Source: Arenibacter sp. F26102 (GTDB taxonomy: Bacteria; Bacteroidota; Bacteroidia; Flavobacteriales; Flavobacteriaceae). From it: 64,000 bases of DNA. Under the pieces are notes generated by a model. It worked only from the letters and a program-made list of their open reading frames with translations. It ran no database searches and had not been told where the DNA came from. Below, piece by piece: positions 1 through 64,000 of this stretch; the stretch's first letter is position 1, and every line of letters starts with the position of its first letter. The stretch covers positions 62,001-126,000 of the forward strand of contig NZ_JALKBC010000015.1 of the NCBI RefSeq assembly GCF_023015865.1. The letters run 5' to 3'. The position numbers and the translations under genes are program-made.

Positions 1-366
1 AAAGTGAATAAAAATTTATTGTACTCCATCACGGCAGGCAGAAGGGATGGATTTAAATGGGATTGGACCCATAAAGGAAATAAGAGATGGGGCACCACGG
101 CGGCTATAAATACCGGCATTGACATGGCCACAGCCCTCTCCAGAGACCCAAACATGAAGGTTCTCGTGCTAAACGGTATATATGACCTAGCTACGGTTTT
201 CTACGGAGTGGAACATAGCATTAATCATTTAGGCCTTAAAAAAGAAATCAAGGATAATATTACAATGGAATATTATGAAGCGGGACATATGATGTATACC
301 CACAAACCTTCCATGGAAAAATTCAAAAAAGACGTCTCCAAATTTATTATAAACGCTTCTAAATAA
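1..366 (+). CDS. S10-family serine carboxypeptidase-like protein, C-terminal part (5' end outside window)
   Basis: The reading frame is open from the first base, so the gene begins upstream of the window and only about 121 C-terminal residues are visible. The segment matches the end of S10 peptidases (COG2939 type). NGIYDLAT holds the expected catalytic aspartate, and AGHMMYTH holds the expected catalytic histidine about 50 residues later. The nucleophilic serine would lie upstream and cannot be checked. In Bacteroidota these are usually secreted hydrolases. The gene converges on the truncated hydrolase remnant at 486-734. Family assignment rests on these two motifs and their spacing; substrate is unknown. 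Confidence 0.7.
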   Translation, partial: KVNKNLLYSITAGRRDGFKWDWTHKGNKRWGTTAAINTGIDMATALSRDPNMKVLVLNGIYDLATVFYGVEHSINHLGLKKEIKDNITMEYYEAGHMMYTHKPSMEKFKKDVSKFIINASK

Positions 367-485
367 AAGGCAAAAGGTCGTCCAAATAATAAGTATCTTA
401 AATTTTAAATTGGCTGTGGCTTTATTTCACTCCATTTTAATTCCCGTCCCATATAGTCAATATCACAATCTTCACCAATTGATAC

Positions 486-734
486 TTACTTGGATGGATT
501 CATTAGGAATTGGTCAAATACCGGGTCTACAGGAAATGTTGACGACTCAAAACTTAAACTCGGAATGGTCAAGGCCAGTGCTTTATTAATCACCTTTTCT
601 TCATGAATATCCCCAACCTTTTCCTTGCCAAAATATTCAACAATATTCCCAGTACGTTGTTGACCAATAAGGCAAAAAGGGATTACAAGTAGCATCAATA
701 AAACTAAAGCGCCATTCTTAGATAAATTCATCAT
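486..734 (-). pseudogene. N-terminal remnant of a secreted alpha/beta-hydrolase-like protein
   Basis: The 82-residue product has a clear signal peptide (about residues 1-24, hydrophobic core VLLMLLVIPFCLIG). It then has a mature start, TGNIVEYFGKEKV, that I recall from the N-terminus of large (over 700 aa) flavobacterial secreted alpha/beta hydrolases. The frame stops with TAA at 486-488. Reading on in the same frame gives about 26 further sense codons, including DYMGRELKW, before another stop at 405-407. That continuation looks like family sequence, which suggests a nonsense mutation plus loss of most of the gene. The S10 peptidase gene ends only about 120 bases from the visible stop. It could instead be a genuine small secreted protein. 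Homology is from memory. Confidence 0.45.
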
Positions 735-875
735 GAAAAAATTGATTAAGGTATTAAAATATTAATTTCCCCTAACATAAGAATTCGGACCAACAACAAG
801 CTACCGATGCTAAATGAAGAAATATTTTAACATACACGCGACCCGATTCTTGAGCCTTGAACCTAAAATACAAGG

Positions 876-902
876 CAAAAAAAAACCTTCGTAAACGAAG
901 GT
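876..902 (-). terminator. Rho-independent terminator after the ruvX-def-DUF5606 operon
   Basis: A 7-bp stem, ACCTTCG / CGAAGGT, with a TAAA loop sits just downstream of the DUF5606 stop. On the minus strand it is followed by a run of nine T residues, as expected for a factor-independent terminator of the leftward operon. Confidence 0.8.
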
Positions 903-925
903 CCATTATTTTGGATATATAAAAT

Positions 926-1354
926 CTATTCCTTTTCCTTAGGAGCTTCTTCTGTTTCTTCCACATCGGCATACTCTGTAATACCGTGCTCATGTAACAA
1001 ATTGTACCACTGAACAATCTTTTTTATATCACTGGCATATACCCTATCCTCATCATAGTTGGGAAGTACTTCGAACAAATATTCTTCAAGTTTTATTTTA
1101 TCATCCTTATGACTAACCGCGGTTTTTCCACCATCTTCCTTTTCCTTGATCTTTTCGAATACGTCTTTCAAAGGCACTTCCTCTTCCAAAGTATAAATGG
1201 CAATCTCAGATAAGACACTTACATTGTTCTTAAAACTAACGGTAACTTTCTTACCATCCAACAATGATTCGGCCACAAAACCTGAACGTGTCTGAGTTAA
1301 CAATTTAAAAAGACCTGGTTTTCCTGCAATTGATAATATTTTATTTAAACTCAT
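926..1354 (-). CDS. DUF5606 domain-containing protein
   Basis: This 142-residue cytoplasmic protein starts MSLNKILSIAGKPGLFKL, the characteristic start of the DUF5606 family of Bacteroidota. No enzymatic motif, signal peptide or membrane segment is visible. The first 70 residues look like a compact domain. A charged linker and helical segment follow, and the C-terminus is acidic (EETEEAPKEKE). It lies 57 bases downstream of peptide deformylase in the same direction, an association I recall as common in Flavobacteriia, so a link to translation or protein maturation is possible but unproven. It is the last gene of the leftward operon and is followed by a terminator. Biochemical function is unknown. 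Confidence 0.85.
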   Translation of the reverse strand: MSLNKILSIAGKPGLFKLLTQTRSGFVAESLLDGKKVTVSFKNNVSVLSEIAIYTLEEEVPLKDVFEKIKEKEDGGKTAVSHKDDKIKLEEYLFEVLPNYDEDRVYASDIKKIVQWYNLLHEHGITEYADVEETEEAPKEKE

Positions 1355-1411
1355 CTGTTATTTTAATTTCAGCGGCAAATATGCTACTTTTTGTTTATAA
1401 TAGAAATAGTT

Positions 1412-2002
1412 TTAACGTGCTTTTTTAATGTTTGGAAAGCGCATTCTATATTCCACCTTAATCTTTCCCTTGGAAATATTGGCCAACCTACCTTTTAAAA
1501 GTCTCTTTTTTAAGGAGGATAATTTATCGATAAACAAAATACCCTCTATATGGTCATATTCATGTTGGATTACCCTGGCCAAAAGACCATCATAAGTTTC
1601 CTTAAAAGCTTTAAAATTCTCGTCCATATAGGAAATGGTAATGGTATCCTTTCTGGAAACGTCTTCCCTTACATCAGGAATGCTAAGACATCCTTCATTA
1701 AAGGCCCATTCCGTACCTGTTTCTTCCTCTATGTGGGCGTTAATAAAAACTTTCCTGAACCCTTTAAGTGCGTTTTGTTCTTCCTCAGTAAGGTCTTCGT
1801 CATCCGCAAATGGAGTGGTATCCACTAGGAACAGCCTAATGGGCAGCCCAATTTGGGGTGCGGCCAAACCTACACCATTGGAATTATACATAGTGTCCCA
1901 CATATTGGCCACCAATTCTTCCAATTTTGGATAATCCTTATCTATATTATCCCCTACTTTCCTAAGTACCGGGTCTCCATAAGCAACTATAGGTAATATC
2001 AT
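1412..2002 (-). CDS. def: Peptide deformylase
   Basis: Removes the formyl group from the N-terminal methionine of nascent proteins. All three family motifs are present: GVGLAAPQIG at residues 43-52, EGCLSIP at 103-109 with the metal-binding cysteine at 105, and HEYDH at 147-151 with the two metal-binding histidines and the catalytic glutamate. The 196-residue length fits the flavobacterial form, which has an acidic insert (ADDEDLTEEEQ) between the first two motifs. The ATG start gives the standard N-terminus MILPIVAYGDPVLR. It lies 5 bases downstream of the DUF1919 gene and is probably cotranscribed with ruvX upstream and DUF5606 downstream. Confidence 0.97.
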   Translation of the reverse strand: MILPIVAYGDPVLRKVGDNIDKDYPKLEELVANMWDTMYNSNGVGLAAPQIGLPIRLFLVDTTPFADDEDLTEEEQNALKGFRKVFINAHIEEETGTEWAFNEGCLSIPDVREDVSRKDTITISYMDENFKAFKETYDGLLARVIQHEYDHIEGILFIDKLSSLKKRLLKGRLANISKGKIKVEYRMRFPNIKKAR

Positions 2003-2007
2003 GTATT

Positions 2008-2688
2008 TTAAGCTTTAAATCTAGTTCTTTTAAGTCGACGGTAGTCTAACCAATGAATTACATCCATAAACATAAATGTAATTTGAAATAGTTTTCTACC
2101 ATGTGGAACATTGTCCTGTTTACTTCTATCCCTATGAGGTACTTTTATATGTTGATGATTATCAAGACCATCAACGGCGTCAAGACCAAAGGATACTTTA
2201 TTTTTAAATGGCAATTGATGAAATTCCTTAATTATTTCATCATCGACCCTTTCTCTATCGCAAATCATAAAAAACCAATTTTGATGATCATTTTTTAAAA
2301 GTCTTTCCTTTCTTCTGTTCCATTTTCGCAACGCTTCCTCCTTTGAGTCATAATGCGTAAAATGTACCTCAATATCATCCAAAAAAGCCATAGGGTAACC
2401 TATTTCGCGATCTTTATATTTGGAAACTGTTTTAAAATCAAGCTCTTGCCTCAAATAATAATCAAATCTATTCAATAATTTAATATAACAAGGGCCATAT
2501 AAAAAAAGTCCCACAAAAGGCGAGTTGTATGGCAATCCCAACCATTGATACATACATCCTCCCCAGCAATTATTAGAAATAATCCCAAAGTCATTATTTT
2601 TTAACCTGCACCTGTCCCTGAAGGCGAAATACACTCTAAAACAATACCTTGTTTTCCTTCTAATAAAAAACTCTAAATCCCTGAACAA
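2008..2688 (-). CDS. DUF1919 domain-containing protein (polysaccharide-related)
   Basis: The 226-residue product carries the DUF1919 hallmark IISNNCWGG at residues 36-44, followed by YQWLGLPYNSPFVGLF, typical of a family usually found in capsule, exopolysaccharide or LPS loci. The biochemical activity is not established; a glycosyl- or phospho-transfer role is plausible. The only start giving a normal N-terminus is TTG at 2688; no ATG occurs before the conserved motif. The gene is one base from the ruvX stop and five bases from def, so it sits inside an otherwise housekeeping operon. That is unusual for this family, and a glycan cluster lies about 2 kb away. Confidence 0.8.
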   Translation of the reverse strand: MFRDLEFFIRRKTRYCFRVYFAFRDRCRLKNNDFGIISNNCWGGCMYQWLGLPYNSPFVGLFLYGPCYIKLLNRFDYYLRQELDFKTVSKYKDREIGYPMAFLDDIEVHFTHYDSKEEALRKWNRRKERLLKNDHQNWFFMICDRERVDDEIIKEFHQLPFKNKVSFGLDAVDGLDNHQHIKVPHRDRSKQDNVPHGRKLFQITFMFMDVIHWLDYRRLKRTRFKA

Positions 2689-2689
2689 A

Positions 2690-3106
2690 TTAAGTACCGT
2701 TTTTATTTAAATAAGACTGCAATATAATAGTGGCACTAATTTCATCAACTAAAGCCTTATCCCTTCTTTGTTTTTTATTAAGGCCACTATCTATCATGGT
2801 CTGAAACGCCATTTTAGAGGTAAATCTCTCGTCCTGTCGCTCTACCGGTATCTTCGGAAAAACACCTTGTAATGTTCTCAAAAAGGGCTTAATTATTTCC
2901 TCGGATTCGGATGGAAGATTATTCATTTGCTTTGGCTCCCCAATCACGAATCTTTCAACGTTCTCCTCCTCAACATACTTTCTAAGGAAATTCAAAAGTT
3001 GCTTTGTCTCAACTGTGGTAAGGCCAGAGGCTATTAATTGCAACTCGTCTGTTACAGCTATACCTGTTCTCACCTTCCCATAATCCAATGCTACAATCCT
3101 TCCCAC
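2690..3106 (-). CDS. ruvX: Putative pre-16S rRNA nuclease / Holliday junction resolvase-like (YqgF)
   Basis: RNase H-fold protein of the YqgF/RuvX family, which matures the 5' end of 16S rRNA. The start is taken at GTG 3106 because homologues begin MGRI-ALDYG; the in-frame TTG five codons upstream is less likely. Visible elements are ALDYGKVRTGIAVTD near the N-terminus (first catalytic Asp), VIGEPKQMN in the middle (family normally has a catalytic Glu or Asp region here), DERFTSKMA, and the C-terminal KALVDEISATIILQ with the last acidic residue. At 138 residues it is the normal family length. First gene of the leftward operon with DUF1919, def and DUF5606; divergent from dapD. Confidence 0.93.
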   Translation of the reverse strand: MGRIVALDYGKVRTGIAVTDELQLIASGLTTVETKQLLNFLRKYVEEENVERFVIGEPKQMNNLPSESEEIIKPFLRTLQGVFPKIPVERQDERFTSKMAFQTMIDSGLNKKQRRDKALVDEISATIILQSYLNKNGT

Positions 3107-3208
3107 ATAAATTTTTTGCAAAAATAAGAGATAAATAGTTATATGTGCAAAAACAAAAGGTTAATTACCTACTAGCACTTATATTTGCTAAAATTTGAAT
3201 TATTAAAG

Positions 3209-4024
3209 ATGAAAGAACTAAGAAAAACAATAGAAACCGCTTGGGAAAATCGTGAACTACTAAAAGAAATCCCAACCCAAAATGCAATTCGTGAAGTCAT
3301 AGATCTTTTGGATAATGGAAAATTGCGCTGTGCAGAACCTACCACTGACGGTTGGCAGATAAATGAATGGGTAAAAAAGGCGGTAGTACTATATTTTCCA
3401 ATTCAAAAAATGGAAACCTTGGAAGCGGGGATCTTTGAATACCACGATAAAATGCCCTTAAAGAGAGGTTATGCTGAAAAAGGCATTCGTGTTGTTCCCA
3501 ATGCAGTTGCAAGACATGGATCATATATTTCAGCAGGCACTATCCTAATGCCAAGTTATGTAAACATTGGTGCCTATGTAGACGAAGGGACAATGGTGGA
3601 TACTTGGGCTACCGTTGGTAGTTGCGCCCAAATTGGAAAAAATGTTCATCTTAGTGGTGGTGTTGGAATAGGTGGAGTATTGGAACCTTTACAAGCAGCA
3701 CCGGTAATAATAGAGGACAATGCCTTTATTGGTTCCAGATGTATTGTTGTTGAAGGCGTACGTGTAGAAAAAGAGGCCGTTTTGGGAGCCAATGTGGTAC
3801 TTACGGCCTCAACAAAAATTATAGATGTTACAGGCGATAAACCAGTAGAAAGAAAAGGTTTGGTACCTGCCAGATCGGTTGTTATTCCAGGTAGTTATAC
3901 CAAAAAGTTTCCTGCTGGGGAATATCAGGTACCCTGCGCATTGATTATTGGCACCAGAAAAGAGAGCACCAATAAAAAAACTTCCCTAAATGATGCACTA
4001 AGGGAATATGATGTTGCCGTTTAA
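3209..4024 (+). CDS. dapD: 2,3,4,5-tetrahydropyridine-2,6-dicarboxylate N-succinyltransferase
   Basis: Succinyl-transferring step of diaminopimelate/lysine synthesis. The ATG at 3209 gives MKELRKTIETAWENRE, the normal start, and a 271-residue protein; an in-frame TTG eight codons upstream is not needed. An alpha-helical N-terminal domain (about 1-90) is followed by a left-handed beta-helix of hexapeptide repeats. It contains the signature stretches NIGAYVDEGTMVDTWATVG and GGVGIGGVLEP and ends in the usual C-terminal beta extension. lysA lies at 23945, so the pathway is present on the same chromosome segment. A small HAD-like gene follows after 10 bases and may be cotranscribed. Confidence 0.97.
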   Translation: MKELRKTIETAWENRELLKEIPTQNAIREVIDLLDNGKLRCAEPTTDGWQINEWVKKAVVLYFPIQKMETLEAGIFEYHDKMPLKRGYAEKGIRVVPNAVARHGSYISAGTILMPSYVNIGAYVDEGTMVDTWATVGSCAQIGKNVHLSGGVGIGGVLEPLQAAPVIIEDNAFIGSRCIVVEGVRVEKEAVLGANVVLTASTKIIDVTGDKPVERKGLVPARSVVIPGSYTKKFPAGEYQVPCALIIGTRKESTNKKTSLNDALREYDVAV

Positions 4025-4034
4025 TTTTTAAAAA

Positions 4035-4415
4035 ATGAAATCGATTCTTGTAGACGCTTGGAACACATTTGTTACGGAAAATGGAATGGACCGGGATTTG
4101 AAAAAAATATTGGACTCCTTTCCAAATCCAAAAATCATTCTAACCAATGCCGATCAACAAGAACGCAATACCTATGGAATTGTAAATATGCCTTATGAGG
4201 TTTTTAGTTTGGAACATAACCCCAACAAAACCGATAAGGCATATTACATTAAGATGTTGGAGTTTTATAATCTGGAGCCAAGTGATGTTGTGTATTTTGA
4301 GCATAACGTTGAAGCCGTAAATTCTGCTTTATCCGCTGGCATAAATACGCATCACTACAAAAAAGAGGACGATTTAGGGGAACTGCATTCATTCCTGAAA
4401 AATAATTTAGTATAA
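4035..4415 (+). CDS. Small HAD-like protein lacking one catalytic Asp
   Basis: The 126-residue product looks like a minimal haloacid-dehalogenase fold without a cap domain: ILVDAWNTF as motif I near the N-terminus, IILTNAD as motif II, a lysine in KTDKAYY as motif III, and DVVYFEHNVEAVNSALSAGI as motif IV. Canonical HAD phosphatases have DxDxT in motif I; here the second acidic position is Trp (DAWNT), so classic phosphatase chemistry is doubtful. I recall flavobacterial relatives with a similar DAxNTF motif, so this may be a subfamily trait. It sits between dapD and licD with short gaps of 10 and 7 bases, which suggests cotranscription. Confidence 0.65.
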   Translation: MKSILVDAWNTFVTENGMDRDLKKILDSFPNPKIILTNADQQERNTYGIVNMPYEVFSLEHNPNKTDKAYYIKMLEFYNLEPSDVVYFEHNVEAVNSALSAGINTHHYKKEDDLGELHSFLKNNLV

Positions 4416-4422
4416 CACCATC

Positions 4423-5007
4423 ATGGCATATAACATTACACTTGAAGGAAAAAACAAAGTTATAGCCGAAAGAATGCTACAAAGTGTAGCCATCATTTTC
4501 AACAATTGTAATATTGATTATTGGATTGAAGGAGGTACGTTACTGGGTATAAGAAGAGAAAACCGACTTCTGCCTTGGGATAATGACATTGATGTTTCTA
4601 TAAATCATGATCAGATAGAAAAGCTGGGCGATTTTTATTCCGGATTGAAGAAAGCGGGGTATAGAGTAAGAACGAGACACTTTGATAGCAACAATGAGTT
4701 TTTCGCGAAGGATGCTATTAGAATGATAAAAATAAGGGAAAAACGATTTTTTGGTCTATTGAAAGGCGCTGTTTGTTTGGATGTTTTTATAAAGTATCCG
4801 AAAAACGGGAATAGCTACTGGCAAATTGACAATAAAACTAAATTTGTACCTAGTAAGTTCTACCAAACATTTGGAGATATAGAATTTAAAGGTTTTGTTT
4901 ACAAAATTCCCGCGCTAACTGATGAGTATCTTACCTATAGGTATGGAGATTGGCAAACACCGGTTAAAGATTGGGATACCTCCAAAGACGATAATGCCAT
5001 TGCCTAA
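4423..5007 (+). CDS. LicD-family phosphotransferase
   Basis: LicD proteins have a nucleotidyltransferase fold and transfer phosphocholine or related phospho-alcohols from a CDP carrier onto glycans. The diagnostic motif is at residues 37-60: IEGGTLLGIRRE followed by PWDNDIDV, which gives the paired metal-binding aspartates. The protein is 194 residues, at the short end of the family, with no membrane segment. It is cotranscribed with the preceding HAD gene (7-base gap). It converges on the cytidylyltransferase at 5004 with a 4-base overlap of stop codons. Together with that enzyme and the LicC-like gene at 7153, it suggests decoration of LPS or another surface glycan with a CDP-activated group. 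The transferred group is not known. Confidence 0.75.
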   Translation: MAYNITLEGKNKVIAERMLQSVAIIFNNCNIDYWIEGGTLLGIRRENRLLPWDNDIDVSINHDQIEKLGDFYSGLKKAGYRVRTRHFDSNNEFFAKDAIRMIKIREKRFFGLLKGAVCLDVFIKYPKNGNSYWQIDNKTKFVPSKFYQTFGDIEFKGFVYKIPALTDEYLTYRYGDWQTPVKDWDTSKDDNAIA

Positions 5008-5642
5008 GACTCTACAGCCTTCAATTGCAATGTTTCCTTTAAAATAGTACTGCTGACATTGGCTGTATAGGTTACATATTCTACAGGGCAAGTAGTTTTT
5101 GGAAATCTGCCTTTCCAATCATCACCAACAGAAATGGCATCTATATTATATTCATCCACTATACGTTGCTTATTTTTATCTACCTGTGGAATAACCTCGT
5201 CAACGTAACTTATGGCCTTGACCAATTTTATTCTTTCTTCGAATGGAATTACAGGCAACCTGCCTTTTTCCTTTAATATAAGTTCATCTGTAGAAACACC
5301 CACAATTAAGTGATCGCACATGCCTTTAGACTTTTTTAGAATGTTGAGATGCCCATAATGAAATATATCAAAACAACCCGAAGTATATATTTTTTTATAC
5401 TTTTTGGCACTTTTACTACGCTTCACTTTAATACCTAGAGTATTTCCTTTTTTTAGTTTAATGACATGATCTTTATTGTCAAAAAAAACACTGATGTTTT
5501 TAAGGATCTCCAACATCTCCATAAAAGCACCCTCAAATTCTGACTTACAGCTTATGGATAATTTTACGCTATCATCGGGAAAGCTGTTAAAATTCCAATT
5601 TGGATATTTTGAGGATAAAATATATAGATATGACTCAGTCAT
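5004..5642 (-). CDS. TagD-like cytidylyltransferase with an N-terminal extension
   Basis: The C-terminal ~130 residues are a cytidylyltransferase of the TagD / glycerol-3-phosphate or ethanolamine-phosphate class: TSGCFDIFHYGHLNIL at residues 87-102 carries the nucleotide-binding HYGH, and SVGDDWKGRF and ANVSSTILKE match the later conserved blocks. It would make a CDP-alcohol such as CDP-glycerol. Residues 1-80 are not part of the usual ~130-residue enzyme and match nothing I recognise; they may form a separate small domain. CDP-glycerol would be a logical substrate for the TagB/F-like domain encoded at 7836. The gene points left and overlaps licD by four bases, so it is not in the rightward transcript. 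Confidence 0.75.
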   Translation of the reverse strand: MTESYLYILSSKYPNWNFNSFPDDSVKLSISCKSEFEGAFMEMLEILKNISVFFDNKDHVIKLKKGNTLGIKVKRSKSAKKYKKIYTSGCFDIFHYGHLNILKKSKGMCDHLIVGVSTDELILKEKGRLPVIPFEERIKLVKAISYVDEVIPQVDKNKQRIVDEYNIDAISVGDDWKGRFPKTTCPVEYVTYTANVSSTILKETLQLKAVES

Positions 5643-6035
5643 TTATTTATAAACCAATTGATTAGTACAAAAAGGGTCAAAGGTAGTGAACGTTTATAGT
5701 TAAAATTTATTATCCCCATATTTTTATTCGTTGCCCAAATCAAGACCACTATTTATGCCGTTATGATAATAGATGGTCTAATTAATTATGAACATAACCA
5801 GGGTTACAGACTCAAAATTTTGAATTCATTTCTCAAAAAAACCAAATCCTTCTATAATTCCTGAGGTAGCTTTAATACTGTAGGTGAACAACTTTAGGAC
5901 TATTGTTAATATTTTTGATATACTATTCTCGGTTTTTAAATGTTATATAATAGGTAATCTCCTTATAGATTTTTGCGATTTCAACGCAACTATTTCTTAT
6001 AATACTATCTATTAAGTGGTAAAAATATCAACTAC
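5643..6035. other. Intergenic region, AT-rich, 393 bp
   Basis: No coding potential is visible. It must carry divergent promoters for the leftward cytidylyltransferase and the rightward glycosyltransferase. The sequence is strongly AT-rich, as is common around surface-glycan genes in this group. No clear hairpin or repeat was seen. Confidence 0.5.
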
Positions 6036-6830
6036 ATGCTAGATCAAAGTGAAAAAATATCAGCCCTAATAATCACTTATAACGAAATGGGTTATATTGA
6101 AAAATGTTTAGACTCCATTGAATTTGCAGATGAAATTATAGTTGTAGACTCGTATAGCACGGACGGCACATACCAATATCTAAACAATCACCCCAAGGTT
6201 AAGGTTATACAACATGGATTTGAAAATTATACTGCACAAAAATCCTATGCGTTAAAACAAGCTACACATGATTGGGTACTTTTCTTGGATGCCGATGAAG
6301 TAGTTACGGACGAATTAAGGAAAGAAATTAAGTGCAAGGCGAAGAAAGAGTCTGAACATTGTGCTTACTGGTTTTACAGAAAATTCATGTTCCAAAATAG
6401 GCCTCTACGATTTAGTGGATGGCAAACCGACAAAAACTATCGGCTTTTCAGAAAGAGTAAGGCACAATTTGCTAAGGAGAAAATAGTTCATGAAACCCTT
6501 ATTGTCAATGGCACCTCCGGGATACTACAGCAAAAATTAGTGCACTTTTGCTACAAGAACTATGAAGATTATAAGTATAAAATGCTAAAATATGGGCGTT
6601 TAAAGGCCAAGCAAGCCCATAAAAAAGAAAAAAAATTCAATTATCTTCTTCTAGTTTTTAAACCTTTTTGGAAGTTTTTCAATCATTATATTATTAGATT
6701 GGGAATACTTGATGGAAAAAAGGGAATTACCATATGCTACTTGAATGCCTTGGGCGATTTTGAACGGTACAAGGAATTACAGCGTTTGGGCAAAAAAGAA
6801 AAAATGGCATATTTTTTGGTCAAATCATGA
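6036..6830 (+). CDS. Family 2 glycosyltransferase, WaaE/KdtX-like
   Basis: A 264-residue GT-A enzyme of the LPS-core beta-glycosyltransferase type. Visible motifs are the N-terminal SALIITYNEMGYIEKCL with FADEIIVVDSYSTDGT (nucleotide-sugar binding) and the DxD motif VLFLDADEVVTDEL near residue 90. The KNYRLFRKSKAQF and VHETL stretches are typical of the WaaE group. The C-terminus is basic and aromatic, suggesting peripheral membrane association. It is closely similar over its whole length to the second half of the fused protein at 7836-9656, so the two arose by duplication. Likely role: adding a sugar to an LPS inner-core or related acceptor at the cytoplasmic face of the inner membrane. Confidence 0.88.
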   Translation: MLDQSEKISALIITYNEMGYIEKCLDSIEFADEIIVVDSYSTDGTYQYLNNHPKVKVIQHGFENYTAQKSYALKQATHDWVLFLDADEVVTDELRKEIKCKAKKESEHCAYWFYRKFMFQNRPLRFSGWQTDKNYRLFRKSKAQFAKEKIVHETLIVNGTSGILQQKLVHFCYKNYEDYKYKMLKYGRLKAKQAHKKEKKFNYLLLVFKPFWKFFNHYIIRLGILDGKKGITICYLNALGDFERYKELQRLGKKEKMAYFLVKS

Positions 6831-7152
6831 TGGTATTTTATTTATCTCAGGATAATCTTTCCCTAGGCCCAAATTAACATTCCTCATGATTATATATCCC
6901 TCCTTAAGGTATTGGTTCCCAATTGAAATTTTTGGATTTTCTAAACACTGTTAGTACCTAAATCTACCATTCTTCGAAAGAATGTGTACTAACTATTAAG
7001 GCCATTAAAGACTTCCTGCTCTTTACACTAAAAAATTATAAACCATTATTTACATATCTTTGCCCCCTCCCTTAACTTTGCATTAGGTTAAGGTTAAAAT
7101 AACATAGGACCTGTCTAGTTCTGGACTAGTCATTAAATAAATTATTAAACTC
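6831..7152. other. Intergenic region with candidate promoter, 322 bp
   Basis: No gene seen. A small hairpin CATTCTT-CGA-AAGAATG lies around 6967-6983. Two copies of the Bacteroidetes -7 consensus TAnnTTTG occur near the right end (TATCTTTG at 7055-7062 and TAACTTTG at 7073-7080), so the LicC-like/fusion gene pair probably has its own promoter here. Confidence 0.45.
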
Positions 7153-7839
7153 ATGAAAATTGTCATTTTAGCAGCGGGTATTGGATCAAGACTTGGAAAC
7201 CCATTTCCTAAACCTCTAACACCTTTAAAAAATGGAAAATGTATTATGGAGATGCAGGTAAACAACCTGGATGAAACCTTTAATATTCATGATATAAATG
7301 TTGTGGTTGGTTTTAAAAAGGATTTGATAATGGAACGCTTTCCGGAACTCACCTATATTTATAACCCATTTTTTGATCAGACCAACACTTCTAAAAGTCT
7401 TTTAAAGGCCCTTAAAAAAAATAGGGATAAATCTGTGCTTTGGCTAAATGGCGATGTTGTTTTTGACGTAAGATTACTATCTGTTTTAAAGCCATATATA
7501 GATAAAAATCAATCTTTTGTTGCCGTAAACACAAGCAAAGTGGCAGATGAAGAAGTAAAGTACACCTTAAATGACAACTATATAGACAAATTATCCAAGA
7601 CCGTTAAAAATGGGCTTGGAGAGGCCGTGGGCATTAATTTCATTGCTGCCAAGGATATAAATAGTTTTATAGATAGGTTGGAGGAATGTGATGACAATGA
7701 TTATTTTGAAAGAGGTTTGGAAATATCAATAGAAAAAGACGGCTTAAAAATTAGTGCGGTCGACATTTCCGCATTCGATTGTATGGAAGTGGACTTTAAG
7801 GAGGATTTGGAAAATGCCAATACCTTATTCCAAAAATGA
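7153..7839 (+). CDS. LicC-like (phosphocholine cytidylyltransferase family) nucleotidyltransferase
   Basis: The 228-residue product begins MKIVILAAGIGSRLGNPFPK, the nucleotide-binding signature of sugar-1-phosphate and LicC-type nucleotidyltransferases. SVLWLNGDVVFD supplies the metal-binding aspartate, and SKTVKNGLGEAVGINFI and CMEVDFKEDL match the rest of the family. It would activate a phospho-alcohol or sugar phosphate with CTP or another NTP; flavobacterial relatives are generally annotated as phosphocholine cytidylyltransferases. It overlaps the next gene by four bases (ATGA), so the two are translationally coupled. That implies that its product feeds the TagB/F-like domain of the fused protein, although which activated substrate is used cannot be read from sequence. 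Confidence 0.75.
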   Translation: MKIVILAAGIGSRLGNPFPKPLTPLKNGKCIMEMQVNNLDETFNIHDINVVVGFKKDLIMERFPELTYIYNPFFDQTNTSKSLLKALKKNRDKSVLWLNGDVVFDVRLLSVLKPYIDKNQSFVAVNTSKVADEEVKYTLNDNYIDKLSKTVKNGLGEAVGINFIAAKDINSFIDRLEECDDNDYFERGLEISIEKDGLKISAVDISAFDCMEVDFKEDLENANTLFQK

Positions 7840-9656
7840 AGATAATTTTATTTTGCCAAAATGCATATGCCTTTGGTATCCTTGCCCCTATTCGGGATGT
7901 GCTCTTGGAACAGGAACATGACTTCCTATGGTATATCTCCGAGAAACTTTTGGATAATTTCCCTTATAAAAATGAGGATTACACGGTAAGCACTTTAGAT
8001 TTACAGCGCTATAAGAGCGATGCCATCTTTGTTCCGGGAAATGAAGTACCTTACTATATCCGTGGACTCAAAGTTCAGGTCTTTCACGGACTGGCCGGAG
8101 AAAAGAAAGGACATTTCAGGATACGGCATTACTTTGATCTTTATCTCACCCAAGGACCGTATTTCACGGACAAGTTCAATGAACTAAAAAAAATACACAA
8201 AAATTTTGATGTCATAGAAACCGGCTGGCCAAAATTGGATGTGTACAGCTCAGAAAAAAACAGGTACGATTTTGAAAAGAAGGCCATTTTACAGCAATAC
8301 AATACGGACAAGATCGTCCTCTACGCCCCTACCTTCTCCCCTAGCCTTACTTCGGCTCCTTTTTTATTAAAGGAAATCAAAGATCTTGCTGAGCAAAATG
8401 GCTACGTAATCTTTATTAAGTTCCATGATCTTATGGATCATAAGTGGATCAGGGCATACAGAACACTGGCCAATGAAATCCCGAACGTGCTTTTCAAGGA
8501 TGATAAAAACATTATTAAATCGCTCTTACAGGCAGATATTTTGATCAGTGACACCTCATCCGTCATTTATGAATTCATTCTTTTGAACAAGCCTGTAATT
8601 TCTTTTAAGAATATAGCCGAAAAGGTACTGTGGGACAACTCAAAAGTCTACACAGGACTTACCGAGAAAGTTTTGAATAATTTTCAGCTAGATCCCCATG
8701 CCGCTGATAGAGCCTATATTAACATGCAATTTCACCCCTACCAGGATGGAAAGTCGGCCCTACGTATGGTTAATGCTGTAAAAAACCACATTGAAACTAA
8801 TGGGGTACCCGAAAAAAGAGAACTATCCCTGGCTCGAAGGTTCAAGATAAATTCCATGTTCGGGAAGCCTACATTGAATCCCTTTAATGGTGAAAAAATT
8901 AATAAGATTTCGGCAATACTTATTACCTACAATGAAGATATTCATATTAATGCAGTTTTGGAAAATGTGAAGTTCGCAGATGAGATTATCGTTGTCGATT
9001 CCTTTAGCACGGATGGCACCATCGAAAAAATTAAAGAACGTCCAAATGTAAAATTGATCCAGCGCCCCTTTGTTAATTATACGGATCAAAAATCATATGC
9101 CCTGGAACAGGCCACCAATGATTGGGTACTTTTTTTGGATGCAGACGAGCGTATCCCGGATCGCTTAAGAAATGAAATCTTGGAAACCGTGAATTCCAAA
9201 GAGCCAACAGCGGACGCCTACTATTGTTATAGGATTTTCATGTTTAAAAATAAAGTCCTACGCTTTAGCGGATGGCAAAGGGATAAAAATTATAGGCTCT
9301 TTAAAAAGAGTAAAGTTCATTTTACCCAGGATAGAATAGTGCACGAAACCTTGGTCGTAAACGGACAGTCAGGTGTACTCAAAAACAAATTGATTCATTA
9401 CTCTTATAAAAATTACGAAGATTATAAGGGTAAGATGATAAAATATGGGCAAATGAAGGCTGTTGAGGAATTAAAAAAGGATTATTCCCCAAATTTGTAC
9501 CACTTTATATTTAGACCATTTTACAAATTCTTTAATCATTATATCTTGCGGTTTGGCGTGCTTGATGGCAAAAAAGGTCTGATCATATGCTATCTAAATG
9601 CATTGGGAGTATTTTCCCGATATAAGGAATTAAAACGATTGCGAAATTTAAGGTAA
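7836..9656 (+). CDS. Fusion: CDP-glycerol glycerophosphotransferase-like domain plus WaaE-like glycosyltransferase
   Basis: A 606-residue two-domain protein. Residues 1 to about 335 resemble the TagB/TagF glycerophosphotransferase superfamily: a GT-B fold, VQVFHGLAGEKKG with the expected histidine, KIVLYAPTFSP, IFIKFHDLM, and ADILISDTSSVIYEFILLNKP near residue 235, where the D-TSS motif contacts the CDP-polyol. Residues about 353-606 are a family 2 GT: SAILITYNE, FADEIIVVDSFSTDGT and the DxD motif LFLDADERIPD. This half is closely similar to the separate GT at 6036. Expected substrates are CDP-glycerol (or a related CDP-polyol) and a sugar nucleotide. The fusion implies that sugar addition and phospho-polyol addition act on the same surface-glycan acceptor. 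tsaC follows after 9 bases. Confidence 0.82.
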   Translation: MKIILFCQNAYAFGILAPIRDVLLEQEHDFLWYISEKLLDNFPYKNEDYTVSTLDLQRYKSDAIFVPGNEVPYYIRGLKVQVFHGLAGEKKGHFRIRHYFDLYLTQGPYFTDKFNELKKIHKNFDVIETGWPKLDVYSSEKNRYDFEKKAILQQYNTDKIVLYAPTFSPSLTSAPFLLKEIKDLAEQNGYVIFIKFHDLMDHKWIRAYRTLANEIPNVLFKDDKNIIKSLLQADILISDTSSVIYEFILLNKPVISFKNIAEKVLWDNSKVYTGLTEKVLNNFQLDPHAADRAYINMQFHPYQDGKSALRMVNAVKNHIETNGVPEKRELSLARRFKINSMFGKPTLNPFNGEKINKISAILITYNEDIHINAVLENVKFADEIIVVDSFSTDGTIEKIKERPNVKLIQRPFVNYTDQKSYALEQATNDWVLFLDADERIPDRLRNEILETVNSKEPTADAYYCYRIFMFKNKVLRFSGWQRDKNYRLFKKSKVHFTQDRIVHETLVVNGQSGVLKNKLIHYSYKNYEDYKGKMIKYGQMKAVEELKKDYSPNLYHFIFRPFYKFFNHYILRFGVLDGKKGLIICYLNALGVFSRYKELKRLRNLR

Positions 9657-9665
9657 AAGACAATT

Positions 9666-10235
9666 ATGAAAGATATTCTTTCCGAGGTTAACAAATGTTA
9701 TGATATTCTTACTGAAGGAGGCCTTATTTTATACCCCACGGATACTGTTTGGGGTATTGGTTGTGATGCTACAAATGAAGAGGCCGTGGAAAAAATTTAC
9801 GCCCTAAAAAAAAGATCCAATACTAAAACTATGATCTGTTTGGTAGCAAACGATTTTATGCTGGAGCAACATGTTAACAAGGTACCGGAACTGGCCTATG
9901 ACATTATCGACCTTTCCACCAAACCAACCACTATTGTCTATGAATCCCCAAAGGGAATTGCCAAAAATTTAATTGCACAGGACAATACCTTGGCCATTAG
10001 GGTGGCAACGGATCAATTCTGCCAATATCTTATAAAGAAATTCAAGAAACCTATCGTATCCACTTCCGCCAATATAGCAGGGCAACCAACTCCCAATAGT
10101 TTCAAAGAAATACACGACGAGATTTTAAAAGGTGTGGACTATATAGTAAATTTGGACCGCGATAAAATTAAAAGTACCCCATCCTCCATTATTATGCTCG
10201 GTAATGATGGTACTGTAAAAGTGATCCGAGAATAA
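9666..10235 (+). CDS. tsaC: L-threonylcarbamoyladenylate synthase (YrdC/Sua5 family)
   Basis: Makes threonylcarbamoyl-AMP for the t6A37 modification of ANN-decoding tRNAs. The YrdC signature is complete: [29 protein letters not shown] in the first 50 residues, the internal [11 protein letters not shown], and [12 protein letters not shown] near residue 140. At 189 residues it is the short form without the C-terminal Sua5 domain. It follows the fusion gene by nine bases and precedes cca by two bases. tsaC and cca are therefore likely cotranscribed as a tRNA-maturation pair, possibly with read-through from the glycan genes. Confidence 0.93.
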
Positions 10236-10237
10236 GA

Positions 10238-11662
10238 ATGACGAAAAGAACCCACGAAGAAGTCTTAAAGAACCCCGTATTTTCTACCATTTCGGATGCA
10301 GCTAAGGAACTTTCATTAGACTCCTATGTAATCGGAGGCTTTGTACGTGACTACCTGTTACAAAGGGGAACCCCAAAAGATATCGATATAGTTGCCATAG
10401 GTAGTGGTATAGAATTGGCCAAATTGGTTGCCAAAAAATTACCTGGAAGCTCGGAGGTGAGCGTCTTTAAGAATTTTGGAACGGCAATGATCAAATTTCA
10501 GGACATTGAAATTGAGTTTGTTGGGGCTAGAAAGGAAAGTTACCACCGTGACAGTAGAAAACCTGTTGTTGAGAATGGTAGCTTGGAAGACGATCAAAAG
10601 CGCAGGGATTTCACTATTAACGCCCTGGCCATTTCACTCAATTCAAAAGACTACGGACAGCTCCTAGATCCTTTCGACGGAATTGGGGATTTAAAAAGAC
10701 AGCTGATCAGAACTCCATTGGACCCTGATATTACTTATTCGGACGACCCTTTGAGAATGATGCGTGCCATAAGGTTCGCCACTCAATTAAACTTTATAAT
10801 ACATCCTGAATCTTTACAAGCTATTGCGGACAATAAGGAGAGAATTAAAATTATTTCCAATGAACGCATCGTGGACGAATTACATAAAATTTTGGCCAGT
10901 GCCAAACCGTCCCTCGGGTTTTCCCTGCTTCACGATACAGGTCTTTTGCCCTTTATAATGCCCGAATTGGTGGCCTTGGAAGGTATTGAGGAAATTGAAG
11001 GACAAAGGCACAAGGATAATTTTTGGCACACTTTGGAGGTCGTGGATAATATTTCCCAAAACACAGACAATGTTTGGTTGCGTTGGGCTGCCCTTTTACA
11101 TGATATTGGCAAGGCACCTACCAAGAAATTCGACAATAAAATAGGTTGGACTTTCCATGGCCATGAATTTATTGGGTCTAAAATGGTCTACAAACTTTTT
11201 AAGCGCCTTAGGTTGCCCCTGAACGAAAAAATGAAATTCGTTCAAAAAATGGTGTTAATGAGTTCCAGGCCTATAGTCCTCTCCGAGGATTTTGTAACCG
11301 ACTCTGCAGTAAGAAGACTTATTTTTGACGCTGGAGAGCATGTAGAAGACCTAATGACCCTCTGTGAAGCGGATATTACTACCAAGAATCCAAAAAAGCA
11401 AAAGAGATATCGGAATAATTTCAAAATAGTCCGTCAAAAAATCGAAGAGGTAGAGGAACGGGACCATATAAGAAATTTTCAGCCCCCTATTAGTGGAGAA
11501 GAAATCATGAAAACTTTCAACCTTAAACCTTCCAAGGAAATAGGTATGATAAAGGAAGCAATAAAAGAAGCCATTTTGGAAGGGGAAATCCCCAATGAGT
11601 ACAATGCGGCATACACCTTAATGCTGCGAAAAGGAAAAGAAATGGGACTTGGGGGGAATTAA
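10238..11662 (+). CDS. cca: CCA tRNA nucleotidyltransferase / poly(A) polymerase family with HD domain
   Basis: Class II nucleotidyltransferase that adds or repairs the tRNA 3' CCA end. The head domain shows [12 protein letters not shown] and the metal-binding [10 protein letters not shown] near residue 50. [11 protein letters not shown] follows near residue 125 and [15 protein letters not shown], the neck motif, near residue 165. The C-terminal half has an HD phosphohydrolase domain ([23 protein letters not shown]), common in bacterial CCA enzymes of this group. The 474-residue length is normal. Start ATG 10238 lies two bases after tsaC. Confidence 0.93.
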
Positions 11663-11782
11663 ATTTAACTGGGTTATGGCAGTTTTAAAAGTATCAATAT
11701 TTATCCCTTAAATTTAGACTTATCCAGACCATCTTTTTGATAAAAGAGTGGTAATATTGCACTGTTCTTTTCAAATATCCAA

Positions 11783-12817
11783 ATGCAAAATAAATTTACA
11801 AAAATCGCCAAAATCACTTTGGTTTTGGTCTATATGGTAATTGTGGCCGGAGCTGTGGTAAGAATGACTGGCAGCGGTATGGGATGCCCGGATTGGCCCA
11901 AATGTTTCGGATACTATATCCCCCCTACTGATATTTCAGAATTGCAATGGCAGCCCGAAAAAAAATTCAAAAAAGGTCAGGTAATTATTGCTGACGAATC
12001 CTTATGGGTAGCCAGGGAAGACTTTAGCACAACTACAAAATATAATGCCAATAATTGGGTGCCATATACGAAGCACGACTACGCTATTTTTAATCCTTTC
12101 CACACCTGGACCGAATTCATCAATAGGTTATTTGGAGCAATTGCAGGGCTGGGAACCTTAATAATGGCCATTGCCTCATTTACCTATTGGAAAAAACGAA
12201 GAACCATCACTATACTTTCATGGCTGGTTGTTTTTGCAATGGGCTTCCAAGCATGGCTTGGGGCCACAGTAGTATATTCAGTTTTGGCACCGGCCAAAAT
12301 AACCATCCATATGGTAATGGCTTTGATTATAGTTGCAATGATTTTGTACTTAATACACGCTACCAGCAATAAGATCAAGTCATTAAAACCTGATAAAACT
12401 ACAAGGAACTTTATGATACTGGTTCTCTCAGCCACCTTGGTTCAAATAGTTTTAGGAACTCAAGTAAGACAATTTGTAGATATGCAAACCGACCTGTATG
12501 GGGAAAATGCACCCAGCCTATGGTTAAATAATGCAACGCTATCCTTTTACTTGCATCGTTCATTTTCCATAATCGTGGTCCTATTAAACTTATTTCTTGC
12601 AATAAGGATCTATAAATTAAACCTTGGTTATTCTAAAATAAATTGGGTTTTGACACTCTTACTTTTTGAAATTATTTCTGGAATGGCCATGTATTATCTA
12701 GATTTCCCTTTCTCTACCCAACCCTTACATCTTGTCTTGGCATCTGTTTTATTCGGTTTTCAGTTCTATTTGGTTTTGGAAGCTTTAAATGCTTTTAAAA
12801 CCATCAAAACTTTGTAA
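11783..12817 (+). CDS. COX15/CtaA-family haem A synthase
   Basis: Integral membrane enzyme converting haem O to haem A for cytochrome oxidase. The 344-residue protein has about eight hydrophobic segments. It opens with VVAGAVVRMTGSGMGCPDWPKCFG, the COX15 signature, followed by the long COX15-type periplasmic loop. Four histidines expected as haem ligands lie in FHTWTEFINRLFGA, KITIHMVMAL, FYLHRSFSII and QPLHLVLASV, the last three at helix ends. It stands alone, 120 bases after cca. Its stop codon is inside the -7 box of a candidate promoter for the next gene. Confidence 0.93.
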   Translation: MQNKFTKIAKITLVLVYMVIVAGAVVRMTGSGMGCPDWPKCFGYYIPPTDISELQWQPEKKFKKGQVIIADESLWVAREDFSTTTKYNANNWVPYTKHDYAIFNPFHTWTEFINRLFGAIAGLGTLIMAIASFTYWKKRRTITILSWLVVFAMGFQAWLGATVVYSVLAPAKITIHMVMALIIVAMILYLIHATSNKIKSLKPDKTTRNFMILVLSATLVQIVLGTQVRQFVDMQTDLYGENAPSLWLNNATLSFYLHRSFSIIVVLLNLFLAIRIYKLNLGYSKINWVLTLLLFEIISGMAMYYLDFPFSTQPLHLVLASVLFGFQFYLVLEALNAFKTIKTL

Positions 12818-12822
12818 CTTTG
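12815..12822 (+). promoter_or_regulatory. Bacteroidetes -7 promoter element (TAACTTTG)
   Basis: TAACTTTG matches TAnnTTTG of the Bacteroidetes housekeeping sigma factor and lies 22 bases upstream of the ATG at 12844. It overlaps the COX15 stop codon. The upstream -33 TTTG element is not clear, so this is a moderate call. Confidence 0.5.
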
Positions 12823-12843
12823 CCACCACAAAAAAAGGACCCA

Positions 12844-13341
12844 ATGATATACAAAATAAGGATCATTCTAGATGCAGAAGAAGATATTTTTAGGGATATA
12901 GAAATAGAGGAAAGCAATTCCATGGAAGACCTTCACAATGCAATTACCCAGGCTTTTGGCTTTTTAGGAAATGAAATGGCTTCTTTCTATACCTGTGATG
13001 AAGAATGGAAACAGGACGAGGAAATTGCTTTGTTCGACATGAGTGAAAGTGGCTCTGATGTCCGATTAATGAACGAGATCCTATTGCAGGAGATTGTCAC
13101 CGAACATTCGCCCAAGCTCATTTATGTTTATGACTTTTTAAGCATGTGGACCTTCTTTGTGGAATTGGCCGATATTGTTGAAAAAGAAGACGGCAAGTCC
13201 TATCCCAATACACTTTTCAGTTTTGGTGAAGTCCCTGATTCCCCGCCAGAAAAAAAGTTTGAAGCAGATGAAAATGAATTCGATTTTGACAACACTTTGG
13301 ACAATTACGAAGATTTGGATTTTGATGAAAACTGGAACTAA
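12844..13341 (+). CDS. pRiA4b ORF-3-like (IS1096 TnpR-type) domain protein
   Basis: A 165-residue protein resembling the plasmid pRiA4b ORF-3 family: MIYKIRIILDAEEDIFRDIEIEE, the SMEDLHNAITQAFGF helix, and YVYDFLSMWTFFVELADIVE, where this family normally has YxYDFGDxW. The last 30 residues are highly acidic (DNTLDNYEDLDFDENW). Despite the family name it is widespread in bacterial chromosomes and not in itself a sign of a transposon; no transposase is near. The start is taken at ATG 12844; an in-frame TTG at 12820 falls inside the promoter element. Function unknown. Confidence 0.8.
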   Translation: MIYKIRIILDAEEDIFRDIEIEESNSMEDLHNAITQAFGFLGNEMASFYTCDEEWKQDEEIALFDMSESGSDVRLMNEILLQEIVTEHSPKLIYVYDFLSMWTFFVELADIVEKEDGKSYPNTLFSFGEVPDSPPEKKFEADENEFDFDNTLDNYEDLDFDENWN

Positions 13342-13480
13342 TAGTTCGAGTTACTTGGGTTGGAAATGGTAAAATAATATTGATAGCCCCTTTACCCTGT
13401 CTATTGAGAAAAAACAATTAACTTGAACCTTAAATCGAGGTTTAAGTACAAAATAACCTTTAAAATTACTTCCTAAATCT

Positions 13481-14539
13481 ATGATCAATTTATATCCTAC
13501 CCAAATTGAAACCATATCCATACATCGTGTGGGCAACAAAAATAAGAGCGAAGGTATTTTTCTCTCTGAGGAACCATTTTCCCTGAACGACGAAACTACT
13601 GGGCTTTTAAAAGAGTATTTTTTTAAACCATTTAGGGAGAAGGAAGAAAATTACTATTACTTCTCAAATGAGGCAGATGTTGAATTTAATGAAGTATTCA
13701 AAATTGTCAGCGATATTTTTGAGGAGCCCGGTAGTCTTCATGCCAATTCTAAAAAAATAGCGACCCAATTATTCGACCAATCCAATCACCCACATATTAA
13801 AAGCGGGGAAGTTTACGTTGCCTATCTTACAGATTTAATGTTGGACAACGTAAAGGTGAATGCCGTGGGCATATTTAAAAGTGAGCTTAAGCACGATTTC
13901 CTTCAATTTCAGGAAAAGGGAAACAGCTTGGATATATTGGTTCAACAAGGTATCAATATAAATAAATTGGATAAGGGTTGTTTAATTTTCAACACCAATA
14001 AGGAAGAAGGCTATAAGGTACTTTCAGTAGATAGCAATCGTTATGACACCAAATACTGGCTGGAAAATTTCCTAGGAGTAGAAGCCCTGTCGGATGATAA
14101 TTTTAAAACCAAAAATTATTTAAAATTCTGTCAGAACTTTGCCAAGGATGTGGTTTTGCCGGCCGAGGACAAACAACAGGAAGTTTTGTTTATGAACAGG
14201 GCGGTAAATCATTTTGCGAAAAATGATGCCTTTGAAGAAACCAATTTCTTGAACGAGGTCATGGAGAATCCAGAACTTATACCAGAATTTAAGCACTATA
14301 AAGTTGAAAAAGGCCCCAAATACAGTATAGAGGACGTTTCGACGTTTGACATTGCCAACAAAGCCGTTTCAGACGCCAGAAAAAAGATTAAGAACGTTAT
14401 TAATTTGGATACCAATATTCAGATCAAACTCGACTTTATCAACCCGGAATCTGCCCAAAAATTTGTAGAGAAAGGTTGGGACGAAGAACGCCAAATGTAC
14501 TACTACCTGGTCTATTTTAACAAGGAACAGAAAAGTTAG
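13481..14539 (+). CDS. Nucleoid-associated protein (NdpA/YejK-like, PF04245)
   Basis: A 352-residue cytoplasmic protein with the layout of the 37-kDa nucleoid-associated family. It has an N-terminal IETISIHRVGNK motif, a central HIKSGEVYVAYLTDLMLDN block near residue 110, and GCLIFNTNKEEGYKVLSVDSN in the middle. The C-terminal ~100 residues contain KYSIEDVSTFDIANKAVSDARKKIK. Family members bind the nucleoid, but a precise function is not known. It is monocistronic: about 140 bases separate it from the previous gene and a strong terminator follows at 14600. Confidence 0.88.
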   Translation: MINLYPTQIETISIHRVGNKNKSEGIFLSEEPFSLNDETTGLLKEYFFKPFREKEENYYYFSNEADVEFNEVFKIVSDIFEEPGSLHANSKKIATQLFDQSNHPHIKSGEVYVAYLTDLMLDNVKVNAVGIFKSELKHDFLQFQEKGNSLDILVQQGININKLDKGCLIFNTNKEEGYKVLSVDSNRYDTKYWLENFLGVEALSDDNFKTKNYLKFCQNFAKDVVLPAEDKQQEVLFMNRAVNHFAKNDAFEETNFLNEVMENPELIPEFKHYKVEKGPKYSIEDVSTFDIANKAVSDARKKIKNVINLDTNIQIKLDFINPESAQKFVEKGWDEERQMYYYLVYFNKEQKS

Positions 14540-14599
14540 ACATTACAATTGACCACTCTTAACTAGGAGATTTAACCGGACTTTAGTCCTAAATAACTT

Positions 14600-14645
14600 A
14601 ATAAGGCCTTGGATTATTATTGATCTAAGGCCTTATTTGGTTTTA
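14600..14645 (+). terminator. Rho-independent terminator after the nucleoid-associated protein gene
   Basis: A perfect 11-bp inverted repeat, AATAAGGCCTT (14600-14610) and AAGGCCTTATT (14627-14637), is followed by TGGTTTTAAT. The loop can add a GGAT/ATCT partial pairing. It lies 60 bases past the stop and could also act on the converging kinase-like gene at 14735. Confidence 0.8.
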
Positions 14646-14734
14646 ATATACAAGGAATATCGCGGTCGATATTTAAGAACGGGTCAGTAATGATCGGGGA
14701 ATAAAAATTCACCTGAAGATAAACATACCGGATA

Positions 14735-15814
14735 TCAAATATTTATCCTATTCTCAATGATCTGTTTCATGCTAACATCCTGATAATTTCTTTTCACAAA
14801 ATCCAAGGCCAGGGCCAATACTTCTCCCATGGTCTTACAGGTTTTAAAGTCGATATCTCCTGTTAGGTCCTGAATATGTATGGCCAAGGCGGCTATATTC
14901 TCCTCATTGGATATTTTATCCATCTTTACAATAGAAATCAATCGCTTGATACGATTCCCGGAACTCAAAATTCTTTTGGCGACTATGGAACGTTCTTCAA
15001 TCTTGTATTGATCCACAGAGTTACGCTGCAACTTTTCCTTTACCAACATGACCATATCATAATTTTCTTTAAAAAATTGAGGCCTGTACACCTTCAATTT
15101 TCCCTCATAACACTGTTGGTCAAAATCTATAGCCCTTATTTTGTATACTACATGGTCAAAATCATGGGTAGGAACAATAACGTAGTTATAGGATCGCATA
15201 TCGCCCAAAAGTCGGATCATACAGCGTTCATTAAACTTGACAAATTCCTTTGCCAACTGCGATTTTTCAGATTCGTTACATTTTGGCAAAAAATCCTTGA
15301 TGAATACATCCCCGGGAATACCCGCAATGTGTTCCTCTATCAAAGTATCGCCATACACCAAGAAGTTAAGGTTGTATGGGGATAACATATGTTCCAGTTC
15401 CAAACCGTAAATCCTGGAGGCATCTGTCCTTTTTACATAAAAATAGGTGAAATTGTCATTTAGTATATTCCTTACCTTGATTCGAAATGGTTTGGAATTC
15501 CCAAAGGTACAGTAATCGACGGCATCAACATTTAAAAATGGGAATATGCTATCACTTCCATCGGAATGAAGAATGGAGTATACTTTTTTAAGACTGATAT
15601 CTATCTCTGTCCTATCGAATTCACTATAATAAACACGCACCCAAAGTGTATCCTCATCATTGGAATCGTATACTACTATAGAGCCGGAAAAACGCAAAAG
15701 ATCTTCATAGAAAATTGGGATTTCAATTTTTCTGCTGTAGTGTTCTAAATAGGCATCCAATTTTTTGTTAACTGGAAATGCAGGTTTTTTCTGGGACATT
15801 AATCTTTCGGACAT
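14735..15814 (-). CDS. Uncharacterised protein with divergent protein-kinase-like fold
   Basis: A 359-residue cytoplasmic protein that I do not recognise by name. From about residue 105 it reads like a kinase-like (APH/HipA-type) domain. FYVKRTDAS (Lys 128) fits the ATP-anchoring lysine, GLELEHML (Glu 139/141) fits the alpha-C glutamate, and IEEHIAGIPGDVF fits the hinge. LLGDMRSYN (Asp 205, Asn 210) fits the catalytic HGDxxxxN loop with His replaced by Leu, and RAIDFDQQ (Asp 230/232) fits the metal-binding motif. Residues 1-100 form an extra N-terminal domain rich in beta-forming residues. No signal or membrane segment. It stands alone, divergent from an ABC transporter and facing a terminator. 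The kinase idea is inferred from motif order only. Confidence 0.55.
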   Translation of the reverse strand: MSERLMSQKKPAFPVNKKLDAYLEHYSRKIEIPIFYEDLLRFSGSIVVYDSNDEDTLWVRVYYSEFDRTEIDISLKKVYSILHSDGSDSIFPFLNVDAVDYCTFGNSKPFRIKVRNILNDNFTYFYVKRTDASRIYGLELEHMLSPYNLNFLVYGDTLIEEHIAGIPGDVFIKDFLPKCNESEKSQLAKEFVKFNERCMIRLLGDMRSYNYVIVPTHDFDHVVYKIRAIDFDQQCYEGKLKVYRPQFFKENYDMVMLVKEKLQRNSVDQYKIEERSIVAKRILSSGNRIKRLISIVKMDKISNEENIAALAIHIQDLTGDIDFKTCKTMGEVLALALDFVKRNYQDVSMKQIIENRINI

Positions 15815-15890
15815 ATAAAAACTTTAATTTGTAACAAAATAACGATTTCTTCGTCAACTAAGTACAAACAATCAAAAAAACTATCCTATT

Positions 15891-16790
15891 TTGGAAACTA
15901 TACTTACCGTAAACCACCTCACCAAAAAGTTTGGATATCTAACTGCAGTAAAGGATCTTTCCTTTAATATTGAAAAAGGCAATGTTTATGGCATTTTAGG
16001 ACCTAATGGCAGCGGAAAATCGACCACCTTGGGCATAGTGTTGAATGTGGTTAACAAGACCGCAGGTGATTTTTCTTGGTTTGGAGGAACCATTTCCACT
16101 CATGCGGCCTTAAAAAAAGTAGGTGCCATTATTGAACGCCCCAACTTCTACCCCTATATGACGGCGATTCAAAATCTTAAATTGGTCTGCAAGATCAAGG
16201 AAGTACCAGAGGATAAAATTGAGGAAAAATTGGAAATGGTAGGTCTTCTGGAACGCAAAAACAGTAAATTCCGCACCTATTCCCTTGGAATGAAACAGAG
16301 ATTGGCCATAGCCTCGGCACTTCTCAATGATCCTGAAATATTGATCCTGGACGAACCTACCAATGGTTTAGATCCCCAAGGAATACATCAGATAAGGGAA
16401 ATCATAAAAAAAATTGCAGCACAGGGCACTACTATTCTTTTAGCCTCGCACTTGCTGGACGAGGTTGAAAAGGTCTGCAGTCATGTAGTCATCCTACGAA
16501 AAGGTGAAAAACTCTATTCCGGCCCCGTAGATGAAATGTTGACTAGCTATGGCTTCTTTGAATTAAGGGCAACAGATGAACCTGCATTGATGACCTTTCT
16601 TGGCAATCATGCCAGTTTTGGCTCCATAAAGCAAGAAAATGGGGTGATTACAGCAATTTTGAAGGAAGAAATGGACGCTGGCAGTTTAAATAGGGATCTA
16701 TTTAAAAACGGCATAGTGCTCTCACATTTGGTAAAACGCAAAGCGAGCCTAGAGGAACAATTCCTAAGTTTGACAAAGCATAACAAATAA
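15891..16790 (+). CDS. ABC transporter ATP-binding protein
   Basis: A 299-residue ABC-2-type ATPase. Walker A GPNGSGKST is near residue 36, the signature YSLGMKQRLAIASALL near 140 and Walker B ILILDEPTNGLDP near 160, with the switch histidine in LLASHLLDEVEKVC. A C-terminal ~80-residue extension is typical of the drug/bacitracin-type exporters. The start is TTG 15891 (METILTVNHLTKKFG), since no ATG gives a proper N-terminus. It is followed after 28 bases by the permease and the pair forms a complete exporter of unknown substrate. Confidence 0.93.
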   Translation: METILTVNHLTKKFGYLTAVKDLSFNIEKGNVYGILGPNGSGKSTTLGIVLNVVNKTAGDFSWFGGTISTHAALKKVGAIIERPNFYPYMTAIQNLKLVCKIKEVPEDKIEEKLEMVGLLERKNSKFRTYSLGMKQRLAIASALLNDPEILILDEPTNGLDPQGIHQIREIIKKIAAQGTTILLASHLLDEVEKVCSHVVILRKGEKLYSGPVDEMLTSYGFFELRATDEPALMTFLGNHASFGSIKQENGVITAILKEEMDAGSLNRDLFKNGIVLSHLVKRKASLEEQFLSLTKHNK

Positions 16791-16818
16791 CTATCAATGC
16801 CTTTAACCAAATAAAACT

Positions 16819-17652
16819 ATGTTACGTTTATTACAGATAGAATTTATAAAATTATGGAACAATAACGCGAGTAGGGTGCTGATCATTTCCTACTTCGTCC
16901 TTATCCTTTGCATGGCATTAATTGCCGCCATTAAGTTTGATATAGGGCCCATTCAATTCAATGTAGCCGAACAAGGCATTTTCAATTTTCCATACATCTG
17001 GCATTTGAACACATGGATAGCAAGTGGATTAAAACTATTTTTTGCAATCATAATTGTCTCCATGATGGCCAACGAATACAGTAACAAGACCTTAAAACAA
17101 AATTTAATAGATGGCCTTAGCAAAAAGGAATTTATTGCATCTAAATTTCTTACCGTTTTTGCCTTTTCCCTTATTTCCACCATTTTTGTTTTTCTTGTTT
17201 CCCTAGTTTTAGGCCTCTTCTATTCTGATTTCACTGAGCTATCGATAATATTTTCGGAATTAGGGTACTTATTGGCCTATTTTATTAAGTTGGTAGGTTT
17301 CTTTGCCTTCTGCCTATTCCTAGGAATATTGGTTAAACGGTCTGCCTTTGCCTTAGGTTTTTTAATTATATGGTTTGCCATTGAAAATTTAGGAATTCGA
17401 TTTTTGGTTTGGTGGTTGGCCGGTAAGGAAGCCTCTGTAACCGTTATGAAATACTTGCCCCTGGAATCCATGGGCAACTTGATCAAAGAACCCATCTCCA
17501 GATTTAAGGCGGTACAAAGTATGGTTGAACAAGTAGGGGAAGAATTCAATAAAGATTATGCCGTCCATTTTTCCGAGATATTAATAGTAGGTTGCTGGAC
17601 CGCAATTTTCATTTATCTTTCCTATGCCCTTCTCAAAAAACGCGATTTATAG
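16819..17652 (+). CDS. ABC-2 type transporter permease
   Basis: A 277-residue inner-membrane protein with about six hydrophobic segments (for example VLIISYFVLILCMALIAAI, LFFAIIIVSMMA, FAFSLISTIFVFLVSLVLGLF and the C-terminal ILIVGCWTAIFIYLSYALL). The SNKTLKQNLIDGLSKKEFIASK loop after the second segment is the coupling region typical of ABC-2 permeases. It pairs with the ATPase immediately upstream. Substrate is not predictable. Confidence 0.88.
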   Translation: MLRLLQIEFIKLWNNNASRVLIISYFVLILCMALIAAIKFDIGPIQFNVAEQGIFNFPYIWHLNTWIASGLKLFFAIIIVSMMANEYSNKTLKQNLIDGLSKKEFIASKFLTVFAFSLISTIFVFLVSLVLGLFYSDFTELSIIFSELGYLLAYFIKLVGFFAFCLFLGILVKRSAFALGFLIIWFAIENLGIRFLVWWLAGKEASVTVMKYLPLESMGNLIKEPISRFKAVQSMVEQVGEEFNKDYAVHFSEILIVGCWTAIFIYLSYALLKKRDL

Positions 17653-17907
17653 GCCTCATTACTAAAAAGTACTATATCCTTACCAGCACCTCTTGCCGAT
17701 ATCCCTCAAAGTAGAACTGTAAGGGTCATAAATAGTTCCCAAAGAACCATAGTATTAATCTCTGATTTATTAATTTTAGGTCTTGAAGCGAATATGTATC
17801 CATTTGACCATGAATTCGCCTTACAGGAATGATCGTAATAGACCTCTGTGAGTTCCTTAATGCAATACAAGTTTATTGTAGCATTTATCACAAGAAATTT
17901 TCTATAG

Positions 17908-19896
17908 ATGAAATTTAAAGTTGTTTCCGAATTTAAGCCTACAGGTGATCAGCCCCAAGCCATAAAACAATTGAAAGAGGGCCTTGAAGCCGATGAGCGT
18001 TACCAAACACTTTTAGGGGTAACCGGGTCTGGAAAAACATTTACCGTTGCCAATGTCATTGAAGAAGTTCAACGGCCTACCTTGGTATTGGCGCACAATA
18101 AAACCTTAGCAGCACAATTATACTCTGAATTTAAACAGTTTTTTCCCGAGAATGCGGTTGAATATTTTGTTTCCTACTATGATTACTATCAACCTGAAGC
18201 CTATATACCTTCGAGCGGGACTTATATTGAAAAAGATCTATCCATAAATGAGGATATTGAAAAACTGCGCTTGAGTGCTACTTCATCCCTTTTGTCAGGT
18301 AGGAGGGATATTTTAGTGGTGGCATCGGTATCCTGTTTATACGGTATTGGAAATCCAGTTGAATTCCAAAAAAATGTTATTGGAATTCAAAAAGACCAAG
18401 TGATATCTAGGACCAAATTTTTACATCAATTGGTACAAAGCCTATATTCAAGGACCACTGCCGATTTTAGAAATGGTAATTTTAGGGTAAAAGGAGATGT
18501 AGTGGATGTTTTTCCAAGCTATGCCGACCATGCCTTTAGAATTCATTTTTTCGGGGACGAAATCGAGGAAATAGAGGCCTTTGATCCCTATAAGAACAAA
18601 ATACTTGAAAAGTATCAACAGCTTAATATTTACCCGGCCAATATGTTTGTCACTTCCCCCGATGTGCTCCAAAATGCCATTCACCTTATACAGGAGGATA
18701 TGGTGCATCAGGTGGCGTATTTTAAGGATATAGGAAAACATCTGGAAGCTAAGCGTTTGGAGGAACGAACGAACTTTGATCTGGAAATGATCCGTGAATT
18801 GGGATATTGTTCTGGCATTGAAAACTATTCAAGGTATTTGGATGGTCGTGAACCGGGAACCCGTCCGTTTTGCCTGTTGGATTATTTCCCAAATGACTAT
18901 TTAATGGTGGTCGATGAAAGTCACGTTACCATTCCGCAGGTACACGCCATGTATGGCGGTGACCGTTCCAGAAAGGAGAATTTAGTGGAGTACGGATTTA
19001 GATTACCTGCGGCCATGGATAACCGGCCTTTAAAATTTGAGGAATTTGAAGCCCTCCAAAATCAAGTAATATATGTAAGTGCAACCCCTGCGGATTATGA
19101 ACTACAGTTGAGCCAAGGAGTTTATGTAGAGCAAGTGATCAGGCCTACCGGGCTATTGGATCCGATTATTGAGGTACGGCCCAGCCTTAACCAAATAGAT
19201 GACCTTATCGAGGAAATTCATTTAAGGGTGGAAAAAGATGAAAGAACCTTGGTAACGACATTGACCAAACGAATGGCAGAAGAATTGGCCAAATATCTGA
19301 CCAGAATAAATGTGCGTTGCCGATATATACATAGTGATGTGGATACCTTGGAGCGCGTGGAAATAATGCAAGATCTGCGCAAAGGTGTTTTTGATGTACT
19401 CATAGGGGTAAACTTGCTAAGGGAAGGTCTGGATTTACCTGAGGTCTCCTTAGTGGCAATATTGGATGCCGACAAGGAAGGCTTTCTTAGAAGTGCCAGA
19501 TCCTTGACCCAAACCGTGGGTCGTGCAGCCAGAAATCTGAATGGCAAAGCCATAATGTATGCGGATAAAATTACCAACAGCATGCAGAAAACTATAGACG
19601 AAACGAACTATAGACGTGAAAAACAAACCACCTATAATCTTGAAAATAATATTACTCCAACCGCACTGAATAAGAGTTTGGACAGTGTTTTGGCCAAAAA
19701 TTCCGTTTCTACCTATCATTTCGAAAAAGAAGAAATGAAAGCCGCAGAACCGGATTTAATGTACCTGACCATTGAACAAAAAGATAAAATGATACGGGAT
19801 AAAAGAAAAGCAATGGAAAAGGCGGCCAAAGACCTGGATTTTATGCAGGCAGCGAAATTAAGGGATGAAATTAAATCATTACAAGAACAGGAATAA
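17908..19896 (+). CDS. uvrB: Excinuclease ABC subunit B
   Basis: Damage-verification helicase of nucleotide excision repair. Walker A GVTGSGKTFT is at residues 38-47. The beta-hairpin region YYDYYQPEAYIPSSGTYIEKD follows, then helicase motif II VVDESHVTIPQ near residue 330. Motifs IV-VI include RYIHSDVDTLERVEIM and TVGRAARN. The C-terminal UVR domain (KAMEKAAKDLDFMQAAKLRDEI) binds UvrC. Full length at 662 residues. It is monocistronic and followed by a hairpin terminator shared with the convergent hsp20 region. Confidence 0.98.
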   Translation: MKFKVVSEFKPTGDQPQAIKQLKEGLEADERYQTLLGVTGSGKTFTVANVIEEVQRPTLVLAHNKTLAAQLYSEFKQFFPENAVEYFVSYYDYYQPEAYIPSSGTYIEKDLSINEDIEKLRLSATSSLLSGRRDILVVASVSCLYGIGNPVEFQKNVIGIQKDQVISRTKFLHQLVQSLYSRTTADFRNGNFRVKGDVVDVFPSYADHAFRIHFFGDEIEEIEAFDPYKNKILEKYQQLNIYPANMFVTSPDVLQNAIHLIQEDMVHQVAYFKDIGKHLEAKRLEERTNFDLEMIRELGYCSGIENYSRYLDGREPGTRPFCLLDYFPNDYLMVVDESHVTIPQVHAMYGGDRSRKENLVEYGFRLPAAMDNRPLKFEEFEALQNQVIYVSATPADYELQLSQGVYVEQVIRPTGLLDPIIEVRPSLNQIDDLIEEIHLRVEKDERTLVTTLTKRMAEELAKYLTRINVRCRYIHSDVDTLERVEIMQDLRKGVFDVLIGVNLLREGLDLPEVSLVAILDADKEGFLRSARSLTQTVGRAARNLNGKAIMYADKITNSMQKTIDETNYRREKQTTYNLENNITPTALNKSLDSVLAKNSVSTYHFEKEEMKAAEPDLMYLTIEQKDKMIRDKRKAMEKAAKDLDFMQAAKLRDEIKSLQEQE

Positions 19897-19944
19897 TATA
19901 TTTTAAGGCCATTAGGCATTGTTTAAAATTTAGTTGGAAAAGAA

Positions 19945-19972
19945 AAAGCGCTTCGATCTCTCGAAGCGCTTT
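19945..19972. terminator. Strong hairpin between uvrB and hsp20
   Basis: A 12-bp perfect stem, AAAGCGCTTCGA / TCGAAGCGCTTT, closes on a TCTC loop 48 bases past the uvrB stop. It is followed by TTTCTC on the plus side and preceded by an A-rich run, so it can terminate transcription from both directions. Confidence 0.75.
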
Positions 19973-20028
19973 CTCAACCAACTAACCAAACCATCATGAA
20001 TCACTACGGATTCACAACTACTTTAAAC

Positions 20029-20454
20029 TTATGCTATTTTAATCAATCTTTTAGGCTTTGGCAATGCCTCCTCTTTTTTAGGCATAACAAACTTTAGGAT
20101 TCCATCTTCATAGGACGCGATAATTTTATCCAACGAAATTGTTTCAGGTAGACTAAAAACTCTTTTGAAGGATGAAAAAGCAAATTCCCTTCTGGTATAT
20201 CCCTCATCTTGCTTATTTTCTTCACTTTTAACTTCAGAAGAAATGGTTAGGATGTCGTTGTCGATTTCAACATTAAAATCTTCCTTTTTTCTACCCGGTA
20301 TCGCCAATTCCAATACAAATTCACTTTCAGTTTCCTTGACATTGGCGGCTGGTACGTTTTGTTTGAAGTTATCTACTCCACCAAACCAATCTGGTCTTAA
20401 AAATTCGTTCATTAATGCAGGAAACAGTACATCATTTCTTTTTACTATACTCAT
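20029..20454 (-). CDS. Hsp20/alpha-crystallin small heat-shock protein
   Basis: A 141-residue holdase chaperone. The alpha-crystallin domain spans about residues 36-130, with VPAANVKETESEFVLELAIPGRKKEDFNVEIDNDILTI at its start (beta strands 2-5). EFAFSSFKRVFSLPE follows, then ASYEDGILKFVMPKKEE with the conserved DGIL. The C-terminal tail LIKIA fits the IxI/V oligomerisation motif. Start MSIVKRNDVLFPALMNEFLR is normal for the Bacteroidota form. An inverted repeat upstream at 20529-20571 is a candidate heat-shock operator. Confidence 0.95.
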   Translation of the reverse strand: MSIVKRNDVLFPALMNEFLRPDWFGGVDNFKQNVPAANVKETESEFVLELAIPGRKKEDFNVEIDNDILTISSEVKSEENKQDEGYTRREFAFSSFKRVFSLPETISLDKIIASYEDGILKFVMPKKEEALPKPKRLIKIA

Positions 20455-20528
20455 GACTTTTATGTTTTAAGTTAAACTTTAATTTCTCATGAGCTAAAAG
20501 GCAAATCTTATACCGAGGCTGTTTTAAT

Positions 20529-20571
20529 GCCAATATGTCGCCTCTCGCAACTAAATGCACGACATTTTGGC
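20529..20571. promoter_or_regulatory. Inverted repeat upstream of hsp20, possible heat-shock operator
   Basis: GCCAATATGTCG (20529-20540) and CGACATTTTGGC (20560-20571) form a 12-bp inverted repeat with one mismatch and a 19-base spacer. It lies 75-117 bases upstream of the hsp20 start and directly after the stop of the TerB-like gene. There is no T-run on the minus strand after the stem, so a terminator is less likely than a protein-binding site. Confidence 0.4.
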
Positions 20572-20581
20572 GCTTATTAGC

Positions 20582-20983
20582 CTAATTATAGTAGGCTTTA
20601 AAAATATTGATCAAGACTGCAGGTGGAACCACCTTGTCCGGGTAATGATGCATTACGGTTAGAACTTGTTCAATAGCAGCCTGTGGAAGTCCAAATTTAA
20701 GACCAATATTATGCAGCTGTTCAATTTCCACCAATCGTTGCTCGTGATCCACATTCATTAGGAGCACCAACCTATGAAACTGAAGAATTCTCTCCGCTTC
20801 GGACTTGAGCACAACCTTTTCTACCTTCTTATCAAAAAGGGAATCAAATGTTTCCTTGTCCACCTCCAGTTGTTTTGCGACCCCCAGCAAAAAATCATAC
20901 TCTGAATCCTTGATTTCCTTATCTACTTTTGCAAAAGAAATCATTTGGGAAAGAATGCCCAACTTCTCCAAATATGTACTCAT
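20582..20983 (-). CDS. TerB-like protein
   Basis: A 133-residue all-helical cytoplasmic protein resembling the TerB/DUF533 fold: EKLGILSQMISFAKVDKEIKDSEYDFLLGVAKQLEV is the usual first helix pair with the acidic patch D-KEI-DSEY. The family is widespread and not proof of tellurite resistance; no other ter genes are nearby. It lies upstream of hsp20 in the same direction with a 127-base gap holding an inverted repeat. Function unknown. Confidence 0.7.
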   Translation of the reverse strand: MSTYLEKLGILSQMISFAKVDKEIKDSEYDFLLGVAKQLEVDKETFDSLFDKKVEKVVLKSEAERILQFHRLVLLMNVDHEQRLVEIEQLHNIGLKFGLPQAAIEQVLTVMHHYPDKVVPPAVLINIFKAYYN

Positions 20984-21107
20984 AAATTTCAGTTTAACAC
21001 TAAGTTACGTTAATTAGCTTTGATTTATTATCTTACATCCATGGAAAGTATTCCTAAACTAGTATCACATCCTATTTTTTGTAATATCTTGCCAAAAAAT
21101 TTATCCT

Positions 21108-21476
21108 ATGACCAATAATGATGTTCTAAAAAAATTGAGGGTTGCCTTAAAATTACGTGATGATGAAATTGTAGAAATTTTAAAACTGGTCGATTTTAAG
21201 ATTACTAAAAGTGAATTGGGGGCGTTTTTTAGAAAGGAAGACCATCCTAATTATGTGGAATGCGGAGATCAAATACTGCGAAATTTTTTAAACGGATTGG
21301 TAATCCACTACCGAGGAACCAGGGATAATCCTAAAGACCCCAAAATATCTTTGCCGAAGCCAAAAAAAGAATCCATTTCCAAAACACATCAAAAACCTAG
21401 ATTTAAGGATCAACAAAAGAAGAATATTGATCACGACATTAGTCCTGTGAAATACAAAAACAAAAAAAGATCCTGA
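21108..21476 (+). CDS. DUF1456 family protein, single-repeat form
   Basis: YehS-type DUF1456 proteins have two copies of a ~70-residue domain. This 122-residue protein has one copy (MTNNDVLKKLRVALKLRDDEIVEILKLVDF, then FFRKEDHPNYVECGDQILRNFLNGLVIHYRG). A basic, low-complexity tail of about 45 residues follows, rich in lysine and proline (KPKKESISK, KYKNKKRS). The tail might bind nucleic acid. The single-domain form agrees with other Flavobacteriia as far as I recall. TAGCTTTG near 21016, a -7-type box, may be its promoter. Function unknown. Confidence 0.8.
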   Translation: MTNNDVLKKLRVALKLRDDEIVEILKLVDFKITKSELGAFFRKEDHPNYVECGDQILRNFLNGLVIHYRGTRDNPKDPKISLPKPKKESISKTHQKPRFKDQQKKNIDHDISPVKYKNKKRS

Positions 21477-21631
21477 TCTTTTTAAGAAAATAGCCTATAA
21501 CACATTAAATCTAACGCCTACTGCCAAGAAATCATATTCTTCAGCATTGGCCAGAATGTATTCCTGGCTTCTCTTTTAAGTAGACCAACGCCTTTTTGAT
21601 TACAATCCCGAATATAATTTGAGTAAAACAA

Positions 21632-21662
21632 AAAAGGCAGCACTGTAACAGTACTGCCTTTT
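21632..21662. terminator. Bidirectional terminator between DUF1456 gene and sucC
   Basis: AAAAGGCAG-C-ACTG-TAA-CAGT-A-CTGCCTTTT forms a 13-bp stem with one internal mismatch. A and T runs on both sides serve the converging genes. Confidence 0.85.
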
Positions 21663-21683
21663 AAAAGTTTATAATGTATTTGG

Positions 21684-22877
21684 TTATGCCAAGACTTCCT
21701 TTACCTTATCTGCAGCTTCTTGAAACTGAACTGCGGAATGTACCGCCAAACCAGAATTATCAATAATCTCTTTGGCCAATTCAGCATTGGTTCCCTGTAA
21801 TCTTACAATAATAGGCACCTTTATAGAATCTCCCATATTCTTATAGGCATCCACAACTCCTTGCGCTACACGATCGCAACGAACTATCCCACCAAAAATA
21901 TTTATGAGGATACATTTAACAGCAGGGTCTTTCAATATGATCCTAAAGGCTTCTTCCACCCTTTTGGCATCTGCAGTACCTCCAACATCCAGGAAGTTAG
22001 CAGGTTCCCCACCGGCCATTTTAATAAGATCCATAGTAGCCATCGCCAAACCGGCACCATTTACCATACATCCAACGTTTCCGTCCAAATCTACATAATT
22101 AAGTCCTACGGCCCTTGCCTCTACCTCAATTGGATTCTCCTCCAGCAAATCGCGCATTTCAGCATATTGCTTTCTTCTATAAAGAGCATTATCATCAATT
22201 GAAACTTTGGCATCAACAGCCATAATCTTATCATCGGAAGTCTTAAGAACTGGGTTTATCTCGAATAAACTTGCATCGCTCTCCACATAAGCCTTGTACA
22301 AATTTGTAACAAATTTGGTCATTTCCTTAAAAGCCATCCCAGATAAGCCTAAGTTAAAGGCTATTTTTCTTGCTTGAAAAGGCAATAAACCAGTTGAAGG
22401 ATTTATTTCTTCCGTAAAAATAAGGTGTGGTGTTTTCTCAGCCACTTCCTCTATATCCATTCCACCTTCGGTAGAATACATGATCATATTTCTTCCAGCT
22501 GCCCTATTTAATAAAACAGACATATAAAATTCACTGGTTTCACTATCCCCTGGGTAATAAACATCCTCTGCAACCAAAACTTTATGGACTTTTTTTCCTT
22601 CCGCCGAGGTTTGCGGAGTAACTAAATTCATACCAATGATAGATCCTGCAATTTCTTCTACTTCACGCAAGTTCTTGGCCAATTTAACTCCTCCTCCTTT
22701 TCCTCGTCCACCTGCGTGAACCTGGGCCTTTATAACATGCCATCCTGTTCCGGTTTCCTGAGTCAATTGTTTGGCAGCATCTACTGCTTCCTTGGCATTA
22801 TATGCCACTAAACCGCGTTGAATGCGTACTCCAAAGCTCGCTAAAATCTCTTTTCCCTGATATTCGTGAAGGTTCAT
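21684..22877 (-). CDS. sucC: Succinyl-CoA synthetase (ADP-forming), beta subunit
   Basis: TCA-cycle enzyme, beta subunit with an ATP-grasp fold. MNLHEYQGKEILASFGVRIQ is the standard start. VHAGGRGKGGGVKLAKN (residues 52-68) is the nucleotide-binding loop. NGAGLAMATMDLIKMAGGEPANFLDVGG and INIFGGIVRCDRVAQGVV form the C-terminal CoA-ligase domain. Length 397 residues, as expected. sucD is not adjacent in this window. A -7-like box (TATTTTTG on the minus strand, 22905-22912) lies 28 bases upstream of the start. Confidence 0.97.
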   Translation of the reverse strand: MNLHEYQGKEILASFGVRIQRGLVAYNAKEAVDAAKQLTQETGTGWHVIKAQVHAGGRGKGGGVKLAKNLREVEEIAGSIIGMNLVTPQTSAEGKKVHKVLVAEDVYYPGDSETSEFYMSVLLNRAAGRNMIMYSTEGGMDIEEVAEKTPHLIFTEEINPSTGLLPFQARKIAFNLGLSGMAFKEMTKFVTNLYKAYVESDASLFEINPVLKTSDDKIMAVDAKVSIDDNALYRRKQYAEMRDLLEENPIEVEARAVGLNYVDLDGNVGCMVNGAGLAMATMDLIKMAGGEPANFLDVGGTADAKRVEEAFRIILKDPAVKCILINIFGGIVRCDRVAQGVVDAYKNMGDSIKVPIIVRLQGTNAELAKEIIDNSGLAVHSAVQFQEAADKVKEVLA

Positions 22878-23148
22878 AAATTGAAGGTTCTATATGTTGA
22901 GTTGCAAAAATAGGAAACGCAGCGGATTTACCCTAATTAAATAAAACAGAAAAATTCAGAGGACCGACAATAAGGAAAAGAGGGTATAACAAATTGAATT
23001 AATAATTTTAAAACCAATTATTAAAGGTGAAATTATTTCATTTTTCGGTGATACTATCGGCATGCAACATCAGCAGGGTTTTATAACCCGAAATTCACAT
23101 GGAACAAATCCTTTCCTAAATGTGGGAATTTGCCTAACGGCAAATCGG

Positions 23149-23787
23149 TCAAAGTTTAAAATCCTTAAAGTCTATGGGATCAAAATTCTTGAAATGCCCG
23201 TTCATCCCAATCATCTCCTTTGATTGATTAACTTGCTTTAGAACTTGAATGGTATTGGTTAAATGTGCTTTTAAATACAACAATCGCTCACTTTCGTAGG
23301 TCATTCTTAAGAGCTTGTACTCTTGCGCAAGTGAAAGTCCTATTTTATGTATCAATTGATAAATATCAAAATTTCCTGCCGTAATAGCGAAAAAGGATAC
23401 ATCCATAAGGGCATAAAGCTCAATGATGAGACTTAGTACATTGCCTCTCAAAGACGCCACACTGTCATCAAAATATGGCAAAAACTCAACCTCCCCAGCA
23501 GGGTACAATTTTCCATCCATCACCTGTTGAAATGTAATTACCTTAAAGGAGCGAAGACCAACGCATATTATATCCATCTCCCCCGTATCATAGGTTTTTA
23601 TTATCTCCATTAACTGCATCTCGGTTCCATACGCAATCTCCCCACCGATATAGACCGGCACGCCGAAGTTTATGGGCACATCCCTAACTTCTCCGATCAA
23701 TTGTTTGTAGCGCTCCTCAAAAACATGAAGGGCAACCATCTCACCTGGAAAAAAAACGGATGGCAAAGGAAACATAGGCAACAACAT
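23149..23787 (-). CDS. LON peptidase substrate-binding-domain protein
   Basis: A 212-residue protein made of a Lon N-terminal-like domain (LPMFPLPSVFFPGEMVALHVFEERYKQL), then FGVPVYIGGEIAYGTEMQLMEI and GLRSFKVITFQ, and a helical C-terminal half. No ATPase or protease domain is attached, so this is the stand-alone form whose substrate is unknown. It is transcribed leftward and divergent from lysA; about 270 bases separate it from sucC with no further gene. Confidence 0.85.
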   Translation of the reverse strand: MLLPMFPLPSVFFPGEMVALHVFEERYKQLIGEVRDVPINFGVPVYIGGEIAYGTEMQLMEIIKTYDTGEMDIICVGLRSFKVITFQQVMDGKLYPAGEVEFLPYFDDSVASLRGNVLSLIIELYALMDVSFFAITAGNFDIYQLIHKIGLSLAQEYKLLRMTYESERLLYLKAHLTNTIQVLKQVNQSKEMIGMNGHFKNFDPIDFKDFKL

Positions 23788-23896
23788 AAGTTTTTGTTTA
23801 AAGTTACGACGGTCTTACCAAAAAACAAATTAGATAAAAAAGGTATTTGTTATAAAAATAACAATATGTTACATTATTCAACTATTGCTATATATT

Positions 23897-23928
23897 TTTG
23901 CTCAAAATCAATAAGTAGTCTAGATTTG
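23897..23928 (+). promoter_or_regulatory. lysA promoter (Bacteroidetes type)
   Basis: TTTG at 23897-23900 and TAGATTTG at 23921-23928 are separated by 20 bases, close to the TTTG-N19-TAnnTTTG consensus. The expected start of transcription is about 10 bases before the lysA ATG at 23945, giving a very short leader. Confidence 0.75.
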
Positions 23929-23944
23929 CATAAAATTTTATATA

Positions 23945-25186
23945 ATGCAAAACTCTGATTTATTAAATATAGCGAAAACTTATGGTGACCCTGTCTATGT
24001 ATACGATTCTGAAAAAATAATTTCCCAGTTTCGTAGATTGACCAATGCATTTAAAGATGTAAAGAAATTACAGTTAAATTACGCCACGAAGGCACTTTCC
24101 AATATTACCATTTTAAGATTAATGAACAGTTTGGGAAGCGGCTTGGATACGGTTTCCATTCAAGAAGTACAATTGGGACTAATGGCAGGTTTTGAGCCTA
24201 GTTCCATTATATTCACCCCAAATGGCGTTTCCTTGGAGGAAATTGAAGAAGCAGCTAAACTGGGAGTTCGAATCAATATAGACAACTTATCCATCTTGGA
24301 GCAATTTGGCAGCAAGCATCCGGATATTCCTGTTTGTATTAGAATTAATCCACATGTAATGGCTGGTGGAAATTCTAAGATATCTGTAGGACATATAGAT
24401 TCCAAGTTTGGAATCAGTATCCATCAAATACCTCATTTATTGCGTATTGTAAACCTTACGAATATGAACGTAAATGGGATCCATATGCACACCGGAAGTG
24501 ACATTTTGGATATTGATGTATTCCTTTATGCCTCAGAAATTCTTTTTGAAACAGCCAAGAATTTTCCGGACCTAGAGTTTATCGACTTCGGAAGTGGATT
24601 TAAAGTTCCTTATAAAGAAGGGGATATTGAAACCAATATTGAAGAATTGGGCAAAAAACTAAGTAAGCGTTTCAATACTTTTTGTAAAGAATACGGCAGG
24701 GAGTTGACCTTGGCTTTTGAACCAGGCAAATTTCTGGTTAGTGAAGCCGGTTTCTTCTTGGCAAAAGTTAATGTGGTAAAACAAACCACTTCAACAGTCT
24801 TTGCAAGTATCGACTCTGGATTCAATCATCTAATTCGCCCAATGTTTTATGGCGCCATCCACAGCATTGAAAATATTTCCAATCCTGAGGGACGTGAACG
24901 CTATTACTCCGTTGTGGGCTATATATGCGAAACTGATACTTTTGCCAGTAACAAACGTATCAATGAAATAACCGAAGGCGACATATTATGTTTTAAAAAT
25001 GCAGGTGCCTACTGCTTTACCATGGCCAGCAATTACAACTCAAGATTTAGGCCGCCGGAAGTTTTATGGCATAATGGAAAAGCAATATTGATCAGAGAAA
25101 GGGAAACTTTTGACGATCTAATCAAAAACCAAATTGATACCAAAGATTTATTTGCTCCTGTTAAAGAAAATGCAATAGCAAAATAA
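23945..25186 (+). CDS. lysA: Diaminopimelate decarboxylase
   Basis: PLP-dependent fold-type III enzyme making L-lysine from meso-diaminopimelate. Visible features are VYVYDSEKI at the N-terminus, LNYATKALSN with the PLP lysine near residue 47, and NGIHMHTGSDILD near 180. FGSGFKVPY and EPGKFLVSEAGFF (phosphate binding and specificity) follow, with CETDTFA and AGAYCFTMASNYNSR in the C-terminal barrel. Length 413 residues. A near-consensus promoter lies directly upstream, and the gene is divergent from the LON-domain gene. Confidence 0.97.
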   Translation: MQNSDLLNIAKTYGDPVYVYDSEKIISQFRRLTNAFKDVKKLQLNYATKALSNITILRLMNSLGSGLDTVSIQEVQLGLMAGFEPSSIIFTPNGVSLEEIEEAAKLGVRINIDNLSILEQFGSKHPDIPVCIRINPHVMAGGNSKISVGHIDSKFGISIHQIPHLLRIVNLTNMNVNGIHMHTGSDILDIDVFLYASEILFETAKNFPDLEFIDFGSGFKVPYKEGDIETNIEELGKKLSKRFNTFCKEYGRELTLAFEPGKFLVSEAGFFLAKVNVVKQTTSTVFASIDSGFNHLIRPMFYGAIHSIENISNPEGRERYYSVVGYICETDTFASNKRINEITEGDILCFKNAGAYCFTMASNYNSRFRPPEVLWHNGKAILIRERETFDDLIKNQIDTKDLFAPVKENAIAK

Positions 25187-25247
25187 AATTTACGGAATTT
25201 CGTTAGCTTTGTTAGAATTACTTGACTAAGTCATAAAAACGTAAAGC

Positions 25248-25781
25248 ATGAAATTAGCTGCCAAATCATTTTCTAAATTAGCTATTCTTTTTGGATTGGC
25301 CATTCTTCCCTTAGGGAGTATGGCGCAGGAAGTAAAATGGCTGAGTTGGAGTGAAGCGGCAATACTGGCGGAAACAGAGAAAAATCCAAAGAAAATTTTT
25401 ATAGATGTATACACCGATTGGTGTGGATGGTGTAAAAAAATGGACAAGGATACCTTTCAGAATCCAGAAGTAGCAGAATACATGGCCAAAAACTATTATA
25501 TGGTTAAGCTGGACGGGGAAGGCAAGGATCCTATTGAGTTTAGAGGTAAGACCTTTAAATTTGTTCCCTCTGGCAGAAATGGTTACCACGAATTTGCTGC
25601 AGCTTTGATGCAAGGCAAAATGAGTTATCCTACCACCATATTTTTGGACGAGAAAATGAATATGCTTTCTCCCGTACCAGGTTATCAAAAGCCAATACCT
25701 TTCCTAAAAATAGCGAAATATTTTGGTGAAGACATCCACAAAGAGAAAGACTGGAATACGTATGACAGCGAAAGTAAGTAG
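25248..25781 (+). CDS. Secreted thioredoxin-fold protein
   Basis: A 177-residue protein with a signal peptide (residues 1 to about 26, ending LGSMAQE). The thioredoxin-like domain follows, with active site DVYTDWCGWCKKMD near residue 65 and the cis-proline loop SYPTTIFLDE near residue 128. CGWC replaces the CGPC of thioredoxin, as in many periplasmic DUF255/DsbD-like reductases of Bacteroidota. Likely a periplasmic disulfide reductase. A TAGCTTTG box at 25204-25211 may be its promoter; a terminator follows at 25814. Confidence 0.88.
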   Translation: MKLAAKSFSKLAILFGLAILPLGSMAQEVKWLSWSEAAILAETEKNPKKIFIDVYTDWCGWCKKMDKDTFQNPEVAEYMAKNYYMVKLDGEGKDPIEFRGKTFKFVPSGRNGYHEFAAALMQGKMSYPTTIFLDEKMNMLSPVPGYQKPIPFLKIAKYFGEDIHKEKDWNTYDSESK

Positions 25782-25813
25782 GAACAGTTGACATAACTTA
25801 ATGTACATAAAAT

Positions 25814-25841
25814 AAAAAAAGACGGCTAGCCGTCTTTTTTT
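25814..25841. terminator. Bidirectional terminator between the thioredoxin-like gene and guaB
   Basis: The near-perfect palindrome AAAAAAAGACGGC-TA-GCCGTCTTTTTTT gives a 13-bp stem with A/T tracts on both sides, placed between two converging genes. Confidence 0.9.
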
Positions 25842-25899
25842 ATTTATCTAGATCCTATTAAACTTCAGACCCCAATATCAATAAACCATAATTTTTTAA

Positions 25900-27372
25900 T
25901 TATCTGCTATAGTTCGGAGATTCCTTGGTGATGGTTACATCATGGGGATGACTCTCATTAATTCCGCTTGCCGTAATCTTAACAAATCTACCTGTTTCCT
26001 TTAAGGTTTCAATGTCCTTTGCCCCGCAATACCCCATTCCTGCACGTAAACCACCGATAAACTGATGGATACTCTCATAAAGATCACCTTTATAGGGAAC
26101 ACGTCCTACAATTCCTTCTGGTACCAATTTTTTAATATCGTCCTCCACATCTTGGAAATATCGGTCCTTACTACCTTGTTTCATAGCCTCTACGGAACCC
26201 ATTCCCCGATAGGATTTGAACTTACGTCCCTCATATATGATAGTCTCTCCAGGAGATTCCATTGTACCTGCCAACAAGGAACCCAACATTACCGTATCGG
26301 CTCCTGCAGCGATTGCCTTGGGTATATCTCCCGTATACCTAATTCCACCATCAGCTATAACTGGCACTCCACTTCCCTTAATGGCCGCAGCAACCTCCAA
26401 TACAGCCGAAAATTGAGGAAAACCAACCCCTGCGACTACCCTAGTAGTACAAATTGAACCTGGACCTATTCCTACTTTTACAGCATCGGCTCCAGCCTCC
26501 ACCAAATACTTGGCAGCTTCCGCAGTAGCAATATTACCTACAATAACTTCCAATTCAGGAAATCTCTTTTTTACTTCCTTTAAAACAGAGACAACACCTT
26601 TGGTATGACCATGTGCTGTATCTATTACAACAGCATCCACCCCAGCATTCACCAAAGCTTCAGCCCTATCAACAGCATCTCCCGTAACCCCTAAGGCAGC
26701 AGCAACGCGCAATCTGCCATATTGATCCTTATTTGCCATCGGCTTCTGGGTAAGTTTTGTAATATCCCTAAAGGTAATTAAGCCTACAAGCTTATAATCC
26801 TTGTCAACTACCGGTAATTTTTCAATTTTATTATCCTGTAATATGTCCTCAGCTTGTTCCAAGGAAGTCCCCTCGGATACAGTAACAAGGTTTTTGTAGG
26901 TCATTACTTCGGAAATGGGACGGTCATTATTTTTTTCGAACCGAAGATCTCTATTGGTTACTATTCCAATAAGCTTACCCTTGTCATCCACAATAGGTAT
27001 CCCGCCAATACTGAATTCCTTCATATTTGCCTTGGCATCCCTTACCTTGGAATTTAAGGGTAAAGTAACCGGATCAATGATCATACCACTTTCCGCACGT
27101 TTTACCTTACGTACCTTCAGCGCCTGCTGTTCTATGGTCATGTTCTTATGCAACACACCTATACCACCTTCCTGTGCAATGGCAATGGCCATTCTGGATT
27201 CAGTTACGGTATCCATGGCCGCCGAAACAATGGGAACATTGATAGTAATGTTTCTAGTAAATTTTGTTTGAATATTGACTTCCCTAGGAAGTACTTCTGA
27301 AAAAGCTGGAACCAAAAGTACGTCATCGTACGTAAGACCTTCTCCAACAATTTTGTTTAGGTGAGCTTGCAT
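25900..27372 (-). CDS. guaB: IMP dehydrogenase
   Basis: First committed step of GMP synthesis (IMP to XMP, NAD-dependent). 490 residues: the N-terminal catalytic barrel begins [21 protein letters not shown]. Two CBS domains occupy about residues 95-215 ([34 protein letters not shown]). The active-site loop [17 protein letters not shown] near residue 300 carries the catalytic cysteine, and [23 protein letters not shown] is the IMP-binding region. A -7 box TATATTTG (minus strand, 27396-27403) lies 24 bases upstream. Confidence 0.98.
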
Positions 27373-27437
27373 AGCAATTAAAGATTAATTGCGTGCAAAT
27401 ATACTACATTTAAAGGAATTGGGTAATACTTATTTTG

Positions 27438-27938
27438 TTAATTGACTCTGACCGATTTTTGGCACAATTGATAAACCACCAATAGTGCCGCTATACTGAA
27501 TGTAAGCGTCATTAAAAATCCTGAAAAAATAACCACATATTTCATCCACAGAATCCCGGACCACATTAAATAAATGCCTCCAAAAGTAAAAACAACGGAA
27601 AGAAAAGGCTCAATAGTTAGAAACATTTTTATTTTTTGCGGTAGTTTGGTAAGCCATACCAACCCCCCTAAAAGAAAAAATATAAGCGACATGGAAAGTA
27701 TGTGGGTATGGATAATGGTAAGCATTTCCCGCTCTCCCTTTTTAAACTTCATGACCTCAGCATCTTCATCCTCCTCATTTCCCAAGTAATTTTCCTCAAT
27801 ACCCATTGGGGAGGAGGTGCTGGTTTCAGAAACAAACAAAAGACCGGTATAAAAGCCTATACTCAGCACTAGGACAAAAGTTGCTACAAACCATTTTACA
27901 CCCTTGGGCAACTCCATTAAAAGACCATCATAACCCAT
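27438..27938 (-). CDS. Hypothetical membrane protein paired with an FMN-binding protein
   Basis: A 166-residue protein with about four transmembrane segments (FVATFVLVLSIGFYTGLLFV, ILSMSLIFFLLGGLVWL, FLSVVFTFGGIYLMWSGIL, VVIFSGFLMTLTFSIAALLVV). An acidic loop (GNEEDEDAEVMKF) lies between the first two. The HTHILSM histidines at the start of the second helix are possible cofactor ligands. Its start codon overlaps the stop of the FMN-binding gene by one base (TAATG), so the two are translationally coupled and probably work together, for instance as a membrane partner of a flavin electron carrier. No named family recognised. Confidence 0.65.
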   Translation of the reverse strand: MGYDGLLMELPKGVKWFVATFVLVLSIGFYTGLLFVSETSTSSPMGIEENYLGNEEDEDAEVMKFKKGEREMLTIIHTHILSMSLIFFLLGGLVWLTKLPQKIKMFLTIEPFLSVVFTFGGIYLMWSGILWMKYVVIFSGFLMTLTFSIAALLVVYQLCQKSVRVN

Positions 27939-28474
27939 TAAAGCAACTTTTTATCTTGAAGAATTCCTACGGTTTGCAATAGGTTATCCATTGAGGTGGT
28001 CATAGATCTTACCGAAATGGTTGCTCCCGAAATACCATCAATATTAGTTTCATGGTCTACCCTATCCTTACCGGTTTTTCCCGTAAACTGCTGCAACCAT
28101 CTTTTGCTACCAATTTCTCCGCCATACTCTTCACGGTAAATTAAAATTTTGGAATGTATAACACTTAGGTTAGCATCGAATACTACCAAATAATCAAATT
28201 TAGCAGTTTTACTAGGGGCGTTATCTACGAAGATATAACCAGTTACCTCGGAGTCCTTTGTTAATTTAAAGAAATTATGTGCTGTTATCTTGGCCGGTAA
28301 TTGGGCATTTAAGGATGCAGGAACATTTATTGGTTTCAAAGTAAAATCATTGGCCCCAAAAACCTTCTCTATTTCCTTGTCTACCTTCTTTTGTAACTTT
28401 TCAGGTATCCCAAAGCCCAATAACATTACAGCCAAAACAAGCACAAAACCCGTAATTTTCTTTCCTTGCATCAT
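27938..28474 (-). CDS. FMN-binding domain protein (periplasmic, probably covalently flavinylated)
   Basis: A 178-residue protein with an N-terminal signal or anchor (FVLVLAVMLLGFGI) followed by an FMN-binding domain (PF04205). DGISGATISVRSMT at about residues 146-159 matches the ApbE flavinylation motif, with the acceptor threonine in SGATIS. Family members such as NqrC and RnfG carry FMN bound through phosphate to that threonine and shuttle electrons outside the cytoplasm. It lies between the porin (216-base gap with a hairpin) and the coupled membrane protein. No nqr or rnf genes are in the window. Confidence 0.8.
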   Translation of the reverse strand: MMQGKKITGFVLVLAVMLLGFGIPEKLQKKVDKEIEKVFGANDFTLKPINVPASLNAQLPAKITAHNFFKLTKDSEVTGYIFVDNAPSKTAKFDYLVVFDANLSVIHSKILIYREEYGGEIGSKRWLQQFTGKTGKDRVDHETNIDGISGATISVRSMTTSMDNLLQTVGILQDKKLL

Positions 28475-28596
28475 TGGACAAAAGTACTAATTTAGAATCA
28501 TTTTTAATAATAATTTAAACTTGGAAGCAATAATTTCTCAGCAAAGTAGCATAAACAGCTTAAAGGCAACAACCAATTAGATCAGATAAAACGGAA

Positions 28597-28638
28597 AAAC
28601 TCCAATAACAAACCTAAAACAGGTCCTTACTGGAGTTT
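28597..28638 (-). terminator. Possible weak terminator or processing hairpin after the porin gene
   Basis: AAACTCCA and TGGAGTTT form an 8-bp perfect stem with a 26-base loop. On the minus strand the stem is followed by TTTCCGTTTT, a poor T-tract. It may allow partial read-through into the FMN-binding gene. Confidence 0.4.
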
Positions 28639-28690
28639 ATTTCCTATGGTACTTCTAATATTTTGGGACTTCTTTCAAATGGAAACGGTA

Positions 28691-29869
28691 TTAGAACCAA
28701 ACACCAATTCCAAAATTTAATCTGTCCTGAACTCCATCACCCTGCAATGCATTGTCCCTAAATTGGTAATCACCTTTTAAAACCACTCCAGGTGCTATAT
28801 GATAACTTAAACCTGTAGTAACATCAGTTCTATCATAGGCTTCATTCTGTAATAAACTACCGGCCGTATCTGCGTGGGTGTTATAATTTTCATAACGTAC
28901 AAAGGCAAACAATTTTTGCTCATTTCTACTGGGCAATAGGTTGTAAGCACCCTCAACATAATAACCTTGCATGGCACTTCCCAAATCCTTATTGGCCAGA
29001 GCATTATACTTATCCGTATCGGAAAGGGATGCATAAATAAACTGACCACGTGCCGTAAAACGCTGATAGGCATAACGTGCATCCAAACCTAACATGGAAA
29101 TACCTATGTTGGCGCCATCCAAATTTTCAATATCGTCTGCAGCTTGGGTTTTACCAAAATAAGTTGAAAACCCTAGTCGCAATCCCGGGATTCCATAATA
29201 ATCCAGTTTGGTAGCAAGGTTAGGACTATCCACGGTAGACTTAATTCCTTTTTGTCTTCCTCCGCGTAGTCCGTTTGATCCCTGCAAAAATCCAGAAATC
29301 CCTCCTTCACCGTCGGATTGGGTCGATTTAAAACCATTGAAAATATAGGCTTGGTAACCCAAAGAAAGGTTATTGAACCTTCCACTGACCCCAACACCCA
29401 ATTCTCTCCAAGTGGTAGGTACAATTACATTGTCCATTTCGGGCCTCTCCGTACCATTAAAGGTAGTAGGCTCATGAAATTCATTGACAATACCCATGGG
29501 CACCAACATTAATCCACCTCTAAGGTTTACGTTGTTGGCAACATTGTAGTTAACAAAGGCCTGCTCAACATATATTTCCTCTACGTGCTCGACCTCCAAT
29601 TCTGTAATAAATTGGGCCTTATCATTAAAACGATACCCAAGCAACAACACCAAACGTTGCACATCTAATTCCCCATTGTCACCCTCTGGCTGGTTGTACA
29701 GCATTTCGCCATATGCTCCAATGGTCACTGCCGAACCGTAATTCCCCGACAATAGTCTCTGGGCCGCATTCAGTTGCTTTTGTGGATCAAGAGTAATACT
29801 ATCAGTGGCTGTCTGTGCCACTAAAAAAGTAGAAAAAAGGAATGTAAATAAGTAAAAATAATGTTTCAT
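28691..29869 (-). CDS. Outer-membrane porin-like protein
   Basis: A 392-residue beta-barrel protein with a signal peptide (ends FLVAQ, about residue 19). Alternating beta strands are separated by acidic and glycine-rich turns: AVTIGAYGEMLYNQPEG, LLGYRFNDKAQFITELEVEH, VNLRGGLMLVPMGIVNEFHEPTTF. The last strand, LNFGIGVWF, ends in an aromatic residue, as outer-membrane barrels do. The AQFITELEVEH and PMGIVNEFHEP region resembles OprO/OprP-like phosphate-selective porins. It has a consensus promoter and heads the porin / FMN-binding / membrane-protein group. Solute is unknown. Confidence 0.82.
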   Translation of the reverse strand: MKHYFYLFTFLFSTFLVAQTATDSITLDPQKQLNAAQRLLSGNYGSAVTIGAYGEMLYNQPEGDNGELDVQRLVLLLGYRFNDKAQFITELEVEHVEEIYVEQAFVNYNVANNVNLRGGLMLVPMGIVNEFHEPTTFNGTERPEMDNVIVPTTWRELGVGVSGRFNNLSLGYQAYIFNGFKSTQSDGEGGISGFLQGSNGLRGGRQKGIKSTVDSPNLATKLDYYGIPGLRLGFSTYFGKTQAADDIENLDGANIGISMLGLDARYAYQRFTARGQFIYASLSDTDKYNALANKDLGSAMQGYYVEGAYNLLPSRNEQKLFAFVRYENYNTHADTAGSLLQNEAYDRTDVTTGLSYHIAPGVVLKGDYQFRDNALQGDGVQDRLNFGIGVWF

Positions 29870-29919
29870 TGGTATGGTATTTTTATTTAGACTGATTGTA
29901 AATAATTAAAAATCGAGTG

Positions 29920-29950
29920 CAAATATAATAGCCCAAACCAAACTGACAAA
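29920..29950 (-). promoter_or_regulatory. Porin promoter (Bacteroidetes type)
   Basis: On the minus strand TTTG (29947-29950), a 19-base spacer and TATATTTG (29920-29927) exactly match the TTTG-N19-TAnnTTTG consensus, about 50 bases upstream of the porin start. Confidence 0.8.
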
Positions 29951-30044
29951 CTTTATTTAAACTAAATCTAAATAAATGTTAAATTTTAACATTATGTGGA
30001 ACTAACAAATTGAAAAGGTCATGCCTTAAAACCATTAAACGTCC

Positions 30045-30366
30045 CTAATTCCATTGGAATACAAAGTATTTGCATTGCTCGGAACCATATCTCTTATGGC
30101 ATGCGGAACATACGCTGGCAAGAAGTATAAGTCCCCTTCTTGTGTCCTAATAACCTGATTAACATCTCCATTTCGGTTTGCCCATTGAATACCAGAACGA
30201 TTTCTGTAGCGTAATGGGTATGTGGTTCGTGGCTTTTGATGTCCGGATTTAAGGTGGTTACATGCATTTCATAATATGCGCACATGGCCGTAGGTCGGTG
30301 AAAGTAATTCCGAACACCTCCCTTATCGTGTTCAAAAAGATTCAAATTCCTAAAGTCAATTACCAA
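30045..30366 (-). pseudogene. Decayed cupin gene (C-terminal half, two frameshifts)
   Basis: Minus-strand sequence spells a cupin domain in three successive frames. Frame 1 gives GGVRNYFHRPTAM, then HVTTLN, SHEPHTHYATEIV and GQTEMEM. Frame 2 gives VIRTQEGDLYFLPAYVPHAI. Frame 3 gives EQCKYFVFQWN and the stop at 30045-30047. Together they rebuild a C-terminal cupin with the metal-binding histidines (HEPHTH, PHAI), like ureidoglycine-aminohydrolase-type bicupins. There is no ATG, and the N-terminal half is missing; the frame opens just after a stop at 30373, next to the end of the HMG-CoA-lyase gene. This looks like an eroding remnant rather than two sequencing errors, though those cannot be excluded. 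Confidence 0.75.
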
Positions 30367-30388
30367 ATTACCTCATAAGTCCGATGTA

Positions 30389-31252
30389 TCAATACTTGCT
30401 AAACAGGTCCGTTGCTTTGTTAAATGCAGCTTCAAAAGCCATCCAATTAACATTGGTTTCCGCTTTGGCTGCTGTAAAATAGGACAGCATTTTTTCCGTT
30501 GGCATATTTCCGGTAAGTTCATCCTTTGCCATAGGACACCCACCAAAACCCTGTACCGCACCATCAAATCTGCGACACCCAGCTTTATAAGCGGCGTCTA
30601 CCTTTTCATGCCATTTGGACGGAGTGGTATGTAAATGGGCACCGAATTCTATTTCCGGAAATTTAGGAATCAGATTAGAAAACAAATAGTTTATGACATC
30701 AGGGGTTGAAGAACCTACTGTATCCGAAAGCGACAATATTTTCACTCCCATTCCTGCCAATTTTGTTGTCCATTCCCCTACTACCTCAACACTCCATGGA
30801 TCTCCATAAGGGTTACCAAACCCCATGGATATATAGGTAACCACTTCCTTGCCCGAGTCACCGGCAATACTCAAAATTTCTTCCAAGGTATCTACGGATT
30901 GGGCTATAGTCTTATGGGTATTCCGCATTTGAAAGTTTTCAGATATGGAGAAAGGATAACCCAAATAATCAATGGATTTATATTCGGAGGCATCCATTGC
31001 CCCCCTTACATTGGCTACGATAGCCAGTAGTTTACTTGAGGTCTTGGTCAGGTCCAATTGAGAAAGAACCTCGGCAGTATCCACCATTTGTGGAATGGCT
31101 CGAGGCGAAACAAAACTCCCAAAGTCTATGGTGTCGAACCCGCAATTCAGTAAGGATTGAATATATCTTACTTTTTTTTCAGTAGGAATAAAAGTCTTTA
31201 TGCCTTGCATGGCATCTCTAGGACATTCGATTATTTTAATGGTATTGGACAT
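30389..31252 (-). CDS. Hydroxymethylglutaryl-CoA lyase-type TIM-barrel lyase
   Basis: A 287-residue member of the HMG-CoA lyase / DRE-TIM family, expected to cleave HMG-CoA to acetoacetate and acetyl-CoA in leucine breakdown. Seen: IECPRDAMQGIKTFIPTEKK at the start (catalytic Arg-Asp), GFGNPYGDPWSVE in the middle, and FGAHLHTTP with the metal histidines near residue 200. FDGAVQGFGGCPMAKDELTGN contains the GGCP signature cysteine. It is followed by the cupin pseudogene and preceded by a LysE-type exporter, all leftward. Confidence 0.9.
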   Translation of the reverse strand: MSNTIKIIECPRDAMQGIKTFIPTEKKVRYIQSLLNCGFDTIDFGSFVSPRAIPQMVDTAEVLSQLDLTKTSSKLLAIVANVRGAMDASEYKSIDYLGYPFSISENFQMRNTHKTIAQSVDTLEEILSIAGDSGKEVVTYISMGFGNPYGDPWSVEVVGEWTTKLAGMGVKILSLSDTVGSSTPDVINYLFSNLIPKFPEIEFGAHLHTTPSKWHEKVDAAYKAGCRRFDGAVQGFGGCPMAKDELTGNMPTEKMLSYFTAAKAETNVNWMAFEAAFNKATDLFSKY

Positions 31253-31282
31253 TGCCTGGCTAAAACTTTTTCAAAATTACCA

Positions 31283-31909
31283 TTATTTATCAGATAATAA
31301 CAGATAAACACCAATACCCACAAAAACAATAATCTGAAGCCATTTTAGAATTTTACCCAATTGTTTATTTTCCCTGATATAATTGGAAATGGCACCTGAA
31401 AGAATGGCAATGGCACTAAAAATTGTAAATGAGACCACTATAAATATGCCTGCCAGGACATAGAATTGAACAACAATATTTATAGCATCACTAAATAAAA
31501 ACCCTGGAAAGAAAGCCAAGAAAAAAATGGTGACCTTAGGGTTGAGTACATTCATTATAAAACCCTGTTTATAAAGAGCGCCCAATGATTTTTTAGCTAC
31601 AGTTCCATTGGATATTTCCAGGTCGTCACTACTATTAAAAACTTTGAAAGCCAAATAAAACAGATAGATTGCGCCGAATAATTTTATTACAAAAAACAAA
31701 TTCGGGTTTTGTCTTATTATGGCCGAAACACCAAATGCCAGTAAAGTTGCATGTACCAAACAGCCTGTCATTAGTCCCGCCACTGTGGCAACGCCATATT
31801 TTTTGCCATTGGTCATACTCTGTATCAAGACAAAAATATTATCCGGACCCGGAGATATAGCCAGAGCGGCTGTGGCCAATACAAATGTCAATAATACGTC
31901 GTAATCCAA
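31283..31909 (-). CDS. LysE-family amino-acid/metabolite exporter
   Basis: A 208-residue inner-membrane protein with six hydrophobic segments. The N-terminal signature is LTFVLATAALAISPGPDNIFVLIQSM, followed by GLMTGCLVHATLLAFGVSAII and IMNVLNPKVTIFFLAFFPGF, all typical of the LysE/RhtB superfamily. It lies 30 bases upstream of the lyase gene in the same direction and is probably cotranscribed with it. Substrate not predictable. Confidence 0.9.
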   Translation of the reverse strand: MDYDVLLTFVLATAALAISPGPDNIFVLIQSMTNGKKYGVATVAGLMTGCLVHATLLAFGVSAIIRQNPNLFFVIKLFGAIYLFYLAFKVFNSSDDLEISNGTVAKKSLGALYKQGFIMNVLNPKVTIFFLAFFPGFLFSDAINIVVQFYVLAGIFIVVSFTIFSAIAILSGAISNYIRENKQLGKILKWLQIIVFVGIGVYLLLSDK

Positions 31910-32050
31910 ATCTAGGTATTTTATATTTTATCAACAAAGGTTGGAAAATACCAATAATTTATCATCTTTTGACTAAATATAATGGGATAAATATGTTCCC
32001 AATAAATTATCGTTATCATACTTTTTTATATCTTCCACAAAAAATAATAT

Positions 32051-32476
32051 ATGAGACCAGTTTTTTACACCATCAGTCTATTGGCTGCAATATTACTAAT
32101 GAGCTCGAACATTCCTAACACCAATAATTTTAAAGAGGATTCAAGTATGAACGATTCAAAAAAACAGGACAGCGTATTGCGCCATGTCGTGCTATTTAAA
32201 TTTAAGGCAAACACTTCTAAAGCGGATATTGCAAAAGTAGAGGCCGCTTTTAGCGCCTTACCTTCCAAAATACCTCAAATAGTTGGTTATGAATGGGGAA
32301 TTAACAATAGCCCAGAAGGATTGAACAAAGGACTTACGCATTGTTTTTTCCTGACCTTCCATAGTGAAGAAGATCGCGCCATATACCTTCCTCATCCAGA
32401 CCACAAGGCCTTTGGTGCCGTACTTACCCCTCATTTGGAAGATGTTACGGTAGTAGATTATTGGACCAAACAATAA
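32051..32476 (+). CDS. Exported Dabb (stress-responsive A/B barrel) protein
   Basis: A 141-residue protein with an N-terminal hydrophobic signal (FYTISLLAAILLMSSNI) and a Dabb ferredoxin-like domain starting LRHVVLFKFKANTSKADIAKVEAAFSALPSKI. It continues with YEWGINNSPEGLNKGLTHCFFLTF and DRAIYLPHPDHKAFG. Such domains dimerise; some degrade or bind small aromatic molecules, but the role here is unknown. The exported form, with a polar linker after the signal, is common in Bacteroidota. A strong terminator follows at 32522. Confidence 0.85.
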   Translation: MRPVFYTISLLAAILLMSSNIPNTNNFKEDSSMNDSKKQDSVLRHVVLFKFKANTSKADIAKVEAAFSALPSKIPQIVGYEWGINNSPEGLNKGLTHCFFLTFHSEEDRAIYLPHPDHKAFGAVLTPHLEDVTVVDYWTKQ

Positions 32477-32521
32477 AAGTCTCAAAGGGTTAAAAAATAA
32501 TAATCCTGCCAATGAGAGATA

Positions 32522-32564
32522 AAAAAAACAGGCTTATCCAAATACTGGATAAGCCTGTTTTTTT
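32522..32564. terminator. Bidirectional terminator between the Dabb gene and pyrD
   Basis: A 19-bp perfect stem (AAAAAAACAGGCTTATCCA and its complement) encloses an AATAC loop, with A/T tracts on both sides; it sits between converging genes. Confidence 0.92.
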
Positions 32565-32598
32565 AGTGGCCATTCCGTACACTGATCCTTAATACAGC

Positions 32599-33651
32599 CT
32601 ATCTTTTTCCACTATTCGCCTTTTTAATGATGGCTTTGTTGATTTTTTTGATTAGTGCAGGGCCTTCATAAATAAAACCTGTCCATAACTGGATCAGATC
32701 GGCCCCAGCATCCAATTTTTCAAGCGCATCCTCCGCGGAATGAATTCCTCCTACACCAATAATTGGAAACGCCATATTACTTTTTTGGGATAAAAACCGG
32801 ATTACTTCCGTACTTCTTTTAGTAAGCGGTCTACCACTTAAGCCACCAGCTTCTTCCCTTAAAACTACACTGGATTTCAAATTGTCGCGGGCAATAGTTG
32901 TATTTGTGGCAATAACCCCGTCTATTGACGTATCCTTAACAATACCAATAATATCCATTAACTGATCATCCGTTAAATCGGGGGCAATTTTTAATAATAT
33001 AGGCTTTTCCTTATTTTTTTTGGCATAGGCCAATTTGGTATTTTCCTTTTTCAACTCCTTTAATAAGGCCGTCAAAGGTTTCCTATCCTGAAGTTCCCTT
33101 AATCCTGGGGTGTTTGGTGAGCTTACATTCACCACAAAATAATCCACATGGTCAAAAAGGGCTTCAAAACAGATTAAATAATCATTTGCTGCCATGTCGT
33201 TAGGGGTTACTTTGTTCTTCCCTATATTACCCCCTATCAACACTCTATGGGTTTTTTTTAGATTTTCAACCGCATCCAAAACCCCCTTATTATTAAATCC
33301 CATTCTGTTAATAATGGCCTGATCTTCCTTAAGGCGAAACAAGCGTTTTTTAGGATTTCCATCTTGAGGTTTGGGCGTCAATGTTCCAATTTCAATAAAT
33401 CCAAATCCAAAATCGGATAGTTCATTATACAGCTTGGCATCCTTATCGAAACCTGCTGCCAAACCGACAGGATTTTTAAATCTCAATCCAAATAATTCAC
33501 GTTCCAAACGAGGGTCGTTGACCGAATATATGGACCTAAATATTCCAGAGAAGCCTATTCTGGAAAAAAAACGAAGGGCATTAAAAATTAAATGATGGAC
33601 CTTTTCGGGATCTAATTGAAAAAGTATCGGGCGGACAATCAGCTTGTACAT
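32599..33651 (-). CDS. pyrD: Dihydroorotate dehydrogenase (quinone), class 2
   Basis: Membrane-associated flavoenzyme oxidising dihydroorotate in UMP synthesis. The start is ATG 33651 ([20 protein letters not shown]), giving 350 residues; the upstream TTG is ignored. Class 2 features: an N-terminal helical extension, [31 protein letters not shown] with the FMN-binding region, and [17 protein letters not shown] with the catalytic serine. GVIATNTT and [16 protein letters not shown] follow, with [27 protein letters not shown] for phosphate binding. Confidence 0.97.
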
Positions 33652-33733
33652 GAAAATTATTTTCCACAAAAATACAAACTACCTCCGCTAAACTATCCAA
33701 TAAACCCGCTTTTTATTAAAATTTAAAATGGAC

Positions 33734-34150
33734 TTATTCGGGTATAATCTCCAAAGGTCGTCTGGAAACTTCCTGGCAAAGTGAAACATACCTTTGGTAC
33801 TGCTTTTCATTAAAGATCGCCAAAAGTTTATAGTCGTATTTTCCAAAAACTTGTTTCATTTTTTCCTCAATAACCTTGTACATGGCGCCCAATGCCGTTA
33901 AATCTTCAGGAGTACTTTGAGGGTGATTTTCAAAAAGATTTTTTCGCTCTTCATCCAATAATCCGGTTTCAATTTCCAGAGCGGCCTTAAACTCTTCCAA
34001 TTTTGTTATTTGCTCCTCTTTAAGCTGAAAAATTTGAATGATCGTATCTGAATCAGTAGCTCCAATTCCCAAACTGCAATCTTTTTGGGCATGACCGGAA
34101 ATCCAAAATCCGACTGAGAGTAATATTGATAAAAAAACCTTTATGTGCAT
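33734..34150 (-). CDS. Hypothetical periplasmic protein with helical Spy-like segment
   Basis: A 138-residue protein with a signal peptide (VFLSILLSVGFWISGHAQ). The mature part is mostly helical with charged repeats (LKEEQITKLEEFKAALEIETGLLDEERKNLF, EEKMKQVFGKYDYKLLAIFNEKQYQRYVSLC). The pattern of a helix ending in EKQYQRY recalls Spy/CpxP-type periplasmic proteins, where LTxxQ-like motifs occur, but similarity is too weak to assign. Two mature cysteines (near residues 25 and 125) could form a disulfide. Located downstream of pyrD's start, leftward, with a divergent pepT. Confidence 0.6.
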   Translation of the reverse strand: MHIKVFLSILLSVGFWISGHAQKDCSLGIGATDSDTIIQIFQLKEEQITKLEEFKAALEIETGLLDEERKNLFENHPQSTPEDLTALGAMYKVIEEKMKQVFGKYDYKLLAIFNEKQYQRYVSLCQEVSRRPLEIIPE

Positions 34151-34361
34151 AAGTCTTAATGCCTAATTAGAATACAAATATAAGTTAATAATCTAACCAC
34201 CGGCGCTGCCCTTAAAAGGCAACATTGTTTTGGCAAAAACCAGCGGAAATCTAATTTTTTATACCTTCATAATTTAGGATGACCCCAGTAATGTGAGACT
34301 GTTGCCCTAGGAGTGCATAATAAAAAATAATAAACTGTACTTTTGATTAAAATTTTGTTTT

Positions 34362-35585
34362 ATGCAGCATATTATAGACCGATTTATAAGTTACATTACC
34401 ATAGACACCCAAAGCGACCCCAACTCCTCCACTACACCCAGTACGAAAAAACAATGGACGCTTGCCCGTAAATTAGTTGAAGAACTAAAACAAATAGGCA
34501 TGCAAGACGTAGTCATTGATGACAAGGCCTACATTATGGCAACTTTGCCGAGTAATATAGAAAAAGAAGTGCCTACTATTGGGTTTATATCCCATTTTGA
34601 TACTTCCCCTGATTTTACAGCTACCAACGTAAAACCACAAATAATCAAAAATTATGATGGTGGGGATATTGTTCTAAATAAAGCGGAAAATATAATACTC
34701 TCACCCAGTTATTTTGATGACCTATTGCAATACAAGGGCCATACCCTTATAACCACAGATGGCAAAACTTTGCTGGGTGCAGATGATAAAGCGGGAATCA
34801 CAGAAATAGTTACGGCCATGGAACATTTAATAAATCATCCGGAAATTAAACATGGTAAGATTAGAGTGGGTTTTACGCCTGATGAAGAAATTGGTCGTGG
34901 GGCACACCATTTTGATGTTGCAGCATTTGGTGCGGATTGGGCCTACACCATGGACGGAAGCCAAATTGGAGAATTGGAATTTGAAAATTTCAATGCCGCT
35001 GGCGCCAAGGTAACCATTACTGGAAAAAGTGTGCATCCCGGCTATGCCAAAGGAAAAATGGTTAATGCCGTACTGATCGCGAACGATTTTATTTCTCAAC
35101 TACCCGGACATGAAGTCCCGCAAAAAACTATTGGAAGGGAAGGCTTTTTTCATGTCCACCATATAAAAGGGGAAATTGAGCTAGCCGAAATTGAACTTAT
35201 TATTCGTGACCACGACCTAAAAAAATTCCAACAACGCAAGGAGTTATTACAACACATTACAGAGAAATTAAATGCGGAATACGGGGATTTCGTTAAGATT
35301 GATATCAAAGACCAATATTTTAATATGCGTGAAAAAATTGAACCTGTAATGCATATTGTTGATATCGCCAAAGAGGCCATGGAAAGCTTAAATATTAAAC
35401 CCATAATTAAACCCATACGTGGTGGCACCGACGGTTCACAATTGAGTTATATGGGCCTACCATGTCCCAACATTTTTGCAGGTGGACATAATTTTCATGG
35501 CAAATATGAGTATGTTCCCGTAGAAAGCATGCAGAAAGCTGTTGATGTTATCGTAAAAATTTGCGAACTTACAGCTGAAAGATAG
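34362..35585 (+). CDS. pepT: Peptidase T (tripeptide aminopeptidase)
   Basis: M20B zinc aminopeptidase of 407 residues. Metal-binding and catalytic elements are all present: GFISHFDTSPDF (His-x-Asp, residues 74-86), TLLGADDKAGITEIV (bridging Asp), and FTPDEEIGRGAHHFD (catalytic Glu and neighbouring ligand). MDGSQIGELEFENFNAA is the PepT signature, RGGTDGSQLSYMGLPCPN is conserved, and FAGGHNFHGKYEYVP carries the last histidine ligand. Cytoplasmic, acting on tripeptides released in protein turnover. Confidence 0.97.
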   Translation: MQHIIDRFISYITIDTQSDPNSSTTPSTKKQWTLARKLVEELKQIGMQDVVIDDKAYIMATLPSNIEKEVPTIGFISHFDTSPDFTATNVKPQIIKNYDGGDIVLNKAENIILSPSYFDDLLQYKGHTLITTDGKTLLGADDKAGITEIVTAMEHLINHPEIKHGKIRVGFTPDEEIGRGAHHFDVAAFGADWAYTMDGSQIGELEFENFNAAGAKVTITGKSVHPGYAKGKMVNAVLIANDFISQLPGHEVPQKTIGREGFFHVHHIKGEIELAEIELIIRDHDLKKFQQRKELLQHITEKLNAEYGDFVKIDIKDQYFNMREKIEPVMHIVDIAKEAMESLNIKPIIKPIRGGTDGSQLSYMGLPCPNIFAGGHNFHGKYEYVPVESMQKAVDVIVKICELTAER

Positions 35586-35643
35586 CAACCTACATGTGCG
35601 CCGCTCCGATACAAATGTTTTAACTATCTACTGACACAAAAAC

Positions 35644-36240
35644 ATGAAAAATCAGGAAAAGATAGAAGCCTATTATTCAAAAGAACAGCCCTTCAAAGAA
35701 GGCATAGGACTTTTACGTGAATTGGCGCTTAAAACCGAACTTAATGAAACTTACAAATGGGGCATACCCGTTTATACTATAGATAATAAGAATGCACTGG
35801 GCATTCTGGCCTTTAAAAATCACTTCGGAATATGGTTCTATAATGGCGTCTTTTTAAAGGACCCAAAAGAAGTACTTGAAAATGCTCAAGAGGGTAAAAC
35901 CAAAGCCATGAGACATTGGAAATTCACCTCAATATCGGACATAGACAAAGCGACCGTTTTGGCCTATTTTCAAGAGGCTATTGACAATCAAAAAAAGGGA
36001 TTGGTGTTGGTTCCCGATAAGAACAAGCCGATTATAATACCGCCCTTGTTTAAAAAAGCTATGGACAGCAACAAAGCCATAAAAACGAATTTTGAAAGCT
36101 TAACGCCTTATAAACAAAGGGAATATTGTGAATATATTTCCGAAGCCAAACAAGAAAAAACAAAACTGTCCCGCTTGGATAAAAGTGTCGCGCTGCTACT
36201 CCAAGGCCTTGGGCTTCACGATAAATACAGGAAAGGGTAG
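35644..36240 (+). CDS. DUF1801/YdeI-family protein
   Basis: A 198-residue protein with an N-terminal DUF1801 domain (QPFKEGIGLLRELALKTELNETYKWGIPVYT, FGIWFYNGVFLKDP). The C-terminal YdeI/OmpD-associated helical part includes FKKAMDSNKAIKTNFESLTPYKQREYCEYISEAKQEKTKLSRL. Family function is not established. Downstream is a heptamer repeat array rather than a clear terminator. Confidence 0.85.
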   Translation: MKNQEKIEAYYSKEQPFKEGIGLLRELALKTELNETYKWGIPVYTIDNKNALGILAFKNHFGIWFYNGVFLKDPKEVLENAQEGKTKAMRHWKFTSISDIDKATVLAYFQEAIDNQKKGLVLVPDKNKPIIIPPLFKKAMDSNKAIKTNFESLTPYKQREYCEYISEAKQEKTKLSRLDKSVALLLQGLGLHDKYRKG

Positions 36241-36250
36241 ACCGTTAACG

Positions 36251-36299
36251 GTAGTCAGTAGTCAGTAGTCAGTAGTCAGTAGTCAGTAGTCAGTAGTCA
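36251..36299. repeat. Heptamer tandem repeat (GTAGTCA) x7
   Basis: Seven perfect copies of GTAGTCA run for 49 bases, 11 bases after the stop of the DUF1801/YdeI gene and 52 bases before the convergent FG-GAP gene. Perfect copies imply recent slippage, so copy number probably varies between strains. Confidence 0.97.
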
Positions 36300-36350
36300 A
36301 AAAAATTAATTAGAATTAAATATTCCAATTATACCCTAATGAATAACGAT

Positions 36351-37928
36351 TTATTTGGTGGTATTTTCCAGCACTATAATGGATGGTCCATTGGATAACC
36401 ACTTTTGGCCCAAACCTGTTTTATCCCCCATAGGAAGAAAATAAACAAAAGACCCCAAGGCCAGATCAATATCCCCATCCCCATCCATGTCCTCTGCATC
36501 CATTACTATCCATCGTCCTCTGGTCGATTCTGGAAATGAGTAGTCCTCAAATTTCAAATCACCTTTATTTTCTAGATACACAAAACTCTCCTCAGGATAA
36601 CTGGCATAGTCAGGGAAAAAAGATATTGCTGCAATATCCATATCCCCGTCCAAATCGTAATCACGAGGCATAGCTTTATAGGCCCCGTTTAATTGATAAA
36701 AATATGATTGTTTAAAATTTAAATTCCCATCATTCAAAAATATGTAAACACCGTGATAATCCTTTAATATGGGAGTTTTGTCGGCGTTATCCCCACATAC
36801 ATAAAGGATATCATCAAAACCATCATTATTAAAATCTACCAACTCCATATACTGGGAACCATTGAGGGGTAAAAAAGAAAGAAGTCTTCTAGTTGAAAAC
36901 GACCCATCACCTTGATTTTGATAATAGAAAATACCTTCATCGCCCTGGGCCATTAACACAAAGATATCTGGAAATCCGTCTCCATTGATATCTTTTATTA
37001 CTGCCTTGATGGCACCCGATCTGTTGTCCAATGGCCTCATAGTATATTTATCCCCCCCGAGGTTCTGGTACCAAACCAATTTTCCAGTCTCATTACCGTA
37101 CTCACAGGCAACAATGTCCTCGCGCCCGTCGTTATTTAAATCCCCGAAGGCCATATTCACCGGTCTTTGCAAGTCTGGAATGACTTCCTTGGAAGTGTAT
37201 GATTCCCCATTTCCCTTGGTAAATATTTTTAACAAAGATCCATCCGATACATCGTTGGGAAAAATATTTTTCCCTGCAGTTGTTAAATAAATGGTATCCG
37301 ACTTTTGATAATAGTGGATGGGAGCCGTCTTAAGACCTAGAACAAAATCCTTTTCAAGATTTGGAGTCAGAAACGTAAGACTATTTATATTTCGTTTACT
37401 ATCAGCAAATACCACTCCCCTATTTTCCGGAAGGATTTTAACCATGAAAGTAAGGGCTGGAATATGGGAATAGGCGGACTCCCTATATGTAAAATGCTTT
37501 AGGCCCATTTTAATTTTGTTGGCCCGTATTGGAGGCAAAATGGTATCCGGTGAGTTGCTTAGGTAATAATCTACTATTTTATCCCAATCTTCTTTTGCCA
37601 AAAGTGGTCTTTCAGGAAATATATTTGCTTGTTTTACCACTTCCCCACTTCTACCGGTATCAAACAGACTATCAGGTCGTACATTTTCCTTATAAATCCC
37701 CAATCGATGCCCCATGGCGGGGAGCACATCGTTTTTCCAACTCGACTTTGGCAACAATTCCGGATTCACAAAAAGATGGCAACTGGAGCAATGAATTTCG
37801 GCCAAACGGCTCCCCTTAAAGTTGGTGGCCTGAATTTCCTTGTATTCATCGGATTGCGAATCCTTCTTTTTTCCGGCACAGGAAAGTACTAGGCCAACAA
37901 CTAGACACAAGGCAATAAATTGTTTCAT
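36351..37928 (-). CDS. Lipoprotein with c-type haem motif and FG-GAP/VCBS repeats
   Basis: Start ATG 37928 (MKQFIALCLVVGLVLSCAGKK) gives a 525-residue lipoprotein with the lipobox cysteine at residue 17; an upstream in-frame start only adds residues before the signal. A haem-binding CSSCH lies at residues 47-51 with a possible axial methionine in PAMGHRLG at 72. From about residue 260 to the end there are five calcium-binding-like FG-GAP motifs: DLNNDGREDI, DINGDGFPDI, DFNNDGFDDI, DYDLDGDMDI and DMDGDGDIDL. The repeats should fold as a beta-propeller. Expected at the periplasmic face of the outer membrane or on the cell surface. Function unknown. Confidence 0.88.
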   Translation of the reverse strand: MKQFIALCLVVGLVLSCAGKKKDSQSDEYKEIQATNFKGSRLAEIHCSSCHLFVNPELLPKSSWKNDVLPAMGHRLGIYKENVRPDSLFDTGRSGEVVKQANIFPERPLLAKEDWDKIVDYYLSNSPDTILPPIRANKIKMGLKHFTYRESAYSHIPALTFMVKILPENRGVVFADSKRNINSLTFLTPNLEKDFVLGLKTAPIHYYQKSDTIYLTTAGKNIFPNDVSDGSLLKIFTKGNGESYTSKEVIPDLQRPVNMAFGDLNNDGREDIVACEYGNETGKLVWYQNLGGDKYTMRPLDNRSGAIKAVIKDINGDGFPDIFVLMAQGDEGIFYYQNQGDGSFSTRRLLSFLPLNGSQYMELVDFNNDGFDDILYVCGDNADKTPILKDYHGVYIFLNDGNLNFKQSYFYQLNGAYKAMPRDYDLDGDMDIAAISFFPDYASYPEESFVYLENKGDLKFEDYSFPESTRGRWIVMDAEDMDGDGDIDLALGSFVYFLPMGDKTGLGQKWLSNGPSIIVLENTTK

Positions 37929-38100
37929 ATAATTTTCAATTATTAGGCATATCACGAAATATCACCATGAAGGAGACCTAATTCACGAAGATACTACAGT
38001 ATCCTGAAGTTTAAGAAAAACTTCATTCACGCCATTAAAATATGAAAACTTAGCGGTTCCAACCTTATTGCATTTAATTCTTTAATACACCTAATAACTT

Positions 38101-39918
38101 CTATATCATTTTAGCCAAAAGTAATGTTGCCAAAATCCATAAAATAAGACTCAAAACACCTCCTATCAGCAAGAAATGTTTGAATTTATAATTCCCTATA
38201 CCGTATATCAGGGTATTGGTCTGATAACCAACAGGTGTGAAAAAACTAAAATTCGCAGCGAACATGACTGCCAAAATAAAAGGTTTAAAATCCAGATTCA
38301 GACCATTGGCAACCGCAATAGCAATTGGGGTCATAATAATGGCCGTAGCATTATTGCTAACTACACCGCTCATTATCATGGTCACCAGAAATAAGGTCCC
38401 GATAATTATTATTTCAGATTGCCCAACCAAATAATCCAATAAATGTTCGGAAATCCAACTATCGGCTCCACTGTTATGCATTGCTATGCCCAAGGGAAGC
38501 ATACCTGCCAGTAAAAAGAAAATTTGCCAATTTACCTTTTTGTAAACACTATCCAAATTTAAATTGTTGGTAAGTAACAGCAAACAAACACCTGTGAGCG
38601 CACTTACCATAATGGACAAAACTCCCGTGGCCGCTAAAATAACCACCAAAAAAAGAACTGCCAAGGAAAAATATTTTCCAAAAGGGGAATGGACTTTTGT
38701 AGAACCAAATTCCTGTAAAAGCACAACATTTTCCATCTGTTCCAAAGATTTTAAGTTTTCCTTACCCACGTCCACCAACAACCTATCTCCAGCCCTAAGG
38801 GCCAATTTCTCGGCACTGCTCCTCACTAAGCGTTCTCGCATGTTGGTCAGTTTCTTGCGTTTCTTAATGGCAATTGGCAATATATCCTGCTGCATATACC
38901 CCCTTAGGTTACCTAAGGTTTTGCCTAAAAGAGCTGCACCCTGTAGCATTAACAGTTCAACAAATACCCTTTCCTCCAACTTCGAGACCTTCTCATCTTG
39001 TTCCTCATTATGTGCAATATTCACCCAATAATTTTGTTCGTTGATTCCCAAGTTTTGGGATTCCTTTAGTTTGGACAAATTCTCTATATCGCACATTAAC
39101 AGCAACTCATCATTTTCTTTGAGGGTAACATATTTTCCAGGTGAATTGTGTATCCTGTTGCCCCTTGTTAGTTTCAAAATGGAAATCTCAGGATTATTGA
39201 ATAAAAAAGTATCCTCTATTTTTTTATTCACCAATCGTGATTCTCCTTTAATACGGATGCTGGTTATGTAATTGCCAACACTATAATCGTCCCCCAAATC
39301 CCGATTTTTACTCCATGGCAACCACCTAAGTGCTAAGGTGAGATATACAATTGCAACAGCTAAAAAAATGATGCCAATACCACTGAACTCAAAAAACCCA
39401 AGAGCCGGTGCCCCTAAATTCTTGGCAACGGAATTTACGATCAGGTTCGTTGACGTTCCCATTAAGGTACAGGACCCTCCCAGAATTCCTGCAAAGGAAA
39501 TGGGCAATAATAATTTGGATTTTGAGATATTAAATCGCTCGGAAAGTTGATTTACTATTTTTATAAAAACAATGACCACGGCCGTAGTACTGATAAAAGC
39601 AGAAATACTTGCAGTAACGATCATAAAAATAGGGGCCATAAAAAACATGGGGAGCGATTTAAGTTTACCCAATCCTGAAGTGATCCATACAATAACCCCA
39701 TTCTCCTCCATGGCAACGGCCAAAATCATTAATGCCAGAACTGCAATGGTAGCGCTATTGGAAAATCCACTTATGGCTTCTTCCGGGGTCACCAACCCCA
39801 ATAATGTTAAAGAAACAATTATAAAAAAGGCAATCTTATCTACCGGAAAAATTTCCAGAGCAAATAATATTATGGTTATGAACAAAACCAAAAATACGAG
39901 ACCCATATCCAGTGTCAT
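38101..39918 (-). CDS. SLC13-family (DASS-like) permease with two TrkA_C regulatory domains
   Basis: A 605-residue inner-membrane transporter. Two transmembrane bundles (residues about 5-205 and 410-605) flank a cytoplasmic insert of about 200 residues. The insert contains two TrkA_C-like modules (around IRGESRLVNKKIEDTFLFN and RGYMQQDILPIAIKKRKKL, where the sequence has NNPEISILKLTRG and AGDRLLVDVG). FISTTAVVIVFIKIV, PISFAGILGGSCTLMGTSTNLIVN and GVVSNNATAIIMTPIAIAVANGL are the duplicated ion/substrate-binding hairpins. Such proteins are often annotated as sulfate or dicarboxylate transporters; substrate here is not known. Confidence 0.88.
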   Translation of the reverse strand: MTLDMGLVFLVLFITIILFALEIFPVDKIAFFIIVSLTLLGLVTPEEAISGFSNSATIAVLALMILAVAMEENGVIVWITSGLGKLKSLPMFFMAPIFMIVTASISAFISTTAVVIVFIKIVNQLSERFNISKSKLLLPISFAGILGGSCTLMGTSTNLIVNSVAKNLGAPALGFFEFSGIGIIFLAVAIVYLTLALRWLPWSKNRDLGDDYSVGNYITSIRIKGESRLVNKKIEDTFLFNNPEISILKLTRGNRIHNSPGKYVTLKENDELLLMCDIENLSKLKESQNLGINEQNYWVNIAHNEEQDEKVSKLEERVFVELLMLQGAALLGKTLGNLRGYMQQDILPIAIKKRKKLTNMRERLVRSSAEKLALRAGDRLLVDVGKENLKSLEQMENVVLLQEFGSTKVHSPFGKYFSLAVLFLVVILAATGVLSIMVSALTGVCLLLLTNNLNLDSVYKKVNWQIFFLLAGMLPLGIAMHNSGADSWISEHLLDYLVGQSEIIIIGTLFLVTMIMSGVVSNNATAIIMTPIAIAVANGLNLDFKPFILAVMFAANFSFFTPVGYQTNTLIYGIGNYKFKHFLLIGGVLSLILWILATLLLAKMI

Positions 39919-40043
39919 CCCAGGGCAGTTAAGTTATTAATCGGCAATAAAAAACCTAGGTAACGTTGGCTTCCAACCATTAAAAACCCATGTTAAAAAG
40001 GCCGCTACTATAAAAATAAGGAGTTAAAAAAAAGTCTGCTATT

Positions 40044-40370
40044 CTATGCAAGAATTTCTACTATTTTCCGGCATTCTTCCATACATTTCACGCAGGAATT
40101 TGCGCAATCCTCACAATGCTTATGGTCGTACTGTCCACATTGTTCAGCACACCACTGGCATACATCAGCACACAGAGCACAATAATCTTTGGAAAAGTTA
40201 CTCTCTGCCATTAAAAATTTTAGGGTGGCAGAACAAGACTCAATACATAATATACAACACAATGGACAGTCATTTTTACTCTCCATCCCAGCCATTTGTA
40301 TAAGGCAATATTCACAATCCTGAATACATTTCCGACAGGCTTCAATTCCTTCCAAATAAACAGATTCCAT
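40044..40370 (-). CDS. Four-helix-bundle copper-binding protein (Csp3-like, DUF326)
   Basis: A 108-residue protein with 19 cysteines, mostly in CxxC and CxxxC spacing along amphipathic helices (ACRKCIQDCEYC, CPLCCILCIESC, CALCADVCQWCAEQC, CEDCANSCVKCMEEC). This is the pattern of copper storage proteins, in which cysteine-lined four-helix bundles hold many Cu(I) ions. There is no signal peptide, so it resembles the cytosolic Csp3 type rather than exported Csp1. No copper ATPase or sensor is adjacent. About 130 bases separate it from the SLC13 gene downstream. Confidence 0.88.
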   Translation of the reverse strand: MESVYLEGIEACRKCIQDCEYCLIQMAGMESKNDCPLCCILCIESCSATLKFLMAESNFSKDYCALCADVCQWCAEQCGQYDHKHCEDCANSCVKCMEECRKIVEILA

Positions 40371-40846
40371 AGTAGAACATTTATAATATTAATTAAAATT
40401 AGTCTTTTGGCACTTCAGAAGATTGCTTGAATAGACAATTGATGAACTCAAATGAATACGACAAATACCTCCCATAAAAAATAACCTAATTCGAATAATT
40501 GTAGTTGCTGATACAGGATTGGATAGGTATTTGCTTTAGGCCTATGATGATGTAGATGGTTAGGGCTTTCACTATTCCGTTTCAATCCGGCTCCGAACCT
40601 ATTGGGCAATTCTATAATAACCTTCCCTTTTCCGATGTCTTATTAAAGAATATGTTATTCCCAATTTCCTATTGTATTCAGAATAGGCCAATAATTTCCA
40701 TTTCTATTATATCTTTGTCCTGTACCCCGAACACAAAGGGTTGTTATAAGGTTTTTATTATTTAAAAATTCGAATATCCACACCCCTTTCTTTTGATGTA
40801 AAAAGTTTAAATTACCCCATAAAGGAATTTTAGTCCCTAAAGAATA
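40371..40846. other. Intergenic region, 476 bp, no gene seen
   Basis: All frames are broken or lack plausible coding character. A -7-type box TATCTTTG lies around 40710-40717, but it is over 120 bases from the next ATG. The spacer must hold divergent promoters for the copper protein and the cNMP/CBS/DUF294 gene. No repeats or hairpins stand out. Confidence 0.45.
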
Positions 40847-42769
40847 ATGAAGAATACCATTTCGCATAGAGTTGCCGATTTTCTAAAAAATTTCCCTCCG
40901 TTCAATGTCTTGGATCAAAAGGATCTTGAAACCCTTTCAGAAGAAATTACCATTATCTATAAGGAGAAGGATAATATTATATTTGCTGAGAACGACGAAC
41001 CCCATCCATATTTCTATGTGGTAAACAAGGGGGCTGTTGCCCTAAAAAAAGGAACTGACAAGAGCATCATGGATATGTGTGATGAAGGGGATATTTTTGG
41101 TCTTAGACCTTTAATGGCCCAGGAGAATTACAAAATGACCGCAAAAGCTCATGAAGAGAGTATCTTATATGCCATTCCAATCAACATATTTAAACCATAC
41201 GCCCAAAAAAATACGGCAGTGGGAAATTTTCTAATCGAAAGTTTTGCCTCCAACACAAGAAATCCATATTCAAAAAGTCATCGAGGGAAGTTGTATGATG
41301 AAGTACTGGACATAAATCCTGTTGGACCCAATTCCCAGATATTGGATTTACAGTCTGTACAGTATTCCAGAAAATTGGTAACCTGTACCGCAAATACTTC
41401 TGTAAAAACGATAGCGCGTAAAATGACCGAAAAAAATGTAGGCGCTATGTTGGTGGTAAAAGATAAGCTACCGATCGGCATCATAACGGACAAAGACCTG
41501 CGAAACAATATTGTAACCGGTAAATATCCCATAACCACTAAAGCTTCTGCTATTATGGTTTCGCCGGTAATCACTTATCACAAAAACTTGACCATAACCC
41601 AGGCACAGATGGCAATGATGAAAAGTAACATCAGTCATTTATGCATCACCAAAGATGGCACCCCCAACTCGAAGGCTATTGGAATATTATCCAAGCATGA
41701 CGTTATGGTGGCCTTAGGTAACAATCCGGCCGTATTGATCAAAGCCATTAAAAGGTGCAAGAAAATAAAATCCATAAAACAGATTCGTAAAAGTATTACC
41801 CATCTCCTGCAGGACTATTTAGATCAAAATATTCCTATTAAATTGACAACTAAAATAATTTCGGAACTGAATGATGCCTGTGTTAAACAAATAATTAAAA
41901 TTTCTTTGGAAGAAATGCCGTCAAAACCGCCGGTTAATTTTGCATGGCTTGCGCTTGGTAGCCAAGGACGGAGCGAGCAACTCTTACAAACCGATCAGGA
42001 CAATGCCCTGGTCTTTGAAAATGTTCCGGAAGAAAAACTTATAAAAACAACGGCGTATTTTTTAGAATTGTCGAAACTCATAAATAAAGGTCTGTTTGAT
42101 ATAGGCTACGAATATTGTCCTGCTGAAATGATGGCCTCCAACCCAAATTGGTGCCTAAGCTTGGATGAATGGAAAAAAACCATTTCCCAATGGATAATTA
42201 ATCCCGGGACGGATGAGGTGTTGTTGTCCTCTATATTTTTTGACTACAACATTACCTATGGCGATGTAAATTTAGTAAACGAATTATCCGAGCACATTTT
42301 TGAAGCCACCAAAAAATATCCCATTTTCTATTTGCATCTGGCAAGTGGTGCCTTGCAAAATCCTTCTCCCACAGGTTTCTTCAGACAACTACTGGTAGAG
42401 GAAGACGGGGAGCACAAAGATTCTTTCGATGTAAAAAGAAGAGCCCTAATGCCTTTGACCGATGCGGCAAGAGTATTGATTTTGTCCCATTCTGTAAAAT
42501 CCATTAATAGTACCGCGGAGCGATTTGAAAAATTGGCGGAATTGGAACCCAACAACGAGGAAATCTTTATGGCCTGCTCCTACGCTACAAGAGCCCTGTT
42601 AAAGTTTAGGACCAAACAAGGACTGCTCCATAATGATTCAGGAAGATATATTGCCATTGATAAATTAACCAAGGAAGAAAAAATTAAACTAAAAAGAACT
42701 TTTAAAACTATTAAGGAAATACAAGAATTGGTAAGTATTAGATTTAAAGTTTCAAACCTATTGCGATGA
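40847..42769 (+). CDS. cNMP-binding / CBS / DUF294 nucleotidyltransferase-like regulator
   Basis: A 640-residue cytoplasmic protein with four parts in order: a cyclic-nucleotide-binding-like domain (about 15-130; FAENDEPHPYFYVVNKGAVAL, GDIFGLRPLM), two CBS motifs (about 170-300; KTIARKMTEKNVGAMLVV, SAIMVSPVITYHKNLTITQA), a GlnD-like DUF294 domain (about 330-450) with GSQGRSEQLLQTDQDNAL, and a helical C-terminal DUF294_C domain. The GSxxR-E-TDQD pattern keeps the nucleotidyltransferase aspartates, so it may be catalytic. Its stop overlaps the start of the exonuclease gene (ATGA), so the two are coupled. In other bacteria this pair often accompanies an acetate/solute symporter, which is absent here. 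Confidence 0.88.
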   Translation: MKNTISHRVADFLKNFPPFNVLDQKDLETLSEEITIIYKEKDNIIFAENDEPHPYFYVVNKGAVALKKGTDKSIMDMCDEGDIFGLRPLMAQENYKMTAKAHEESILYAIPINIFKPYAQKNTAVGNFLIESFASNTRNPYSKSHRGKLYDEVLDINPVGPNSQILDLQSVQYSRKLVTCTANTSVKTIARKMTEKNVGAMLVVKDKLPIGIITDKDLRNNIVTGKYPITTKASAIMVSPVITYHKNLTITQAQMAMMKSNISHLCITKDGTPNSKAIGILSKHDVMVALGNNPAVLIKAIKRCKKIKSIKQIRKSITHLLQDYLDQNIPIKLTTKIISELNDACVKQIIKISLEEMPSKPPVNFAWLALGSQGRSEQLLQTDQDNALVFENVPEEKLIKTTAYFLELSKLINKGLFDIGYEYCPAEMMASNPNWCLSLDEWKKTISQWIINPGTDEVLLSSIFFDYNITYGDVNLVNELSEHIFEATKKYPIFYLHLASGALQNPSPTGFFRQLLVEEDGEHKDSFDVKRRALMPLTDAARVLILSHSVKSINSTAERFEKLAELEPNNEEIFMACSYATRALLKFRTKQGLLHNDSGRYIAIDKLTKEEKIKLKRTFKTIKEIQELVSIRFKVSNLLR

Positions 42770-43431
42770 TAGATTTTTTCAAAAGAAAAGTACCCGACTA
42801 TCCTGACTTTTGGTGGGAATATGAGAATAGTTTTAATGAAAAGCTATCAGATGACCTTAGCGTGGTAAGATTCGTGGTCCTGGATACAGAAACAACGGGT
42901 TTCGATTATTTAAACGATAGAATACTTTGTATTGGCGCGCTTAGTTTGGTAGATAAGAACATCGCATTGAACCAAAGTCTGGAACTGTTTTTAAAACAGG
43001 AACACTACAATGCCGAAACTGCTAAAATCCATGGAATCCTTAAAAATGGTGGCGCTTCCTGTATCAGCGAAATTGAGGCCTTGGAAAAACTTTTGAGGTA
43101 CTTAAAAAATGCCGTAATCGTTGCCCACCACGCCATTTTTGATATTACTATGATCAACAGGGCTTTGGAAAGAAATGGCCTGCCCAAATTAAGGAACAAA
43201 GTACTTGACACTTCCAATCTTTATAAAAAAACCCTCCTCACCTCCAATGTGTTTAAAAAGAAAGAACACTATTCCCTGGATGAACTGGCCGAAAAGTTTG
43301 ATATTTCCAAAAAAGATCGACACACAGCAATAGGCGATGCATACATCACCGCCATAGCCTTTTTAAAAATAAAAAGTCGATTAAAAGGTAAAGGTCAATT
43401 ACGATTAAAAGACGTCTTGAAAATGGGATAA
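42766..43431 (+). CDS. DnaQ-like 3'-5' exonuclease
   Basis: A 221-residue DEDDh exonuclease related to the DNA polymerase III epsilon subunit. Exo I is VVLDTETTGFDYLNDRIL near residue 36 (Asp, Glu), Exo II is IVAHHAIFDITMINRAL near 120 (Asp), and Exo III is DRHTAIGDAYITAIAF near 186 (His, Asp). The first 25 residues are an extra basic and aromatic segment (IDFFKRKVPDYPDFWWEYE). It starts inside the stop of the DUF294 gene and is cotranscribed with it. The substrate nucleic acid or nucleotide is not known. Confidence 0.88.
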   Translation: MIDFFKRKVPDYPDFWWEYENSFNEKLSDDLSVVRFVVLDTETTGFDYLNDRILCIGALSLVDKNIALNQSLELFLKQEHYNAETAKIHGILKNGGASCISEIEALEKLLRYLKNAVIVAHHAIFDITMINRALERNGLPKLRNKVLDTSNLYKKTLLTSNVFKKKEHYSLDELAEKFDISKKDRHTAIGDAYITAIAFLKIKSRLKGKGQLRLKDVLKMG

Positions 43432-44388
43432 TTATTTTAAGGACGATAGGTATCCCAAAACATTTTTCTCAATTCTTGACTGTATATCCGAAATGTCTGC
43501 CTTAATAAATTTTTCCCCTGTTATATTTTCATAGAGCTCAATATACCGTTCAGAGACAGTTTGAATATAGTCATCCGTCATTTCAGGAACGACCTGTCCT
43601 TCTAAACCTTGAAAATTATTACTTATCAGCCATTGGCGAACAAATTCCTTGGACAATTGCTTTTGGGTCTCTCCCCTATTCTGGCGATCCCCATAGCCTT
43701 CGGCATAGAAATAACGCGAAGAATCAGGAGTATGAATTTCATCAATTAGCACGATCTTCCCGTCCTTGGTCTTCCCAAATTCGTATTTAGTATCCACTAA
43801 GATCAGCCCCCTTTTAGCAGCTATTTCTGTTCCCCTTTGGAAGAGTGCTTTTGTATAGGCTTCAAGGATTAGGTAATCTTCCTCACTAACAATCCCTCTT
43901 TCTAAAATAGCTTCCCTAGAAATATCCTCATCATGGTCTCCCATTTCGGCCTTGGTAGCAGGGGTAATGATTGGGGAAGGAAACTTGTCATTTTCCTTCA
44001 TTCCATTAGGCATGGCAACTCCACACAGCATTCTTTTCCCAAGCTTGTATTCCCTTGCGGCGTGTCCTGATAAGTAACCTCTAATTACCATTTCCACCTT
44101 GAAGGGCTCACATGCAAAACCAACTGCAACATTGGGATCAGGGGTGGCCATTAACCAGTTGGGGACTATATCGGCAGTATCCGCCATCATCTTGGTGGCA
44201 ATTTGGTTAAGAATTTGCCCTTTGTAGGGAATCCCTTTTGGCATTACCACATCAAAGGCAGATAACCTATCTGTAGCCACCATTACCAAAATATCATTTT
44301 CAAGATGATATACTTCCCTAACCTTTCCTTTGTAAAGGCTCTTTTGTCCTGGAAAATGAAAATTTGTATCAATTATCGTATTACTCAT
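43432..44388 (-). CDS. purC: Phosphoribosylaminoimidazole-succinocarboxamide synthase
   Basis: SAICAR synthetase of purine synthesis, joining aspartate to CAIR. Start ATG 44388 ([27 protein letters not shown]) gives 318 residues; the longer frame overlapping phoH is not supported. [34 protein letters not shown] and [12 protein letters not shown] followed by [16 protein letters not shown] are the ATP- and substrate-binding signatures. It converges with the exonuclease gene with no bases between stops and follows phoH by 10 bases. Confidence 0.96.
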
Positions 44389-44398
44389 TCTGCAACTA

Positions 44399-45352
44399 TC
44401 AATTATTATGCTCAATTCCTTTATAGGCCTCTATAACCTTTTTAACCAGTTTATGTCTAATTACATCCTTATCGTCCAAATAAATAATCTCTATACCTTC
44501 AACGTTTTGCAGTACCAAAAGGGCTTCTTTCAATCCAGATATCAAACGTCTGGGCAAATCAATTTGTCCTGGATCCCCGTTGATTAAAAATTTTGCATTT
44601 TTTCCCATTCTCGTCAGAAACATCTTCATCTGGGCATGGGTAGTGTTCTGGGCTTCATCCAAAATTACAAATGCATTGTCCAAAGTTCTTCCTCTCATAA
44701 AGGCCATAGGAGCAATCTGTATGGTGCCATTTTCCAAATAATGGACCAACTTCTCTGGCGCGATCATATCCCTTAAGGCATCGTATAAAGGTTGCATATA
44801 GGGGTCGAGCTTTTCCTTAAGATCGCCAGGTAGAAAACCTAAATTTTCACCTGCCTCAACGGCCGGTCTTGTCAAAATAATGCGTTTTACCTGCTTTTCC
44901 TTCAAAGCCTTTACGGCCAATGCCACCCCCGTATATGTTTTACCGGTACCTGCAGGTCCAACGGCAAAAACCATATCACTATTCCTGGCTGCATCTACAA
45001 GTCTTCGCTGGTTTACTGTTTGGGCCCTTATTAATCTTCCACTTACACCATGGACCAAAACTTCCCCGCTAATTTCGGAGGATTGAATCTCTTCTTGACC
45101 ATTGCTGGCCAAAAGTCGCTCAATACTATTTTCATCCAATTTATTATACTTGGCGTAGTGGGAGGTTAGAAGATCGAACCTTCGGTCGAATTCGTCCAAT
45201 AGATCCTCATCCCCATAAACCTTTATTTTGTTACCCCGGGCAACAATTTTAAGCTTGGGAAAGTGTTTTTTTAATAAATCTATATTCTCATTATTCTGTC
45301 CAAAAAATTCCCTTGGGCTAATGTCTGTAAGTTCTATTATAAGTTCGTTCAA
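44399..45352 (-). CDS. PhoH-family ATPase (PhoH-like)
   Basis: A 317-residue P-loop protein. An N-terminal KH-like region (about 1-95) is followed by the PhoH core with Walker [20 protein letters not shown] near residue 133 and Walker [24 protein letters not shown] near residue 230. [22 protein letters not shown] is the sensor region. The family is linked to RNA metabolism and often sits near ybeY; here purC follows after 10 bases. Confidence 0.93.
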
Positions 45353-45392
45353 AGAAGAGAGGTGTTATTAGGTTTAGATATGAAATATATAT

Positions 45393-45422
45393 TTTGCTTC
45401 GCTAATTTTTTGTGTAATTTTG
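45393..45422 (+). promoter_or_regulatory. Promoter of the SAM hydroxide adenosyltransferase gene
   Basis: TTTG (45393-45396), an 18-base spacer and TAATTTTG (45415-45422) fit the Bacteroidetes promoter consensus, giving a leader of roughly 50 bases before ATG 45482. Confidence 0.65.
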
Positions 45423-45481
45423 TTTAACAAACTTAAGTAAAAAAACAACTTACCAACTCAAAAACATATCAACAGTCCTCT

Positions 45482-46312
45482 ATGGCTATAATTACATTAA
45501 CTACTGATTTTGGATATAAAGATCATTTTGTAGGCGCCATAAAAGGTACAATTTACAAAGAATTGTCGGACGCAAAAATTGTTGATATTTCACATTCCAT
45601 TGCGCCTTTCAACATTCAGGAATGCGCATATATATTAAAAAACTCCTATAAAAATTTCCCAGATGGCAGCATTCATATTGTTGGAGTAGATTCTGAATTG
45701 TCCCCAGAAAACCAACATATAGCAGTTTTGGTGGACAACCACTATTTTATAATGGCCAACAACGGGGTAATAGGGCTCATAATTTCTGAAATAGTACCAG
45801 AAAAAGTGGTGGAAATTCAATTGCCGAATAGTATAGATAGTTCCTTTCCCGAAATGGATGTTTTTGTTAAGGCGGCAAGCCATATAGCACGCGGGGGGAA
45901 ACTTGAAGTAATAGGAAGGCCTTTTAAGGATCTAAAAGACCTAAGGGAATTCAATCCTAGAATTTCCGATAACAAAACGACCATTTCGGGCAGTGTAATA
46001 TATATTGACAACTATGGCAATGTGGTTACCAACATTCAACAGAGCATTTTCAAGGCTGTTGGCAAGGGTAGAACCTTTGAACTGCAGGCCCGAAACAAGA
46101 AAATACGGGAAATCCATAATAAATACGGGGACATCATAAATTACAATCTGGATAAGAGTCAACGTAAATCTCCTGGAGAGTTGCTGGCACTTTTTAACTC
46201 ATCCGGGTATTTGGAAATTGCTATCTACAAAAGTGACCTTAATACCGTTGGAGGCGCCTCTACCTTATTAGGTCTGGATTATCGGGATACGGTAATGATT
46301 AATTTTGCCTAA
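45482..46312 (+). CDS. SAM hydroxide adenosyltransferase (DUF62 family)
   Basis: A 276-residue enzyme of the fluorinase-related DUF62 family that hydrolyses S-adenosylmethionine to adenosine and methionine. The N-terminal TLTTDFGYKDHFVGAIKGTI carries the conserved aspartate. VVDISHSIAPFNIQECAYIL and HIVGVDSEL are the central blocks, and GSVIYIDNYGNVVTNI with GASTLLGLDYRDTV form the C-terminal domain. A monooxygenase-like gene and gldF follow closely, so an operon is likely. Confidence 0.92.
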   Translation: MAIITLTTDFGYKDHFVGAIKGTIYKELSDAKIVDISHSIAPFNIQECAYILKNSYKNFPDGSIHIVGVDSELSPENQHIAVLVDNHYFIMANNGVIGLIISEIVPEKVVEIQLPNSIDSSFPEMDVFVKAASHIARGGKLEVIGRPFKDLKDLREFNPRISDNKTTISGSVIYIDNYGNVVTNIQQSIFKAVGKGRTFELQARNKKIREIHNKYGDIINYNLDKSQRKSPGELLALFNSSGYLEIAIYKSDLNTVGGASTLLGLDYRDTVMINFA

Positions 46313-46326
46313 AAGAGAATTAACAA

Positions 46327-46623
46327 ATGTTGGTAAGAATTGTAAAATTAACTTTCAAAAAGGAAAATATTGCTAGTTTTGAAGCCATCTTTGAAAAAAA
46401 CAAAAGGAAAATCAGACAGGTAGAAGGTTGTACTTTCCTGGAATTGTTACAGAGCAAGGAAGAGGATAATATATATTTCACTTATAGTTATTGGAACAGC
46501 ACTGCCGATCTGGAAAACTATAGAAATTCGGAATTTTTCAAGTCCGTCTGGAAAAAGACAAAACTATTATTTGAGGAAAAACCAGAAGCCTGGAGCCTTA
46601 TAAAGAAGGAAACCGTTAATTAA
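46327..46623 (+). CDS. Antibiotic biosynthesis monooxygenase (ABM) domain protein
   Basis: A 98-residue ferredoxin-like alpha/beta barrel protein: LVRIVKLTFKKENIASFEAIFEKNKRKIRQVEGCTFLEL, then FTYSYWNSTADLENYRNSEFFKSVW. Many members are small haem- or quinol-handling monooxygenases; no specific activity can be inferred. It lies 14 bases after the DUF62 gene and 5 bases before gldF. Confidence 0.85.
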   Translation: MLVRIVKLTFKKENIASFEAIFEKNKRKIRQVEGCTFLELLQSKEEDNIYFTYSYWNSTADLENYRNSEFFKSVWKKTKLLFEEKPEAWSLIKKETVN

Positions 46624-46628
46624 TTTGT

Positions 46629-47360
46629 ATGCTTGCCATATTTAAAAGAGAAATTCAATCATTCTTTACCTCGCCCATTGGTTATCTGGTTATTGGATTA
46701 TTTTTAGTGCTTAGTGGATTGTTCCTATGGGTCTTTAAAGGACCTTTCAATGTATTTGAATACGGCTTTGCGGATCTAAGCAATTTCTTTCTACTTGCCC
46801 CATGGGTATTTCTTTTCTTGATTCCTGCCATAACCATGAAAAGTTTTTCCGAAGAAAAGAAACTAGGTACTTTGGAGCTCCTTTTTATTAAGCCTATTTC
46901 TCTCTGGGAAACAGTATTGGGAAAATTTTTAGGTACATTCTGTCTGGCTTTAATAGCCATATTGCCCACACTTCTTTATGTGTATACCATTTCCCAATTA
47001 GGTGTTACCATAGGTAATTTGGATATGGGAATGGTCATAGGATCTTATTTTGGCCTGTTGTTCTTGGTTGCCAGTTACACGGCAATTGGGCTATTTGCCT
47101 CTACCCTTTCCGAAAACCAAATTGTAGCCTTTATTATTGGTATGGCACTGTGTTTTCTTATGTTTTATGGTTTTGAAAGTTTGGCCACGGTATTGCCTAC
47201 TAGTCCTGTAATAATTTTTGTTAAAAACCTTGGAATGAAGGCTCATTTTGAAAGTATCGCCAGAGGAGTATTGGATACAAGGGACGCTATATATTTTATA
47301 AGTCTCACCTTATTTTTTCTTTATCTGACCATTATTCAACTTAAAAATCAAAATAGATAA
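46629..47360 (+). CDS. gldF: Gliding motility-associated ABC transporter permease GldF
   Basis: A 243-residue ABC-2 permease with six transmembrane segments. MLAIFKREIQSFFTSPIGYLVIGLFL is the family start, and AITMKSFSEEKKLGTLELLFIKPI is the characteristic coupling loop. GldF works with GldG and the separately encoded ATPase GldA in flavobacterial gliding. Its stop overlaps the gldG start by one base (TAATG), indicating coupled translation. gldA is not in the window. Confidence 0.95.
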   Translation: MLAIFKREIQSFFTSPIGYLVIGLFLVLSGLFLWVFKGPFNVFEYGFADLSNFFLLAPWVFLFLIPAITMKSFSEEKKLGTLELLFIKPISLWETVLGKFLGTFCLALIAILPTLLYVYTISQLGVTIGNLDMGMVIGSYFGLLFLVASYTAIGLFASTLSENQIVAFIIGMALCFLMFYGFESLATVLPTSPVIIFVKNLGMKAHFESIARGVLDTRDAIYFISLTLFFLYLTIIQLKNQNR

Positions 47361-49024
47361 TGAAAAAGACTTTGTTATCTATCATTAAGGCTGTTTCCCT
47401 ATTGTTGATCATAAATATTGTGGGTAGTTATTTCTACACTAGGATAGATTTGACCGAGGACAACAGGTATACCCTATCCAAATCGGCTCTTAAGGCTGTA
47501 GGTGAATTTGACGCCCCCGTTATAATCGATATTTTACTGGATGGAAATCTTCCTCCTGAATTTATTAAATTGAAGGTGGAGACCCGTCAACTTTTGGAGG
47601 AGTTTGCTGCTGAAAACAAGAATATAAAGTTCAATTTTGTTAATCCACTTGAAGGCAATTCACAAATTGATGCCGTTATAACAGATTTGCAAGGGTTGGG
47701 ACTTACCCCTACCAATGTGACCGTTGAACAGAATGGAAAAGTTTCCCAGGAAATTATTTTTCCTTGGGCCATGGTCAATTACAATAATAGTACGGTAAAG
47801 GTTCCCTTGCTAAAAAACAAACTTGGTGCAACCACGGAAGAACGGGTAAACAATTCTGTACAACATTTGGAATATGCCTTTGCCGACGCTTTTGCCAGAT
47901 TGGACATCAAGGAGAAGAAAAAAATTGCCATCATTAAGGGCAATGGTGAGATGGAGGATATTTTAATGGCCGATTATTTAACCACTATAAAGGATTATTA
48001 CAATATTGGTGCCATTACCTTAGACTCGGTTGCAACAAATCCTGAAAAGGTTTTGCAACATTTAAAAGGGTTTGATCTGGCCATAATAGCAAAACCTACT
48101 GAGGCCTTTACCGATAAGGAGAAATACATAATGGATCAATTTATTACCGGAGGAGGCAAATCTTTATGGCTCATTGATCAAGTCGCTATGGAACTGGACA
48201 GTCTCTTCAATGAAAATGGTACCGCCTTGGCTTTGCCACGCAACCTTAACCTTAACGACTTTTTCTTTAAATATGGCGTTAGATTAAATACGGATTTGGT
48301 AAACGATCTCTATTTCACTCAAATAGTACTGGCTAGCGGAGAAGGGAACAGTTCCCAATACAACCCCGTCCCATGGTACTACAACCCAATGGTCTTCTCC
48401 AAAAACGATCATCCAATAAATAATAACTTGGAAGCGGTAAGGTTCCAATTTACCAGTAGCATGGACACCTTGAACAATGATTATAAGAAACATATATTGT
48501 TGACAAGCTCTCCCTTATCCAAAACCGAAGGAGTGCCTAAACCAATTCATCTTGACATCATAAATACCCCGCCGGACAAGAATATATATAATGATGGCAA
48601 TAAGATATTGGGCGTTTTGATAGAGGGCACCTTTAAATCTACCTTCCTCAATCGTATAAAACCCATAAAGCTAGATAAACCAATAGATCAAGGCCCTGAA
48701 AACAAAATGATCATACTTTCTGACGGCGATCTAATTAGAAACCAGATCCGAAATGGTAGACCCTTGGAATTGGGTTACGATAAATGGACGAATAACTTTT
48801 TTGGCAACAAGGAATTTCTGATAAATTGCCTTAATTACCTTTTGGACGATTCCGGACTTATAAACATTCGGAATAAGAAAGTTGGCATTCCATTCTTGGA
48901 TGAGGAAAAAATTAATGACCAAAAAACCAAATGGCAGTTGATTAATATTGGCCTGCCCCTATGTTTGACCTTTATTTTTGGTTTCCTAATACACACCATA
49001 AGAAAGAAAAAATATGGGGCATAA
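47360..49024 (+). CDS. gldG: Gliding motility-associated ABC transporter substrate-binding protein GldG
   Basis: A 554-residue protein with an N-terminal transmembrane anchor (IIKAVSLLLIINIVGSYFYTRI). A large periplasmic part follows, starting DLTEDNRYTLSKSALKAV (the GldG/ABC_transp_aux signature), and a C-terminal membrane helix (INIGLPLCLTFIFGFLIHTI) with a basic tail. It is expected to act with GldF; the complex supports gliding motility through an undefined cargo. Translationally coupled to gldF. Confidence 0.95.
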   Translation: MKKTLLSIIKAVSLLLIINIVGSYFYTRIDLTEDNRYTLSKSALKAVGEFDAPVIIDILLDGNLPPEFIKLKVETRQLLEEFAAENKNIKFNFVNPLEGNSQIDAVITDLQGLGLTPTNVTVEQNGKVSQEIIFPWAMVNYNNSTVKVPLLKNKLGATTEERVNNSVQHLEYAFADAFARLDIKEKKKIAIIKGNGEMEDILMADYLTTIKDYYNIGAITLDSVATNPEKVLQHLKGFDLAIIAKPTEAFTDKEKYIMDQFITGGGKSLWLIDQVAMELDSLFNENGTALALPRNLNLNDFFFKYGVRLNTDLVNDLYFTQIVLASGEGNSSQYNPVPWYYNPMVFSKNDHPINNNLEAVRFQFTSSMDTLNNDYKKHILLTSSPLSKTEGVPKPIHLDIINTPPDKNIYNDGNKILGVLIEGTFKSTFLNRIKPIKLDKPIDQGPENKMIILSDGDLIRNQIRNGRPLELGYDKWTNNFFGNKEFLINCLNYLLDDSGLINIRNKKVGIPFLDEEKINDQKTKWQLINIGLPLCLTFIFGFLIHTIRKKKYGA

Positions 49025-49170
49025 GTGTTGATAAGTTTGTTTCCTTAAAAAGGACAATTAAAATATCTTTGTTTTGACTGTGATTCAAGGAATATTGCGG
49101 ATTCAAACAGATATTTAAGCACTGTTTTAGGTTGTACAATAATGTAGATTCCTTAAAAAAAAATAAACCA

Positions 49171-50289
49171 ATGAAATTTATAGTATCTAGCACTTATTTA
49201 CTAAAACAACTCCAAGTACTAGGTGGGGTAATTAATAATAGCAACACCTTGCCAATTCTTGACAATTTTCTCTTTGATTTAAATCAGAAGGAGCTTACCG
49301 TATCGGCCTCCGATTTGGAAACCACCATGAGTTCTGTATTAGAGGTGGATTCTGACAATGAGGGAACCATTGCTGTACCGGCAAAATTGTTATTGGAAAT
49401 TTTAAAAACCTTTCCAGAACAGCCCCTTACATTCGTGGTAGAGGATAACAATACGGTAGAGATCAGTTCCAATCATGGTAAATACGCCTTGGCCTATGCA
49501 GATGGAGCGGAGTTTCCGAAATCGGTAGAATTGTCCAGTCCGTCCTCCACTACTATAGTTGGTGATATATTGGCTACTGCTATCAACAAGACTATTTTTG
49601 CTGCTGGCAACGATGACCTTAGACCTGTAATGAGCGGTGTCTTTTTTCAATTCTCTCCTGAAAGTTTAACCTTCGTTGCAACCGATGCCCATAAATTGGT
49701 GAAATACCAACGAAACGATGTAACGGCCTCCAAAGTGGCCGAGTTTATAATGCCCAAAAAACCTTTGAATTTATTAAAAGGAATTTTAGCGGGCAGCGAA
49801 ACAGAAGTGCTTATTGAATACAACGAAAGCAACGCCAAATTCAGTTTTGAAAATACAATATTGATCTGTAGGTTGATCGACGGTAAATATCCAAATTATG
49901 AAGCGGTAATCCCAAAGGAGAATCCTAATAAATTGTCCATTGCCCGCACCCAACTTTTAAGTTCGGTGAGGAGGGTCTCTATATTCTCCAATAAGACCAC
50001 CCACCAAATACGATTAAAAATTGCTGGGGCCGAATTAAATATTTCCGCAGAGGATATAGATTACAGCAATAAGGCAGAAGAACGTTTAACCTGTTCTTAC
50101 CAGGGAGACGACATGCAAATAGGTTTTAATTCCAGATTCTTGGTAGAAATGCTGAACAATCTAACCTCGGATGACGTACAATTGGAAATGAGTCTTCCCA
50201 ACAGGGCCGGCATCCTTACCCCTATTGATGGTTTGGATGAAGGTGAAAATGTTACCATGTTGGTTATGCCTGTAATGCTTAACAGTTAG
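49171..50289 (+). CDS. dnaN: DNA polymerase III subunit beta (sliding clamp)
   Basis: The start is ATG 49171 (MKFIVSSTYLLKQLQVLGG), giving 372 residues; the longer frame to 49132 is unsupported. Three repeated clamp domains of about 120 residues are visible, with LPILDNFLFDL, the central DLRPVMSGVFFQFSPESLTFVATDAHKLV, and the C-terminal MLNNLTSDDVQLEMSLPNRAGILTP followed by VTMLVMPVML. A -7 box TATCTTTG is at 49064-49071. It is separated from gldG by 146 bases and followed by a strong terminator. Confidence 0.97.
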   Translation: MKFIVSSTYLLKQLQVLGGVINNSNTLPILDNFLFDLNQKELTVSASDLETTMSSVLEVDSDNEGTIAVPAKLLLEILKTFPEQPLTFVVEDNNTVEISSNHGKYALAYADGAEFPKSVELSSPSSTTIVGDILATAINKTIFAAGNDDLRPVMSGVFFQFSPESLTFVATDAHKLVKYQRNDVTASKVAEFIMPKKPLNLLKGILAGSETEVLIEYNESNAKFSFENTILICRLIDGKYPNYEAVIPKENPNKLSIARTQLLSSVRRVSIFSNKTTHQIRLKIAGAELNISAEDIDYSNKAEERLTCSYQGDDMQIGFNSRFLVEMLNNLTSDDVQLEMSLPNRAGILTPIDGLDEGENVTMLVMPVMLNS

Positions 50290-50351
50290 ATAATAAGATT
50301 CAATTTTATCATTTAAAGTTGAATTCATAATACACCCCACGCTTTCACTAT

Positions 50352-50389
50352 AAAAAAAGCCGTATTTCAAATGAAATACGGCTTTTTTT
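50352..50389. terminator. Bidirectional terminator after dnaN
   Basis: AAAAAAAGCCGTATTTC and GAAATACGGCTTTTTTT pair around a short AAAT loop, a long perfect stem with A/T tracts on both sides, between the converging dnaN and DUF4870 genes. Confidence 0.93.
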
Positions 50390-50412
50390 GTTTTGATCTA
50401 TTTCTATTCTCC

Positions 50413-50751
50413 TTAAACAAACTTTATACTCAGGGGATAATGCGGCCTTTCCCCATTGGATACCTTAATGGCATTAACAATAGGAAATACAAAGCAAAGA
50501 ATGGCCACTCCAATAATCCCCAAAATTCCTAAACCAAAAAGTAAAATCAAAGGAATACAAATTATGATATATAAAAACATGCTTAATTGAAAATTGATGA
50601 TCGACTTCCCATTTTCATCCATATTCATAATCGTATCCCTCTGTGTTAACCACAAAATCAAGGGAACGATAAATCCCCCAAATCCTGTTACTATATCCAG
50701 CAATTGACTCAAATGGGTCAATACCAATAGTTGTCTGTTTTCTGCCTTCAT
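50413..50751 (-). CDS. DUF4870 membrane protein
   Basis: A 112-residue protein with three hydrophobic segments (LLDIVTGFGGFIVPLILWLT, SMFLYIIICIPLILLFGLGIL, IGVAILCFVFPIVNAIKV) and the family pattern ENRQLLVLTHLSQL at the start and GKSIINFQLS between helices. This matches DUF4870 (Tic20-like). Function unknown; it stands alone. Confidence 0.88.
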   Translation of the reverse strand: MKAENRQLLVLTHLSQLLDIVTGFGGFIVPLILWLTQRDTIMNMDENGKSIINFQLSMFLYIIICIPLILLFGLGILGIIGVAILCFVFPIVNAIKVSNGERPHYPLSIKFV

Positions 50752-50902
50752 CGATTACTATTATTAGGTCTAAATGGGTAAAAAAGGTTAAGTATCCTAC
50801 TTTTCCTTGCTCCCATAATTGGTTGTTGTAATTATAAGACGTATAATTTCAACTTTTGTTACACCAACAGGTTTATCCGGTTTTCAAAGTTTAGTGCATC
50901 CA

Positions 50903-51388
50903 CTATTGTTTACGCTCTAATTTTTCCAATTTCTCCCTATCATTCTCAATCCCTTTTTCCAGTTTGTCTATTTTCTTATTTAACTTCTCTATAGCCAAAG
51001 GTGACAATTTCCCCTTTTTCTCGTCCTTGATCATTTTCTTCTGAAGCTTTTCAATTTTCCTTTGATCTTTGGCAATAGACCTTCTCTTGGAATCTATGTC
51101 CGAAGAAAGTTTTTCCCTCTTTTTTAACTCGTTTTCTGCATTCTTTTGTGCTTTTTCTGCTCTTTTTTGTGCTTTTTCTAACTTCTTGGCTTCCCTTTCT
51201 GCCTTTTCTATCGCCTTTTCTACCTTTTTCTGTGCCTCCTGGGCTTCTTTCGCCTCGCGCAAAATTCTTTGCTGCTCCATTTGTGCACTATTTTCAGTTG
51301 GAGTTACCGGAACTTCTGTTTCTTGTGCCAAGGAGATTTGGCAGAATAAAGCTACTGCCAATAATGTAATAATTCTGATTGATTTCAT
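50903..51388 (-). CDS. Secreted coiled-coil protein, Lys/Glu-rich
   Basis: A 161-residue protein with a signal peptide (IITLLAVALFCQISLAQ). The mature part is almost entirely predicted coiled coil built from lysine, glutamate and alanine (KEAQEAQKKVEKAIEKAERE, KKREKLSSDIDSKRRSIAK), with a short KKGKLSPLAIEKL break near residue 125. Repetitive composition makes homology unreliable. Probably a periplasmic rod or spacer; function unknown. Confidence 0.75.
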   Translation of the reverse strand: MKSIRIITLLAVALFCQISLAQETEVPVTPTENSAQMEQQRILREAKEAQEAQKKVEKAIEKAEREAKKLEKAQKRAEKAQKNAENELKKREKLSSDIDSKRRSIAKDQRKIEKLQKKMIKDEKKGKLSPLAIEKLNKKIDKLEKGIENDREKLEKLERKQ

Positions 51389-51706
51389 ATAATCATTTTT
51401 AGTTGAATGGCCCTATACAATAGCCTTCAAAGGGATATTTCACCCCCTCTGATATGACATTTAGGTCACCACCAAAATTAGGTCATTTATTCGGGATTAA
51501 TTATGATTAAAATCATTGTGTTAAATTTTACTCTACCAAAAATAGAAGTTCTAAACCCTTGTTGTATTTGTTGTTTTCAATCATTTTACAAAGTGTTCAT
51601 GCCTATCTTTCCCGTCTTCCCAAAAAGTAAACCATAGCTGCCAACAATTGGAAATCGGGACAGGATTAAAAATTATAAATCGTATTTTTACCACCAATTT
51701 AAATCT
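51389..51706. other. Intergenic region upstream of mnmE, 318 bp
   Basis: No gene or clear hairpin is visible. It must contain divergent promoters for the coiled-coil protein and mnmE. No perfect TAnnTTTG box with a well-placed TTTG was found for mnmE. Confidence 0.4.
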
Positions 51707-53104
51707 ATGATTACCAACGACAACATCATTGCTTTGGCCACTCCTTCAGGGGCAGGTGCCATAGCCGTTATCCGAATTTCCGGGAAGGATGCCATTGCCT
51801 TGGCCAATTCTTTTTTCAAATCGATTCGAGGAAAAGATTTAAAAAAACAGAAGAGCCATACCATTCATTTGGGACATATTACGGAGAACGATAAGGTGTT
51901 GGATGAAGTACTATTATCTCTATTTAAAGGTCCACATTCCTATACCGGTGAAGATGTTGTGGAAATATCCTGTCATGGTTCTCCCTATATTCAACAGCAA
52001 ATTATTCAACTATTCCTACGAAACGGCTGTCGAATGGCGACTGCAGGGGAATTTACACTACGCGCTTTTTTAAACGGTAAAATGGACCTGAGTCAGGCCG
52101 AAGCTGTGGCCGACCTTATTGCCTCGGATAACGAGGCCAGCCACCAGATAGCCATACAGCAGATGCGGGGTGGATTTAGCAATGAAATAAAAAAATTGAG
52201 GGACCAGCTTCTGAACTTCGCTTCCCTAATGGAATTGGAACTCGACTTTGCAGAGGAGGATGTAGAATTTGCGGACCGAACCCAGTTTAAAATACTACTG
52301 ACCAAGATACAAAGAATCTTAAAACGCTTGATAGATTCATTTGCCGTTGGTAATGTCATCAAGAATGGGATTCCCATTGCCATTGTTGGGGAACCCAATG
52401 TGGGAAAATCTACCTTGCTCAATTCCCTTTTAAATGAGGAACGGGCTATAGTAAGCGAAATTGCAGGAACTACCAGGGATACTATTGAGGACGAGATTGT
52501 AATAGGAGGCATAGGATTTCGGTTTATTGATACCGCAGGTATCCGGGATACCAAAGACGTGGTGGAAAGCATAGGGATAAAAAAGACGTTTGAGAAAATA
52601 GAACAAGCCCAGGTTGTGGTGCTATTGGTAGATGGTTGGCAGATGGCAACCGACGCAGCCAAGCTAAAGTCGAGCATAAGGGAATTGGAAAAAATTAAAA
52701 ACAAATATCCTCACAAACCCTTGGTCGTAATTGCCAATAAGGTGGATATGTTGAATGAGGAACAAATAATAAATCTGCAAGCCCAAATTTCAGAACTGCA
52801 CCTATTATCCGCGAAAACTGGAAAAGGCGTCGAAGCCCTAAAATCACGTTTGTTGGATTTTGTAAATACGGGAGCCTTGCGCAATAGTGAAACCATAGTA
52901 ACCAACACAAGGCATTACAGCTCCCTTATAAAGGCTCTGGAAGAGATAGAGAAGGTACAATTTGGAATGGATGAGGATACGCCTAGCGATCTTCTGGCCA
53001 TAGATGTCCGCGAAGCACTCTACCATTTAGGGGAAATTACAGGACAAGTGACCAATGACGAACTTTTGGGAAATATTTTTGCTAATTTCTGTATCGGAAA
53101 ATAG
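51707..53104 (+). CDS. mnmE: tRNA uridine-5-carboxymethylaminomethyl(34) synthesis GTPase
   Basis: GTPase that with MnmG modifies wobble uridines. An N-terminal folate-binding domain (ALATPSGAGAIAVIRISG, PHSYTGEDVVEISCHGSPYI) is followed by a helical domain with inserted G domain: G1 GEPNVGKSTLLNSLL near residue 228, G2/G3 AGTTRDTIEDE and DTAGIRDTKDVVESIGI, and G4 NKVD. The C-terminal IFANFCIGK holds the formyl-folate-activating cysteine at the very end. The last codons overlap the left attachment site of the mobile element, and the element preserves them, so the gene stays intact. Confidence 0.98.
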   Translation: MITNDNIIALATPSGAGAIAVIRISGKDAIALANSFFKSIRGKDLKKQKSHTIHLGHITENDKVLDEVLLSLFKGPHSYTGEDVVEISCHGSPYIQQQIIQLFLRNGCRMATAGEFTLRAFLNGKMDLSQAEAVADLIASDNEASHQIAIQQMRGGFSNEIKKLRDQLLNFASLMELELDFAEEDVEFADRTQFKILLTKIQRILKRLIDSFAVGNVIKNGIPIAIVGEPNVGKSTLLNSLLNEERAIVSEIAGTTRDTIEDEIVIGGIGFRFIDTAGIRDTKDVVESIGIKKTFEKIEQAQVVVLLVDGWQMATDAAKLKSSIRELEKIKNKYPHKPLVVIANKVDMLNEEQIINLQAQISELHLLSAKTGKGVEALKSRLLDFVNTGALRNSETIVTNTRHYSSLIKALEEIEKVQFGMDEDTPSDLLAIDVREALYHLGEITGQVTNDELLGNIFANFCIGK

Positions 53105-53108
53105 ACAA
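53086..53108 (+). repeat. Left attachment site (attL) at the mnmE 3' end
   Basis: TTTCTGTATCGG, then AAAATAGACAA. It encodes the terminal Phe-Cys-Ile-Gly-Lys-stop of MnmE and is repeated in direct orientation at 62030-62052 with 21 of 23 bases identical. This matches the use of conserved gene ends as recombination targets. Confidence 0.85.
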
Positions 53109-53210
53109 GGGTTTTATTTAATATCATTTGATTGCAAATGGCTGTAAATCAATTACTTGTTGATAACTTTTAGATTTTTGATTTCCCATATTCGTCTTAT
53201 TTTCGTACTT

Positions 53211-53274
53211 TTTTGTATCCCATCTGTACCTCGAAATAAGTTTTTGAGGTCGAGATACAAAATTTGCACCTCAT
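53211..53274. promoter_or_regulatory. Inverted repeats and GTACCTC boxes upstream of the integrase
   Basis: TTTTGTATC (53211-53219) pairs with GATACAAAA (53254-53262), and inside it ACCTC (53228-53232) pairs with GAGGT (53246-53250). TGTACCTCG (53225-53233) and TGCACCTCAT (53265-53274) resemble the two boxes near the right end (61974-61995). Candidate integrase arm sites and/or integrase operator. Confidence 0.5.
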
Positions 53275-54429
53275 ATGAAAATCCATCTCAGAAAGAAAAA
53301 ATTGAAAAGTGGAATGACCAGCCTTTATATAGAGTATTATAAAGGCCATACCACCACACCTGAAGGAAAAAGCAAAATTCTCCGAGATTTTGAATACTTA
53401 GAGCTCTACTTGACCACTGACCCTAAGACCGCTGCTGAAAGGAAAAAGAATCAAGAACAACTTGAATTAGCCGAACAAATCTTGGCCATTAGAAAAGCCG
53501 AAGTGTATCAAGGCAGATACAACATACAGAACGACAATAAGGGTAGACTAAGCTTTATGGATTTTTATGAACAAAAGAAAGAGGAACGCTACCAGACCAA
53601 AGGCAATTATGACAACTGGGATGCCGCCCAAAAGCACATAGAGGCCTATTGTCCGGTCCAGATCACCTTAAATGATGTTGATGTGGATTTCATCAAAGGA
53701 TTTAAAAAATATCTGGATACAGTAGCCGTGACCAAAAGCGAAAAGAAGCTTTCACAAAATACCAAGCACACCTATTTTAATAAATTCAAGGCCTGTCTTA
53801 ATGCAGCTTTCGATGAAGGCTACCTAAAGGAAAACTACATAAAAAAGGTCAAAGGCTTTACCATGGGAGAATCTACTAGGGAATACCTCACATCGGAAGA
53901 GCTCCAAAAATTGGCGGATACCCCATGCAAACTCCCAATCTTAAAACGCGCTTTTCTCTTCTCAGCGCTAACTGGCATACGATGGTCAGACGTCAATAAA
54001 TTAAAATGGTCCGAGGTTCGTGATGAAGGTATTGACAATTCTGGAATTCCCGTTTTCCGAATTGTGTTTCAGCAAAAGAAAACAGACGGAGTGGAATATC
54101 TATATATTTCCCAACAGGCCAGGGAGCTTCTTGGTGAACGGAAAGACCACAAGGAAAGAGTCTTCAAAGGGCTACGTTATAGTGCACATATGAACATGCA
54201 ATTGCTCAGGTGGTGTATGTTTGCTGGGATAAACAAGCATATCACCTTTCATTCAGCCCGGCACACCAATGCCGTTTTACTTTTGGAAAATGGCGCGGAT
54301 ATTTATACCGTTTCCAAACGTCTCGGACATCGTGAAATTAGAACTACTGAGATCTATGCCAAAATCATCGACAAAAAAATGAAGGAAGCAGCATATTTAA
54401 TTCCTAAATTATATATGGATTTTCAATAA
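53275..54429 (+). CDS. Tyrosine site-specific integrase (Bacteroidetes type)
   Basis: A 384-residue integrase. The N-terminal arm-binding-like region (about 1-75) begins MKIHLRKKKLKSGMTSLYIEYY. The SAM-like core-binding domain (about 95-205) has MDFYEQKKEERYQTKGNYDNW and TKHTYFNKFKACLNAAFDEGY. The catalytic domain shows TGIRWSDVNKLKW (Arg near 233), FHSARHTNAVLLLENG (HxxRH near 325), LGHREIRTTEIYAKI (His, then nucleophilic Tyr near 360). All catalytic residues are present. It lies 166 bases inside attL and should catalyse recombination at the mnmE end. Confidence 0.95.
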   Translation: MKIHLRKKKLKSGMTSLYIEYYKGHTTTPEGKSKILRDFEYLELYLTTDPKTAAERKKNQEQLELAEQILAIRKAEVYQGRYNIQNDNKGRLSFMDFYEQKKEERYQTKGNYDNWDAAQKHIEAYCPVQITLNDVDVDFIKGFKKYLDTVAVTKSEKKLSQNTKHTYFNKFKACLNAAFDEGYLKENYIKKVKGFTMGESTREYLTSEELQKLADTPCKLPILKRAFLFSALTGIRWSDVNKLKWSEVRDEGIDNSGIPVFRIVFQQKKTDGVEYLYISQQARELLGERKDHKERVFKGLRYSAHMNMQLLRWCMFAGINKHITFHSARHTNAVLLLENGADIYTVSKRLGHREIRTTEIYAKIIDKKMKEAAYLIPKLYMDFQ

Positions 54430-54695
54430 ACACGTTTCATTTATCTTTCGAAGAATCAAGTGTAATTTAAATTAACTCTTGTAATACTTTAAAAGTTTCT
54501 CGATATAAAATTTTTGAAATATTATTTTTTACTTTTAAACAGCTAGGTTTTAAACAATTTACCATTCGAATTATAGCTCAATTATCTAATCGGCTATTAA
54601 CGTATTATCTAGATTGTAATGAAAGATAATCAAAATTAGGGCAGATAGTTGTAGACATATAATTCATCAGATATTCCTTGTTAAACTGACACTAT

Positions 54696-57218
54696 ATGGA
54701 TGAAAGAATAAAAATATTTTTGCTGACAGTATTACCTTTATTTTTTTTGTCAACTCAAATCCTTGCTCAAAAAAATACACAAATTAATATTTTAACGCAG
54801 AAACTAGACGTTTACGTAAATAATTTAGCGCCCGAAAAAGTATATATACAAACTGATAAAGATTTCTATATCGTTGGTGATACAATCTGGTTTAAGTCTT
54901 ATTTGCTGAATGGCGTGACTCATTATGCAAGTGACAAAAGCAACATTGTCTATGTTGAGTTATTAGACGCAAATGGCGGAACACTGGTAAAAAGAAAACT
55001 TTATACTGACCATGGAAGTGCATTTGGTGACATACAAATTGACGATTCCATCACGGAGGGGGACTATCGCATACGTGCATACACCAGGTACATGCTGAAC
55101 GATGAGGACCTAGTTATATTTGAGAAAAAAATTTCAATTTTGACGCGGCCCATGTCAATCAATGGCAAATATAATAGTGTAGAATTAGTTAATTCAGAAA
55201 AGGAGAAAAGGCAAGAAAGGAATGTTATGAATTCTAAGATGTCAAAGCCGAACGTTCAATTTTTTCCAGAAGGCGGCAATCTAGTAATAGGCCTCCAAAG
55301 CGAGTTGGGCCTAAAAATAACCGACGAATTTGGGAACGGATTAGCCATGAAGGGCCACATTTTTGATCAAAAAGGATATATGATCAAATCCTTTCAAACC
55401 TATAATTCCGGTTTAGGAGTCTTTCCTATTACACCTAAATCCGGTACTAATTATTATGCTGAACTTAATATTGACGGTATTTTGCACAGATACTCCTTAC
55501 CTATAGCATTAGATAAAGGATATGTAATACAACTTAAGAACCAGGGCTCCCAAATAATAATCAAAGTTTCTTCCAATATTGACCAAGGACTCACAGGAAC
55601 GGTGATATTGGGTCATCTCCGAGGAGAAATCTTCCTTAAACATTCAAAAAAAGATAGCAGTAAATCATCATATTTAATTAAGTTTCCTACTTCTGAATTA
55701 TCCGAAGGAATTGCTCATTTCACCTTGTTCAATCAGCAGGGAGAGCCAATTTGCGAACGCCTGACCTTTATCAACAATCCAGAAAACGAGATAGATATTA
55801 CTTTAACAACAGATAAGTCGGATTATAAGTTTCGTGAAAAGGTCGACCTCAAAATGTTTATTGCTGACACCCAAGGAAAACCTTTAAAGGGTGATTTTTC
55901 CATAAGTGTCGCCCTCGATAAAAGCTTTGATAAAAACGATTCCAATATTAAAGATTGGTTTTTGTTAAATTCCGATTTGGGTAATACAGGAGAAAACCCA
56001 AATTTCTTTTTTAGTGAGGATTCCGATTTCCGGAAAAAATTATTGGATATTTTAATGCTAACTCATGAATGGAAAAGATTCGCTTGGAAATCTTTTCCAT
56101 TAAACGAATCTAGTAGAGCGCTAGAATTTCTACCAGAGAAAGGGATTATGATCAATGGAGTAACAAGGGCGTTCGATAATCGTAATCAGCCAATAAAAGC
56201 CCTTACGACATTGAGTGTTTTGGGACAAGATATATATCAAGAAAAAAGGCTGACTGATGCACAAGGGAGATTTAGCTTCGGACCATTGGTCTTTTTAGAT
56301 AGTGTTGAGGCCATTATAAATGCATCCTCTTTTATCCATGGTAAAAACAAAAATGAAAAAATCTCAATTTATTTAGATACCGTAATAGCAAAAGTCAATA
56401 TTGATAATCTGACAGCCAAAGAATCATATAAAAAGACTGTTTCTATTCAAGAGGAACTCATTAAAGATTATAGAGATAAAGTAAGTGGTTTAGAATATTC
56501 TCCTAGGGTTACAGCATTATCGGAAGTTGTAGTAAAAGCAAAGAAAAAAACCAGAAAGGAACGTATTGATGAAGAATTAAATAAAATGACAGTTTATGGC
56601 ACAGCCCAAAATAGATTATTTCCAGATTCGATATCAAGAAGTACATTGCGCAGTGTTTTCGACATTCTAACCCAAGTTCCGGGAGTACAGGTTTTGGGCA
56701 CTTTCCCGAACCAAAGTGTTCGAATTAGAGGAATGAATAGTTTTAGCTCCTCTGGAGACCCACTTTTCTTAAAAGATGGGGTTCCTGTATCCGCCAATTT
56801 CGTACAAAGCACGACATTGAACGATGTGCTGTTTGTGGATATCCTCAAGGGAGGAGAAGCTGCTTTTTATGGGTCTCGTGGTACGAATGGAGTGGTTGCT
56901 ATATACACAGATAGTGGTCAAAGCTTTGAATCTGGGCTAAAAGAGCAGCCTGATGTTGTCAATTTAGTTATTCCTGGATTCTACAATCCAAGAGAATTTT
57001 ATCACCCAAATTATGGAGTCAAAAAACCAAACCATAAAATATCGGATTATCGCACTACATTATATTGGAATCCTGAGGTGATAATTACCGAGGAGACAAC
57101 AACCAAATTAAATTTCTATACTGGTGATGTGCCAGGAAAATTCACCCTTAGACTGGAAGGGGTCACCACTGATGGAAAACTTGTTAGTAAGAATTGTAGC
57201 TTTATTATTCTTAACTAG
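54696..57218 (+). CDS. MG2-domain and TonB-dependent-receptor-plug surface protein (element cargo)
   Basis: An 840-residue exported protein. The signal peptide is about residues 1-24 (FLLTVLPLFFLSTQILAQ). An alpha-2-macroglobulin-type MG2 domain follows (about 30-145; PEKVYIQTDKDFYIVGDTIWFKSYL), further beta-sandwich domains (for example YKFREKVDLKMFIADTQGKPLKGDFSI), a carboxypeptidase-regulatory-like segment near 480-540, and a TonB receptor plug domain (about 610-745; RSVFDILTQVPGVQVLG, VRIRGMNSFSSSGDPLFLKDG, VDILKGGEAAFYGSRGTNGV). There is no beta-barrel: the protein ends soon after with a beta domain, so it cannot be a classical receptor. It is the only obvious cargo of the element and is AT-rich. 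Role unknown, perhaps envelope-associated. Confidence 0.8.
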   Translation: MDERIKIFLLTVLPLFFLSTQILAQKNTQINILTQKLDVYVNNLAPEKVYIQTDKDFYIVGDTIWFKSYLLNGVTHYASDKSNIVYVELLDANGGTLVKRKLYTDHGSAFGDIQIDDSITEGDYRIRAYTRYMLNDEDLVIFEKKISILTRPMSINGKYNSVELVNSEKEKRQERNVMNSKMSKPNVQFFPEGGNLVIGLQSELGLKITDEFGNGLAMKGHIFDQKGYMIKSFQTYNSGLGVFPITPKSGTNYYAELNIDGILHRYSLPIALDKGYVIQLKNQGSQIIIKVSSNIDQGLTGTVILGHLRGEIFLKHSKKDSSKSSYLIKFPTSELSEGIAHFTLFNQQGEPICERLTFINNPENEIDITLTTDKSDYKFREKVDLKMFIADTQGKPLKGDFSISVALDKSFDKNDSNIKDWFLLNSDLGNTGENPNFFFSEDSDFRKKLLDILMLTHEWKRFAWKSFPLNESSRALEFLPEKGIMINGVTRAFDNRNQPIKALTTLSVLGQDIYQEKRLTDAQGRFSFGPLVFLDSVEAIINASSFIHGKNKNEKISIYLDTVIAKVNIDNLTAKESYKKTVSIQEELIKDYRDKVSGLEYSPRVTALSEVVVKAKKKTRKERIDEELNKMTVYGTAQNRLFPDSISRSTLRSVFDILTQVPGVQVLGTFPNQSVRIRGMNSFSSSGDPLFLKDGVPVSANFVQSTTLNDVLFVDILKGGEAAFYGSRGTNGVVAIYTDSGQSFESGLKEQPDVVNLVIPGFYNPREFYHPNYGVKKPNHKISDYRTTLYWNPEVIITEETTTKLNFYTGDVPGKFTLRLEGVTTDGKLVSKNCSFIILN

Positions 57219-57575
57219 GCTTTGTACTCCTAGAGCGGCCACAAGTTAACTTCTTAAATCTTTCGATCATCCTGCTCTAAAGCTTTATCAACTAGATTTT
57301 AGGAAAGTTTTAAAACTAACGCTTTTTGGGCCATTTTATAATAGTATGTCGATTCTTAAAATTCTACATTTATAACAAAATCTGTTGAATCTTATGTTTA
57401 CATAAGTAATTGTTCACCTGATATTATAAATATAGAGCCTTGGCAAAAGTGAATTTAGCAGGGTCAAAAAACTTAAATCCCCCTTTTTGAGATTAAAAAT
57501 GTCTTGATTCCTTCATTTTCATTGTTAATAACTACGAAAATTCAAAGAAATAGTCTTTTGTACAGTGACTTGGAT

Positions 57576-57603
57576 TGACATCATTTGATATCATATGACA
57601 TCA
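57576..57603. repeat. Three 10-bp-phased TGAYATCA boxes
   Basis: TGACATCA (57576-57583), TGATATCA (57586-57593) and TGACATCA (57596-57603) start exactly 10 bases apart. The middle box is itself palindromic (the outer two differ from a palindrome at one pair), so one face of the helix carries three protein sites. Confidence 0.75.
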
Positions 57604-57756
57604 AATAAAATTATAGCGTATTGTCTGCAAAATTAGTTGATGCAATTTGTCGTAATTTACTGTATTACAATTAGTTGTGAATAACTATTATTATTTTTCC
57701 TTTTCTTCGCTTGCCTATTTTTATACATTTATACCCACTGCATAGCTGCAGGAAAA

Positions 57757-57770
57757 CAAAAGCGCTTTTG
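57757..57770. promoter_or_regulatory. Perfect palindrome CAAAAGCGCTTTTG
   Basis: A 14-bp perfect palindrome that ends 28 bases before the ATG of the HTH gene; a plausible autoregulatory operator of that gene. Confidence 0.5.
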
Positions 57771-57798
57771 TTCATTTTCAATCTTAAAATCAAAAAAA

Positions 57799-58083
57799 AT
57801 GGACAAAATTAAATTAGAAGAAAAACTCGATAGAATTGAAAGTCTCTTATTGGGTTCCAAAAAAGTACTAACCATGGAAGAAGCCTGTGACTACACCGGT
57901 ATTTCCAGAAGTTATCTCTATAAATTGACCTCTAGAGGAGAAATTCCCTATAGCAAGCCAAATGGTAAAATGATCTTCTTCGACATTGATAAGCTTAACG
58001 AGTGGCTTCTACAAAACAGTAGAAAGTCACATGATGAAATTGCTAGTGCGGCACTACAATACACATTCAAAAATAGAAGATGA
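57799..58083 (+). CDS. Excisionase-family HTH DNA-binding protein
   Basis: A 94-residue protein with a short N-terminal coiled region (EEKLDRIESLLLGSK) followed by a winged-HTH of the excisionase/MerR-like group (VLTMEEACDYTGISRSYLYKLTSRGEIPYSKPNGKMIFFDIDKLNEWL). In Bacteroidetes elements such proteins sit just before the primase module and serve in excision or regulation. Its stop codon overlaps the start of the VapE-like gene (ATGATG), so they form an operon. Confidence 0.88.
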   Translation: MDKIKLEEKLDRIESLLLGSKKVLTMEEACDYTGISRSYLYKLTSRGEIPYSKPNGKMIFFDIDKLNEWLLQNSRKSHDEIASAALQYTFKNRR

Positions 58084-59291
58084 TGGTTTCAGAATATCGA
58101 AGCGATTCGCTTTACCACGTCAAGGACCCTCAAAAAAAGACAGTATACGACTACACTATGGAATATCTTGAGGCAAAGTACGACATCACGTACAACGAGA
58201 TATCGCACGACTTCCAGATAAGCTTTAATGGTTCCAAAGAATGGCAGTACCTGAATCTTAACTCATTGATCATCGAACTGGCCAAAGCGGGCATAGATAT
58301 TCCGAATGGAAAACTGGAAACCCTCATTCGTTCGGAATGGATTCCCAATTGTAATCCCATTAAGGAATATTTTGAAAATCTTCCGAAATGGGATGGGGAA
58401 GACCATATTCTAAAATTGGCCTCCTATGTGCCGACCTATGAAAATGAGGCTTTTAATTATCATTTCAAGAAATGGCTGGTGCGTACCATAAAGTGCGCTT
58501 TGGAAAAAAATTACTTCAACAAACAGGCCTTTGTTTTATCCCATAAGGGACAGAACTCCGGTAAGTCCACTTGGTGCCGGTTTATCTGTCCGCCAGAACT
58601 GGAAGAGTATATGGCCGAGGATATAAGCAACGACAAGGATGCCAGGATCCAATTATGCCGGAACTTCCTTTACAACCTAGACGAATTGGCCGTTCTTTCC
58701 AAAAAGGATGTCAATGCCCTAAAATCATTTTTCTCAAAGACCTTTATCAATGAGCGTTTGCCTTATGACCGAAAGAATACTACCCTACCTCGTATATGCT
58801 CTTTTATAGGTTCCACCAATATGCCCTCCTTTCTAAATGATGAAACGGGTTCTGTCCGATGGCTGTGCTTTGAGCTCAAGGACAGGATAGATTTTCGGTA
58901 CTCTAAAGAAGTGGATATAAGTAAGGTATGGGCACAAGCCTATCACCTGGCCTACTCAGACACCGATTTCAATCCTGAACTGTCCATCACCGATATCCAA
59001 GAAAACGAGGAACGAAACAAAAAATATACCAAGTTGACCACAGAGGAGGAGCTGGTGTCCAAATACTTTGAAAAGTCCAACGACCTGGACGATTTTGTCA
59101 CTGCATCCGACGTACTGGTCAAGCTGAGCTGCCTTAATCTTCGCCTGAACCAGATTAATTTGGGCAGGGCGCTATCCGGATTCAATTTTCAAAGAATAAA
59201 ACATCCCAAACGGCAGGTTTACGGATATTTGGCCAAACCACTCTTCGTGGGCACCCCTTGGGAAGTGGAACTATCAAAAAACAATGAATAG
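58080..59291 (+). CDS. VapE-domain (virulence-associated E) ATPase
   Basis: A 403-residue protein of the phage/element VapE family, thought to be an SF3-like replicative helicase or primase partner. NPIKEYFENLPKWDGEDHILKLASYV is the family lead-in. Walker A is SHKGQNSGKSTWCRF near residue 157, and a Walker B-like LYNLDELAVLSKKDVNALKSF is near 200. RKNTTLPRICSFIGSTNMPSFLNDETGSVRWLCFEL is the conserved sensor/arginine-finger block. A start at 58083 is equally possible. It probably replicates the excised circle with the downstream primase. Confidence 0.88.
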   Translation: MMVSEYRSDSLYHVKDPQKKTVYDYTMEYLEAKYDITYNEISHDFQISFNGSKEWQYLNLNSLIIELAKAGIDIPNGKLETLIRSEWIPNCNPIKEYFENLPKWDGEDHILKLASYVPTYENEAFNYHFKKWLVRTIKCALEKNYFNKQAFVLSHKGQNSGKSTWCRFICPPELEEYMAEDISNDKDARIQLCRNFLYNLDELAVLSKKDVNALKSFFSKTFINERLPYDRKNTTLPRICSFIGSTNMPSFLNDETGSVRWLCFELKDRIDFRYSKEVDISKVWAQAYHLAYSDTDFNPELSITDIQENEERNKKYTKLTTEEELVSKYFEKSNDLDDFVTASDVLVKLSCLNLRLNQINLGRALSGFNFQRIKHPKRQVYGYLAKPLFVGTPWEVELSKNNE

Positions 59292-59501
59292 CTTCTACCT
59301 ACTTACCTAAAGAACTTTTAGCTCCCAAATGCGGGTGTTTCCTTAAGGTAGGATATATATATACCCTTAATTACCTAGGTATTACCAAACCTACCCAAAG
59401 TGGTAAGATGGGTAAGCTCAAAATAATACCCACCTAAGCCATGAACACCAATAAATAAGGATTTAGGTAAGAAGGTAAGGGTAATTTAAAGAAAAGAGCT
59501 G
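59292..59501. repeat. GGTAAG/TACC-rich repeat region between VapE and primase genes
   Basis: This 210-base spacer is packed with GGTAAG or its complement: TTACC near the left end, TTAAGGTAGG near 59343, TTACCTAGGTATTACC around 59371-59386, GGTAAGATGGGTAAG at 59402-59416, TACCCACC near 59428, and GGTAAGAAGGTAAGGGTAA at 59466-59484. Both orientations occur. It resembles an iteron-like replication origin or primase recognition region. Confidence 0.5.
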
Positions 59502-60365
59502 ATGAAGGAAAAAAGAACCAATAGACTTTCGTGTGAAAGAGCCCGAACTTATCCCATCGAAAAAGCGCTGGCAAAACTCGGGCACTTTCCAACAAAGGAA
59601 TCTAATAAAGAAGCTTGGTTCCTGAGTCCGTTCCGCTCAGAAACCCAAGCCTCTTTCAAAGTATCCAAGAAACTGAACCGTTGGTACGACCACGGTATTG
59701 GGAAAGGGGGAAATGTAATCGATCTGATTTGTCTAATCAACAACTCATCGGTAAAGGAAACCTTGGATTGGCTACAAAACGTTAAGATTTCTTTTTCTTT
59801 TCAGCTGCCACTTTTTAAAGAGGACAATCAAGATAAAATCGAGATAAAGTATTTCAAGGAACTGGCCCATTTTGCGCTAAGGGAATATGTAATGAAAAGA
59901 GGGATTTCCATATTGACTGCCAGAAAACTGTGCAAGGAAGTCCACTATAAATTTCAGGACAAGATGTATTTCGCCCTAGGACTAGCCAACACCTCCGGAG
60001 GTTGGGAATTGCGGAACAAATATTATAAGAATTCCAGCTCCCCAAAAGACGTCACTCACCGCCAGAACGGAAACAGTAGGCTGATCGTTACCGAGGGAAT
60101 GTTCGATATGTTGAGCCTGATGGAACGGGACAAACATCTAATGGAAGTATATGATCTTTTGATATTGAACTCCCTAGGCTTTATAGAAAAAACGTTTAAG
60201 AGGTTTGACGTCTATGAATCGATTATGCTTTATTTGGACAATGACCATGCAGGAAGAAATGCCGTTAAAGTAATGATGCAACAACAGTCAAAATGCATAG
60301 ATAGATCCAGCTTATACGAGAATTTTAAAGATGTGAATGCATGGTGGATTGCTCAAAACCAATGA
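59502..60365 (+). CDS. Toprim-domain primase-like protein
   Basis: A 287-residue protein. The N-terminal ~95 residues resemble the CHC2 primase domain fold (FLSPFRSETQASFKVSKKLNRWYDHGIGKGGNVIDLICL), but the zinc-binding cysteine/histidine set is largely missing. The Toprim domain begins near residue 190: LIVTEGMFDMLSLM with the conserved glutamate and IMLYLDNDHAGRNAVKVM with the DxD near 243. Such proteins are standard in Bacteroidetes mobilizable elements and probably prime replication with VapE. Confidence 0.88.
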   Translation: MKEKRTNRLSCERARTYPIEKALAKLGHFPTKESNKEAWFLSPFRSETQASFKVSKKLNRWYDHGIGKGGNVIDLICLINNSSVKETLDWLQNVKISFSFQLPLFKEDNQDKIEIKYFKELAHFALREYVMKRGISILTARKLCKEVHYKFQDKMYFALGLANTSGGWELRNKYYKNSSSPKDVTHRQNGNSRLIVTEGMFDMLSLMERDKHLMEVYDLLILNSLGFIEKTFKRFDVYESIMLYLDNDHAGRNAVKVMMQQQSKCIDRSSLYENFKDVNAWWIAQNQ

Positions 60366-60610
60366 ACCGAATTGGTAGTTATTCATGATGAGTCTTAGTT
60401 GACACAAAGCTAATTCGAACACCAAAGTGTGAGAAATTAGGAATAGCAAGAGGGTAACGGGCAAAGCCACGTTACGTATTTATTTTGGCACTCAAAACAA
60501 TGATTATCAGTCATTTATAAATATATCAATTTTTCGGATTTTACCAATTTGCGTCAAATGCCCTGTAAACCCCCATGTTTAGGGAATAATTTGCGTCAAA
60601 ACATAAAATT
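60366..60610. promoter_or_regulatory. Intergenic region with inverted and direct repeats before the mobilization gene (oriT/operator candidate)
   Basis: GTAACG and CGTTAC form a small hairpin around 60453-60474. AATTTGCGTCAAA occurs twice in direct orientation (60546-60558 and 60588-60600), 42 bases apart start to start. Between the copies CCCTGTAAAC and GTTTAGGG make an inverted repeat. This kind of repeat-hairpin arrangement upstream of a mobilization gene fits an origin of transfer or an autoregulatory operator. Confidence 0.5.
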
Positions 60611-60946
60611 ATGGACTCTTTTAAATGCATTCGTTTTAAGAGGGCAACCGTCAAACGTTTCCAGAAATTCTCATCCACCCATTTTAAATCCCATACGGAA
60701 GCCATGGCTACTATGCTCGACTTTTTTTACAATAACGAAATCTCCCCTAAAGAAATATATGGCCCCACCGGAAGAACCATTGAACAAACATTAACAAAAC
60801 GGATTAATGCTTTTATCGCCATCCTGAGGAATATTGAAAAGACACAAACTAAGCCCACCGTGGAGATGTTAACTTCCTTATTCGAAATGGAAGAGCCCAA
60901 AAAGAAGCGATTAATCCTGGAGAAGAAAAGGTTTAAGGAGAGCTAA
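60611..60946 (+). CDS. BfmA/BtgA-like mobilization accessory protein
   Basis: A 111-residue basic protein: FKCIRFKRATVKRFQKFSSTHFKSHTEAMATMLDFFYNNEISPKE at the N-terminus reads as a ribbon-helix-helix-like domain. NAFIAILRNIEKTQTKPTVEMLTSLFEME follows in the C-terminal half. This matches the BfmA/BtgA family that binds oriT and assists a separate relaxase. In most such elements the relaxase gene follows directly; here the next 200 bases are non-coding and lead to a toxin-antitoxin pair. Confidence 0.78.
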   Translation: MDSFKCIRFKRATVKRFQKFSSTHFKSHTEAMATMLDFFYNNEISPKEIYGPTGRTIEQTLTKRINAFIAILRNIEKTQTKPTVEMLTSLFEMEEPKKKRLILEKKRFKES

Positions 60947-60960
60947 TCAAACTTTCATGA

Positions 60961-61032
60961 GCGCAAATAAAAAGGTGCGCCCTATCCGATTTTTGCTATA
61001 CGCTTATCTGCCCGAATACTACAAAAATCGGA
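60961..61032. repeat. Inverted repeats downstream of the mobilization gene
   Basis: TCCGATTTTTG (60985-60995) and CAAAAATCGGA (61022-61032) form a perfect 11-bp inverted repeat with a 26-base loop. Just upstream GCGC...GCGC bounds a 20-base block (60961-60980), and GCGCAAA recurs at 61043. The long loop argues against a simple terminator. Confidence 0.55.
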
Positions 61033-61089
61033 CAGGAACCATGCGCAAAGTTCTTGGGTAAGATTTGGGGGGTTAAGATAGGTAATAAC

Positions 61090-61116
61090 ATTTATTGGAA
61101 ATAAATATCCATAAAT
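61090..61116. promoter_or_regulatory. Candidate HigA operator
   Basis: ATTTATTGGA (61090-61099) and TCCATAAAT (61108-61116) form an imperfect inverted repeat about 45 bases upstream of the higB start, beside a promoter-like TATCTTTA. The position suits autoregulation by HigA. Confidence 0.45.
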
Positions 61117-61161
61117 GTAATTTATATAGTATCTTTACGTTTAAATTGAAAATTATATCAA

Positions 61162-61458
61162 GTGCATGTTATTTCATTTAAAAAACTAAGAGAGTATTTT
61201 TCAAAAGAAACTAATGCTAAAGTAGCACTGCAAGATTGGTATAAAAAGACAAACAAGGCTGAATGGGATAGTTTTGCCGATTTAAAGAACACGTTCAATT
61301 CAGCTGATAGCGTGGGAAACGGGAGGTTCGTTTTTAACGTCAAGGGAAACCATTACCGAGTTGTTGCCATCGTACGATTTAAGTTCAAGATGGTATTGAT
61401 ACGGTGGGTTGGCAATCACCGGGATTACGACAAAATAAAGAATATAGATAAGCTATAA
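61162..61458 (+). CDS. higB: HigB-family toxin (mRNA interferase)
   Basis: A 98-residue HigB-type toxin (PF09907): HVISFKKLREYFSKETNAKVALQDWYKKTNKAEWDSFADLKNTF at the N-terminus and FKMVLIRWVGNHRDYDKIK at the C-terminus, the usual family ending. It starts at GTG 61162; homologues begin with this residue pattern. It precedes its antitoxin by four bases, the toxin-first order typical of higBA. Likely degrades translated mRNA when free. Confidence 0.92.
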   Translation: MHVISFKKLREYFSKETNAKVALQDWYKKTNKAEWDSFADLKNTFNSADSVGNGRFVFNVKGNHYRVVAIVRFKFKMVLIRWVGNHRDYDKIKNIDKL

Positions 61459-61462
61459 AGAA

Positions 61463-61825
61463 ATGGGAAAATTAATTGCACACGAAGCATATGTAAAAGC
61501 AAATCTTCGCTTAGAAGAGTTGATAGACGTTGTGGATGATACTATGTCAGCTGATAACCCTTTGGCAAAAGAGTTTTTGGAGATTACTGATATTATCGAA
61601 CAATACGAAGAAATCCATTTCCCCATCGGCTTGCCTACCTTACAGGAAATGATCGAACTACGTATGTTTGAAATGGGACTTAAAAGAAAGGATTTAGCAA
61701 CTCTCTTAGATACAAGCGCCTCCAGAATAAGTGACTACTTAAACGGGAAAAGAGAGATTACTTTGAACGTTGCAAAAGCCTTACATCAAAAATTAAATAT
61801 TGATAGTGATATAATACTTCAATAG
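61463..61825 (+). CDS. higA: HigA-family antitoxin with XRE helix-turn-helix
   Basis: A 120-residue antitoxin. The N-terminal half is acidic and would bind HigB. The C-terminal HTH is MGLKRKDLATLLDTSASRISDYLNGKREITLNVAKALHQKL. It closes the element about 200 bases before attR, where it can stabilise the element in the chromosome. Confidence 0.92.
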   Translation: MGKLIAHEAYVKANLRLEELIDVVDDTMSADNPLAKEFLEITDIIEQYEEIHFPIGLPTLQEMIELRMFEMGLKRKDLATLLDTSASRISDYLNGKREITLNVAKALHQKLNIDSDIILQ

Positions 61826-61840
61826 TTGCCAATTGTATTG

Positions 61841-61872
61841 CATGAGCCGATTACGACATTTAATCGGCTCAT
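61841..61872 (+). terminator. Hairpin terminator after higBA
   Basis: ATGAGCCGATTA and TAATCGGCTCAT form a 12-bp perfect stem around CGACATT, 16 bases past the higA stop. There is no good T-run, so termination strength is uncertain. Confidence 0.6.
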
Positions 61873-61973
61873 ATGGCATTATTCTATATATTTATTACTT
61901 AATCTTCTGATTTCCATAAGACCTTAAAAATAAGGCGAGTATGACTTTTAGTTGATATCGAAAAATGTAGTTT

Positions 61974-61995
61974 TGTACCTCATGTGTACCTCGAA
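61974..61995. promoter_or_regulatory. Tandem TGTACCTC boxes near attR (integrase arm-site candidates)
   Basis: TGTACCTCAT (61974-61983) and TGTACCTCGAA (61985-61995) repeat with an 11-base period, 35-56 bases inside attR. The same core occurs near attL at 53225-53233 and, with one change, at 53265-53274. Confidence 0.5.
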
Positions 61996-62029
61996 GCTTG
62001 GGAACCCCTGTAAAATATGGGTTCGTTAC

Positions 62030-62052
62030 TTTCTGTATCGGGAAATAGATAA
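62030..62052 (+). repeat. Right attachment site (attR)
   Basis: A direct copy of the mnmE end: TTTCTGTATCGGGAAATAGA followed by TAA. It differs from attL at two positions, one a synonymous Gly codon change (GGA/GGG) and one just after the stop codon. Confidence 0.85.
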
Positions 62053-62285
62053 ACCATCTCCTATTTCTGCTAAGTATTACTGGAGGAACCGAATAAATGC
62101 CCTAATATTTGAGTTGCCATAAGGATTATCAGGTGTTCCTAGGTTTGATTCCAAGCTACAAAAAGTAATTTTCTTATTTTGAATAAGTCTTGAGAATTCC
62201 TCCGCTGGCGATTACCTGTGACTAATGCCCCACAATAGTAGGCCAAAGGCTTTGAAGTTTACAACTTTAAAGCCCAACATATTTT

Positions 62286-62867
62286 TTATCCGTGTATTGT
62301 TTCTTCTTTTCCGTAGTTTTTTATCACTTCAGCTTCAAATTCAACAAGCTCTTGCCAGCGTTTGTCTACATCTATATTTTGGCCGTATTTGCGAGCAAAG
62401 CCAATAAAAGTGGTATAATGGCCTGCTTCACTAATCATTAGATCGTGGTAGAATTTAGAAAGTTCCGGGTCCTTTATTTCTTTTGAAAGTAGTTTAAAAC
62501 GTTCACAACTTCTCGCTTCGATCATAGCGGAAAACAAGAGTCTATCCACCATCGAATTAAGTCTACTGCCACCTTTGTTCATAAACTTATAAAGCTCGTT
62601 TACATAGCTGTCTTTGCGCTCTCTGCCCAAGGTGTAACCGCGCTTTTTAATGATATCATGTACCATTTGAAAATGTTCTAATTCTTCTTGGGCCAAAAGG
62701 AGTAAATCGGTTACTAAATCGGGGTATTCAGAATTAAGTGTAATAATAGTAATCGCATTGGTAGCGGCCTTTTGTTCACACCATGCATGGTCTGTTAGTA
62801 TCTCTTCTATGTTTTTTTCAACAATATTCACCCAACGTGGGTCTGTTGCAAGTTTTAAATGGAGCAT
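62286..62867 (-). CDS. miaE: tRNA-(ms2io6A)-hydroxylase, MiaE-type
   Basis: A 193-residue ferritin-like di-iron monooxygenase that hydroxylates the isopentenyl group at tRNA A37. Iron ligands fit: the Glu/His of LAQEELEHFQMVH near residue 80, EARSCERF near 125, and SEAGHYTTF near 160, plus DHAWCEQKAATNAI near 30. The start MLHLKLATDPRWVNIVEKN is normal. It was probably the original neighbour of mnmE, another tRNA-modification gene, before the element inserted. Confidence 0.93.
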   Translation of the reverse strand: MLHLKLATDPRWVNIVEKNIEEILTDHAWCEQKAATNAITIITLNSEYPDLVTDLLLLAQEELEHFQMVHDIIKKRGYTLGRERKDSYVNELYKFMNKGGSRLNSMVDRLLFSAMIEARSCERFKLLSKEIKDPELSKFYHDLMISEAGHYTTFIGFARKYGQNIDVDKRWQELVEFEAEVIKNYGKEETIHG

Positions 62868-63114
62868 GGGCTAATATTTTTGTAAAAATAGGAATTAGCT
62901 GTAAAAGAATTCATTATTCCGTAACTCTTTACAAAGTGTACTTTTTTGTCCGGAGTTATTTGTGCTACGCAATTTTTATTATCCTCTTTGAAAGTTTAAA
63001 TAAAGAATATTATAAGTAATAAATACTGTTGGATTAATTTTTGATTTTATAGGAGTCATTATGCTTCTTTAATTCGGATTGCCTGCCGATGTCGAAAAAG
63101 ACGGTGCTATCCAA

Positions 63115-63243
63115 ATGGCATTCCAAGGTGAAGATAAAACTGAGAAGAAAAAATATAAGAAATATGAAATTGGGGCCGGAATTAGACTCTTACTTTTGAT
63201 TATTGGATTTGCGATACAACTAATATCAAACTATATCAAATAA
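63115..63243 (+). CDS. Small single-membrane-segment ORF
   Basis: A 42-codon ORF: a lysine-rich start (TEKKKYKKYE) followed by a hydrophobic segment, IRLLLLIIGFAIQLISNYI, a plausible membrane helix with a basic cytoplasmic side. The frame is open back to 63073 and could use TTG 63079. No family recognised. It is followed three bases later by another small ORF, which suggests a coupled pair. It may also be the end of a decayed longer gene. Confidence 0.35.
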   Translation: MAFQGEDKTEKKKYKKYEIGAGIRLLLLIIGFAIQLISNYIK

Positions 63244-63246
63244 AGG

Positions 63247-63396
63247 ATGATGAAACTTGAAAGCTTGTTTAATGAGTTTGCTAAAACAAATAGTTTATCC
63301 ACACTAGAGGGTCTAAAATCAAAAATTGATAAAGAACTATCAAAGCTGTCCAAATTCGATGATAAAAGAAAAAAACTTTGGGAAACAGGCGTGTGA
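63247..63396 (+). CDS. Small helical ORF
   Basis: A 49-codon ORF starting ATGATG three bases after the previous stop, with an AAAGG sequence before it that could serve as a ribosome binding site. The product is charged and helical (LESLFNEFAKTNSLSTLEGL, KELSKLSKFDDKRKKLW), with no cysteine or hydrophobic segment. Unrecognised. Confidence 0.3.
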   Translation: MMKLESLFNEFAKTNSLSTLEGLKSKIDKELSKLSKFDDKRKKLWETGV

Positions 63397-63656
63397 TTTT
63401 CATTAGATCAATCTGTCTTACATCACTGCACAGAACATTTAAGAAAGAATAGAGGGGTTATTCTAGGGGATAATTAATTTTCGTGAAATTCTAGGTCAAC
63501 TTTCTTAAAATCGGTTTGGTTTGAGATGGAATTATCAATTCCGTTTGTCGATCAAAATGCTTCCTTCTTACCTCAAAAACGGTTATACATCATCGCTATA
63601 ATTTACGGATAAGGGAATGATTTATTTTTATTATGAAATCCTAAAAATTTACTGTC

Positions 63657-64000
63657 ATGAAAAGAAATGTAAAGCTTTTTGGTCGCACTGTAATTATGTT
63701 ACTCGCAATCAGTGCTTGCGAAACAGACAATTTAGATGAGGATCCGATCCCTGTACCAGATTCGAAATTACTGTATAATGAAATGATAAGATCATATAAC
63801 AATGAAATGGTTTTAAAGTGGGACAATGCCATTAGTTTGGCCATTGATAATTTGGTTCCGCCTCCCCCGGAATCTAGGGCATATGCCATTGTAACCTTGG
63901 CAATGCATGACGCATTGAATAATGTTATTCCAAAGTATGAAACATACGCCCTGGATAATAGTGCGGTAGACCTAGAGGGCGTTTCAAAGGAGGTAGTATC
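63657..64000 (+). CDS. Vanadium-dependent haloperoxidase / PAP2-family lipoprotein, N-terminal part (3' end outside window)
   Basis: The first ~114 residues of a lipoprotein: signal VIMLLAISACETD with lipobox cysteine near residue 21. An acidic linker (NLDEDPIPVPDS) and the helical start of the vanadium-haloperoxidase-like PAP2 family follow (VLKWDNAISLAIDNLVPPPPESRAYAIVTLAMHDALNNVIPKYETYALDN). The catalytic lysine, arginine and histidine motifs lie beyond the window, so haloperoxidase versus phosphatase activity cannot be judged. Marine Flavobacteriia commonly carry such genes. Confidence 0.75.
   Translation, partial: MKRNVKLFGRTVIMLLAISACETDNLDEDPIPVPDSKLLYNEMIRSYNNEMVLKWDNAISLAIDNLVPPPPESRAYAIVTLAMHDALNNVIPKYETYALDNSAVDLEGVSKEVV

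What the first reader, a model, noticed from the sequence alone, without database searches (positions are those of the whole stretch)
53086..62052. Mobile element inserted precisely at the mnmE stop codon, target end duplicated
The last codons of mnmE (Phe-Cys-Ile-Gly-Lys-stop) are repeated in direct orientation about 8.95 kb downstream, 21 of 23 bases identical, and a tyrosine integrase gene starts 166 bases inside the left copy. Established knowledge: Salmonella genomic island 1 and relatives also use the conserved 3' end of mnmE (trmE/thdF), so a Bacteroidetes-type integrase would have converged on the same target. The target encodes the catalytic C-terminal Cys motif, which cannot drift.
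Basis: partly seen in the sequence, partly recalled or inferred. Interest (0 to 1): 0.75.

Follow-up and report, generated by a model that had tools for sequence, protein, structure and literature searches.

The report
Mobile DNA island family at mnmE
A stretch of mobile DNA sits exactly at the end of a housekeeping gene in a marine bacterium, placed there by an enzyme of a widespread family that mostly aims at that same gene end and that also includes the enzyme of a well-known Salmonella resistance island.

Summary
A 23-bp repeat (21/23 identical) bounds an 8.9-kb element starting inside the last codons of mnmE; 100 shuffles of the window give no match. It carries an open tyrosine integrase, excisionase-like, VapE-like and primase-like genes, a BfmA-type mobilization gene and HigBA; no relaxase was found. 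Same-genus genomes give single-copy mnmE ends (G302, G309) and a clean insertion (G306), which place strand exchange in or next to the Cys-Ile-Gly codons, so the element supplies mnmE's final Lys codon and stop. The integrase family is site-faithful: of 55 near-relative loci in public genomes, 52 follow mnmE, and mnmE-linked members occur in eight Bacteroidota family codes. Two corrections. (1) Convergence with SGI1 is unlikely: the SGI1 integrase, identified by four published primers, is 41% identical over 99% of the length, has the same core domains and groups with this clade. (2) miaE is probably not the original right neighbour; the window's attR abuts another block in an Arenibacter hotspot that includes an integrase-free polysaccharide-utilization island between att cores. 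My searches of an open-access library found no paper on mnmE islands in Bacteroidota.

The parts
51707..53104 (+). mnmE (target gene); its last codons FCIGK-stop are the attachment site
   Evidence: Pfam MnmE_helical 2.5e-53, TrmE_N 2.3e-43
53086..53108 (+). attL, left copy of the 23-bp repeat at the mnmE stop; the Lys codon and stop are inferred to come from the element
   Evidence: compared with G302/G305/G309 mnmE ends and the G306 insertion
53211..53235 (+). candidate integrase arm-type repeat near the left end (matches 61971-61995, 88%)
   Evidence: family D8; TGTACCTCGAA shared by both ends
53275..54429 (+). tyrosine integrase, 384 aa, open frame; HxxR, H and Tyr boxes seen in alignment to solved recombinases
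   Evidence: Pfam Arm-DNA-bind_5, Phage_int_SAM_5, Phage_integrase; alignment to IntI4/XerA
54696..57218 (+). cargo: 840-aa MG2 plus TonB-plug protein
   Evidence: Pfam MG2 5.5e-10, Plug 2.1e-12
57799..58083 (+). excisionase-like helix-turn-helix protein (candidate recombination directionality factor)
   Evidence: TIGR01764 excise 1.4e-11, HTH_17, phrog_66 3.7e-09
58080..59291 (+). VapE-like protein
   Evidence: PF05272 2.1e-33
59502..60365 (+). primase-like protein (zinc ribbon plus Toprim)
   Evidence: PF13155, PF01807
60611..60946 (+). BfmA/BtgA-family mobilization accessory protein; no relaxase gene found beside it
   Evidence: NF041200 2.3e-24; no MbpA/MbpB remnant by tblastn, lowest E 0.53
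61162..61458 (+). HigB-type toxin of a toxin-antitoxin pair
   Evidence: PF09907 1e-29
61463..61825 (+). HigA-type antitoxin
   Evidence: HTH_3 1.3e-10; TIGR02607 3e-05, under its cut-off
61971..61995 (+). candidate integrase arm-type repeat near the right end
   Evidence: family D8; TGTACCTC also near the right ends of G303, G305, G306, G310 and G313 cores
62030..62052 (+). attR, right copy of the repeat
   Evidence: right end shared closely with G306 and G313, weakly with G303
62053..62285 (.). right flank; not the terminator flank seen after mnmE in relatives. The same flank follows att-like cores in G302 and G303
62286..62867 (-). miaE-like gene, accessory copy beyond the element
   Evidence: PF06175 1.5e-44; close copy in 9 of 18 genus genomes

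Best explanation
This is an integrated mobile element of 8.9 kb, most likely a relaxase-less derivative of an integrative mobilizable element. Its integrase recombines the circular element (attP) with the last codons of mnmE (attB). Strand exchange falls in or right beside TGTATCGG (Cys-Ile-Gly), so mnmE keeps its 5' part and receives the final Lys codon and stop from the element; the protein is unchanged and the original downstream sequence is pushed away. The integrase belongs to a site-faithful family spread over Bacteroidota, of which SGI1's integrase is a member or close sister. In Arenibacter the site has collected several att-bounded blocks, at least one without an integrase, and the window element lies at the mnmE-proximal end of such an array. 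Shown here by sequence comparison: boundaries, single-copy sites, family linkage, SGI1 homology. Inferred: excision, arm-site use, mobilization in trans, the ancestral right flank, direction of transfer between phyla.
For: Repeat and gene content. mnmE ends without element in G302 and G309 (and G305, with a caveat below) and an insertion in G306 whose attR is followed by the same terminator. Near relatives: 52 of 55 loci after mnmE, 2 more with an att core only, 1 with neither; 9 of the 64 loci returned were dropped as partial or 32% identical. Family survey: 73 of 299 genomes positive, 58 of the 73 at mnmE. A further att core lies downstream on the same strand within 55 kb in 22 of 30 genomes, my count. 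Tree of 115 integrases: 88 rows labelled mnmE (by an upstream mnmE hit or an att core) need 9 changes against 24.2 when shuffled; a clade of 56 with SH-aLRT 100 has 55 so labelled. Horizontal movement: Yeosuana integrase 82.7% with mnmE 74.8%, against 83.6% with mnmE 96.1% in Arenibacter L015. SGI1 identity by four primers at 0 mismatches, 40.9% identity over 99%, PF13102 and PF00589 shared, PF17293 just under its cut-off, one group with the Bacteroidota clade at 97/97.
Against: No excised circle or transfer was observed. Integrase and mnmE identities still correlate (r 0.61 over 51 loci) and the Arenibacter rows group together (support 93), so movement between genera is not constant. G+C of the element (0.369) is close to the left flank (0.380), so composition gives no sign of foreign origin. 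The window element lacks a relaxase, so its own transferability is doubtful. In 13 of 73 family genomes the integrase is not beside mnmE on the assembled contigs (at least G185 sits at a contig end) and 2 had no mnmE hit. The mnmE label needs 8 to 9 changes on the trees, so the target has switched. G305 has a second core 21.9 kb downstream, so its mnmE end may not be empty. The right flank of mnmE varies much within the genus.
Confidence: 0.87

Rival explanations
1. One reading: a Bacteroidota integrase converged independently on the same target as SGI1, and miaE is the natural right neighbour of mnmE.
For: The two integrases are only 41% identical and live in different phyla; the SGI1 row has a long branch when it stands alone. 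The AU test does not firmly reject the Bacteroidota rows as a clade apart from the gammaproteobacterial rows (p 0.0487 with SGI1 alone; 0.0764 with two rows). The target label has changed several times on the tree.
Against: Homology over 99% of the length with the same SAM and catalytic domains. The best listed relatives of SGI1 Int in the plasmid and phage collections, apart from itself, are Bacteroidota or unassigned gut contigs; other phyla follow at about 25-28%. Both gammaproteobacterial members and 42 of the 44 Bacteroidota rows grouped with them are at or labelled mnmE, so one shared origin of the target is simpler. The mnmE-terminator ends of G302, G305 and G309 speak against miaE as the original neighbour.
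Confidence: 0.08
2. The block is a degraded, immobile remnant: the integrase is a fossil and the repeat only records an old insertion.
For: No relaxase found; sibling G212 has an integrase with an internal stop, and G311 seems to keep only an integrase tail after mnmE (my reading).
Against: The window integrase is open over its full length with the motifs that could be aligned, both att cores keep 21 of 23 bases, excisionase-like and replication-like genes are open, and the right end is nearly identical to that of G306 and G313.
Confidence: 0.2
3. It is a prophage or phage satellite rather than a conjugation-dependent element.
For: VapE plus primase genes also occur in phage satellites (recalled); five of the eight window-element proteins match phage integration, excision, replication or regulation families.
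Against: None of the eight window-element proteins matches a structural or packaging family in Pfam or PHROGs. The sibling element of G306 carries MbpA and a relaxase-domain protein. A viral-contig scan with the one protein, which reaches close relatives only, confirmed none. Of five listed phage-collection hits above 40%, four were fetched: short unverified contigs, three of which (L259, L260, L262) hold bacterial mnmE.
Confidence: 0.07

Closest known systems
SGI1 and SGI1-related elements (Salmonella, Proteus, Vibrio)
   Same: Same target, the last 18 bp of trmE/mnmE; homologous integrase with the same SAM and catalytic Pfam domains; strand exchange estimated in the same part of the core (PMC2297512 section 6 read); tandem arrays and a secondary site are reported for SGI1.
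   Different: Integrase only 41% identical; the SGI1 rep, tra, activator and mps genes named in the papers were not recognised among the window element's proteins; host phylum and cargo differ.
Bacteroidota mobilizable elements of the NBU / Mbp type
   Same: Module order integrase, HTH excisionase, VapE-like ATPase, Toprim primase, mobilization genes; the G306 sibling carries an MbpA and an MbpB-like relaxase gene, the latter under the NCBIfam cut-off but with Pfam Relaxase. A Bacteroides finegoldii record shows a like order: integrase, HTH, HTH, AAA ATPase, Toprim.
   Different: NBU1 targets a tRNA-Leu gene (PMC5704250, passages seen); the B. finegoldii integrase lies downstream of dnaK; the window element lacks the relaxase. 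NBU1 itself was not compared by sequence.
dusA-associated integrase family (Proteobacteria)
   Same: A tyrosine integrase family devoted to one tRNA-modification gene, with diverse islands (PMC4482086, outline with abstract plus passages).
   Different: Targets the 5' end of dusA; a section heading places these integrases in three proteobacterial lineages; not compared by sequence here.
Riemerella anatipestifer 10K island and Chryseobacterium ICECleSHZ29
   Same: Integrase-driven islands in Flavobacteriales with direct repeats.
   Different: Targets are tRNA genes: Arg, and Met or Glu (passages seen).

Membership tests
Tyrosine recombinase (integrase) family | Catalytic domain with R, H-x-x-R, H/W and Tyr residues | tested here: met
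   PF00589 1.6e-18; HSAR, LGH and IY boxes aligned to solved recombinases; the first Arg (TGIRWSDV) was read from sequence only
mnmE 3'-end integrase clade (defined here) | Integrase in the supported clade and located right after mnmE with a core TGYATHGGNAARTAR | tested here: met
Integrative and mobilizable element (IME) | Own integrase with att sites | tested here: met
Integrative and mobilizable element (IME) | Own relaxase (canonical IME) | tested here: not met
   No relaxase among the window element's proteins and no MbpA/MbpB remnant; the G306 sibling has one
Integrative and mobilizable element (IME) | No complete conjugation machinery of its own | tested here: met
   No transfer-apparatus family among the eight proteins scanned
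Integrative and mobilizable element (IME) | Excision and mobilization by a helper | not testable with these tools
   needs a culture
SGI1-related elements | Integration at the 3' end of trmE/mnmE | tested here: met
SGI1-related elements | Integrase inside the SGI1-RE clusters of PMC9035990 (the most distant, intAGI1, is given as at most 64.82% nt identity to the others; passage) | tested here: not met
   40.9% amino-acid identity to SGI1 Int; other SGI1-RE integrases were not compared
SGI1-related elements | Syntenic backbone (xis, rep, traNGH, activators, mpsAB) | tested here: not met
   Pfam and NCBIfam content of the window element shows none except an excisionase-like HTH
Prophage | Structural and packaging genes | tested here: not met
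   none among eight proteins in Pfam or PHROGs

The most novel reading that the evidence does not exclude
One old integrase lineage centred in Bacteroidota has kept the Cys-Ile-Gly-Lys-stop end of mnmE as its address across phyla. It gave SGI1-type resistance islands their integrase, and in marine Bacteroidota the same address works as a shared docking site where integrase-less polysaccharide-utilization islands with matching att cores and arm-like ends are moved in trans.
Probability: 0.42. Interest if true: 0.78.

Novelty: new variant of a known kind. Interest (0 to 1): 0.6.

Why it matters
It turns a single insertion into a phylum-wide system: a protein-gene address, fixed by the C-terminal motif of MnmE, used by many different islands in Bacteroidota. 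It gives a testable origin for the integrase of SGI1, a known carrier of drug resistance, and it offers a concrete route by which whole polysaccharide-utilization loci may move between marine bacteria. Because the target is so conserved, the site can be searched in any genome with a short pattern.

Tried and rejected
Empty mnmE-miaE junction as the natural attB: G299 looked like it (111 bp), but its right half resembles the left end of an integrase-less island type and lacks the flank seen in the window, so it is at best a scar or another junction. G305 as a clean empty site: it has a second core 21.9 kb downstream, so it is kept only with a caveat. Close integrase relatives in viral contigs: none confirmed. 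G+C content: no contrast. Remnants of MbpA, MbpB or the accessory gene in the window element: none, lowest tblastn E 0.53. Gammaproteobacterial genomes around an E. coli centre: not possible. SGI1 integrase in complete E. coli genomes: 0 of 5426 cover at least 80% of the query by megablast; by sensitive blastn 1 of 5426, a divergent relative in strain 1585m1, also at mnmE. AU tests on the place of SGI1 are borderline, so direction of transfer is left open. Position 12 of the core could not be assigned to host or element in every pair. Rows left out of trees: five named rows, rows under 270 aa or with stops, and near-copies at 95% (137 to 115), 13 long-branch or distant rows and near-copies at 82%, L197 as well.
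Full report
Observation. One hundred shuffled windows give no match, and the rest of the 5.44-Mb genome has only a three-mismatch copy on another contig. The left copy is the end of mnmE. The integrase start codon lies 166 bp further on.

Anatomy. Between the copies lie an open 384-aa tyrosine integrase frame (arm, SAM and catalytic domains), an 840-aa MG2/TonB-plug protein, an excisionase-like HTH protein, a VapE-like protein, a zinc-ribbon/Toprim primase-like protein, a BfmA/BtgA-type mobilization accessory protein and a HigBA-like pair. No relaxase was found, and the MbpA/MbpB genes of a sibling element left no trace. None of the eight proteins matches a phage structural family. A second pair of repeats near both ends, sharing TGTACCTCGAA, is a candidate for integrase arm sites. 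G+C does not differ from the flank.

Single-copy and filled sites in the genus. The genus search covered 18 genomes, all with mnmE. In G302, G305 and G309 mnmE ends TGTATCGG[A/G]AAGTAA and runs into a terminator-like hairpin (CCCAGTAAAT.CTGGG). A pattern for that hairpin occurs in 4 of 18 genomes, the fourth being G306. In G306 an integrase-bearing island of 16.9 kb begins with TGTATCGGGAAATAGACA and ends with TTTCTGTATCGGAAAGTAACAATACAAAA, followed by that hairpin. So the element supplies AAA-TAG at the mnmE end and the host's AAG-TAA moves to the right end. If G306's own empty site was like that of G302 and G305, exchange lies between the third base of the Phe codon and the wobble of Gly, inside TGTATCGG; the Lys wobble limits it to TGTATCGGNAA at most. 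For SGI1 the 2008 paper places exchange upstream of position 9 at the primary site, and between bases 3-5 and 5-11 of the 18-bp core at the secondary site (PMC2297512 section 6 read). Caveats: G305 has a further core 21.9 kb downstream, so it may not be empty, and only 4 of 18 genomes show the hairpin, so calling it ancestral is my inference.

Right flank. The window's attR is followed by a 233-bp spacer and miaE, not by that hairpin. A close copy of this miaE (85% or more) is present in 9 of 18 genus genomes. The same spacer follows att-like cores in G302 and G303, where the DNA on the left is of another kind. G299 has mnmE and miaE 111 bp apart with one core, but its spacer starts like the left end of an integrase-less island type. 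In G310 a 13.8-kb block lies between two exact mnmE-type cores; its nine frames match gluconate dehydrogenase subunit 3, GMC oxidoreductase, two sulfatases, two SusD, a TonB receptor, FecR and a sigma factor, and none matches an integrase. In G305 a core of the same right-end type lies after a comparable stretch. One junction in G302, with one mismatch in the core, joins the right end of one such island to the left end of another, as in a tandem array. Beyond the window, degenerate cores (3 mismatches) with the same left-end sequence lie at about window coordinates 80,902 and 102,812. I read the site as an accretion hotspot, with the window element next to mnmE.

Family and target fidelity. 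A public-genome scan gave 64 loci. Dropping 9 that were partial or about 32% identical leaves 55; in 52 the integrase follows mnmE (145-230 bp in 49, 852-956 bp in 3), in 2 only an att core precedes it, and in 1 (Leeuwenhoekiella, L023) neither. In 299 genomes of the family, 73 have the integrase at E 1e-30 or better; 58 of 73 have it after mnmE within 1.5 kb (30 of 30 fetched loci, and 28 of the other 43), 13 do not on the assembled contigs, and 2 had no mnmE hit. Phylum-wide, 41 of 395 genomes are positive at E 1e-45, with mnmE-linked members in seven further family codes (f2, f3, f8, f11, f12, f18, f24). A further core on the same strand within 55 kb downstream is present in 22 of 30 genomes (my count), giving putative islands of 8.9 to 54 kb; whole genomes held 0 to 3 matches per strand to the reversed control pattern. 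On a tree of 115 integrases the mnmE label (88 rows; upstream mnmE hit or att core within 1.3 kb) changes 9 times against 24.2 when shuffled, and a clade of 56 with SH-aLRT 100 holds 55 so labelled. Other rows, among them a group after dnaK and a 46% group in five family genomes, use other sites, so the target is not immutable. The integrase of Arenibacter L015 is 83.6% identical with mnmE 96.1%, whereas Yeosuana has integrase 82.7% with mnmE 74.8%, which points to horizontal movement; over 51 loci the two identities still correlate (r 0.61), and Arenibacter rows group together.

SGI1. Two contigs filed as phages (OR845421, OR850969) hold an enterobacterial mnmE end followed by a 405-aa integrase and a small HTH gene on the other strand. 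Four published SGI1 left-end primers match both contigs with no mismatch; the two right-end primers do not match, as expected for a left-end fragment, and the mnmE primer has 2 mismatches (primers from PMC2297512 Table 1; match). This integrase is 40.9% identical to the window's over 99% of its length, with PF13102 and PF00589 and a PF17293 match just under its cut-off. Its best listed relatives in the plasmid and phage collections, apart from itself, are Bacteroidota or unassigned gut contigs (top 60 of 125 and top 40 of 188 records seen). A second gammaproteobacterial member, in E. coli 1585m1, also follows mnmE. Both form one group with 44 Bacteroidota rows, 42 of them labelled mnmE, at 97/97 support and nest inside it at 98/95; the AU test does not exclude a sister position (p 0.0764; p 0.0487 with SGI1 alone). 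Shared ancestry of the target choice is therefore the simpler reading; the direction of transfer is open, because only two gammaproteobacterial rows could be sampled.

Literature. Seven searches with mnmE, trmE or thdF, integrase, SGI1, Bacteroidetes or Flavobacteri terms named mnmE islands only from gammaproteobacteria in the listings I saw; three of the seven returned nothing. Papers seen as passages, outline or single sections: PMC2297512, PMC4482086, PMC5704250, PMC9035990, PMC8409611, PMC6764341, PMC12561888, PMC6491836, PMC6414798, PMC9299015, PMC5006074. The library is open-access only, and large island databases such as TIGER/Islander may list some of these islands without comment (PMC12424338, search listing only).

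Verdict. A real, precise insertion, ordinary in mechanism, but part of a phylum-wide family, apparently undescribed in what I could search, that includes or adjoins SGI1's integrase and sits at a rich docking site.

Noticed in passing
G310 contig C5, 188588-202407 (locus L150, 589-14408): A 13.8-kb polysaccharide-utilization block lies between two mnmE-type att cores without any integrase among its nine frames; a candidate island moved in trans.
   Followed up: partly
L251 (also L253 and L255): Islands of about 28-37 kb at mnmE in other Flavobacteriaceae genera carry what look like heavy-metal efflux genes (my reading of the translations) and a 703-aa protein with a Piwi domain (prokaryotic Argonaute); Piwi was tested by Pfam in L251 only.
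   Followed up: partly
L261 (Bacteroides finegoldii plasmid record NZ_OY725932): A sister integrase lies downstream of dnaK, with one small hypothetical gene between, so related integrases may use other conserved protein genes.
   Followed up: no
L260 and L262 (OR845421, OR850969): Contigs filed as Escherichia and Salmonella phages are bacterial DNA from the left end of SGI1.
   Followed up: yes
L023, upstream of the integrase: In Leeuwenhoekiella blandensis a close relative of the integrase sits after another gene end with only GGGAAATAG of the core, a possible secondary site.
   Followed up: no
G306 island (locus L153, reverse strand): Sibling island carries an AbiEii toxin gene with a DUF6088 partner, besides MbpA and an MbpB-like relaxase gene, so these islands may also carry defence genes.
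   Followed up: partly
L108 and L070: G311 seems to keep only an integrase tail right after mnmE and G212 has an integrase with an internal stop: signs of decay at the site.
   Followed up: no
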